Origin: Blastococcus sp. TF02A-35
GTDB lineage: Bacteria > Actinomycetota > Actinomycetes > Mycobacteriales > Geodermatophilaceae
Direction: 5' to 3'
DNA length: 38,189 nucleotides
Assembly: GCF_004571075.1 (NCBI RefSeq)
Contig: NZ_SPQP01000036.1
Span: forward strand, 1 to 38,189
The translations under genes and the position numbers were made by a program. Below, in pieces: positions 1 to 38,189 of the stretch. The notes under the pieces are model-generated. The model was not told the origin of the DNA. It saw only the letters and a list, made by a program, of their open reading frames with translations, and ran no database searches. How positions within the stretch are numbered: position 1 is the first letter of the stretch; each line of letters starts with the position of its first letter.

Positions 1-99
1 GAGTTCCGCGGCCCGAACCTTCGGCCAGTTCTCCTCGACGACCAACCGGGCCAGCCGAAGACGCTGGCGCGGGGTCAAAGCGGCATTAGCGTGGAGCAC
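1..99 (-). mobile_element. IS481-family transposase, N-terminal fragment (runs off window)
   Basis: Reading the minus strand from a GTG at 99 gives 33 codons that remain open to the window edge. The peptide starts M-L-H-A-N-A-x-L-T-P-R-x-R-L, followed by L-A-R-L-V-V-E-E-x-W-P and A-A-E-L. This is the typical beginning of IS481-family DDE transposases, which open with an H-A-N-A-x-L-T-P motif and then a helix-turn-helix for binding the terminal repeats. The catalytic core would lie outside the window, so I cannot say whether the element is intact. It places a mobile element at the left flank of the accessory region. Confidence 0.72.
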
Positions 100-100
100 G

Positions 101-163
101 AGGACCTCCGGTGCTTCGTGGAATGGGTGCCTTCAGCAGCTCCACTCCACGCCCGGAGGTCCT
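101..163. repeat. 11-bp perfect inverted repeat beside the IS481 start
   Basis: AGGACCTCCGG at 101-111 is the exact reverse complement of CCGGAGGTCCT at 153-163, with a 41-bp spacer. It lies just upstream of the transposase start, within what should be the left end of the element. It could be part of the insertion-sequence end or a hairpin limiting read-in transcription. I could not identify a terminal inverted repeat or target duplication without the other end. Confidence 0.5.
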
Positions 164-614
164 CCCCGAACAAGACCTACTCAGATCCCGTCGTCACAAC
201 TCCTCGACCAACGTCTCCGGTCAGTACAGCTAGCGCGCAGCCACCCACGGCAGATTCATAGCGCCTGTCGGCCGGTGGGGGGTCCCCGCCGCGTCCGCGC
301 ACAAGCAGCTCCGCGCGCAGCCCGTATGCACTGCGCTCCCCATCCCCGCTCGCCCAGCGCCGCCAGCTCGGCTACCCACGCTGCCCCCTCAGTCGCCAGG
401 GTGGGGTTGGCGGCACGGTCGGCGTCGTTGACGATTCGGCCGTTGAGCAGCTGCTGCCATCCGGCAGCACCGGCTCCTGATCACCCGATTGGTGCCGAGG
501 ACCGGAGGCTGGCGGGGTCGGTCGGCGAGGCCGGAAGGCGGTTCGCTCAAGGGGACAAGATCGGTTCGCTGTATGCGACAGCGCCGGCCGCGTACGGACT
601 CACGGTCGGCCGGC
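164..614. other. No supported gene; IS-flanking DNA
   Basis: About 450 bases with open frames on both strands, but their translations are dominated by Arg, Pro, Ala and Ser and look like GC-driven shadows. No motif, convincing ribosome site or RNA fold was recognised. It probably contains the outer end of the IS481-type element and disrupted DNA next to it. Confidence 0.5.
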
Positions 615-916
615 ATGCCACCGACAACCGGATGCCGACCGACCGAAACCGAGCTCGACTCCCTGCCGTTCGAGCTGAGCGCTGACCATCTCGCGGTGCT
701 TGCTGAGCTGCCCAGGCCTGGCGGTTCTGCCGGCGCAGGCGGCGCGACCTTGCAACCCCCGACCTGGCCACCTTCGTCGGGGCGGTGGCCAAGATGGGCG
801 TGGCTGGCTTGGCCGACCTGCGCGCCGCCGCCATACGCCCGGACCCCGAGCTTGAGGTGCCTGGCGCGCCGACTGCCGCCCCGCTGGTCGACGCGGAGGG
901 CATGAGCCTGTCGTAG
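615..916 (+). pseudogene. Frameshifted short gene upstream of the nuclease
   Basis: From ATG 615 one frame reads a protein-like stretch including ELDSLPFELSADHLAVLAEL (about 648-707). That frame then degenerates into Pro/Ser/Trp-rich translation. A second frame becomes protein-like from about 707 and reads DLATFVGAVAKMGVAGLADL (from 761), ending with TAG at 914-916. Together they look like one protein of roughly 100 residues split by a single-base indel near 705-720. The end lies 21 bp before the next gene, so the two may once have been co-expressed. I do not recognise a family. It could instead be chance coding in GC-rich DNA. Confidence 0.35.
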
Positions 917-937
917 CTCCCCGCGATACTCAGACTC

Positions 938-2608
938 GTGCTGGACTGGGCGGGGCTTGACCCGAGCAAGGTCGAACGAGTCGCGCAGATGCTCGTACGC
1001 GAGGCCTGTGGTGCCACCAGCATCGACGGAAGCGGCGGCGACCGCGCGCAGGATCTGCGGCACGACGGTCCAGACGGGCTGACCATCTTCGAGATCAAGT
1101 CCTTCACCAAGCACACCAACAGCAGCCAGAAGCGCAAGATCGCCAGTTCCCTGAAGCGCGCCGTGGAGCTGCACGCCCCGCGCCGTTGGGTGCTGGTGAT
1201 CCCGCTCAACCCGAGCGCCGCCGAGATGGTCTGGCTCGACACGCTCCGCAAGCGATACCCCGACGTGGACCTGGAGTGGTTTGGCCTGGACTGGCTAGAC
1301 GGCCAGATCGCCGGCCGGGAGAGCCTGATCAGCTACGTCGAGGGCGCCCAGTACACGCTGTTGCGGCGGGCGAAGCAGCACGACATGGAACGTGCGGCGC
1401 TCACCACCGGTGCGGACCTGATGCAGCGGATGACCGACCTGCAGCGCCTCGGGGACACCATCACGCCGTACTGGACGTGGCGACCGGGCGACACACCTTG
1501 GGGGCCGGCGCAGATCTTCACCCCGCAACGCCTGGAGGCTCCCGAGGAGGACCCGGTCCAGCTGACGCCGCTGTTCTCGTTCCCCGCAGACGACCCCGAG
1601 GCACAGGCAGCCGCGAACCGTCTGCAGCACGTGCTCCGGCTCGGCGGGGACGTCGAGATCCCCGGGCGCTTCATCGAGCATCTGCGGGTCACCGCGGCAT
1701 CGGAGGCCACCCAGCGGCTGCTGGGTGAGCCGATACAACAGGCTAGCCAGCTGCGCCTGATCAGCATCCCGGACACCACCGGCCTGCCGCTGCGTGGTTC
1801 CCTGGTCCTCGAGCGGCAGAACGGCAAGCCGGGGCTGTCGGTGCCGTTCACCTTCACCGAACGCGTCGGAGGCACAGCCGGCAGGACGCTGACAGGTATC
1901 GACGACAGCGGCCTGCTGGAGGGACGCCTCGAGCTGGAGGACGGAGACCAGCCGGCCGGCCGGTTCGAGATGAATCTCAAGCCCTTGGCCGGCTCCTACC
2001 CGCACGACGCGGTCCCCGCCGTGCGGATCTTGGCGGCCTGTGCCGCCGGGGACAGCCTGCACTTCCGCTTGGGTCCGGTCACCTTCCTGTCCTTCACCGC
2101 CAACTTGGACGCGCCGGAGGACGTGCGCGGCCTGTTCCATCTCGTCGCAGCGCTGGAAGTGCTGCAGGCCCACCTCGGCACCCTGGTGCCCATCCCGGCC
2201 GAGCCGCTGACCGACGAGGACACTCAAGAGCTCGTGTCGATGGCCCTGGCTCTCACCGGCTCGCCGGCCCGTCTGCCGTTCACGGGCCTGAGCGTGCCGG
2301 TGCCGCCGGGCGGCATCCGGTCGTTCCTTGAGTCGATCCCCACCGAGCCCGGGGTGCTGTACGGCGCGCCCAACACCGTCAAGGTCACCCTCGACGGTCA
2401 GCGCTACGAAGTCCCGGGGCTGGCCTTCTGGGCTCGGAACGTCGTGCTGCGCAACCGCGCCGAACTCGAGGCGCTCGCCGATGACGACACCGCGGAGGCC
2501 GTGGCCACATTCAGCAGCACCGACGAGACCAACATCGTCATGATCCGCGCGGTAGACGACCTCGGGCCGGAGTACCGACGGATCATCGAGTTGGCCGATC
2601 CCAGCTGA
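938..2608 (+). CDS. PD-(D/E)XK-like nuclease with large unknown C-terminal region
   Basis: A 556-aa protein from a GTG at 938. Its first ~130 residues resemble restriction-endonuclease-like folds: a helix (residues 10-24), a G-x-G-G-D segment with Asp35, a second Asp at 39, then a hydrophobic strand ending in F-E-I-K (Glu52, Lys54). That is the E-x-K half of a PD-(D/E)XK site, followed by a Ser/Lys-rich loop and another strand (WVLVIPLN). Such domains cleave DNA and are common in defence genes. The remaining ~400 residues are Leu/Pro-rich, mixed alpha/beta and unrecognised; no membrane segment or ATPase motif is visible. It stands alone, between a frameshifted small gene and the RbpA-like gene. 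Nuclease activity is inferred from motifs only. A single-gene restriction or abortive-infection function is possible but unproven. Confidence 0.6.
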   Translation: MLDWAGLDPSKVERVAQMLVREACGATSIDGSGGDRAQDLRHDGPDGLTIFEIKSFTKHTNSSQKRKIASSLKRAVELHAPRRWVLVIPLNPSAAEMVWLDTLRKRYPDVDLEWFGLDWLDGQIAGRESLISYVEGAQYTLLRRAKQHDMERAALTTGADLMQRMTDLQRLGDTITPYWTWRPGDTPWGPAQIFTPQRLEAPEEDPVQLTPLFSFPADDPEAQAAANRLQHVLRLGGDVEIPGRFIEHLRVTAASEATQRLLGEPIQQASQLRLISIPDTTGLPLRGSLVLERQNGKPGLSVPFTFTERVGGTAGRTLTGIDDSGLLEGRLELEDGDQPAGRFEMNLKPLAGSYPHDAVPAVRILAACAAGDSLHFRLGPVTFLSFTANLDAPEDVRGLFHLVAALEVLQAHLGTLVPIPAEPLTDEDTQELVSMALALTGSPARLPFTGLSVPVPPGGIRSFLESIPTEPGVLYGAPNTVKVTLDGQRYEVPGLAFWARNVVLRNRAELEALADDDTAEAVATFSSTDETNIVMIRAVDDLGPEYRRIIELADPS

Positions 2609-2625
2609 CCCACCCACCCACCGGG

Positions 2626-2640
2626 CCCGCGTTCGGCGGG
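2626..2640 (+). terminator. Weak hairpin after the nuclease gene
   Basis: CCCGC (2626-2630), a GTTCG loop and GCGGG (2636-2640) form a short GC hairpin 18 bp after the stop codon at 2608. There is no T-run. It could act as a weak actinobacterial terminator. Confidence 0.3.
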
Positions 2641-2733
2641 TAGGTGCGCGACGGTCGGCGGCAAGGCAACATCGACTCCCGTGCGCCCCCACCTGCCCAT
2701 TCCCTCCGCCAAGCGTGTACCCGAAGGTCTGGC

Positions 2734-2868
2734 ATGAGTCGGCGCATCTGGCTCGACCCGCCGACGGGCGCCGGCCGCCGCACCGCGCGGTACATCACCA
2801 TCGAGCCGCGCGAGCTCCGCGACGACCCGCAGGCCCGTCCGTGGCTGCGGCCGACACCCGACGCCTGA
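2734..2868 (+). CDS. Small hypothetical protein (44 aa)
   Basis: ATG at 2734 to TGA at 2866-2868 encodes a 44-aa basic peptide beginning MSRRIWLDPPTG with a reasonable strand-like stretch (RYITIEPREL). A GAAGG about 9 bp upstream is a modest ribosome site. A further 41-codon frame starts in a TGATG overlap at 2868 and ends at 2993, but its composition is unconvincing. No family recognised. The rest of 2609-3103 shows no other gene that I can support. Confidence 0.3.
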   Translation: MSRRIWLDPPTGAGRRTARYITIEPRELRDDPQARPWLRPTPDA

Positions 2869-3103
2869 TGGATCAGACCAACTGCTGCAGCACGCCTACC
2901 CGTTGGTCGGGTTCATCTCGCCGTCGGCGCAAGGGGCCAGTCGGTGTGCCAGTGCTGGCTGGAACGCCGTTCATCCGCGCCGTGGACCGCTGACCCCACA
3001 CCACCCACCCCCCGGGGCTATCCGCTTCAGGAATGCCAGCGCCGTGCCGATGCGCAGGTGATCGCCGCGTCTTCCGCGGCGCCGACTCCGAGGAGGGCTG
3101 AGC

Positions 3104-3316
3104 GTGCACTCAGACGGCAAGGTCGTCAACGGACCCTGGGCCGGTACCGGCGAAGCGCGACAGCCGCCGGCGAACGCAGTGGCCGGCTACCGGCGCGGCA
3201 CCTACCGATGCGTCGACGGCCACGCCACTGACGTGCAGTCCGGCCCGACGGGTGCGCTGCCCTCGTTGTGGGAGTGCCACTGCGGTCGATCAGCCGCTCT
3301 CGAGTCGCCGGCATAG
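3104..3316 (+). CDS. RbpA-like miniprotein (core domain only)
   Basis: A 70-aa protein from GTG 3104, preceded by a strong AGGAGG at 3091-3096 with 7-bp spacing. Its C-terminal half reads Y-R-C-V-D-G-H-A-T-D-V, then P-S-L-W-E-C-H-C-G. This matches the RbpA core pattern (YRC-x2-GH-x-F ... P-x-x-WECR-x-CG), with Cys/His positions suited to a small metal-supported fold. RbpA binds actinobacterial RNA polymerase and stabilises the sigma-A/B open complex. Here the chain stops right after the core, so the basic linker and sigma-interaction domain of full-length RbpA (about 110-125 aa) are absent. It sits alone, 480 bp upstream of jetA. It may modulate host RNA polymerase or be a decaying paralogue; no promoter target is visible. 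Confidence 0.6.
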   Translation: MHSDGKVVNGPWAGTGEARQPPANAVAGYRRGTYRCVDGHATDVQSGPTGALPSLWECHCGRSAALESPA

Positions 3317-3795
3317 CCCCGGCGCACGCGGCGCGACCCGGTTGACCCTCGGAACGGGCCACGGGCCGTCTGATCAGTTCCTGTGGACAACGGGTTGCCG
3401 CCCAACGGGTCGTGCGTGTCTGGCTGTGCACGGCCCGGCCACGTGGCACGGCCCGCGCCGGCGAGGTCGAGGACCCGCCGTCCGATGCGGGTGCGTGTCC
3501 CGAAGTGCAGCCGTGCGCCCTCGACGGGGCCGGCGCGTGCGCAGCGGACGGGAGCTGCGGAGCGACTCACGCGGCCACCCGCCGCCCGGCCGATCATGGT
3601 TTTCCGGAACTCCACGGAACCGCCACGCCCAGCGGCGACGCCCAGTTGTCGGGCCGGGCCTCTAATCTGCGCCGAAACCTGCCGGAGCGGCACCAGACGA
3701 TTGCGGCGAGTTGACCTGCCGAGGACCGTCGGCAGCACGACAGGGCGCCTGCAGTGCGCCGCAGCTCTGGCAACCAGCAACCGAGGGAGGAAGAC
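3317..3795. other. Wadjet upstream region, no gene seen
   Basis: About 480 bp between the RbpA-like stop and the jetA start. Apparent open frames are arginine/proline-rich and lack ribosome sites. The promoter of the jet operon should lie here. TTGACC at 3341-3346 and TCTAAT at 3661-3666 resemble -35 and -10 hexamers but are not correctly spaced with a partner, so I do not assign a promoter. The jetA ribosome site GAGGGAGG is at 3783-3790. Confidence 0.45.
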
Positions 3796-5334
3796 GTGAG
3801 CGACATCGCCGGGGAGCTCGCACGCGTCCGCGGCGCGTTCGACCAGCCGACGCTCACGCTCCTGCACCGGAGCCTGGCGCCGGTCGTCATCGCCATCTTC
3901 CGCAGCTCGTTCGGCCGCGACACCCGCAGCATCCCCGCGCCCCGGCTGCACGACCAGGTCGACGCCTACCTCGACGAGCTGCGCCTGGCCGGAGTCCCGG
4001 CCGCCAACCTGCCGGCCGGCTCCGGCCGCGACCTGTGCCTGAAGTGGATGCACGGCCAGTGGCTGGTGCGCAGCACCGCCGACGACGGCAGTGAGGTGTA
4101 CTCGCTGACCTCCCACGCGCAGGACGCCCTCGCCCTCGTCACCAGCCTCACCCGGGAGCGGGCCAGTCTGTCCGAGCACCGGATCTCCACGATCCTGTCC
4201 GCGGTCCGCCGGTTCAACACCGAGGTCAACCCCGACCGCGCGGCCCGCGTGAGCATCCTCGACAGCGAGATCGAGCGCCTGACCGCGGAACGCAACCGGC
4301 TGCTCGACGGCGGGGAACTGCCCCAGGTCTCCCCGGACTACATGCTGGAGGGCTACAGCGAGCTGCTGCAGCTCATCGCGGCCCTGCCCAGTGACTTCGC
4401 CCGGGTGGAGGAGGCGTTCACCGGGCTGCGGGCCAGCATCCTGGCCTCCTTCCGGGCCGAGGAACGGCCGGCCGGTGAGGTCATCGACGACTACCTGGCC
4501 CGCGCCGATTCCCTGATGGCCGCCACCCCCGAAGGGCGAGCGTTCGAAGGCGCGTTCGCGCTGCTGCGCGACGAGGCGCTGCTGCTGCAGCTGCGCGAGG
4601 ACCTCGGCGCGCTGCTGGCGCATCCGCTGGCCAGCGACATCCTGCTCGACGCCGACCGGCGCGAACTGCGCGGCACGGTCGGGCTCATCCGCAGCGGCAT
4701 CGTCAGCGTCCTGGCTCGGCGGAGCCGGGTCTCTGCCGCGCTGCGCGAGTACATCGTCACCCACGACATCACCCGCGACCGGGAGCTGGACGCCACGCTG
4801 CGCCAGCTCGACGCCGAGCTGGCCACCTGGATGAAGACCGCCGGCCCCCGCGCGACGGTGCCGCTGGAGCTGCTTCCGCCCCGCGTTGAGGTGACCCACC
4901 TGCGGGAGCGGTTTCACAACGCCGAGACCGAGGTCGGGCCGCCGCCGCTGGCGGATGTGAGCGAACACCGGCCGGACGCGGTGTCGCTGACCGAGCTGCT
5001 CGCGCAGGGCGGGCCGTCCCTGAGCACTTTGCGGGCCGAGCTGGCCAGGGCGCTGGCCGACCCGGAACCCATGACTTCCCTCGGCGCGCTGTTCGACCAG
5101 CTCGATCCGGAGCTGCGCCGGCCGGTGGAGATCTTCGGCCTGCTGCACCTGGCGACGAACTCGGTGGGGATGGACCGGCACACCGACACCGAGACCTACC
5201 GCGCGGTGCGGCCCGACGGCACCGAGCGGGCGCTGGCCGTGCCGCGGGTGGCGCCGGCCGACGCCCCTGTACCGCCTACTGACCCCGACGCGCAGCCACC
5301 GGCACTGGCGACGGTCCCCGAGGAGAACCGATGA
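3796..5334 (+). CDS. jetA: Wadjet type I protein JetA (DUF3375, kleisin-like)
   Basis: A 512-aa protein. An ATG 42 bases upstream is in frame, but I choose GTG 3796 because GAGGGAGG lies 5 bp before it and the product then begins SDIAGELARVRGAF, a usual JetA-like start. It matches the DUF3375 pattern. An N-terminal helical region contains L-x-L-L-H-R, A-P-V-V-I-A-I-F-R and D-x-Y-L-D-E-L. A winged-helix-like segment follows near residues 70-100, then coiled coil (about 150-190) and a long helical C-terminal half ending in a Pro-rich tail. In Wadjet, JetA is the kleisin-like linker joining two JetC ATPases and JetB into a loop-extruding SMC complex. jetB starts inside its stop codon (ATGA), so the two are translationally coupled. 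Confidence 0.93.
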   Translation: MSDIAGELARVRGAFDQPTLTLLHRSLAPVVIAIFRSSFGRDTRSIPAPRLHDQVDAYLDELRLAGVPAANLPAGSGRDLCLKWMHGQWLVRSTADDGSEVYSLTSHAQDALALVTSLTRERASLSEHRISTILSAVRRFNTEVNPDRAARVSILDSEIERLTAERNRLLDGGELPQVSPDYMLEGYSELLQLIAALPSDFARVEEAFTGLRASILASFRAEERPAGEVIDDYLARADSLMAATPEGRAFEGAFALLRDEALLLQLREDLGALLAHPLASDILLDADRRELRGTVGLIRSGIVSVLARRSRVSAALREYIVTHDITRDRELDATLRQLDAELATWMKTAGPRATVPLELLPPRVEVTHLRERFHNAETEVGPPPLADVSEHRPDAVSLTELLAQGGPSLSTLRAELARALADPEPMTSLGALFDQLDPELRRPVEIFGLLHLATNSVGMDRHTDTETYRAVRPDGTERALAVPRVAPADAPVPPTDPDAQPPALATVPEENR

Positions 5335-6125
5335 GCGAGCTCGACACCGCCGACGGACAGACGCCGGGCGGCTATCCGCTCCACGGCGACACCGGCGACG
5401 CCGACCTGCACGAGCCCAGTTGGGCCGGCGAGGCGATCGACGCCGACGACCCCGACCGTGAGCTCTCCTCGACCGTCGCGCTGTTCGAGGGCGACGAGGG
5501 CGGGCTGGAGGTCGACCAGCGCCGCGCGCTGGTGGTTCTGCTCAAGCAGCGGTTCATCAGCGCCCGGACCCATCCCAAGGAGTGGCGGGCGCTGATCCGT
5601 CAGCCTCGGCCGATCCGTGCCCGGCTCAACGACCTGTTCCTCGAGCTGCACCTCGACGCCGACCGCGAGGTCGCCTACAAGCGGCAGGTCAACCCCGAGG
5701 GTGGCGGCCGACCGTTCCCCACCCTGCTGTACGACGCACCGTGGGGCCGGGAGGACACCATCCTGCTGGTCTACCTGCGCAGCCGCTTCCGCAGCGAGCA
5801 GGCCGCCGGGGCCGACCGGGTGTTCGTCGACCGCGACGACATGGTCGAGTTCGTCGACCAGCACCGGCCACCGCACGCCACCGACCAGTCCGGTGACCGC
5901 AAGCGCGCGGCACGGGCGATCGAGGCGCTGTACAAGGCGGGCTTGCTCATCGGGGCGAGCACCGGCGAGCGGTTCGAAGTCAGCAACGCCATCGAGGTGC
6001 TGCTGCCCATGGAGAAGCTGACCGAGCTGCTGGCCTGGCTGCGCGCGGAGAACAGCACCGCCGGCGATGCCGAGCTCACCGACCCCGACGGCGCCGCACA
6101 CGCCGACGTCCACGACGAGAGCTGA
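5331..6125 (+). CDS. jetB: Wadjet type I protein JetB (DUF4194, KITE-like)
   Basis: A 264-aa protein starting in an ATGA overlap with jetA; AGGAG at 5321-5325 gives a good ribosome site. The first ~45 residues are acidic and low-complexity. The DUF4194 core spans about 50-240: a helix with RRALVVLLKQRFI, a segment around the Asp-rich L-F-L-E-L-H-L-D, then tandem winged-helix-like features (TILLVYLRSRF, RAIEALYKAGLL, N-A-I-E-V-L-L-P-M). This resembles the KITE subunits of SMC complexes such as MukE. JetB dimerises on JetA to help load the complex on DNA. The end is 3 bp before jetC. No key region appears missing. Confidence 0.92.
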   Translation: MSELDTADGQTPGGYPLHGDTGDADLHEPSWAGEAIDADDPDRELSSTVALFEGDEGGLEVDQRRALVVLLKQRFISARTHPKEWRALIRQPRPIRARLNDLFLELHLDADREVAYKRQVNPEGGGRPFPTLLYDAPWGREDTILLVYLRSRFRSEQAAGADRVFVDRDDMVEFVDQHRPPHATDQSGDRKRAARAIEALYKAGLLIGASTGERFEVSNAIEVLLPMEKLTELLAWLRAENSTAGDAELTDPDGAAHADVHDES

Positions 6126-6128
6126 CCG

Positions 6129-9100
6129 ATGACCACCACCGACCACCGCGACCCGCCCCTCGCCGACGAGGGCCACGCCGACGCCCTGACCGACGCCGTG
6201 CCCGGCGATGACACGCTGGCCCACGACGCCGGGCTGCTGTTCCACGTCGACGGCGCCACCGAGGGCACCACGCAGTGGAAGGCCGAGACCTTCCAGCTGG
6301 TCAACTGGGGCGGGTTCGAAGCCCGCGTCCCGTTCCACTTCCACCCCGGCTCCACCCTGATCTCCGGCGGCTCGGGGACCGGCAAGAGCACTCTGTTGGA
6401 TGCCTACATCGCGCTGATGATGCCGGCGGACACCCCGTTCAACGGCGCGTCCAACGACGCCGTCGGCGGCCGCGCCCGCTCGGCCGAGCAGCGGAACCTG
6501 CTGACCTACCTGCGCGGGCAGATCGACACGACCACCGGCGCCGACGGCCAGGAGAAGGCCAAGGTGCTGCGCGGGGAGGGCACCGCAACCTGGGGTGCGG
6601 TCGGCATGACGTTCATCGACGATCACGGCCGCCGGTTCACCGCGTTCCGGGTGTACTACGTGCCTGCCCGCGCCCGGCGCACCGGTGACATCACCATGCG
6701 GATGGCCACCTACGACGGCGTGCTCGACCTGGCCAGCCTTGCCGAGCACATCGGCTCCGGTGACCAGCACTTCGCCCCGAAGGCGCTCAAGGCCGCCTTC
6801 GCCGGGCTGAAGACCCACGACAGCTACGCGTCGTTCGCCAACACGCTGCACACCCGGCTGGGCATCGGCGCCAACGGCGACGGCGCCAAGGCGCTACGGC
6901 TGCTGGTCCGCATCCAGTCCGGGCACCAGATCCGGACCGTCGACGAGCTGTACAAGGAGATGGTGCTGGAGCGGCCGGCGACCTACGCCGCCGCCGACAG
7001 CGCCATCGAGCACTTCGACGACCTCGAGGCGTCCTACCTGACGATGCAGACCGAGCAGCAGAAGGCGCAGCTGCTCGAATCGATCACCGAACGGCAGGCG
7101 TCCCTGCTCGCAGCCCGCGCCGAGATCGACGCGATCGACACCTTCGGGCTGACCCGCACCGGGGACACCCCGATCGGGCTGTGGCGGCTGCGGACGGAAA
7201 AGACGCTGCTGGCCGACGCCGTCGACGCCAACGCGACCGCACGCGCTGAGAACGGGGACCTGCTGCGCCGAGCGGTGACCACCGAGCAGGAACTGGCCCA
7301 AGAGCTGAAGGCCCGTACCGACGAGCACCTGCGCAACGGCGGCGCCGACCTCGAGCGGCTCGCCGCGGAGATCGAAGCGGCCGAGTCCGTCCGCGACGAG
7401 CGGCGGACCCGGCGCAGCGCGCTGGCGCAGCGGACGACGGTGCTGGGCGCGCCGCTGGGCAGCCGCACGGACTTCGTGAAGCTCCGCGCCGCCGGCCGCA
7501 CGTTCCTCGACGGGTTCGAAGACGCCGCGGTTGAGTTCGGCCGCCGTCGGCACGCGCTGCTGAAGGAACAGTTCCCCCTCGCCGACCGCAAGCAGAAGCT
7601 CATCGAGGAGCGCCGGTCGTTTGCCGGGCGGACCGGGCGGATGCCGAAGTTCTTCGACGACATGCGCCGGCAGGTCGCCGCCGCCGCCGGGATGGACCCC
7701 GCCGAGCTGCCATTCCTGGCCGAGCTCATCGACGTCGCAGACGAGCACGCCCGGTGGCGGATCGCGGTCGAGACCGTCCTCGGGGGCGCCGCCCGGCTGC
7801 TGCTGGTCCCCGCCGAGCGACTGGAGGAGTTCTCCGCCGCGATCGATCCCCTGCACCTGCGCGGCCGGATCGAGTTCGAGGGCGTCCCCTCGGCGCCGCA
7901 CACCGCCCGCCGGCTGGACCCGTCGCGGGTCGCGGGGAAGCTGGCGTTCAAGGACCACCCGTTCAGCGAATGGGTGGCCCGGCACGTGTCGGCCGAGACC
8001 CGCAATGCGCTGTGCGTAGAGTCCCCCGCCGACCTGCGCGGCGGCGGGTACCGGGTCACCCTCGCCGGGCAGACCCGCCGCGGAGCCCGCGGCAGCCATG
8101 GGCGCGCCGACTCCTCGTCGATCATCGGCTTCTCCAGCGCGGAGACGATCGCGGCCATCGACGCCGAACTCGCCGAGCTCGAGCGGAAGCTGACCGCCCT
8201 CGACGGGCAGCTGGGCGACCTGGACCGCGAGCAGGGCGACCTGGACCGGACCCGCCTGGCCTACGAGGCGATCGACGCAGCGGTGTTCGACGACATCGAC
8301 GTCGCGGGCATCGAGACGCGCATCGGGGAGCTGACTGCCGCCCGGGCCGCGATCCTGGAAGCCGACGACGTGCTGCGGGCGCTGGAGAAGCACATCGCCG
8401 ACCTCACCGAGCGGCTGGAGACCGCGCGGCAGACCCGGTACAAGCTCAAGAGCATCGCCGAGGACCTGAACACCGAGCACGGCAACCTCGCCGAGCAGCA
8501 GGACGAGACCAACCTGGAGCTGTACCGGATCGAGGACGAGGGCCTGATCGTCCTCGACGACGAGCAGGTCATGCGGCTGGACAAGGAGTTCGCTGCGGCG
8601 GCCACCGACGGCGACCCGGGGAGCCTGGCCGACTTCGGCGCGAACCTCGCCCGGATGCGGCGGCGGCTGTCGGAGGCACTGGACCGCGCCCGCGCCGACG
8701 CCGACCGCGCCGAGGGCGATCTGCGCCGGACGTTCGAGGCCTACCAGCTGAAGTGGGAGGACCCCAACCTCGGCGTGACCCCGGCGTCCTACCCGGACTA
8801 CGCGCGCATCCTGGACAACATCGTCACCACCGGCCTGCACGCCCGCCGCCTCGAGTGGCGGAACCGGCTGACCGAGTGGAGCGGCCAGGACCTGGTGCCG
8901 CTGGCCGGCGCGATGGAAGCCTCGGTCGACGAGATCGAGGACCGCCTGGACCCCATCAACGACATCCTCGCCACCCTGCCCTTCGGCGCCGGTCGCGACC
9001 GGCTGCGGATCAAGCTGCGCCGGCTCACCCCCGACCACGTCACCTCCTTCCGCCGCGAGCTGCGGACGCTGTCCTCGGCCGCCACCAAGGGGCTGCCCGA

Positions 9101-9623
9101 GAACCAGATGGAGCGACGGTTCGCCGAACTGCAGCAGTTCATGGCGCAGATCCGGCGCCGCGACGACCCGCGGGCCATCGCCGACGTGTCCGACCGCGAC
9201 CGGCTGCTCGACGTCCGCCGGCACGTGGAGATCACCGCCGAGCGGTACAACGCCGACGGGCAGCTGCTCAGCGTCCACTCCACGCTCGGCGGCAAGAGCG
9301 GCGGCGAGAGCCAGGAGCTGATCGCGTTCATCGTCGGTGCGGCGCTGCGTTTCCGCCTCGGTGACGAGGTGCGCGCCCGTCCGCGGTTCGCCCCGGTGTT
9401 CCTCGACGAGGGGTTCGTCAAGGCCGACGCCGAGTTCGCCGGCCGCGCGGTGCAGGCCTGGAAGGGGCTGGGGTTCCAGCTCATCGTCGGCGCGCCGCTG
9501 GACAAGGTGACCGCGCTGGAGCCGCACATGGACGAGCTGCTGGCCATCACGAAGAACACGACCACCGGCTTCTCGTTCGTGGCGCGGCTCAAGGACGCCA
9601 TCGTCACCGGCGAGCCGGCGTGA
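6129..9623 (+). CDS. jetC: Wadjet type I ATPase JetC (SMC/MukB-like)
   Basis: A 1164-aa protein. The Walker A motif GGSGTGKST is at residues 80-88. After a globular N-terminal head come long heptad-rich coiled-coil arms (about 290-500 and 680-870) flanking a hinge-like middle. The C-terminal head carries the ABC signature SGGESQE (about 1057-1063) and Walker B P-V-F-L-D-E (Asp/Glu about 1093-1094). This is the standard SMC plan and matches JetC in size. In Wadjet, JetC drives DNA loop extrusion using ATP so that small circular DNA is recognised. It starts 3 bp after jetB, and its stop overlaps the jetD start (GTGA). All catalytic motifs look intact. Annotation pipelines may label it SbcC/MukB-like, but the neighbours identify it. 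Confidence 0.94.
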   Translation: MTTTDHRDPPLADEGHADALTDAVPGDDTLAHDAGLLFHVDGATEGTTQWKAETFQLVNWGGFEARVPFHFHPGSTLISGGSGTGKSTLLDAYIALMMPADTPFNGASNDAVGGRARSAEQRNLLTYLRGQIDTTTGADGQEKAKVLRGEGTATWGAVGMTFIDDHGRRFTAFRVYYVPARARRTGDITMRMATYDGVLDLASLAEHIGSGDQHFAPKALKAAFAGLKTHDSYASFANTLHTRLGIGANGDGAKALRLLVRIQSGHQIRTVDELYKEMVLERPATYAAADSAIEHFDDLEASYLTMQTEQQKAQLLESITERQASLLAARAEIDAIDTFGLTRTGDTPIGLWRLRTEKTLLADAVDANATARAENGDLLRRAVTTEQELAQELKARTDEHLRNGGADLERLAAEIEAAESVRDERRTRRSALAQRTTVLGAPLGSRTDFVKLRAAGRTFLDGFEDAAVEFGRRRHALLKEQFPLADRKQKLIEERRSFAGRTGRMPKFFDDMRRQVAAAAGMDPAELPFLAELIDVADEHARWRIAVETVLGGAARLLLVPAERLEEFSAAIDPLHLRGRIEFEGVPSAPHTARRLDPSRVAGKLAFKDHPFSEWVARHVSAETRNALCVESPADLRGGGYRVTLAGQTRRGARGSHGRADSSSIIGFSSAETIAAIDAELAELERKLTALDGQLGDLDREQGDLDRTRLAYEAIDAAVFDDIDVAGIETRIGELTAARAAILEADDVLRALEKHIADLTERLETARQTRYKLKSIAEDLNTEHGNLAEQQDETNLELYRIEDEGLIVLDDEQVMRLDKEFAAAATDGDPGSLADFGANLARMRRRLSEALDRARADADRAEGDLRRTFEAYQLKWEDPNLGVTPASYPDYARILDNIVTTGLHARRLEWRNRLTEWSGQDLVPLAGAMEASVDEIEDRLDPINDILATLPFGAGRDRLRIKLRRLTPDHVTSFRRELRTLSSAATKGLPENQMERRFAELQQFMAQIRRRDDPRAIADVSDRDRLLDVRRHVEITAERYNADGQLLSVHSTLGGKSGGESQELIAFIVGAALRFRLGDEVRARPRFAPVFLDEGFVKADAEFAGRAVQAWKGLGFQLIVGAPLDKVTALEPHMDELLAITKNTTTGFSFVARLKDAIVTGEPA

Positions 9624-10810
9624 AGACCCCCGAGCAGGTCGTCGCCGACATTCAGCGGCGGGTGAAGAACACCTGGGCGGCAACCCTGACCGGCACCGCC
9701 GAGGCGCCGGCGTGGCCGCAGGCGTTCCCGCTCGGGGAGCCGAGCTCCGCCGCGCTCGCCGCCGACTTCGCCGACGCCGCCCGGCTGGTCCGCGAGTGGC
9801 GGACGTGGGCCGAACATCGCGGCCTGCAGCTGCGGTGCGCGAACCGCCGCGTCGCCGGCACCGACCAGGAGCTGCCCACGCACGTGCTGGTGCCCGACCT
9901 GGACACCGCGCTCCGGGTCATCCCCGACGAGTGGTCCGACCGGATCACCCGCGGCCGGCAGCGGGCCGCGGTCCTGGCCGACCGCTACCCGCATCTGAGC
10001 CAACCCACCCACACCCTGGGCGCCGTCGACAAGCTCACCGACGTCGACTTCGACCTGCTCTGCCAGGCCGCGGACTGGTTCGCCACCCATGACGCCACCG
10101 GGCTGACGCCGCGCCAGGTGCCGATCCCCGGACTGCACGCCAAGTGGCTCAACACCCGCCTGGCGCTCGCCCGCGAGCTCGCCGGCGTCGACGACCTCGG
10201 GCTGCTGCCGAACCACCCGGCCCGCATCCACTTCACCTACCTCGACCCGACCCACCGCGCTGCGGGCGGCCGGCTGTACGACTCCGCGACCGTCGGCGAC
10301 CGGATGCAGCTGCCGTACCGGCCCGAGGTCGTGATCATCAGCGAGAACAAGGACACCGCCATCCACTTCCCGCCCGTGCCCGGCGGGGTGTCGGTCGAAG
10401 GCGCCGGCACCGGTGGCGGCACCGCCGCGTCGTTCGACTGGATCGTGACCGCCTCGCGGGTCATCTACTGGGGCGACATGGACGCCGACGGCCTGGAGAT
10501 CCTCGACGGGTTCCGCGACGCCGGCGTACCCGCCGCGTCGATCCTCATGGACCCGACCACCTACGACGCCTGGGAGCGCTTCGGCACCAACGTCGACAAG
10601 AACGGCAAACCGCTCGGCCCCCGCTCCCCGCGGCCAGTGCCGCACCTGACCGAGGACGAGCGCATCCTATACCACCAGCTCATCGCGTCCGACTGGACGC
10701 GGCACCGCCGCGTGGAGCAGGAGCGCATCCCACTGCAGGTCGCGCTGGACCACGTGCTCGACGCCACGGCACCCCGGTCGCCGCAGCGCCCGACGGGAGC
10801 CCCACGATGA
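9620..10810 (+). CDS. jetD: Wadjet type I nuclease JetD (DUF3322/DUF2220, Toprim-like)
   Basis: A 396-aa protein starting at a GTG overlapping the jetC stop. The N-terminal two-thirds is DUF3322-like: helices around residues 40-120, a DFDLLCQAADWF segment at 144-154 and G-L-H-A-K-W-L near 171-177. The C-terminal DUF2220/Toprim-like region has Glu242 in S-E-N-K-D and the acidic D-M-D-A-D at 286-290. Together these form the metal site shared with topoisomerase VI A and Toprim enzymes. JetD cleaves plasmid DNA once JetABC has extruded the whole circle. The catalytic acids are present, so the operon appears functional. A 42-aa frame begins in an ATGA overlap at its stop, which is not part of known Wadjet loci. 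Confidence 0.93.
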   Translation: MKTPEQVVADIQRRVKNTWAATLTGTAEAPAWPQAFPLGEPSSAALAADFADAARLVREWRTWAEHRGLQLRCANRRVAGTDQELPTHVLVPDLDTALRVIPDEWSDRITRGRQRAAVLADRYPHLSQPTHTLGAVDKLTDVDFDLLCQAADWFATHDATGLTPRQVPIPGLHAKWLNTRLALARELAGVDDLGLLPNHPARIHFTYLDPTHRAAGGRLYDSATVGDRMQLPYRPEVVIISENKDTAIHFPPVPGGVSVEGAGTGGGTAASFDWIVTASRVIYWGDMDADGLEILDGFRDAGVPAASILMDPTTYDAWERFGTNVDKNGKPLGPRSPRPVPHLTEDERILYHQLIASDWTRHRRVEQERIPLQVALDHVLDATAPRSPQRPTGAPR

Positions 10811-10935
10811 GGCCGGGCACCGACTCGGACCTGCAGCTGCCCGGTGACTACGGGGCGCTGCTCGAGCAGCTCAAGGAGCACATCGGCGAGGCGCTCGTTC
10901 TGCGCCGCCTCCGACCTCCGCACCACAACCGCTGA
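10807..10935 (+). CDS. 42-aa ORF coupled to jetD, DUF1016-N-like remnant
   Basis: ATG 10807 overlaps the jetD TGA as ATGA, the coupling style used inside the jet operon. The product has 42 residues. Its middle, LPGDYGALLEQLKEHIGEAL, resembles the opening of DUF1016/YhcG-family proteins (a Tyr followed by L-L-x-x-L-K-x-x-I). It also aligns with the start of the next gene, which has G-Y-R-Q-L-L-D-D-L at the same place. After that it turns into an Arg/His-rich tail and stops. I read it as a broken duplicate of a DUF1016 N-terminus caught behind jetD, though a genuine small accessory peptide is possible. Confidence 0.45.
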   Translation: MRPGTDSDLQLPGDYGALLEQLKEHIGEALVLRRLRPPHHNR

Positions 10936-10967
10936 CGCTGTCAGTCCACTGCGGCACCATCCCAGAC

Positions 10968-11480
10968 ATGGCCGCAACCACGTCTCCGCCGCCCGCCGGC
11001 TACAGGCAGCTGCTCGATGACTTGCAACGGCAGGTGCGCTCGTCGAGGGCCGCAGCCCGCGTCGCCGTCAACAGCGAGATGCTCGCGCTGTACCGCACGA
11101 TCGGTCGTAGCCTGCTCGACCGCACCCACGACGGCTGGTCGGCCGAGGCCATGGAGCGGATGGGCGCCGACCTGCGCGCGCAGTTCCCCGACTTGGTCGC
11201 CCTGTCGCCGGGCAACCTGGACTACATGCGGCGCTTCGCCGAGGTCTGGCCGGACCCGGCGACCGCCCCGCCGCTGGAGCACCTGCCCTGGGGGCACATC
11301 CGCGTCCTACTCGACGAGGTCGCCGACCCGCTCGCCCAGGACTGGTACGCCGCCGAGGCCGTGCGGTACGGCTGGTCGGAGAACGTGCTGCGGCACCAGA
11401 TCCTCAACCACGCTCACCACCGCGGTCGCGGCGACCTGCGCGCCCTTGGGAAGCCGCCGGAGCCCGCCCGGCGTCTCTGA
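10968..11480 (+). CDS. DUF1016 N-terminal domain protein (YhcG-like, nuclease domain missing)
   Basis: A 170-aa protein. The sequence G-Y-R-Q-L-L-x-D-L, A-A-R-V-A-V-N-S-E-M-L-A-L-Y-R-T-I-G, M-E-R-M-G-A-D-L-R-A-Q-F-P and LPWGHIRVLLDEV covers the helical N-terminal domain of the DUF1016/YhcG family. Complete members run to about 350 aa and end in a PD-(D/E)XK nuclease domain. Here the frame stops after L-R-H-Q-I-L with a short Arg/Pro tail, so the nuclease half is gone. The DNA just beyond carries a fragment of an unrelated gene on the other strand. DUF1016 genes often sit near restriction-modification and other defence loci, as here. It is probably a non-functional remnant, though a stand-alone DNA-binding role cannot be excluded. 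Confidence 0.7.
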   Translation: MAATTSPPPAGYRQLLDDLQRQVRSSRAAARVAVNSEMLALYRTIGRSLLDRTHDGWSAEAMERMGADLRAQFPDLVALSPGNLDYMRRFAEVWPDPATAPPLEHLPWGHIRVLLDEVADPLAQDWYAAEAVRYGWSENVLRHQILNHAHHRGRGDLRALGKPPEPARRL

Positions 11481-11554
11481 GCGGGGCGCGCCCCTCCGCC
11501 GGACAGCTGAGACCCGCCGGACTGGGGCGGCCACGGTCGCAGAAGCGGTCCAGC

Positions 11555-11749
11555 CTCGATAGGCAGCCGGTACACCCGCTCGGCCATGTCGCCCAGGTGC
11601 GCGTCGATCAGGAGCGGTGCGATCCGAATCCGTCGGACCTGGGCGTTGCCCTCCCCGTAGCGTTGCCGTCGCCAGTGCCCGCGGCGCACGTGCGGGGCCA
11701 CCGCCTTCCCGGTGGGCTCGACGGTGCGAGCGGACAGCGGGGCCACCCC
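11555..11749 (-). pseudogene. C-terminal fragment of a mobile-element-type hypothetical protein
   Basis: On the minus strand, about 65 codons read a compact pattern: V-A-P-H-V-R-R-G-H-W-R-R-Q-R-Y-G-x-G, then V-R-R-I-R-I-A-P-L-L-I and finally RVYRLP. In my memory, RGHWRRQ-YG...WIxP patterns occur at the C-termini of hypothetical proteins on actinobacterial plasmids and integrative elements. The sequence before it is low-quality and there is no plausible start, so this is a remnant. It lies between the truncated DUF1016 gene and the PIN-like gene. The rest of 11481-11895 shows nothing I can name. Confidence 0.45.
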
Positions 11750-11895
11750 GGCACTCGACCTGCCCGGAGTTCCGCCGCCGCAGGTCCGCCGCGACGCCGA
11801 TCGGCACGGCGCCGGCGTGCACGTCCTCACCGTCGGCCGCACCGTCGGCCGAGCTGGTCGATTGGTGCGGCCGGCGCAGTTCCGGCGCCGCGTGC

Positions 11896-12522
11896 TCAGC
11901 TGCCCTTGGCCGCCACGTCGTCGCGCAGCCGGGTCTCCTTCCACGGCCGCAGCGACTCCCCGTACGGCTCAATGGCGTCATAGACCGCCTTGACCTCGGC
12001 CCGGGTCTGCAGACCGGAGACCTGCAGCCGGTGCCCGAGCAGCAGCAGCTGCTCGATGTCGATCACACCAAGGCCCTCGGCGTCCGCGCGGTCGCTGCCG
12101 GTCTGCTCGTCCATCAGGACGTACACGCGCCGGCCCGCGTCACGCAGCACGATGCCGTGCCCGATCACCAGGTGCTCGCCCAGATCCTTGCGGGCGCCCA
12201 GGGCGAGGGCCGCGTCGGTACCGCGCAGCCGGGCGACGGTGTCGCGGACCGCGGCCTGATCGGCGCGGTCGATGGTGATCTTCTCCAGCACCCGTACGCG
12301 GTCGTGGGCGATGAACCTGCGCCACGGGGCCGGCAGCGCCGGGTACTTCCCCTTCTTCCCCAGGACCTCCTCCGACACCTCCGCAGGCACCTGGATCTCC
12401 CAGTTGAGCTTCATGAGGATGGCCAGCAGCAGTCCGGCCTTGCCGGCCGCGCAGAAGTGGATGCAGCAGACGGCGTCCAGCAGCGCGACCGGCTCGGCGG
12501 CCGGTGATTCGGGCGCGCTCAC
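11896..12522 (-). CDS. PIN-like domain protein (candidate toxin)
   Basis: A 208-aa protein from a GTG that overlaps the upstream gene's stop (GTGA at 12519-12522). PIN-like features are visible: a hydrophobic strand ending in Asp16 (V-A-L-L-D-A), Glu48 in V-P-A-E-V-S-E-E-V, a G-T-D-A-A-L-A-L-G-A helix near 101-110, then V-L-M-D-E-Q (Asp138) and G-V-I-D-I-E-Q-L-L-L-L-G. This spacing of acids fits metal-dependent PIN ribonucleases. Two Cys-rich residues follow the first Asp, which is unusual. Coupling to an XRE/ImmA-type gene resembles toxin-antitoxin pairs in which the metalloprotease-fused regulator is the antitoxin. The RNA substrate is unknown. I am fairly sure of the fold and less sure of toxicity. 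Confidence 0.65.
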   Translation of the reverse strand: MSAPESPAAEPVALLDAVCCIHFCAAGKAGLLLAILMKLNWEIQVPAEVSEEVLGKKGKYPALPAPWRRFIAHDRVRVLEKITIDRADQAAVRDTVARLRGTDAALALGARKDLGEHLVIGHGIVLRDAGRRVYVLMDEQTGSDRADAEGLGVIDIEQLLLLGHRLQVSGLQTRAEVKAVYDAIEPYGESLRPWKETRLRDDVAAKGS

Positions 12523-13715
12523 CGCTCCGGCGCGGCCAGGGCGAGCAGCTCCTCGATGCTGGCCAGGCCCGCTGGCGCGCGCCGGGCCGGCGCCTCGCTG
12601 AGCAGTTCGCGGTCGGCTTCCACCTCGGCGACGGTCCGCCCCTCCAGGTCGGCCAGGACGGCCGCGCCGAGCAGGCCGCGCGCGTAGGCGTCCGCGGCCC
12701 GCCGGGCCAGGCGCCGCGGCGGCCGCGGGCGCCGGGCAGCGGCCTGGGTGGCCTCGTACTCGGCGCGCCAGCCGTACCGGCTGGCCATCACCGGGGTGCT
12801 CGGCACCGCCGGCGCCGGCCGCAGACCCATCCGCTCCAACTGGATCCGCACCACCTCGGGCGTCACCCCGAAGTACCGCGCCAGGCGCCCGACGGCCTCC
12901 TCCTCCACCGGGCCGGTGTCGGTTCCCGCGGTGCGGCGCAGCCACAGCCGCACGCCGTCGGCGGGCACGAGCAGGTTGCGCGCGAACTCGTTGCACCGGG
13001 TCTCGGCCTCGCCGGTGCCGGCGTCCAGGCCGTCGATGTGGGCGCCGTCGCCGAACAGCAGGTGCCCCAGCTCGTGCGCCACGGTGAACCGCTGCCGCTC
13101 GGCCGGCTCGTCGCTGTTGACCACCAGCAGCCGGGTCAGCCGGGCCTCGTCGACCAGGCACATGCCCGAGACGGCCGGCAGCGGACGGGTGGCGACGTCC
13201 ACCCCGGTGACCTCCTCCACGAGTTCGGCCAGCTCGGACAGCTCCGGGATGGGCGCCGCCCCGAGCCCGAGCACCTCGCGCAGCGCGTCGGCCAGCTGCG
13301 CACCGCGCGCCGACGCGCTGCCAGCCACTGGCGCGGTCACCGGCAGAGCGGCCGCCCGCTGGCGATGCTCCGCGATCACCGCATCGAGCCGCTCGTCGAG
13401 CTCGAGCAGCTGCACACCGGCCTCGATCGCCGCCCGCCGGTCCGGATGCGCCGGGGCTGCGGCCCGGAGCGCGACCAGCACCCGCTCAGCGACCCCGCTG
13501 CCGTACAGCAACGTGTCCAGCGGCATCTGCAGCGTCCGGGCGAGCGCATCGGCCTCGACCAGGCTGACCCCGCGCTGCCCCTGCTCGATCCGGGAGACGG
13601 TGGCCTGCGAGACGCCGGCGGCGATGGCCAGGGCGGTCTGGTTCATGCCCGCTGCCTGGCGCGCGCGGCGCACACGGTCAGCGACCGCTGCCACGTCGAC
13701 GTCCTTGGTACTCAT
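12519..13715 (-). CDS. XRE regulator fused to ImmA/IrrE-type metallopeptidase
   Basis: A 398-aa protein. I choose ATG 13715 because GAGGAGG lies just upstream and the product then begins directly before the HTH; an in-frame ATG at 13742 would sit inside the operator. Residues about 10-65 form an XRE helix-turn-helix (R-Q-A-A-G-M-N-Q-T-A-L-A, G-V-S-Q-A-T-V-S-R-I-E-Q-G). A helical linker follows. The COG2856/ImmA-IrrE zinc peptidase has H-E-L-G-H at 214-218 and a downstream E-T-R-C-N-E-F-A-R-N-L-L segment giving the third ligand. Such proteins repress their own operon and cleave repressors, or act as antitoxins. The next gene is coupled by GTGA. A perfect 8-bp inverted repeat lies between the start codon and the likely promoter, consistent with autorepression. 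Confidence 0.88.
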   Translation of the reverse strand: MSTKDVDVAAVADRVRRARQAAGMNQTALAIAAGVSQATVSRIEQGQRGVSLVEADALARTLQMPLDTLLYGSGVAERVLVALRAAAPAHPDRRAAIEAGVQLLELDERLDAVIAEHRQRAAALPVTAPVAGSASARGAQLADALREVLGLGAAPIPELSELAELVEEVTGVDVATRPLPAVSGMCLVDEARLTRLLVVNSDEPAERQRFTVAHELGHLLFGDGAHIDGLDAGTGEAETRCNEFARNLLVPADGVRLWLRRTAGTDTGPVEEEAVGRLARYFGVTPEVVRIQLERMGLRPAPAVPSTPVMASRYGWRAEYEATQAAARRPRPPRRLARRAADAYARGLLGAAVLADLEGRTVAEVEADRELLSEAPARRAPAGLASIEELLALAAPER

Positions 13716-13727
13716 CCTGCCTCCTCG

Positions 13728-13756
13728 CTGAATAGACCCCATCGTCCACTATTCAG
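13728..13756 (-). promoter_or_regulatory. Candidate XRE operator (8-bp inverted repeat)
   Basis: CTGAATAG at 13728-13735 and CTATTCAG at 13749-13756 form perfect 8-bp arms separated by 13 bp. The AT-rich arms stand out against the surrounding GC. The site ends about 13 bp upstream of the XRE gene's ATG, overlapping where its promoter and leader must be. Binding by the XRE domain would give autorepression. This is inferred from position and symmetry. Confidence 0.6.
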
Positions 13757-14110
13757 TGCTGCGGTGCAAGGAGGTGGGCTCTCCCCACACCAGAGGGGGA
13801 GCCCTGGCGGTGGACGCGTCGGACCGGCTACGGGGAGGACCTCCGCACGCCCAACTGGCAGCCGAGCCGAGGGCTGCCGCTGGCAACCTGTCGAGCGTCG
13901 GCACTGCCTGCTGGACGGCCGCCATCCCCGCCCGGGCCCCCAAGTCGCGGTGTCAGACTTGGAGATCCCATCCGGACGTATCTGGACGGTCGCGAGTCCA
14001 CCGGCGGCTGAGCCAGGCAGCCACCGCCGAACTACACAGCCGCGTCGTGCACAGGCGCATTTGGAGGAGCTCGCCGCCGAGCGCGAGCAGGCCTGCAGGG
14101 ACCGCGCCGA
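13757..14110. other. Intergenic region with one GC hairpin
   Basis: About 350 bp between the XRE operator and the 3' end of the Ntn-hydrolase gene. A hairpin at 13776-13804 pairs GGGCTCTCCCC with AGGGGGAGCCC (one mismatch, 7-base loop) and may terminate minus-strand transcription arriving from the Ntn-hydrolase gene. No gene-like frame with a ribosome site was found in the remainder. Confidence 0.4.
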
Positions 14111-14866
14111 TCAACGCCGCCACATGCTCCAGCGACGCGGGGCCGAACCAGGCCGTCCCACCGTGATCCACTGCGCCGGACCTGCGGCGACGGGCATGTC
14201 GGCCGGCCAGTCCACGGGTCGCCGCGCCAGCTCCTCGGTCGCGATCGCCCCCTCGAGCTCGGCCACCACCGCAGCCTCCAGCCCATCGGCCGTCAGAACC
14301 TGTGGGAGCGGCGGCGCCGGCATCCGAAAGGCGCGCGCCGTGGCGGCCATGTCCTCGTGGGCCCCGGCGTACGCGGAGTCCAATCGCCCCAGCTGCGGAT
14401 GCCACGCTCCGAGCACCACGGTCAAGACCTCACCTGGACCCGGGGTTAGCGTCAGCGCCTCGAACTCGAGGTCGTCCGTGCCGCGGAACGCGCGCAACCG
14501 CAGGTACTGCCAACGTCCGCGCCGGGCCGCGACGGCCACGACGACGTCCCACAAGGTCTCGTTGACAGCCAGCAGATCGGGAACGTGGGGACGTAGTTGG
14601 CTGCTCGCCGCGAGCATCACGCCGCTCACCACGCGCGTCGCCGACTCCACGTCATGCTGCCCATCGAGACCGGCCAGGACGTCGGCGAGCAGGTCACGGC
14701 CCTCGAGGGTGGCCAGGCCGGTGAGCAGCACCGCGCAGTCGCCGCGCCGGCCGACCTTGGCCGCGGCGGCCTGCCCATCCGGTGCCCCCTCGCGGAACTC
14801 GGTTCGCAGGCTGTCAGCGGCGAGGACAGCACCACCGGCCGTTAGAGCGGCAACGGCAAGGGTCAC
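14111..14866 (-). CDS. Proteasome/HslV-type Ntn-hydrolase-like protein
   Basis: If translation starts at GTG 14866 (GAGAG about 9 bp upstream), the second codon is Thr. Counting that Thr as residue 1, Asp17 falls in A-V-L-A-A-D-S and Lys36 in A-A-K-V, followed by A-V-L-L-T-G-L-A. This mirrors the Thr1-Asp17-Lys33 arrangement of HslV and proteasome beta subunits, in which the initiator is removed to free the nucleophile. The mature protein would be 250 aa. An ATG at 14926 is also in frame and would put 21 residues before that Thr. The C-terminal ~100 residues are unfamiliar. No ATPase partner (HslU, Mpa/ARC) is nearby; the adjacent genes are the XRE-protease/PIN pair and the repeat array. The assignment rests on motif spacing only. 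Confidence 0.55.
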   Translation of the reverse strand: MTLAVAALTAGGAVLAADSLRTEFREGAPDGQAAAAKVGRRGDCAVLLTGLATLEGRDLLADVLAGLDGQHDVESATRVVSGVMLAASSQLRPHVPDLLAVNETLWDVVVAVAARRGRWQYLRLRAFRGTDDLEFEALTLTPGPGEVLTVVLGAWHPQLGRLDSAYAGAHEDMAATARAFRMPAPPLPQVLTADGLEAAVVAELEGAIATEELARRPVDWPADMPVAAGPAQWITVGRPGSAPRRWSMWRR

Positions 14867-15019
14867 ACCGCCGGACTCTCGCACGACGCGGTGCAGCGCC
14901 CTGCCACGCAACACACCGAAGGCCATGGAGGCAGCGTCGGCCCGTCCGCGCTGCTCGCACCGGGCGACACCCGCCGACCGCGGGCTGCCAGGGCTACCAG
15001 GGGCGGAGCCCAACGGAGC

Positions 15020-15135
15020 GAGTTGCGTTTGCCAAGAGTTGCTTGTGTCAAGAGTTGCCTCTGCCAATCTGCCCGCGTTTGTCAACGCGCAACTCCTAGT
15101 TGGCAAGGCGCAACAGTTGGCAGCTGGCGCAACTC
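15020..15135. repeat. Array of 16-bp GAGTTGC...TGYCAA units in both orientations
   Basis: Three head-to-tail 16-bp units occupy 15020-15035, 15036-15051 and 15052-15067. Each begins GAGTTGC and ends TG(C/T)CAA. A diverged unit follows at 15068-15085. The inverted form then appears at 15079-15095 (TTGTCAA ... GCAACTC), 15100-15114 (TTGGCAA ... GCAAC) and 15117-15135 (TTGGCA ... GCAACTC). The units carry no spacers, so this is not a CRISPR. It may be a cluster of protein-binding sites, an iteron-like origin or centromere, or a recombination zone. It lies upstream of the Ntn-hydrolase gene and covers the 3' end of the M23 gene. Confidence 0.8.
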
Positions 15136-15660
15136 CGAGCGTGGCAATCTCGTGCAATTGCTCAGCAGTCGCACCCGTGGCGGCCGGAGCACCAGGAGCG
15201 GGTCGAGGTAGGCCTCACCGCGGCGCAGGCCCCAGTGCAGGCAGGCGGCCGCCGGGCAGCCGGGGTGCCCGGGGGCGAGCCTGCCCAGGGGGTCGCCGCG
15301 CCTGAGCGGCTGGCCGGCGCCGACCACGGCCTCCACCGGCTCGTACGTCGTCCGCAGGCCGCCGGCGTGGTCGACGCTGACGACCGGCCGGCCGGCCACC
15401 GTGCCGGCGAAGACGACGACCCCGTCGCCGGCGGCGAGGACCGGCGAGCCCGCCGGCCCGGCCAGGTCGGCGCCCCGGTGGCCCGGCCCGTAGGCGTGAG
15501 GTGGTGGCTCGAACGGCCGGGTGACCAGCAGGTCACCGGCCAGCGGGGCCGACCACCCCTCGGCGGGCCGGGCCGTGGGCGCCGGGTCGGCCGTCGCCGG
15601 CGCGGCGGACAGCACGCCCGCGGCGAGCGCGACGAGCACGGCGGCGAGCGCGGACCTCAT
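15082..15660 (-). CDS. Secreted M23-family peptidase with replaced C-terminus
   Basis: A 192-aa protein from ATG 15660. Residues 1-26 are a signal peptide (basic start, Ala/Leu/Val core, A-P-A-T-A-D cleavage region). The LytM/M23 domain follows, with H-R-G-A-D-L-A-G, G-D-G-V-V-V-F-A-G, V-S-V-D-H-A-G-G-L and C-L-H-W-G-L-R-R-G. The HxxxD and HWG signatures give the zinc ligands. M23 enzymes cut peptidoglycan cross-bridges outside the cell. In actinobacteria this gene is commonly divergent from rpsB, as here. After L-D-P-L-L-V-L-R-P-P-R-V the last ~28 residues are encoded by DNA reaching into the repeat array. They do not look like the family's usual end, suggesting the original stop was lost at the island junction. 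Confidence 0.82.
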   Translation of the reverse strand: MRSALAAVLVALAAGVLSAAPATADPAPTARPAEGWSAPLAGDLLVTRPFEPPPHAYGPGHRGADLAGPAGSPVLAAGDGVVVFAGTVAGRPVVSVDHAGGLRTTYEPVEAVVGAGQPLRRGDPLGRLAPGHPGCPAAACLHWGLRRGEAYLDPLLVLRPPRVRLLSNCTRLPRSELRQLPTVAPCQLGVAR

Positions 15661-15959
15661 GGGCCCAGCCTTGCTGGGGGAGGGGCGGCGGGGACCCCCG
15701 TGCCGGGCCGCTGTGGAGGGGCCGGACGGCTGGGGAAACCGCCGTCCGCCGTCGCGTATGCTTGCCGGTGCGGCCCGCCTCGGTGGGTCGACTTCGCGCG
15801 TCCTTCTTCCCGCCGATCGGCGGGGCAGTCGCCACCTCGGTCCCGGCCCAGTGCCGGGTGAGTGGTGCCGCAGGACGCCAGGGCGTGCACCACCCGGTGC
15901 CCGCGACAACCGTAGTGCGCGCGGCCCCGGCCGCGCGCTGACAGCAGAGAGGCTGCGAT
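15661..15959. other. Divergent M23/rpsB promoter region
   Basis: About 300 bp with no gene. It contains a perfect hairpin GGACGGC ... GCCGTCC (15724-15747) and a TATGCT at 15757-15762 that could be a -10 for rpsB, though no good -35 accompanies it. The long leader before rpsB would allow feedback control by S2, but I recognised no known leader fold. The rpsB ribosome site AGAGAGG is at 15946-15952. Confidence 0.4.
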
Positions 15960-16889
15960 ATGGCAGTCGTCAGCATGAAGCAGCTGCTCGACAGCGGCGT
16001 CCACTTCGGGCACCAGACCCGTCGCTGGAACCCGAAGATGAAGCGCTTCATCTTCACCGAGCGCAACGGCATCTACATCATCGACCTGCAGCAGACGCTC
16101 GGGTACATCGACAACGCCTACGAGTTCGTCAAGCAGACCGTGGCCCACGGCGGCTCGATCCTGTTCGTCGGCACCAAGCGCCAGGCGCAGGAGGTCGTGG
16201 CCGAGCAGGCCACCCGCGTCGGCATGCCCTACGTGAACCAGCGCTGGCTGGGCGGCATGCTCACCAACTTCCAGACCGTGCACAAGCGCCTCCAGCGGCT
16301 CAAGGAGCTCGAGGACATGGAGCAGACCGGCGTGCTGGTCTCCCTGTCCAAGAAGGAGCAGCTGGTCCTCAGCCGCGAGAAGGCCAAGCTCGAGCGCTCC
16401 CTCGGCGGTATCCGCGACATGCAGAAGGTGCCCAGCGCCATCTGGATCGTGGACACCAAGAAGGAGCACATCGCCGTCGGCGAGGCCCGCAAGCTGAACA
16501 TCCCGGTCGTCGCGATCCTCGACACCAACTGCGACCCGGACGAGGTCGACTACAAGATTCCGGGCAACGACGACGCGATCCGCAGCATCACGGTGCTGAC
16601 CCGCGTCATCGCCGACGCCGTCGCCGAGGGCCTCATGGCCCGCTCGGCCGCGCAGGCCAACGCCGGTCGCGAGGAGGGCGGCGAGCCCGCCGTCGCCGCC
16701 GGTGAGCCGCTGGCCGACTGGGAGCGCGAGCTGCTGACCGGTGGCACCGCCGCCGACCAGGCCGCCACCCCGCTGCCCGAGACCCCGGCCGCCCCGCCGG
16801 CCGTCACCGCGGACTCGGTCGCCCCGGTCGAGGGTGTGCCCGCCACGGGCAGCACCGAGACCGGCACCCAGGGCGCCCAGAACGGTTGA
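15960..16889 (+). CDS. rpsB: 30S ribosomal protein S2
   Basis: A 309-aa protein from ATG 15960 with AGAGAGG 7 bp upstream. The S2 family sequence is unmistakable: [48 protein letters not shown] and [10 protein letters not shown]2 assembles late on the 30S subunit and helps recruit S1 or messenger RNA. The conserved domain ends near residue 235; a ~75-residue Ala/Pro/Glu-rich tail follows, a common actinobacterial extension. tsf follows on the same strand after a GC hairpin. Confidence 0.99.
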
Positions 16890-16895
16890 TCACCC

Positions 16896-16925
16896 GGCGC
16901 CGTCCCCGCTCGCGGGGGCGGCGCC
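16896..16925 (+). terminator. GC hairpin between rpsB and tsf
   Basis: GGCGCCGTCCCCG (16896-16908) pairs with CGGGGGCGGCGCC (16913-16925), with one G-U pair and a 4-base loop. It begins 6 bp after the rpsB stop and has no T-run. It may attenuate read-through into tsf or protect the rpsB message end. Confidence 0.55.
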
Positions 16926-16978
16926 GCGGCACGCCCGCATCTCCCTCCGCACCACCCACAGACCATTGAGGAAGTGAC

Positions 16979-17794
16979 ATGGCTGACTTCACCGCGGCCG
17001 ACGTCAAGCGTCTTCGCGACGCCACCGGCGCCGGCATGATGGACTGCAAGAAGGCGCTCACCGAGGCCGACGGCGACTACGACAAGGCCGTCGAGCTGCT
17101 GCGCGTCAAGGGCGCCAAGGACGTCGGCAAGCGCCTCGAGCGCTCGACGACCAACGGCATCGTCGTCAGCAAGGACGGCGCGCTGCTCGAGCTCGACTGC
17201 GAGACCGACTTCGTCGCCAAGAACGCCGACTTCATCGCGCTGGCCGAGCGCCTGCTCGAGATCGGCCTGACGAACAAGGCCGCCGACGCCGAGGCCCTGC
17301 TGGGCAGCGACGTCGACGGGCAGACCGTGGCCGCGCTCGTCGAGGGCGAGTCCGCCCGCATCGGCGAGAAGCTGGTCCTCTCCCGCTTCGCCGCGTTCGA
17401 GGGCAGCACCGCCACCTACCTGCACAAGCGCGCCACCGACCTGCCCCCGGCCATCGGTGTCGCCGTGCAGTACTCCGGCGGCAGCGAGGAGGCGGCCCGC
17501 AGCCTGGCGATGCACATCGCCGCCGCGCGCCCGCGCTTCCTCACCCGCGAGGAGGTCCCGGCGGAGGCCGTCGAGACCGAGCGCCGCGTCGCCGAGCAGA
17601 CCGCGAAGGAGGAGGGCAAGCCGGAGCAGGCGATCAGCAAGATCGTCGAGGGCCGCGTCAACGCCTTCTACAAGGACTTCGTCCTGCTCGAGCAGCCGTC
17701 GATCACCGAGCCCAAGCGCACGGTCAAGCAGATCGTCGACGAGGCCGGCATGACCGTCGAGCGGTTCGCCCGCTTCGAGGTCGGCCAGGCCTAG
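16979..17794 (+). CDS. tsf: Elongation factor Ts
   Basis: A 271-aa protein; ATG 16979 follows GAGGA. The N-terminal UBA-like segment reads [19 protein letters not shown], and the core has [11 protein letters not shown], the EF-Tu-contacting signature. EF-Ts catalyses GDP release from EF-Tu. Length and domain order (UBA, N and C core domains, C-terminal helices) are normal for actinobacteria. It closes the rpsB-tsf unit and is followed by a strong terminator. Confidence 0.99.
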
Positions 17795-17810
17795 GCAGCA
17801 CCGCATGGTG

Positions 17811-17844
17811 AACGGCCCCGCTCCCATCAGGGAGCGGGGCCGTT
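17811..17844 (+). terminator. Strong terminator after tsf
   Basis: AACGGCCCCGCTCCC (17811-17825), loop ATCA, and GGGAGCGGGGCCGTT (17830-17844) form a perfect 15-bp stem followed by TCCCCT. It lies 16 bp after the tsf stop and separates tsf from pyrH. Confidence 0.9.
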
Positions 17845-17896
17845 CCCCTGTGCGGCAGGATCACCACCGACACGATGACGAACGAGGGATGACGCC

Positions 17897-18664
17897 TTGA
17901 CCGACACCACCACCCCCTTGTCCGCACCCAGCGCCTTCGAGCCGGCCGACGGGCACGGCTACAAGCGCGTCCTGCTGAAGCTCTCCGGCGAGGCCTTCGG
18001 CGGTGGCAAGGTCGGTGTGGACTCCGGCATCGTGCACAGCATCGCCCGGCAGCTCGCCGACGTCGTGCACGGCGGCACCCAGGTCGCCGTCGTCGTCGGG
18101 GGTGGCAACTTCTTCCGCGGGGCCGAGCTCGCCGAGGCGGGCATGGACCGCCGGCACGCCGACTACATGGGCATGCTGGGCACGGTCATGAACGCCCTGG
18201 CGCTGCAGGCGTTCTGCGAGCAGGTCGGCCTGGAGACCCGGGTGCAGACGGCCATCGAGATGGGCCAGGTCGCCGAGCCCTACATCCCGCGCAAGGCGGT
18301 CCGGCACCTGGAGAAGGGCCGGCTGGTGATCTTCGGCGCCGGAGCCGGCATGCCGTACTTCTCCACCGACACCGTCGCCGCCCAGCGCGCCCTGGAGATC
18401 GGCTGCCAGGTGCTGCTGATGGCCAAGAACGGCGTCGACGGCGTGTACGACGACGACCCGCGCACCAACCCGGCCGCCCGGATGTACACCGACCTGGACT
18501 ACGCGAAGGTCCTCGCCGACGAGCTGAAGGTCGCCGACGCGACGGCCATCAGCCTGTCGATGGAGAACCGCATGCCGATCGTCGTGTTCAACCTGCTGAC
18601 GGACGGCAACATCGCGCGTGCGGCGTCAGGTGAGAGGATCGGCACGCTGATCAGCCACGCCTGA
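17897..18664 (+). CDS. pyrH: Uridylate (UMP) kinase
   Basis: A 255-aa protein starting at TTG 17897, with GAGGGA at 17884-17889 as the ribosome site. Amino-acid-kinase motifs are clear: [41 protein letters not shown], and [15 protein letters not shown]. PyrH phosphorylates UMP to UDP in the cytoplasm and is normally allosterically controlled by GTP and UTP. A ~20-residue N-terminal extension precedes the core, common in this class. frr follows 68 bp downstream. The TTG start may reduce expression. Confidence 0.98.
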
Positions 18665-18732
18665 CCTGCACCGGCTGGCCCACGAACAGAGAGACGACGG
18701 CGGAGGTCCCGCCGTCGATGGAGGGAAGACCC

Positions 18733-19290
18733 GTGATCGACGACACCCTGCTCGATGCCGAGGAGCGGATGGACAAGGCCCTGTCGGTCGCCCGCGAGGA
18801 CCTCGGCTCCGTGCGCACCGGCCGGGCCGCGCCCTCGATGTTCAGCAAGATCATGGTCGACTACTACGGCGCCTACACCCCGGTGCCGCAGATGGCCTCG
18901 ATCACCGTGCCCGAGGCGCGCATGGCGGTCATCAAGCCCTACGACATGAGCCAGCTCTCGCCCATCGAGAAGGCGATCCGCGACAGCGACCTGGGCGTCA
19001 ACCCGTCCAACGACGGCCAGATCATCCGCGTGGTCTTCCCGCAGCTCACCGAGGAGCGCCGTCGCGACCTGGTGAAGCAGGCGCGGGCCAAGGGCGAGGA
19101 CGCCAAGGTCGCCATCCGCAACATCCGCCGCCGTGCCAAGGAGGAGCTCGACCGCATCGCCAAGGACGGCGAGGCCGGCGAGGACGACGTGCGCCGCGCG
19201 GAGAAGGAGCTCGACGACCTCACCTCCCAGCACGTCGCCCAGATCGACGAGGCGATGAAGAACAAGGAGTCCGAGCTGCTCGAGGTCTGA
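18733..19290 (+). CDS. frr: Ribosome recycling factor
   Basis: A 185-aa protein. GTG 18733 is preferred over the in-frame ATG at 18718, because GAGGGA sits at 18720-18725 and the product then begins [13 protein letters not shown], the canonical RRF start and length. Conserved blocks include SVRTGRA, the YYG-x-x-TPVPQMA turn, and [20 protein letters not shown] with EF-G splits post-termination ribosomes. It sits between pyrH and cdsA in the usual bacterial order. Confidence 0.98.
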
Positions 19291-19312
19291 CCTCCGCTCG
19301 GCTGCCACGTCC

Positions 19313-20395
19313 ATGACGACTCCCTCCGCCGACCGCCCGGGCTCCGTCCGCCCGGGTGCCGAGCCGTTCCCGCGGCTCGGCACCCGCCGGGCCCGGCCGG
19401 CCGACGGCGACACGGGCCCGGTGCCGGCCGTGCGCCCCGCGCCACCCCTGCCGCCGCTGCCCCCGCGCCCGGGAACCCCGGCGGCAAACGAGACCGCCGT
19501 CCTCCCGGACGACACCGCGGCCTTCGTCACCGCGCACCCGGACGCCGAGGAGCCGGAGCAGCCCGCCCCGGTAGCGGCGAAGGCGACCGGCCGGGCCGGG
19601 CGGGACCTGCGGGCGGCGATCGGCGTCGGCCTCGGCCTCGCCGCCGCCATCGTGGCGTCGCTGCTGGTGTGGCGCCCGGCCTTCCTGGCGGTGCTCGCCG
19701 CCGCGGTGCTGGTCGCCGTCGTCGAGCTCACCCGCGCCCTGCGCGCCGGCCAGTTCCACCCGCCGCTGGTGCCGCTGCTCGTGGGCACGGTGGCCATGGG
19801 TGCCCTGGCCTGGACCCGCGGCCCCACCGGGCTGATGACCGGGTTCTTCCTGACCGCCCTGGCCGTCGTCGCCTGGCGGCTGGCCGACGGTCCCGCCGGC
19901 TACCGGCGCGACGCGGCGGCCGGCGTCCTCACCGCCCTCTACGTCCCGCTGCTGGCCGGGTTCGCCGTGCTGCTGCTCGTCCCCGAGGACGGCGCTGCCC
20001 GGGTCCTGGTCTTCATCGCGACCGTCGTGTGCAGCGACGTCGGCGGGTACGCGGCCGGCGTGCTGTTCGGCAAGCACCCGATGGCCCCGTCGATCAGCCC
20101 CAAGAAGTCCTGGGAGGGGTTCGCCGGCTCGGTGCTGGCGTGCGTGCTGCTGGGCACGCTGGTCCTCACGCTCACCTTCCACGCCCCGTGGTGGACCGGG
20201 GTGGTCTTCGGCGTCGCCATCGCCGCCACCGCCACCATCGGTGACCTCGCCGAGTCGCTGATCAAGCGCGACCTCGGGATCAAGGACATGGGCACGATCC
20301 TGCCGGGCCACGGCGGGATCATGGACCGGCTGGACTCGCTGCTGCCCTGCGCGGCGCTGTCCTACCTGCTGCTCTCGGTCTTCGCCCCCGTCTGA
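19313..20395 (+). CDS. cdsA: Phosphatidate cytidylyltransferase
   Basis: A 360-aa integral membrane protein. The first ~95 residues form a Pro/Ala/Arg-rich cytoplasmic extension; about eight membrane segments follow. The CDS signature near the C-terminus is complete: S-L-I-K-R-D-L-G-I-K-D-M-G, then LPGHGGIMDRLDS. An upstream S-P-K-K-S-W-E-G-F-A-G motif is also present. The enzyme makes CDP-diacylglycerol from phosphatidic acid and CTP, the precursor of all phospholipids here. It is 22 bp after frr, probably co-transcribed. Confidence 0.96.
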   Translation: MTTPSADRPGSVRPGAEPFPRLGTRRARPADGDTGPVPAVRPAPPLPPLPPRPGTPAANETAVLPDDTAAFVTAHPDAEEPEQPAPVAAKATGRAGRDLRAAIGVGLGLAAAIVASLLVWRPAFLAVLAAAVLVAVVELTRALRAGQFHPPLVPLLVGTVAMGALAWTRGPTGLMTGFFLTALAVVAWRLADGPAGYRRDAAAGVLTALYVPLLAGFAVLLLVPEDGAARVLVFIATVVCSDVGGYAAGVLFGKHPMAPSISPKKSWEGFAGSVLACVLLGTLVLTLTFHAPWWTGVVFGVAIAATATIGDLAESLIKRDLGIKDMGTILPGHGGIMDRLDSLLPCAALSYLLLSVFAPV

Positions 20396-20405
20396 GCCGC
20401 GGGCC

Positions 20406-21503
20406 TCACCGGCTGGCGAACCAGGTGCGGCCGACCGCCTCGAACCCCCGGCGGGCGTACCAGTGCCGCGGCCAGTCGTCGGCGGCTGCCTCGAGCACCA
20501 CCAGGTCGCAGCCGCTGTCCCCGGCCAGCCGGAGCGCCCGTCGCAGGAGCGCATCCGCGTGCCCGCGGCCCCGTGCCGCGGGGGCGGTCAGCACCGAGTC
20601 CACCGCGGCCGTCGCGCCGTCCACCCGCAGCTGCGCCGAGGCGACCACCTGCCCTTCCTCGCGGACCACGAGGTCGGTGACCGCCACGAACCGGTCGTTC
20701 AGCTGCTCCCGGCCCACGAGGTCGGCGACCACCCGGTCGAGGTCGCGGCCCAGGTGGGCCAGCCCCTCCCGCCAGGACCGCTCCCAGAAGGCGTGCACCT
20801 GTTGCTGGTCGACCACCTCCACCCGGTCCACGTCCCCCTCCGGCGCCGGTGCGGCGGCCCGGGCCATGAGCACCAGCTCCTCGGTCTCCCAGCCCAGCGC
20901 GTGCAGGCCTGCGGCGGTGCCCTCCGCCCCCGGCCACGCCAGCCAGGCCGCCCGGTGCGGCCAGCCGGCGTTGCCGCCGACCTCCTCGGCCGCCGCGTCG
21001 ACGGTGGCGGCGCCCACCGGTGCGGTCAGCACCAGCCGGTTGTTGTCCTGGGACCGGACGTGGTCCGGGTCGAGCACCGCGACCCCGCCCGGGACGTCGC
21101 CGACCCCCACGGCGCGACGGACGGGCAGGGACGCGCAGCACGCGACGGCGCGGCCGAGGACGTCGCCGGGGGAGGGGAGCGGCGGCAGCGGTACCCGGTA
21201 GGGGACGACGGCGACGACGGCGCTCGTGGGCAGCGGCCCGTACAGGTGCGGGAACAGCATCCCCGCCGGGTCCTCGGGCCGGCCGGGCTCGAACCGCACC
21301 GGGGCGGGGAGCCGGGCCGGGTCCACCACCAGCAGCGCCACGTCCCGCCGGCCGGCGAAGAGGGCCCGGGCGGGCAGGTGCACCTGGTCGGGCGTCGACA
21401 GGTGGACGAAGCCGACCTCGGGCAGCGGCCGCACGGCCCCCCGGCGCAGGGCCTCCCGCCACGGGGCCGGCTCGATCAGGTGGAGGAGCACGTCCGGCTG
21501 CAC
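20406..21503 (-). CDS. DUF952-GNAT acetyltransferase fusion protein
   Basis: A 365-aa protein from a GTG. Residues 1-110 are a DUF952 domain (G-F-V-H-L-S-T-P-D-Q-V, F-A-G-R-R-D-V-A-L-L-V-V-D, F-P-H-L-Y-G-P-L). From about 120 to the end is a GNAT region, with V-V-A-S-A-Q-L-R-V-D-G, S-V-L-T-A-P-A-A-R-G-R-G-H-A-D-A-L-L (the acetyl-CoA loop R-G-x-G-x-A) and W-Y-A-R-R-G-F-E-A-V-G. The substrate is unknown. It is convergent with cdsA (stop to stop 10 bp). It is divergent from the DUF2332 gene with only 17 bp between the start codons, so the promoters must overlap coding sequence or the transcripts are leaderless. Confidence 0.85.
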   Translation of the reverse strand: MQPDVLLHLIEPAPWREALRRGAVRPLPEVGFVHLSTPDQVHLPARALFAGRRDVALLVVDPARLPAPVRFEPGRPEDPAGMLFPHLYGPLPTSAVVAVVPYRVPLPPLPSPGDVLGRAVACCASLPVRRAVGVGDVPGGVAVLDPDHVRSQDNNRLVLTAPVGAATVDAAAEEVGGNAGWPHRAAWLAWPGAEGTAAGLHALGWETEELVLMARAAAPAPEGDVDRVEVVDQQQVHAFWERSWREGLAHLGRDLDRVVADLVGREQLNDRFVAVTDLVVREEGQVVASAQLRVDGATAAVDSVLTAPAARGRGHADALLRRALRLAGDSGCDLVVLEAAADDWPRHWYARRGFEAVGRTWFASR

Positions 21504-21520
21504 CCTGCGATCCTGCCCGC

Positions 21521-22507
21521 ATGACCGAGGAGGACCTCGACCGCATCGCCCGGGGCTACCGCGAGTTCGCGGGCGAGGCGCGGCCCACCTCGCCGCTGTA
21601 CGCCCGGCTGGCCGAGCACGTCGCCGGGTCCCGGCCCGTCCTGCGCTTCCTCGCCGGCCTGCCCACCGGGAAGCGTCAGCCCAACCTGCTCCTCGCCGCC
21701 CTGCAGCTGCTCGACGGTGCGCCGGCCGACGGGGTGGAGCTGGAGCGCCGGATCACCGAGGACGGCGACCGCGTCCGCGAGACGGTCCTGGCCCGGGCCA
21801 CCCAGACCAACGAGCCGGCCCGCTGCGGCGCGCTGCTCCCGGTCCTGGCGCAGCTGGACGGCCCGCTGACGCTGGTCGAGGTGGGCACCTCCGCAGGTTT
21901 GTGCCTCTACCCCGACCGGTACGGCTACGACTACGACGGCGTGCAGGTCGGGCCACCGGGCGCGCTGCGCATCCGGGTGGAGACCTCGGGCCCCGTGCCG
22001 GTGCCGGACGCGGTGCCGGAGGTGGCCGCGCGCATCGGCATCGACCTCAACCCCCTGGACCCGACCGACCCCGGTGACCGCGCCTGGCTGCGCGCCCTCG
22101 TGTGGCCCGGACCGGTGGCCGACGAGCGCCTGCGCCGGCTGGACGCGGCGGCGGAGGTGGCGGCCCGCGAGCCGGCCACGCTGCTCCGCGGGGACCTCGT
22201 CGAACGGCTGCCCGACGCGTTGGACCTGGCCGCCCCCGGCAGCACCGTCGTGGTGATGCACACCGCCCTGCTGCCCTACGTCCCCGGCGACGTGCGGGCC
22301 CGGTTCGTCGAGACGGTCACCGGGCTGCCGGTGCGCTGGCTGGCCCAGGAGCCGCCCGGCGCCGTCCCGGGTACGGGGGAGCGCCCCCTCGACGGCTGGG
22401 GCGAGGAGTTCGTCGTCTCCCTCGACGGCCGGCCGCTGGCCCGGTCGGCGCCGCACGGCGGGCGGCTGGACTGGCTCGACGGCGGGCTGGGAGCATCCCG
22501 GGGGTGA
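21521..22507 (+). CDS. DUF2332 family protein
   Basis: A 328-aa soluble protein. DUF2332 features include the N-terminal Y-R-E-F-A-G-E-A, SPLYARLAEHVA and K-R-Q-P-N-L-L-L-A-A-L; T-Q-T-N-E-P-A-R-C-G-A-L-L-P; L-V-E-V-G-T-S-A-G-L-C-L-Y-P-D-R-Y; and D-L-N-P-L-D. The V-E-V-G-x-S-A-G segment looks like a SAM-methyltransferase-type nucleotide loop, but the reaction is unknown. No Shine-Dalgarno is visible in the 17-bp gap to the divergent gene, so leaderless translation is likely. Its stop overlaps the next start (GTGA). Confidence 0.88.
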   Translation: MTEEDLDRIARGYREFAGEARPTSPLYARLAEHVAGSRPVLRFLAGLPTGKRQPNLLLAALQLLDGAPADGVELERRITEDGDRVRETVLARATQTNEPARCGALLPVLAQLDGPLTLVEVGTSAGLCLYPDRYGYDYDGVQVGPPGALRIRVETSGPVPVPDAVPEVAARIGIDLNPLDPTDPGDRAWLRALVWPGPVADERLRRLDAAAEVAAREPATLLRGDLVERLPDALDLAAPGSTVVVMHTALLPYVPGDVRARFVETVTGLPVRWLAQEPPGAVPGTGERPLDGWGEEFVVSLDGRPLARSAPHGGRLDWLDGGLGASRG

Positions 22508-23151
22508 GCGACGACGTCCTGGCCGGGCCCACCGACTGGGGGACGACGGTCGGCGTCGGCCCGTGGGTGGGGCCGTGGCCGGAGGACCCGCGCTACGACC
22601 CGCAGCTGCTGGCCGAGGGCGACCGGCGCAACGTCGTCGACCGCTACCGCTACTGGACCGTCGAGGCGATCGTGGCCGACCTCGACCGGCGCCGGCACCC
22701 GTTCCACGTCGCGATCGAGAACTTCGGCCACGACCTCAACATCGGGACGGTCGTGCGCACCGCCAACGCCTTCCTCGCCGCCGAGGTGCACGTCGTGGGG
22801 CGGCGCCGCTGGAACCGCCGCGGGGCGATGGTCACCGACCGGTACCAGCACCTGCGCCACCACGCCGACGTCGACGAGCTGCTCGGGTTCGCCGCCGCCG
22901 AGGGCCTCGTGGTCGTCGCGGTGGACAACGGGCCGGGGGCCGTGCCGATCGAGACGGCGGAGCTGCCGGAGCGGTGCGTGCTGCTCTTCGGCCAGGAGGG
23001 GCCGGGGCTGACCGAGCAGGCCCGCGCGGGCGCGGCCGTGACCGTCTCCATCGCCCAGTTCGGGTCGACCCGCTCCATCAACGCCGGCGTGGCCGCCGGC
23101 ATCGCCATGCACGCCTGGGTCCGGCAGCACGCACGGGTCGGCGGGCGATGA
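22504..23151 (+). CDS. SpoU/TrmH-family RNA 2'-O-methyltransferase
   Basis: A 215-aa protein, GTG start overlapping the DUF2332 stop. All three SPOUT motifs are visible: [18 protein letters not shown] (motif 1, Asn/Arg), [10 protein letters not shown] (motif 2), and [19 protein letters not shown] (motif 3). These form the trefoil-knot SAM site. The family methylates ribose 2'-OH in tRNA or rRNA; the target base cannot be told from sequence. Motif 3 has STRSIN where many have VSLNV. The stop overlaps the next ATG. Confidence 0.92.
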
Positions 23152-23768
23152 CGGAGAAGGTCGACCTCAAGCGGTCGCTGGACACCTACCGGGCCCGGCG
23201 CGGGGAGTTCCGCGTCGTCGACGTCCCGGACCTCCGCTACCTGATGGTCGACGGCCACGGCGACCCGAACACCTCGCCGGCCTTCCCGCGGGCGCTGGAG
23301 CAGCTGTACCCGGTCGCCTACGCGCTGAAGTTCGCCAGCCGGGCCGACCTCGGGCGGGACTACGTCGTGCCGCCGCTGGAAGGGCTGTGGTGGGCCGAGG
23401 ACATGGCGCTCTTCACCGCGGCGCGGGACAAGTCCCGGTGGAGCTGGACCCTGATGCTGCTGGTCCCGGAGTGGGTCGGGGACGAGATGGTCCCCCGCGC
23501 GGTGGAGCGGGTCAGGTCGCGGGCCGCGGGAGCCGGCGACGTCCGCCTGGAGCTGCTGTCGGAGGGCAGCTGCCTGCAGACACTGCACGTCGGCTCCTTC
23601 GACGACGAGGCGGAGGTGCTCGCGCGGCTGCACGAGGAAGTCGTCCCGGAGCACGGGCTCCGCCTCGCCGGGCGGCACCACGAGATCTACCTGAGCGACG
23701 TCCGCCGGACCGCGCCGGAGAGGCGGCGCACGATCCTGCGGCAGCCGGTCGTCCCGGCGACCGGCTAG
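23148..23768 (+). CDS. GyrI-like small-molecule-binding protein
   Basis: A 206-aa protein starting in an ATGA overlap with the methyltransferase. The pattern fits stand-alone GyrI-like proteins: [41 protein letters not shown], and the C-terminal [20 protein letters not shown]. This class binds small ligands in a cleft; some hydrolyse xenobiotics. It ends in a CTAG shared with the convergent PPK2 gene, both stops being TAG. Third member of a coupled three-gene unit. Confidence 0.88.
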
Positions 23769-24529
23769 GCCAGCGGCGGGTCGGGATCGATCCCGCGCCT
23801 GCGCAGGGCGGCCTCGACCGCCTCGCAGACCGTGCGGACGACGGCCACCCGTGCCCACCGCTTGTCGTCGCCGGGGACGACGTGCCACGGGGCGACCTCG
23901 GTGTGGGTGCGCTCGAGCATCTCCTCGACCGCGGCCTCGTACTCCGCCCGCTTCTCCCGGTTCCGCCAGTCCTCGTCGGTGAGCTTCCAGGCCTTGTACG
24001 GGTCGGCCCGCCGGCTCTCGAACCGACGCAGCTGCTCCTCCGGCGACACGTGCAGCCAGAACTTGACCAGGATCGTGCCCTCGGCGGCCAGCGACGTCTC
24101 CAGGTCGGCGATCTCGCCGTAGGCCCGCCGCCAGGCCTCCTCGGTCGCGAAGCCCTCCACCCGCTCCACCAGCACGCGGCCGTACCAGGTGCGGTCCAGC
24201 ACGGCCATGCCTCCCCAGCCGGGCAGCACCGGCCAGAAGCGCCACAGGAAGTGGTGCCGCTTCTCGTCCCGGGTGGGGGCGGCGAACTGGGCGACCCGCA
24301 CGTGCCGCGGGTCGAGCTCGCCGACCAGCCGCTGGATCGCCCCGCCCTTGCCCGAGGCGTCCCAGCCCTCGAACAGCACCAGCAGGGGCGGGCCGAGGTC
24401 CCCGGGCCCGATCTGCCCGCCCAGGAGCAGCCGCAGGTGGACCAGCCGCTCCTGGGCAGCGGCGAGCTGCTCCTCACCCTCCTTCTTGCTCAGCGAGAGG
24501 GAGAGGTCGACGTCGGCGAGCCGGCTCAT
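23765..24529 (-). CDS. ppk2: Polyphosphate kinase 2 family protein
   Basis: A 254-aa single-domain protein. Walker A is [13 protein letters not shown] (about 53-65) and Walker B is [12 protein letters not shown] (about 109-120), both typical of PPK2. C-terminal [11 protein letters not shown] and [15 protein letters not shown] are also diagnostic. PPK2 enzymes use polyphosphate to phosphorylate nucleotides (class I ADP, class II AMP, class III both); the class is not decided here. It is divergent from rlmN and shares its stop with the GyrI-like gene. Confidence 0.93.
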
Positions 24530-24610
24530 GCCCCGGACCTTGCCAGGGATCCACCCCGTCCGCGTGAGTTCGGTCTCCGGACCGGTACCGCACCGCGGGG
24601 GAGTGGGACC

Positions 24611-25810
24611 ATGGGGGACGCCATGACTGCCCTGCCCCTGGTCTTCGACGCCCCCCGCCGCGGTATGCCGCCCCGCCACCTCGCCGACCTCACCCGCGAG
24701 GAGGCGCGCACGGCGGTGTCCGAGCTCGGCCAGCCCGCCTTCCGGGCCGACCAGCTGGCCCGGCACTTCTACCGCGGCGTGACCGACCCGGCGCAGATGA
24801 CCGACCTCCCCGCGGCGGTGCGCGAGACGCTCACCGAGGCGCTGCTGCCCGGGCTGCTCACCGTCGTGCGGCACCAGACCGCCGACGACGGGCGCACCCG
24901 CAAGACGCTGTGGCGGCTGCACGACGGTGCCCTGGTCGAGAGCGTGCTCATGCGCTACCCGGACCGCGCCACCGTCTGCATCTCCAGCCAGGCCGGCTGC
25001 GGCATGGCCTGCCCGTTCTGCGCCACCGGGCAGCAGGGGCTGACCCGGAACCTCTCGGCCGCCGAGATCATCGGCCAGGCGGTCGCGGCCTCGGCGGCGA
25101 TGGCCAACGGCGAGCTCGACGGCGGACCGGGCCGGCTGTCCAACGTCGTCTTCATGGGCATGGGGGAGCCGCTGGCCAACTACGCCCGCGTGCGCAAGAC
25201 GCTCGACGCGCTGCTGACGCCCGCGCCGCACGGCCTGGGCCTGTCCCAGCGCTCGGTCACCGTCTCGACCGTGGGCCTCGTGCCCGCGATCCGCAAGCTC
25301 ACCGAGGAGGGGCGCAACGTCACCCTCGCGGTCAGCCTGCACGCCCCGGACGACGAGCTGCGCGACACCCTCGTGCCGATCAACACCCGCTGGAAGGTCG
25401 GCGAGGTCGTGGAGGCCGCCGACGCGTACGCGCGGAGGACCGGCCGCCGCTACTCCATCGAGTACGCGCTCATCCGCGACGTCAACGACCAGCCCTTCCG
25501 CGCCGACCTCCTCGGCAAGCTCCTGGCGGGGCGGCTCGCGCACGTCAACCTCATCCCGCTCAACCCGACGCCGGGCAGCAAGTGGGACGCCAGCCCCCTG
25601 CCCGCGCAGCGCGAGTTCGTCGCCCGGCTGCGGGCGGCCGGGGTGCCGACGACGGTGCGCGACACCCGCGGCCAGGACATCGACGGCGCCTGCGGGCAGC
25701 TGGCCGCCGCCGACCAGGTCGAGGGCGTGCCGAGCGTCGCGATCGCCTCGCCGGCGGTCGAGCCGGTGGAGGCGCCGGTGCCGCTGGGGGCCGAGGCGGA
25801 CCAGGAGTGA
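24611..25810 (+). CDS. rlmN: 23S rRNA/tRNA adenine-C2 methyltransferase RlmN
   Basis: A 399-aa radical SAM enzyme. ATG 24611 has GGGGAG 8 bp upstream; ATG 24623 is the alternative. The [4Fe-4S] motif C-G-M-A-C-P-F-C has Cys130, 134 and 137, and Cys123 matches the conserved upstream Cys of RlmN. The second catalytic Cys lies in [23 protein letters not shown] and S-L-H-A-P-D-D are further signatures. It methylates C2 of A2503 in 23S rRNA and of A37 in some tRNAs. The C-terminal ~35 residues form an acidic/Pro tail. The next gene overlaps its stop. Confidence 0.96.
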
Positions 25811-26532
25811 CCGCCGGCGCCCCGTCCCCCTCGACGGCAGAGGCGCACGAGCACAGCCACGCCGACGTCTCGGGCGGGTGGCTGCGGGCCGCCGTCTTCG
25901 GCGCGATGGACGGCCTGGTCACCAACACCGCGCTGGTCGCCGGCGTGGGCGGTGGCGGTGCGTCGTCCCGGGCGATCGTGCTCTCCGGTGTCGCCAGCCT
26001 GGTGGCCGGCGCCATCTCCATGTCGCTGGGCGAGTACACGTCGGTGAAGACGCAGAACGAGCAGCTCGACCTCGAGGTCGAGAAGGAGCGGCGCGAGCTG
26101 GCCCGCAACCCGGACGGCGAGCTCGCCGAGCTGACCGAGCTGCTCCGGTCCCAGGGTGTGGACGACCGGCTGGCCCGCAAGGTCGCCGTCCAGCTGTCCC
26201 GGGACCCGGAGACGGCGCTGCGGCTGCACGTGGTCGCCGAGCTGGGCCTCAACCCCGAGGACAAGCCGTCCCCACGGGTTGCGGCGGTCTCCTCGTTCCT
26301 GACCTTCGGCATCGGCGCGCTGGTGCCGCTGCTCCCCTTCCTGCTGGGCTCGACGCTCCTGTGGGTGGCGCTGCTCTGCGGCGGGGTGGGCCTGTTCGCG
26401 GCAGGGGCGATCTCGGCCCGCTTCACGCCCCGCGCGTGGTGGTTCGCCGGTCTGCGGCAGCTGCTGTTCGGGGCGGCCGCGGCCGGGATCACCTACCTGG
26501 TCGGCTCGGTGATCGGCGTCGCGGTCAGCTGA
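25807..26532 (+). CDS. VIT1/CCC1-family Fe2+/Mn2+ transporter
   Basis: A 241-aa membrane protein; GTG overlaps the rlmN stop. After a His-rich N-terminus (HEHSH) the VIT motifs follow: [30 protein letters not shown] Glu/Lys/Arg-rich cytoplasmic segment with E-V-E-K-E-R-R-E-L carries the metal-binding region. Three further membrane helices end at G-V-A-V-S. VIT proteins move ferrous iron or manganese across a membrane, usually out of the cytosol. It is convergent with the LCP gene, with an 8-bp overlap. Confidence 0.93.
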
Positions 26533-27502
26533 CCCGGCCGTCGCACGACATGCCCGCCGCCGCGAGCGCCTCGGCGGTCTCCTCGGACACCGGCCGGACG
26601 AGCCCGTCACCCCCGGTGAAGGCGGTGGGCAGCACCTGCACCTCGGGGACGCCGGAGCCCGCGAGGGCCGCCAGGTCGGCGAGGGACGTGCCCCCGTCCA
26701 CGGCGAGGGCGCCCGACCCCGCCCAGGCGAGGGCCTGCAGCCGCCACGGGCGGGCCGTGGCCTGCCCCGCCGCGTCGGCCAGCGCACGGACCACCGTGCC
26801 GGCGGTCGCCGCCCGGCCGTCGGGGTCGAGCGGGGCCGGCACCCAGGCCCCGTCGACCAGGTGCTCGGGGTGGCGTGACCGCACCAGGGCCAGGGCGGTC
26901 CGGCCGTCCACCCGCTGCCGCCCGGGAGCGCGCAGCTCCAGCCCGGCGGCGGGGTCCCGGACGGGCGCGGCGACGTCGACGTCGACGCCGCCCGCGGCGT
27001 CGACCGTGGCGGCGAAGCCGGCCAGGTCGACGGCGACGAGGTGGTCGGTCGCGATGCCGGCGGTGCACAGCGCGTCCACGGTCGCCTGCGGGCCGTCGAG
27101 CCAGGTGACGGCCAGCCGGGAGGGCAGCGCGCCCTCGGGCACCAGCAGGTCGCGCGGCACGGAGAACGCGTGGGTCCCCGCCGCCGACTCGTGGACCACC
27201 AGGACCACGTCGGCCCGGCTCCCGGGGACGTCGTCGACAGTCCCGAACTCCGCGGCCGGCGCCCCGGGCGGCAGTGCCGCCCGCGAGTCGGTGCCCACCA
27301 GCACCCAGGTCGTCCCCGCGCCGGCGGTCAGGGTCACGTCCAGCCGGTCCACCCGCGCCCGCAGCAGCGCGGCGTCGGCGCAGAGCAGGGCGACGACCAC
27401 GGCAGCGGCCAGCGCGAGGCGGACGCGCACGGGCCGGAGCCGGGAACGCCACGGACGCCGGCCGGGGAGCTCCCGACCGGCGTCCGTGGCGCGAGGTGCC
27501 AT
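26525..27502 (-). CDS. LytR-CpsA-Psr (LCP) family protein
   Basis: A 325-aa protein with a basic start and one membrane helix (about 28-45), then an outside domain. LCP landmarks: V-G-T-D-S-R, A-D-V-V-L-V-V-H, F-S-V-P-R-D-L-L-V, G-G-V-D-V-D-V-A-A-P-V-R-D, and V-D-G-R-T-A-L-A-L-V-R-S-R-H. The Arg/Asp residues that bind the pyrophosphate lipid are present. LCP enzymes attach secondary wall polymers to peptidoglycan. It lies 2 bp after the LAATG surface-protein gene, probably in one operon. The core is shorter than in many LCP proteins. Confidence 0.86.
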   Translation of the reverse strand: MAPRATDAGRELPGRRPWRSRLRPVRVRLALAAAVVVALLCADAALLRARVDRLDVTLTAGAGTTWVLVGTDSRAALPPGAPAAEFGTVDDVPGSRADVVLVVHESAAGTHAFSVPRDLLVPEGALPSRLAVTWLDGPQATVDALCTAGIATDHLVAVDLAGFAATVDAAGGVDVDVAAPVRDPAAGLELRAPGRQRVDGRTALALVRSRHPEHLVDGAWVPAPLDPDGRAATAGTVVRALADAAGQATARPWRLQALAWAGSGALAVDGGTSLADLAALAGSGVPEVQVLPTAFTGGDGLVRPVSEETAEALAAAGMSCDGRVS

Positions 27503-27504
27503 GC

Positions 27505-28386
27505 TCAGGCCTGCGCAGCCCCCGTCGGGCGACGGCGAGCGGCGTAGGTGGCGCCGGCGCCCACCAGGACCAGCGCGATGCCGCCGACGAGCGGGACGGT
27601 GACGTCGGCGCCGGTGGCCGCCAGCTCGGCCGCCGTGAGCTTCTGCGTCGAGATGGTGACCGGGTAGCTGACCACGGAGCCGTCGGCGCGGGTGACCTTC
27701 AGGGTGTGGTCACCGGCGGGGGTGCCGGCGGGCGCGACGAAGGTGGCGACGACGACGCCCTGGGCGTCGGCGGTGAAGGTGCCGATCGTGCGCGGGGTCG
27801 AGTGGAGGACGAGCTTCACCTTCTCGCCGGGGGTGTACCCGGTGAGGCGGAGCGTGCGGCGCTCGCCGACCTTCGCCGGTGCGTCGGGCGTGAGCGACTG
27901 GCCGGGCTCGGCGGTGACGACGACGGCGCCCTTGGCGTCCTTGGTCACGGTCGCGGCCTTGGGCGCTACCGGGGCCTGGGCCGGGGCGGTGACCGTGACG
28001 GACTGCGCGGCGTAGGTGAAGACGTCGTCCCCGTAGTAGGTGCCGCACATGGCCATGACCGGGTAGCTGCCGGCGGGCAGGCCGGCCGGGAGCTCGACGG
28101 CGATCGACCAGGTGCCGTAGGCGTCGGGCTCGGCGGAGCCCCCGTTGCCCATCTCCCCGAAGCTCACGCCGGCCGAGACCACGGTGGGGATGCCGGTGCC
28201 GGGGAGCGAACAACCGGTACCGCTGATGGTGACGGTCGTGGCAGGGCCGGTGACCACGGACGCGGGCGTGACGACGGGGGCGGCCGGCGCAGCCAGGGCG
28301 GCCGGGGCGAGCGCCACGCCCACGAGGGTCAGGCCGAGGGTCAGGCCGGACGCGGCGGCGACACGGGTGTAGGACGAGCGGGACAT
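27505..28386 (-). CDS. Sortase-anchored surface protein (LAATG)
   Basis: A 293-aa protein from ATG 28386, with CGGAG upstream. Residues 1-33 are a signal peptide. Two Ig-like beta-rich regions follow (about 36-135 and 155-248), joined by an Ala/Pro linker. The C-terminus has L-A-A-T-G (255-259), a hydrophobic helix and A-R-R-R: a complete sorting signal of the LAxTG kind used by class E sortases in high-GC actinobacteria. Two Cys (59, 114) may form a disulphide. The function is unknown, perhaps structural or adhesive. No sortase is in the window. It precedes the LCP gene. Confidence 0.85.
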   Translation of the reverse strand: MSRSSYTRVAAASGLTLGLTLVGVALAPAALAAPAAPVVTPASVVTGPATTVTISGTGCSLPGTGIPTVVSAGVSFGEMGNGGSAEPDAYGTWSIAVELPAGLPAGSYPVMAMCGTYYGDDVFTYAAQSVTVTAPAQAPVAPKAATVTKDAKGAVVVTAEPGQSLTPDAPAKVGERRTLRLTGYTPGEKVKLVLHSTPRTIGTFTADAQGVVVATFVAPAGTPAGDHTLKVTRADGSVVSYPVTISTQKLTAAELAATGADVTVPLVGGIALVLVGAGATYAARRRPTGAAQA

Positions 28387-28625
28387 CGGGACGCTCCGGA
28401 GATGAGGGACCGGCGGGGTACCGGATGAGCAATTTCTACCGATAGCGGACCGCTTTCGTGGCCGGTGCGCGGGCAGGTCGCCACAATAATCCCACGAATT
28501 GCAGGCGATATCAGCCAAGTCCGTCGCCTGGTGCTGGTCTGAGCTTGTGCATCCTGCTGAGCCGACGGCTCTCGGTGCCCGACCGGGGTGCCTCCATGCC
28601 CGGCACGAGCGGCCCGGAGGACGAC
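28387..28625. other. Upstream region of the surface-protein gene
   Basis: No gene seen. The stretch 28420-28515 is notably richer in A/T than its surroundings (for example GAGCAATTTCTACCGATAG and ACAATAATCCCACGAATT) and probably contains the promoter for the minus-strand surface-protein gene. I cannot fix the hexamers. Confidence 0.4.
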
Positions 28626-28661
28626 GGAGGGCCGGTCCCCCGTGCGGGGAACCGGCCCTCC
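28626..28661 (-). terminator. Terminator after the DUF2631 gene
   Basis: GGAGGGCCGGTCCCC (28626-28640) pairs with GGGGAACCGGCCCTCC (28646-28661), a 15-bp stem with one bulged A and a 5-base loop. It lies 20 bp downstream of the DUF2631 stop and separates that gene from the surface-protein operon. Confidence 0.82.
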
Positions 28662-28681
28662 GGCAGGTCGGCGTGCGCCGG

Positions 28682-29005
28682 TCAGCGGCGCCAGGCGGTC
28701 TTCTTGCGGCGGAGGTCCCAGATCAGGATGAGAGCCATCAGCCCCGCGATGGCGTAGAGCCAGAGGTCCTCCACCCGGCCCTCGTGGTTGCCGATCAGGT
28801 ACGACAGGATGATCAGCGTGGTGAGCCAGCCGCCGATCTGACCCCACTTGCCGGTCTCGCCGTGCCAGCCCCAGTCCGCCGGGCTCTCGTGCTCGACGGG
28901 GTGCGATCCGGCGCGGACGACTGCTTCCTCGCGCCCGGGCTGGTTCACCCGCGACGTGGCGGAGTTGTCGAGCGCGACGCGGCTGTGCTGGGTTCCCTCG
29001 GTCAC
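28682..29005 (-). CDS. DUF2631 membrane protein
   Basis: A 107-aa protein from GTG 29005. The DUF2631 core reads [35 protein letters not shown] and R-R-K-K-T-A-W-R-R, with two short membrane helices. Small actinobacterial protein of unknown function, typically found beside dxr, as here (divergent, 76 bp apart). Confidence 0.88.
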
Positions 29006-29081
29006 GGGGACATTCTGGCAGGAGCCGGGCCGGGACACCCTCCGAGGTGGGTGCGACCGGCGGGTCGGGGAGGATGCGGGC

Positions 29082-30278
29082 GTGAGCGAACCGCGTGAGG
29101 TCACCCTGCTCGGCTCCACCGGGTCCATCGGCACGCAGGCGGTCGCGGTCGCCCGGCAGAACCCCGACCGCGTGCGCATCACCGGCCTGGCCGCCGGTGG
29201 CGGCGACGTCGCGACGCTCGCGGAGCAGGCCCTGTCGCTGGGCGTGCGCACCGTCGCCGTCGCGAAGGCCACCGCTGCCCAGGACCTGCAGCTGGCCTTC
29301 TACGCCGCCGCCTCCCAGCGCGGCTGGAACAAGGGCGAGTACGCGCTGCCGGAGATCCTGGCCGGCCCGCGGGCGGCCGAGGAGCTCGCCGCCCGGCCCG
29401 CCGACGTCGTCCTCAACGGGATCACCGGCTCCATCGGCCTGGGTCCCACGCTGTCCGCGCTCAGGGCCGGCCGCACCGTCGCGCTGGCCAACAAGGAGTC
29501 CCTGGTCGCGGGCGGCGACCTCGTGCGGGCCGCGGCCGCGCCCGGGCAGCTCGTCCCGGTCGACTCCGAGCACTCGGCGATCGCCCAGTGCCTGCGCGGC
29601 GGCGCCCGGCACGAGGTCTCGCGGCTGGTGCTGACCGCCAGCGGTGGCCCGTTCCGCGGGCGCACCCGGGCAGAGCTCGCCGACGTCACCCTCGAGCAGG
29701 CGCTGGCGCACCCGACCTGGGCCATGGGGCCGGTCGTCACCATCAACTCCGCGACCCTGGTCAACAAGGGCCTCGAGCTGATCGAGGCTCACCTGCTCTT
29801 CGGCGTCCCGTTCGCCGACATCGACGTCGTCGTCCACCCGCAGTCGATCGTGCACTCGATGGTCACCTTCGCCGACGGCGCCACCATCGCCCAGGCCAGC
29901 CCGCCGGACATGCGGCTGCCCATCGCCCTCGCCCTGGCCTGGCCGGACCGGCTCCCGCACGTGCAGCCGGCGCTGGACTGGTCGACGGCGAGCACCTGGG
30001 AGTTCCTGCCGCTGGACCCCGACGCCTTTCCCGCCGTCGGGCTGGCCCGCTCGGCCGGCGAGGCGGGCGGTGTCGTGCCCGCGATGTACAACGCCGCGAA
30101 CGAGGAGGCCGTCGCGGCGTTCGTGGCGGGTCGCCTGTCGTTCACAGGGATCGTGGACCTCGTCGCGCGTACCCTCGACGCCGCGCCGGACCTCGGCGCC
30201 CCCTCCGGCGTCGACGACGTCCTGGCGGCGGAGAAGTGGGCCCGGGAGCACGCCCGGGGTGTCATCGCAGGAGGCTGA
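29082..30278 (+). CDS. dxr: 1-deoxy-D-xylulose-5-phosphate reductoisomerase
   Basis: A 398-aa protein from GTG 29082. The NADPH-binding loop is [22 protein letters not shown] follows. The metal/substrate region has [22 protein letters not shown] and [22 protein letters not shown]. Dxr converts DXP to MEP, the first committed step of the MEP isoprenoid pathway. ispG, a later enzyme of the same pathway, lies 3.3 kb downstream, with rseP between, the standard actinobacterial order. Confidence 0.98.
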
Positions 30279-30280
30279 AG

Positions 30281-31651
30281 CTGAGCGGGATCCTGCTGAC
30301 GGTCCTCGGGATCGTCCTGTTCGCGCTCGGCCTGATGTTCTCCATCGCCTTCCACGAGGCCGGCCACTTCTGGTGGGCGCGGAAGTTCGGCATGCGCGTC
30401 CCGCAGTTCATGGTCGGCTTCGGGCCGACCATCTTCTCCAGGCGCCGCGGCGAGACCGAGTACGGCATCAAGGCCGTGCCGCTGGGCGGCTACATCCGCA
30501 TCGTCGGCATGATCCCGCCGGCAGAGGAGAACGAGAGCAAGCGGGCCACCCGCATGCGCAGCTTCATCGCCGAGGTCCGCGGCCAGGCCCTCGACGACGT
30601 CCTGCCCAGCGACCGCGACCGCGTCTTCTACAAGAAGCCCTGGTGGCAGCGGGTCATCGTGATGTTCGCCGGCCCCTTCCACAACCTCGTGCTGGCCGTC
30701 GTCTTCTTCACGATCTTTCTCACCGCCTTCGGGCTGCCCGAGATCACCACCACCGTCTCCCGCGTCAACGACTGCGTCCTGCCCGCCGGCGCGGCCACCG
30801 CCAACGCGAAGGACCCCTGCTCGATCCCGATCACGCCGCAGGGCCAGCGCTGCGAGGAGGGCGCCGTCGACTGCGCGCTGCCCGTCCGGAGCCCGGCCGC
30901 ACAGGCGGGGCTGCGCGCCGGCGACACCATCCTGGCCATCGACGGCGACCCGGTGTCCCAGGAGCCGACCACCGGCTGGGACGAGGTCCAGGACGCCATC
31001 CGGGTGAGCGCGGGGGAGCCGCTGGTGCTCACCGTCGAGCGCGACGGGCAGGAGCGGGAGCTGACGGTCACGCCCACCGAGAACCTCGCCTACCTCGACC
31101 CCGAGGACAGCGAGAAGACCGGTGTGGTCGGCTTCGTCGGGATCAGCCCCGCCGACCGGCAGGTGCCCCGGACGTTCGGCGAGGTGCCCGGCGAGCTGGG
31201 GTCGATCGTGGTCACCTCGGTGCAGCGGCTCGCCGAGATCCCCGAGCGCATCCCGCAGCTGTTCCGGGCCACCTTCCTGGGCGAGGAGCGCGACCCGATG
31301 GGCCCGATCGGGGTGGTCGGGGTCAGCCGGATCTCGGGGGACGTCTTCGCCTACGAGCAGTTCTCCGCCGGGGAGAAGATCGGCTACTTCATCTCCCTGC
31401 TGGCGGGGATGAACATGGTGCTGTTCCTGTTCAACCTGCTGCCGATCTACCCGCTCGACGGCGGGCACGTGGCCGGCGCGCTCTACGAGAAGGCCCGCTC
31501 CACCGTCGCCCGGCTGCGCGGCCGGCCGGACCCCGGGCCGTTCGACATCGCCCGCCTGATGCCGGTGGCCTACGCCGTCGCCGGCCTCTTCCTCACCCTG
31601 TCGCTGCTGCTGCTCGTCGCCGACGTCGTCAACCCGGTCCGCTTCGGCTGA
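30281..31651 (+). CDS. rseP: RseP-type M50 intramembrane metalloprotease (CTG start suspected)
   Basis: About 456 aa. The zinc motif H-E-A-G-H is at about 25-29 within the first membrane helix. G-I-K-A-V-P-L-G-G-Y and F-A-G-P-F-H-N-L follow, then a PDZ domain around A-A-Q-A-G-L-R-A-G-D-T-I-L-A-I-D-G, and the second active-site motif N-L-L-P-I-Y-P-L-D-G-G-H near the C-terminus. Such site-2 proteases cut anti-sigma factors or small membrane proteins. No ATG/GTG/TTG precedes the helix in frame. The first is ATG 30335, which would remove most of helix 1. AGGAGG at 30269-30274 points to CTG 30281. The last 82 bp overlap the convergent EamA gene. Confidence 0.93.
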   Translation: MSGILLTVLGIVLFALGLMFSIAFHEAGHFWWARKFGMRVPQFMVGFGPTIFSRRRGETEYGIKAVPLGGYIRIVGMIPPAEENESKRATRMRSFIAEVRGQALDDVLPSDRDRVFYKKPWWQRVIVMFAGPFHNLVLAVVFFTIFLTAFGLPEITTTVSRVNDCVLPAGAATANAKDPCSIPITPQGQRCEEGAVDCALPVRSPAAQAGLRAGDTILAIDGDPVSQEPTTGWDEVQDAIRVSAGEPLVLTVERDGQERELTVTPTENLAYLDPEDSEKTGVVGFVGISPADRQVPRTFGEVPGELGSIVVTSVQRLAEIPERIPQLFRATFLGEERDPMGPIGVVGVSRISGDVFAYEQFSAGEKIGYFISLLAGMNMVLFLFNLLPIYPLDGGHVAGALYEKARSTVARLRGRPDPGPFDIARLMPVAYAVAGLFLTLSLLLLVADVVNPVRFG

Positions 31652-32511
31652 CCCGGCCGCGAGCCGAACAGCACGCCGGCCACCACGAGGGCACCCGCCG
31701 TCAGCTCCACCGCGTCGAGGACCTCCCCGAAGGCCAGCCACGAGGCGAGGACCCCCACCACCGGCACGAGCATCGAGAACGGCGCCACCACGTTCGAGGG
31801 GTGCCGAGACAGCAGCGAGTTCCAGAGCCCGTACCCGACGAGCGTGGCGACGACGACCACGTAGAGCAGCCCGAGGACCGCCGGCAGCGCCTCGGCGGTG
31901 AGGGAGTCGGCGAGCGACCGGCCGATGCGCTCGGGGCCTTCGACGAGCAGGGCCAGTGCCAGCATCGGCAGGGGTGGCACGGCCGCCGTCCAGAGCGTGA
32001 GGTGCAGGCCGTTGGGAGCCTTGGCCTGCCGGCTGCAGACGTTGCCGAAGGCCCAGCCGAGCGCTCCGCAGAGAGTGAGGACCACGGGCAGCCACGCCGC
32101 AGCCTGGGAGCGGTGGACGGCGATGACGGCCAACCCCGCGACGGCCAGGACGACGCCGGTGAGCTGCCGTCCCGAGAGCTTCTCGCGCAGCCAGACGCCG
32201 CCGAGCAGGACGGTGAACGGTGCCGAGGCCTGGAGCACGAGCGAGGCGAGGCCGCTGGGCATCCCAACGGCCATCCCCAGGTAGAGGAAGGCGAACTGCA
32301 GGATGCCGATGCCCAGGCCGACGCCGATGAGCCAGCGCAGCGGCACCGGCGGGCGGGGCACGAGGAGCAGTGCGGGCAGTGCTACGAGGGCGAACCGCAG
32401 CGCGACCATGAACAGCGGCGGGAAGTGCTCGAGAGCCAGCGCCGTGGCGGGGAAGTTGACTCCCCAGCAGACGGCGACGAGGCAGGCGAGCAGGCGGTCG
32501 CGCAGCGGCAT
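31570..32511 (-). CDS. EamA/DMT-family transporter
   Basis: A 313-aa membrane protein from ATG 32511 with ten predicted helices in two EamA repeats. It begins A-C-L-V-A-V-C-W-G-V-N-F-P-A-T and has L-Q-A-S-A-P-F-T-V-L-L-G and N-V-V-A-P-F-S-M-L-V-P-V-V-G at the equivalent place in the second half. The family exports amino acids or metabolites; the substrate is unknown. It is divergent from a LysR regulator over 72 bp, suggesting control by it. The last ~27 codons, a Ser/Thr/Arg tail, are antisense to the end of rseP. Confidence 0.9.
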   Translation of the reverse strand: MPLRDRLLACLVAVCWGVNFPATALALEHFPPLFMVALRFALVALPALLLVPRPPVPLRWLIGVGLGIGILQFAFLYLGMAVGMPSGLASLVLQASAPFTVLLGGVWLREKLSGRQLTGVVLAVAGLAVIAVHRSQAAAWLPVVLTLCGALGWAFGNVCSRQAKAPNGLHLTLWTAAVPPLPMLALALLVEGPERIGRSLADSLTAEALPAVLGLLYVVVVATLVGYGLWNSLLSRHPSNVVAPFSMLVPVVGVLASWLAFGEVLDAVELTAGALVVAGVLFGSRPGQPKRTGLTTSATSSSSDRVRKRPATA

Positions 32512-32583
32512 CCGTCGACCCTCGTGCCCGACTCCGATGAAGCACAAGCGCGTTCTGACGTACTGACCTTGTGGCGTCTCTTC

Positions 32584-33519
32584 ATGATCGACGACGGGCA
32601 TGACCTGTGGCGGCGGGTGGACGTCGCCCACCTGGCCGTCCTCCGCGAACTGGCCGAGCGAGGCTCGGTGACCGCGGTGGCGCGCGCCACGTCGCTGTCA
32701 CCCTCGGCGGTCTCCCAGCAGATCAAGGTGCTGCAGCGGCGGCTCGGCGTCGTGCTGGTCCAGCGGGCCGGCCGCGGGGTGCGGCTGACCGACGCGGGCC
32801 GGGCGCTGGCCGGCATCGCGGCGACCGTCTCCACCGCGCTCGCCACCGCGGAGGCCGACTGGCAGCGCTACCGCGGCGGGGTCGGCGGAACCGTCCGGCT
32901 GGCCACGTTCCACTCGGCCGGCGAGCTGCTCGTCCCTGGTCTCCTCGAGCGCATGGCCGAGCACCCCGACGTCCACCTCGAGACCTTCGACGAGGACGTC
33001 CTGCAGGACGAGTTCGCGGGCCTCACCGCCGACTACGACGTCGTCGTCGCCCACCGCTCCGACGACGTCGTGCCGCCACCGCGCCCGGGTGTCGAGGTCC
33101 GCCTGCTGCTCCGCGAGCCGCTCGACGTCGCGTTGCCGCTGGACCACCCGCTCGCCGGCCGGGACCGCGTCACCCCGGCCGACGTGATCGACGAGGACTG
33201 GATCGTCCCGCCGGCCGAGTTCCCCATCGACCGGGTGCTGACCGCACTCGCGGCCTCGGCGCGCGCGCCGGTGCGCATCGTGCGCCGGACGACCCACCTG
33301 CCCCTGACCGAGAAGCTGGTCGCCCGGGGGCACGGCATCGCGCTGCTGCCGCGCCACACGACCCTGGAGCGAGCGGAAGGGCGGCTGGCGCTGGTGCCGC
33401 TGGCCGACCTGCGGGCGGGCCGGGTGGTCGAGGCGCTGATGCGCCCCGACCGGGCCGCTCGCCGGTCGGTGCAGGTGGTCGTCGACGCCCTGGTCGCCGA
33501 GGCCGCCTCCTTCGCCTGA
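32584..33519 (+). CDS. LysR-family transcriptional regulator
   Basis: A 311-aa protein from ATG 32584. The N-terminal winged HTH has H-L-A-V-L-R-E-L-A-E-R-G-S-V-T-A-V-A, L-S-P-S-A-V-S-Q-Q-I-K-V-L-Q-R-R-L-G and R-G-V-R-L-T-D-A-G-R. A periplasmic-binding-protein-like effector domain follows (about 95-305), with V-R-L-A-T-F-H-S-A. It is divergent from the EamA exporter, the classic arrangement for a LysR activator and its target. CTGAC occurs twice in the 72-bp gap, 8 bp apart (32555 and 32563), a possible half-site. The effector is unknown. Confidence 0.92.
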   Translation: MIDDGHDLWRRVDVAHLAVLRELAERGSVTAVARATSLSPSAVSQQIKVLQRRLGVVLVQRAGRGVRLTDAGRALAGIAATVSTALATAEADWQRYRGGVGGTVRLATFHSAGELLVPGLLERMAEHPDVHLETFDEDVLQDEFAGLTADYDVVVAHRSDDVVPPPRPGVEVRLLLREPLDVALPLDHPLAGRDRVTPADVIDEDWIVPPAEFPIDRVLTALAASARAPVRIVRRTTHLPLTEKLVARGHGIALLPRHTTLERAEGRLALVPLADLRAGRVVEALMRPDRAARRSVQVVVDALVAEAASFA

Positions 33520-33567
33520 GATCACGCGCACACCTCGTGCGTGGCGGGCCGGTGGATACTGGGCGGC

Positions 33568-34728
33568 ATGGCGATCCCCGTCGGCCTCGGCATGCCCGCT
33601 GCGCCCCCGCCCGTCCTCGCTCCGCGGCGGAAGACCCGTCAGCTGGACGTCGGTGGCGTCGGCGTCGGCAGCGACCACCCCGTGAGCGTCCAGTCGATGT
33701 GCACCACCAAGACCGCGGACATCAACGCGACCCTCCAGCAGATCGCCGAGCTGACCGCGTCGGGCTGCCAGATCGTGCGCGTCGCGGTGCCGGACACCGA
33801 CGACGTCGAGGCGCTGCCGATCATCGCCAAGAAGGCGCAGATCCCGGTCATCGCCGACATCCACTTCCAGCCGCGGTACGTGTTCGCCGCGATCGACGCC
33901 GGCTGCGCCGCCGTCCGCGTGAACCCCGGCAACATCAAGAAGTTCGACGACAAGGTCGGCGAGATCGCCCGGGCCGCCAAGTACGCCGGCACCCCGATCC
34001 GCATCGGCGTCAACGCCGGGTCCCTCGACAAGCGGCTGCTGGCCAAGTACGGCAAGGCCACCCCCGAGGCGCTGGTGGAGTCCGCGCTCTGGGAGTGCTC
34101 GCTGTTCGAGGAGCACGACTTCCGCGACATCAAGATCTCGGTCAAGCACAACGACCCGGTGGTCATGGTCCGCGCCTACGAGCTGCTGGCCGAGCAGTGC
34201 GACTACCCGCTGCACCTCGGCGTCACCGAGGCCGGCCCGGCGTTCCAGGGCACGATCAAGTCCGCCGTCGCCTTCGGCGCCCTGCTCAGCCAGGGCATCG
34301 GCGACACGATCCGCGTCTCCCTCTCGGCGCCGCCGGTCGAGGAGGTCAAGGTCGGCAGCCAGATCCTGGAGTCGCTGAACCTCAAGCAGCGTGGCCTGGA
34401 GATCGTCAGCTGCCCGTCGTGCGGCCGCGCCCAGGTCGACGTCTACAAGCTGGCCAACGAGGTCACCGCCGGTCTCGAGGGCATGGAGGTGCCGCTGCGC
34501 GTGGCCGTCATGGGCTGCGTCGTCAACGGGCCGGGCGAGGCCCGCGAGGCCGACCTCGGCGTCGCCTCCGGCAACGGCAAGGGCCAGATCTTCGTCAAGG
34601 GCGAGGTCGTCAAGACCGTCCCGGAGTCGCAGATCGTCGAGACGCTCATCGAGGAGGCCCTGCGGATCGCGGGTGAGCACGTCGACGCCGGCGAGCCCTC
34701 CGGCCCGCCGGTCGTCACCGTCAGCTGA
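33568..34728 (+). CDS. ispG: 4-hydroxy-3-methylbut-2-enyl diphosphate synthase
   Basis: A 386-aa protein from ATG 33568. The TIM-barrel part has [12 protein letters not shown] and [12 protein letters not shown]. The C-terminal iron-sulphur domain has Cys282 and Cys285 (S-C-P-S-C-G-R), Cys317 ([10 protein letters not shown]) and Glu324, the four cluster ligands. IspG turns MEcPP into HMBPP in the MEP pathway. Length and motifs are normal. The GNAT gene starts 2 bp after its stop. Confidence 0.98.
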
Positions 34729-34730
34729 CC

Positions 34731-35582
34731 GTGCTCCGCACGCCGAGCGCGCGCGTCCTCGACGAGAGCGACGAGCCGGCCGTCACCGAGCTGCTGGCCA
34801 CCGACCCGGTCGCCACGTGCTGGCTGGCCGGGCGGGTCGAGTCCGTGGGCACCGGCCCCGTCGCGCTGGGCGCCCCCCTCTGGGGGTTCGGGGCCGGCCG
34901 GTCGCTGGAGGCGGTCTGCCTCGCCGGTGCCAACCTGATCCCGTTCGCCGTCCCCGGCGCGGAGCGCGCCGCGGCTGCGGCCTTCGCCGAGCGCGCGCGT
35001 CGCGCGGGGCGGCGGTGCAGCACGATCGTCGGCCCGGCGAGCTCGGTGGCGCCGCTGTGGCAGCTGCTCGAGCCGTGGTGGGGGCCGTGCCGCGACCACC
35101 GTCCCCGGCAGCCGCTGCTGGCCATCGACGGGCCGCCGGCCGTGGCCGCCGAGCCCCGCGTGCGCCCGGTGCGCCCGGAGGAGCTGGAGACGCTGCTGCC
35201 GGCGTCGATCGCGATGTTCACCGAGGAGGTGGGCGTCAGCCCGCTGCGGGCCGACGGCGGGGTCGGCTACCGGGCGCGGGTGGCCGACCTGATCCGCGCG
35301 GGGCGGTCCCTGGCCTGGATCGAGGACGGCGAGGTCCTGTTCAAGGCCGAGATCGGCGCCGTGTCGCGCGCGGCGTGCCAGGTCCAGGGCGTGTGGGTGG
35401 CCCCGGCCCACCGCGGGCGCGGCATCGGCACCGCCTGCACGGCCGCCGTCGTCGAGTACGCGCGGGCCGTCATCGCCCCGGTCGTGAGCCTGTACGTGAA
35501 CGACTACAACACCCGCGCCCGGGCCGCCTACGGCCGAGTCGGGTTCCGCGAGGTCGGGATGTACTCCAGCGTGCTGTTCTGA
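34731..35582 (+). CDS. GNAT acetyltransferase with DUF4081 N-terminus
   Basis: A 283-aa protein from GTG 34731. The first half (to about 140) resembles DUF4081, with W-L-A-G-R-V-E and C-L-A-G-A-N-L-I-P-F. The second half is a GNAT fold: V-R-P-V-R-P-E-E-L-E, then V-Q-G-V-W-V-A-P-A-H-R-G-R-G-I-G-T-A-C-T (acetyl-CoA loop R-G-x-G-x-G/A-type) and Y-V-N-D-Y-N-T-R-A-R-A-A-Y-G-R-V-G-F. This two-domain protein directly follows ispG in many actinobacteria. The substrate is unknown. Confidence 0.9.
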   Translation: MLRTPSARVLDESDEPAVTELLATDPVATCWLAGRVESVGTGPVALGAPLWGFGAGRSLEAVCLAGANLIPFAVPGAERAAAAAFAERARRAGRRCSTIVGPASSVAPLWQLLEPWWGPCRDHRPRQPLLAIDGPPAVAAEPRVRPVRPEELETLLPASIAMFTEEVGVSPLRADGGVGYRARVADLIRAGRSLAWIEDGEVLFKAEIGAVSRAACQVQGVWVAPAHRGRGIGTACTAAVVEYARAVIAPVVSLYVNDYNTRARAAYGRVGFREVGMYSSVLF

Positions 35583-35613
35583 CTCGCGCGCGCCACTCTG
35601 CAAGTGTGTCCCT

Positions 35614-37506
35614 GTGCGGAGACGACCGGCCCCCATCCTGCTGACCTCCCTGCTCCTCTCGGCGCCGCTGCTGGCCGGCTGCTCCGGGAGCAGCGAGGAC
35701 GACGTGCGCAGCGCCGCCGAGGCGTTCCTGGAGGACTGGGCCGCTGGTGAGACCGAGGCCGCCGCCGGGGCCACGACCGACCCGGGCACCGCCACCGCCC
35801 TGCTCGAGCAGACCGCCGCCGACCTGCCCGGCGCCACGCTGAGCCCCGAGCTCGGGGAGGTCACCGTCGAGGACGAGACCGCCACCGTCGGCTGGACCGC
35901 CAGCTGGGCGCTGGCGGCGGCCCCCGAGTGGACGTACGAGGGCACGCTCCGGCTGCGCGAGGGCGACGAGGCGTGGGAGGTCGTGGCCGAGCCCGCGATG
36001 GTGCACCCGGAGCTGGGGGAGGGGCAGCACCTGGAGCTGGCCCGGAGCCTGCCCGAGCGCGCGCCCATCACCGACGCCGCGGGCGCCCCGCTGTTCACCG
36101 AGACCGAGGTCGTGAACGTCGGCGTCGCCAAGGGGCAGGAGACCGACCTCCCGGCGCTGGCCCAGGCGCTGGCCGCGGCCACCGGGACCGACGCGGCCAA
36201 GATCGTCGCCGACGTGCAGGCCGCGCCCGAGGGCCAGTTCGTGCCGGTCATCTCGCTGCGCCGCCCGCAGTTCGAGGCCATCCGGGCGCAGGTCTTCGAC
36301 CTGCCCGGTGCGGTGTTCCCGACCGACACCCGCCCGCTGGCGCCCTCGCCGCGCTTCGCCGAGGCGCTGCTCGGCCGGGTCGGCGCGGCGACCGCCGAGA
36401 TCATCGAGGAGTCGGCCGACGACGGCGTCGCGCGGTACGCGGCCGGCGACCAGGTCGGCCTCTCCGGCCTGCAGCGCGCCCTGCAGGAGCAGCTCACCGG
36501 CACGGCCGGCTTCACCGTCTCGGTGGTGAGCACCGACGAGGGCACCGCCGACGCCGGACGGGAGATCGCCGCCGTGGAGCCGGTGCCGGGCGAGCCGGTG
36601 CGGACGCCGCTGGTGCGCAGCATCCAGGAGGCCGCCGACGCCGCCGTGGCGGGGGAGTCCCGGCCCACGCACCTCGTGGTCGTGCGGCCCGGGACCGGCG
36701 AGATCCTGGCGGTGTCCTCCAACGAGATCGCCGACGCCGGCAACGCGCTGACCGGGCAGTTCCCGCCCGGCTCCAGCATGAAGGCGATCACCGCGACGGC
36801 GCTCCTGTCGTCCGGCGCGCTGACGCCCTCGACCGCGGTGCCCTGCCCGGGGACCACGGTCGTCGACGGCCGCGAGTTCGAGAACCAGGACCAGTTCGAC
36901 CTCGGCACCGTGCCCTTCACCGAGGCCTTCGCGCAGTCGTGCAACACGACCTTCATCCAGCAGGGGCTCGAGCTCCCCGACGCCGCCCTCGCCGAGGCGG
37001 CGGCCGCCTACGGCGTCGGCACCGACTGGCAGCTGCCGGTCGACGTCTTCGGCGGGAAGGTGCCGTCGGACAGCACCGGCACCACCAAGGCGGCCAACGC
37101 GATCGGCCAGGGCCAGGTGCTCATGAGCCCCGCCCAGATGGCGCTCGTCGCCGCGGGCATCGCCAGCGGGACGCCGGCCGCACCCGTCGAGGTCGTGGGC
37201 GGCGAGCCGGCCGGCGCGGCGCCGGCCGGCCCCTCCGCCGAGGTCCTCGAGGCGCTGCGCCCGATGATGCGCCAGGTCGTGCTCTCCGGGACGGCGACGG
37301 CGCTGGCCGACCGCGGCGAGGTCTTCGGCAAGACGGGCACCGCCGAGTACGGCAGCAACACCCCGCCGGACTCCCACGGCTGGTTCGTCGGCTACCGGCT
37401 GGGCGGCGCCGGCGGCGACCTGGCCTTCGCCGTCCTCGTCGAGGGCGGTCAGTCCAGCAGCGCGGCCGTCGCCGTCACCGACGCCTTCCTCGGCGCGGTG
37501 CGCTGA
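35614..37506 (+). CDS. Penicillin-binding transpeptidase lipoprotein (NTF2-like N-terminus)
   Basis: A 630-aa protein from GTG 35614. Residues 1-23 are a lipoprotein signal with lipobox L-L-A-G-C (Cys23). An NTF2-like MecA-N-type domain follows (about 27-135), then a PBP dimerisation region (about 145-310) and the transpeptidase. Catalytic motifs are complete: S387-S-M-K390, S442-C-N and K573-T-G. It is a class B-type enzyme cross-linking peptidoglycan outside the membrane; the N-terminal domain is the kind found in MecA/PBP2a-like proteins. Being a lipoprotein rather than helix-anchored is less usual. It starts 31 bp after the GNAT gene. Confidence 0.93.
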   Translation: MRRRPAPILLTSLLLSAPLLAGCSGSSEDDVRSAAEAFLEDWAAGETEAAAGATTDPGTATALLEQTAADLPGATLSPELGEVTVEDETATVGWTASWALAAAPEWTYEGTLRLREGDEAWEVVAEPAMVHPELGEGQHLELARSLPERAPITDAAGAPLFTETEVVNVGVAKGQETDLPALAQALAAATGTDAAKIVADVQAAPEGQFVPVISLRRPQFEAIRAQVFDLPGAVFPTDTRPLAPSPRFAEALLGRVGAATAEIIEESADDGVARYAAGDQVGLSGLQRALQEQLTGTAGFTVSVVSTDEGTADAGREIAAVEPVPGEPVRTPLVRSIQEAADAAVAGESRPTHLVVVRPGTGEILAVSSNEIADAGNALTGQFPPGSSMKAITATALLSSGALTPSTAVPCPGTTVVDGREFENQDQFDLGTVPFTEAFAQSCNTTFIQQGLELPDAALAEAAAAYGVGTDWQLPVDVFGGKVPSDSTGTTKAANAIGQGQVLMSPAQMALVAAGIASGTPAAPVEVVGGEPAGAAPAGPSAEVLEALRPMMRQVVLSGTATALADRGEVFGKTGTAEYGSNTPPDSHGWFVGYRLGGAGGDLAFAVLVEGGQSSSAAVAVTDAFLGAVR

Positions 37507-37516
37507 GGCGCCGGGG

Positions 37517-37966
37517 TCAGCCGGCGGGCAGCCCCGGGAGGGCGCGCGTCGCCGGGCTCTGGCCCGCGGCGGCGCGCCAGCCGACCGCGCGCACCTCGGC
37601 CGCGCCCAGCGCGTCCATCGCCAGCTCCCGGGTGGTGCGCTCGGCGGCGCGGTCGAGGACCCGCACCCAGGCCGTCGTCACGCCCTCCTCCAGCGTGGCG
37701 GCGAGCGCCGCGGCGTCGACGGCCGAGAGCACGGGGAAGGGCAGCGCGTAGCCGCCCGCGGGGCCGGCCGGGTCCTCGCCGCGCTCGGTGAGCAGCGCGG
37801 TGAGCCGGTCGCGCACGTCGCGGTGCGCGTTCTCGGCGGCCGACACGGGCTGGCGCTGGCCAGGGCCCAGCGCGGCACCCACCACGCCGTAGCCCCAGAC
37901 CGCCGCGTGCTCGGCCGCGAGGACGTCGGCCAGCGCGCCGTTCTCGTCGGTGGTGTCGTCAGCCAT
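37517..37966 (-). CDS. Ferritin-like DUF4439 protein
   Basis: A 149-aa protein. Four-helix ferritin-like pattern: L-A-A-E-H-A-A-V-W-G-Y-G-V-V-G-A, A-E-N-A-H-R-D-V-R-D-R-L, L-E-E-G-V-T-T-A-W-V-R-V-L-D and A-L-G-A-A-E-V-R-A-V-G-W-R. The Glu/His residues could be metal ligands. DUF4439 proteins of unknown role are commonly convergent with this PBP gene region in actinobacteria. Its start is 12 bp from the upstream partner gene's stop. Confidence 0.88.
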   Translation of the reverse strand: MADDTTDENGALADVLAAEHAAVWGYGVVGAALGPGQRQPVSAAENAHRDVRDRLTALLTERGEDPAGPAGGYALPFPVLSAVDAAALAATLEEGVTTAWVRVLDRAAERTTRELAMDALGAAEVRAVGWRAAAGQSPATRALPGLPAG

Positions 37967-37978
37967 CGCCGGGCCCCC

Positions 37979-38189
37979 TCATGCCAGTAGTGCCTCGTGG
38001 CCCCGCAGCCCGGCGGCGACCGAGCCCAGCAGGGCGGAGCGCGCGCCGGTCTGCCCCAGGCAGGCGGCGGCGTGCGACGTCGCGGCCACCGCGACCTGGG
38101 CCCGCAGCCAGGCCTGGGCCCCTCCTCCGGGTGTGGACGGCCCATGTTGAGGGACGGGTACGACAGGACGCACCCGGGTTTCCGTCCAC
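37979..38189 (-). CDS. C-terminal part of a second ferritin-like protein (partial)
   Basis: An open minus-strand frame running off the right edge, ending with TGA at 37979-37981. Its last ~45 residues are helical (A-W-L-R-A-Q-V-A-V-A-A-T-S-H-A-A-A-C, A-R-S-A-L-L-G-S-V-A-A-G-L-R-G-H-E-A-L-L-A). This looks like the end of the ferritin-like partner usually encoded just upstream of DUF4439. The start lies outside the window; in-frame ATGs inside the visible part are probably not the start. Confidence 0.55.
   Translation of the reverse strand, partial: WTETRVRPVVPVPQHGPSTPGGGAQAWLRAQVAVAATSHAAACLGQTGARSALLGSVAAGLRGHEALLA

What the first reader, a model, noticed from the sequence alone, without database searches (positions are those of the whole stretch)
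15020..15135. Tandem and inverted 16-bp unit array at the edge of a defence island
Three exact-period 16-bp units (GAGTTGC ... TG(C/T)CAA) are followed by a diverged unit and at least three inverted copies (TTG(G/T)CA ... GCAACTC) within 116 bp, without spacers. No feature I know explains it. It sits exactly where accessory DNA meets the M23-rpsB chromosome and upstream of the Ntn-hydrolase gene. It could be a multi-site operator, an iteron-type origin or centromere, or an integration hot spot.
Basis: partly seen in the sequence, partly recalled or inferred. Interest (0 to 1): 0.75.

Follow-up and report, generated by a model that had tools for sequence, protein, structure and literature searches.

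The report
Small mobile-looking repeat array
A 145-base cluster of short direct and inverted repeats sits where accessory DNA meets the end of a cell-wall enzyme gene; rare single copies of the same cluster lie at unrelated places in other species of this bacterial family, so it looks like a travelling DNA-binding-site cluster rather than a local control switch.

Summary
The array is real and longer than described: about 145 bp (15020-15164), built from a bipartite unit GAGTTGC-N3-TGCCAA(TC), three copies in tandem and then looser copies facing them. It is single-copy in its genome and was not found in the 22 other held genomes of its genus. Homologues occur once per genome in 8 other Geodermatophilaceae genomes (9 of 112 with the own one), beside unrelated genes; none turned up in 393 other genomes of the class or in the phage, plasmid and viral-contig searches made. 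So it is tied neither to rpsB/M23 nor to the Ntn-hydrolase. Its right end is a sharp junction (...CTCA|) with three different targets: M23 in the window, a catalase fragment, and DNA 9 bp past a relaxase stop codon, where it ends a 6.4-kb insert that five fetched relatives lack. I found no second array, no target duplication and no shared transposase gene. Best reading: a non-autonomous mobile-DNA end, a cluster of sites for a transposase or recombinase acting in trans. It resembles the repeat-array ends of Tn7/Tn5053-type transposons but is not shown to be one. Mechanism confidence about 0.45.

The parts
15020..15164 (+). whole array element (about 145 bp, 57% G+C in a 73.5% G+C window)
   Evidence: right terminus ...TGCTCA shared with G102 and G069 (G061...CTCCTCA)
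15020..15035 (+). direct unit 1 GAGTTGC-GTT-TGCCAA
15036..15051 (+). direct unit 2 GAGTTGC-TTG-TGTCAA
15052..15069 (+). direct unit 3 GAGTTGC-CTC-TGCCAATC
15079..15095 (-). inverted unit TTGTCAA...GCAACTC
15100..15114 (-). inverted unit TTGGCA...GCAAC
15117..15135 (-). inverted unit TTGGCA...GCAACTC
15141..15164 (+). right terminal segment GTGGCAATC...TGCTCA, similar in the four full copies
15165..15660 (-). M23 peptidase gene (start taken as the Met at 15660); its frame runs into the array and stops there at 15082, giving a 26-residue foreign tail
14111..15157 (-). Ntn-hydrolase-like ORF left of the array (its listed start lies inside the array; the real start is probably further in).

Best explanation
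The array is a rare, horizontally spread, non-coding element of about 145 bp: 6-7 copies of a bipartite site (GAGTTGC-N3-TGCCAATC), three in tandem and the rest mostly facing them. SHOWN: homologues at unrelated loci, one per genome; half-sites conserved better than spacers; a sharp right terminus (...CTCA) joined to different targets; in one genome it is the right edge of a 6.4-kb insert that fetched relatives lack. INFERRED: the sites bind a transposase or recombinase supplied in trans; the array is the end (or all that is left) of a non-autonomous mobile element; in the window its right end lies in the M23 gene's 3' end, with the accessory block to its left.
For: Homologues: DNA; model R1. 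In one search, 12 of 112 family genomes pass E 0.01; I count 9 as real (33-125 bits) and dropped G087, G121 and G122 (19-21 bits), a second G115 match (18.5 bits) and two antisense matches to the same copies in G069 and G102. Seven of the nine trained the model; G043 and G064 did not. Four copies are full length, G115 and G043 are diverged, G065, G057 and G064 hold only the left ~80 bp. 1 of the 23 held genomes of the own genus has it. Unrelated contexts. Right junctions: in 17 of 17 fetched relatives M23 goes on CTGCT(G/C)CC or CTCCTCCC, in the window CTGCTGAG; G102: piece of a long-catalase gene (family); G061: an integrase/relaxase element that in 5 of 5 fetched relatives has about 30 bp where G061 has 6.4 kb ending in the array (TrwC relaxase). 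Half-sites 0.84 versus spacers 0.68 mean column identity in 6 copies. PMC8649781 (passages): arrays of about 20-bp inverted repeats holding transposase-binding sites lie at the ends of Tn7, Tn5090, Tn5053 and Tn552.
Against: No target-site duplication in 6 of 6 copies tested: at most 3 bp, as in random pairs. No second array or left end about 50 kb left and 30 kb right of the copies of G102, G069, G061, G064 and G057 (terminal motif within about 10 kb). No gene shared by all loci; no transposase among the 11 window ORFs scanned. One copy per genome, where mobile repeats usually multiply. G061 lost about 30 bp of target, so that insertion may be a rearrangement. Conservation of M23 among relatives itself fades within a few bases of the window junction, so the M23 cut removes little.
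Confidence: 0.45

Rival explanations
1. Small palindromic element of the ERIC/REP/Rickettsia-palindrome sort whose single-strand hairpin (DNA or RNA) matters, not protein-binding repeats.
For: As DNA the four full copies fold better than shuffles on average (z -2.3 to -3.8; in G061 5 of 200 shuffles fold as well). With a fixed hairpin 5 pairs change on both sides, reached by 13 of 500 shuffles, and 86.5% of cells pair, reached by 19 of 500; slid versions pair far less, as expected of a structure derived from these sequences.
Against: RNAalifold covariation term is positive, i.e. unfavourable; G061 folds poorly as RNA (z -1.3); any array of facing repeats folds, and concerted change of the half-sites explains the double changes as well; no Rfam family above its gathering score.
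Confidence: 0.17
2. Arm-type binding sites of an integrase next to an attachment core; the island entered by site-specific recombination at the M23 3' end.
For: Array on one side only of a sharp junction; the G069 right flank resembles an M23 3' end (suggestive only); the G057 copy lies 285 bp from a tyrosine integrase, and the G057 and G069 copies lie on contigs with many pieces of that integrase and its downstream DNA.
Against: Targets differ (M23, catalase, downstream of a relaxase) with no common core that I could see by eye; in the fetched relatives of the G057 integrase locus the similarity ends before the array; no integrase among the 11 window ORFs scanned.
Confidence: 0.12
3. Multi-site operator for a regulator (for example the XRE/IrrE protein of the island) controlling a neighbouring gene.
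For: Bipartite repeated sites; XRE gene in the window (12519-13742) and an XRE-cupin gene 0.9 kb from the G115 copy.
Against: Neighbour genes differ between loci; among the neighbour ORFs scanned no further XRE gene appeared (two AraC-type regulators did, both near G061); in the window and G102 the right end falls inside coding sequence.
Confidence: 0.12
4. Iteron origin or centromere left by an integrated plasmid or conjugative element.
For: Single copy per genome, accessory surroundings, G061 copy inside an element with a TrwC relaxase.
Against: No match of two copies in 72,556 plasmid records; no rep/par gene recognised among the neighbour ORFs scanned; facing orientation and variable spacing are unusual for iterons (recall).
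Confidence: 0.07

Closest known systems
Repeat-array ends of Tn7/Tn5053/Tn552-type transposons (PMC8649781, passages read)
   Same: Cluster of about 20-bp repeats in both orientations, near a sharp terminus ending in CA; defence genes beside it in the window
   Different: No partner end in the spans searched, no target duplication, no tnsB/tniA gene seen; the array stands alone
MITEs (PMC10969869, passages read), including ERIC and Correia elements
   Same: Short, non-coding, dispersed, facing repeats; truncated copies occur
   Different: One copy per genome, no target duplication, no parent element found; made of subrepeats rather than one terminal inverted repeat pair
Integrase arm sites at attP of integrative elements (recall)
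   Same: Several short sites on one side of a junction
   Different: Different targets without a core visible by eye; no constant integrase neighbour

Membership tests
MITE | short, no protein-coding gene | tested here: met
   125-145 bp in the six copies measured; longest stop-free stretch 48 codons; 82% DNA but 54% protein identity between window and G102 speaks against coding
MITE | terminal inverted repeats | tested here: inconclusive
   both ends carry a TTGC half-site facing inward, but not a clean inverted pair
MITE | target-site duplication | tested here: not met
   6 of 6 copies: nothing longer than 3 bp, as in random pairs
MITE | parent transposase element with the same ends | tested here: inconclusive
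   none seen with model R1 in 112 family genomes or in the fetched flanks; a distant parent is not excluded
Tn7-like transposon end | array of about 20-bp repeats in both orientations at one end | tested here: met
Tn7-like transposon end | second end with the same repeats | tested here: not met
   none about 50 kb left and 30 kb right of the copy in five genomes; larger elements are not excluded; in the window the contig stops 15 kb to the left
Tn7-like transposon end | tnsB/tniA-type transposase in the element | tested here: inconclusive
   none among 11 window ORFs scanned; flanking ORFs of the other genomes only partly scanned
ERIC/REP-like palindromic element | many copies per genome | tested here: not met
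   one per genome
ERIC/REP-like palindromic element | conserved hairpin with compensatory changes | tested here: inconclusive
   disagree
Iteron replication origin | adjacent rep gene | tested here: inconclusive
   no rep gene recognised among the neighbour ORFs scanned, which are a part of all

The most novel reading that the evidence does not exclude
An undescribed Geodermatophilaceae mobile system whose only conserved part is a single array-type end: the end is cut precisely, is joined to host genes (at or just past a gene's 3' end in the window and G061, and perhaps G069; inside a catalase gene in G102), and carries whatever DNA lies behind it, including a Wadjet defence island.
Probability: 0.18. 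Interest if true: 0.7.

Novelty: new variant of a known kind. Interest (0 to 1): 0.45.

Why it matters
If the array is a one-ended or trans-mobilised terminus, it gives a sequence handle for finding mobile defence islands in this family, and it predicts an unknown enzyme that binds GAGTTGC-N3-TGCCAATC. It also shows how an array at an island border can be recognised as travelling DNA by cross-genus comparison.

Tried and rejected
Rejected: fixed feature of the M23-rpsB interval (not at the M23 end in 17 of 17 fetched relatives; no model match in the 22 other held genomes of the genus, whose filters can lose weak copies); random scatter; known RNA family (four weak matches, none at the array, none above gathering score); plasmid or phage relative (two copies as queries); viral contigs (exact-pattern scans only: 18, 27, 6 and 0 stretches; the model gave those loci at most 15 bits, so I take them as chance); Ntn-hydrolase as partner. 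Class-wide search: only the own genome of 394 matched at E 0.001 (strict filters). Genome-contig pattern scan: 11 contigs, 3 real (Geodermatophilus obscurus, G. amargosae, Modestobacter caceresii); of the other 8 the best scored 14.9 bits; the pattern was too strict to see most copies. A shared left end, terminal motif or second array: not found. A shared neighbour gene: of 372 ORFs three groups span at least 3 genomes, at most 5, by my reading ABC-transporter ATPase, short-chain dehydrogenase and alcohol dehydrogenase, taken as background. The G069 M23-like flank is weaker than I first thought: its best score, 45.4 bits, equals the best of 300 random flanks. For that reason I lowered the integrase-arm rival from 0.14 to 0.12 and the novel case from 0.20 to 0.18. 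The regular expression parsed only 13 of 17 relatives; one search covers 17 of 17. In one search one of the 14 half-site segments was set one base off; the 0.84/0.68 contrast is as computed. Literature: (listings; passages of two papers) showed nothing on such an array in this family; these few searches do not show that it is unpublished.

Full report
OBSERVATION. The sequence 15020-15164 holds three head-to-tail 16-bp units followed by facing units with looser spacing. The unit is bipartite, GAGTTGC-N3-TGCCAA(TC). Three successive 16-mers matching at 13/16 or better occur nowhere else in the window and in 0 of 60 shuffles (at 12/16, 1 of 60). In the whole genome the exact unit occurs only here. 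With up to 3 mismatches the window as a whole is not enriched (21 hits, 17.1 expected), so the sites are not scattered as a regulon would be.

HOMOLOGUES. A DNA search of 112 family genomes gave six other genomes below E 1e-4. A sequence model, R1, built from these six and the window passed E 0.01 in 12 of 112 genomes. I keep nine (window genome, G102, G069, G061, G115, G065, G057, G043, G064) and drop three weak ones (G087, G121, G122; 19-21 bits; the two of these printed show no units). Seven of the nine trained the model and match it by construction; G043 and G064 did not. Every kept genome has one copy; the second matches in G069 and G102 are the same copies read on the other strand, and a second G115 match has 18.5 bits. 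The other 22 held genomes of the own genus gave no match. Among 394 genomes of the class only the own one matched at E 0.001 (strict filters). No match was found in plasmid or phage records with two copies as queries. Named holders are Modestobacter caceresii, Geodermatophilus obscurus and G. amargosae.

ANATOMY ACROSS COPIES. Window, G102 and G069 are 75-78% identical to each other over the aligned 150 columns; G061 is 65-70% identical to them; G115 and G043 are 50-61% identical to the rest. Half-sites are better conserved than spacers (0.84 versus 0.68). In G043 several A half-sites end in CTTGC instead of GTTGC, a change repeated across the array (my reading); a binding protein's shifted preference or concerted evolution would give that. 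The hairpin evidence is mixed: folding is mostly better than shuffles, the covariation term is unfavourable, double changes somewhat exceed shuffles.

JUNCTIONS. I fetched 17 relatives (16 of the genus, 1 of the family) of the 35 other genomes matched. In 17 of 17 the M23 gene goes on CTGCT(G/C)CC or, once, CTCCTCCC, i.e. Leu-Leu-Pro; the window has CTGCTGAG and runs 26 codons into the array. Beyond that point the relatives differ from each other, with tails of 2 to 327 residues in the 13 that could parse, so little of M23 is lost. In G102 the array ends against a piece of a long-catalase gene (44 bp plus a further C-terminal piece, with a gap; family). In G061 five of five fetched relatives have an integrase/relaxase element with about 30 bp where G061 has 6.4 kb whose right edge is the array, 9 bp past the relaxase stop. 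In G069 the right flank resembles an M23 3' end (66 bp, 76%; 22 of 25 M23 loci hit at that place, my count), while its intact M23 is on another contig. This is only suggestive: the score, 45.4 bits, equals the best of 300 random flanks. The array ends ...TGCTCA in window, G102 and G069 and ...CTCCTCA in G061. No target duplication was seen (6 of 6).

SURROUNDINGS. The left flanks share nothing at E 1e-6. No second array was found about 50 kb left and 30 kb right of five copies (best cluster outside 23 against 36-152 for the arrays of these genomes). The other copies lie on contigs of 13-38 kb. No gene is common to the loci (372 ORFs). The G057 and G069 copies lie on contigs with several pieces of one integrase or its downstream DNA; G061's copy lies inside an integrative element. 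The window's accessory part holds a type I Wadjet set, a DUF1016 protein and an XRE/IrrE protein (the JetA/JetB names for DUF3375/DUF4194 are recalled). So several of the arrays live in mobile, accessory DNA.

READING. The facts fit a cluster of sites for a DNA-moving enzyme, as at the ends of Tn7-, Tn5053- and Tn552-type transposons (PMC8649781, passages), better than an operator, an iteron or a fixed chromosomal feature. But the second end, target duplication and enzyme are missing, so I do not file it as a member of that family or as a MITE. What is shown is presence of homologous arrays at unrelated loci and a precise right terminus; the enzyme and the mechanism are inferred.

Noticed in passing
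window 3754-10810: Type I Wadjet set: DUF3375 and DUF4194 proteins (JetA, JetB by recall), JetC and JetD (PADLOC); a DUF1016 protein (PADLOC PDC-S02) follows at 10968-11480.
   Followed up: partly
window 12519-13742 (-) and ORF within 11896-13161 (-): XRE plus IrrE/ImmA-type protein like RmrA (PADLOC; RosmerTA by recall), with a neighbouring unassigned ORF that could be its toxin partner.
   Followed up: no
G064:C1:2639-2680 kb; G057:C23; G069:C17 283-357 kb; G061:C10: Several Geodermatophilus genomes hold clusters of intact and broken copies of one tyrosine integrase and of a downstream piece of about 125 bp, apparently a tandem-integration hot spot.
   Followed up: partly
L070:3145-9562: 6.4-kb insert in an integrase/relaxase element next to tRNA-Ile/tRNA-Ala, carrying by reading a serine hydrolase, an FAD monooxygenase, an alpha/beta hydrolase and an AraC-type regulator (the last by Pfam).
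   Followed up: partly
window 15082-15164: The M23 reading frame gains a 26-residue tail encoded by the array; the first 46 residues of the Ntn-hydrolase ORF as listed also lie in the array.
   Followed up: yes
L071 and L145: Two of the arrays (G115, G064) lie about 10 and 4 kb upstream of a tRNA-Pro gene followed by a trigger-factor-like gene (gene name by reading).
   Followed up: no
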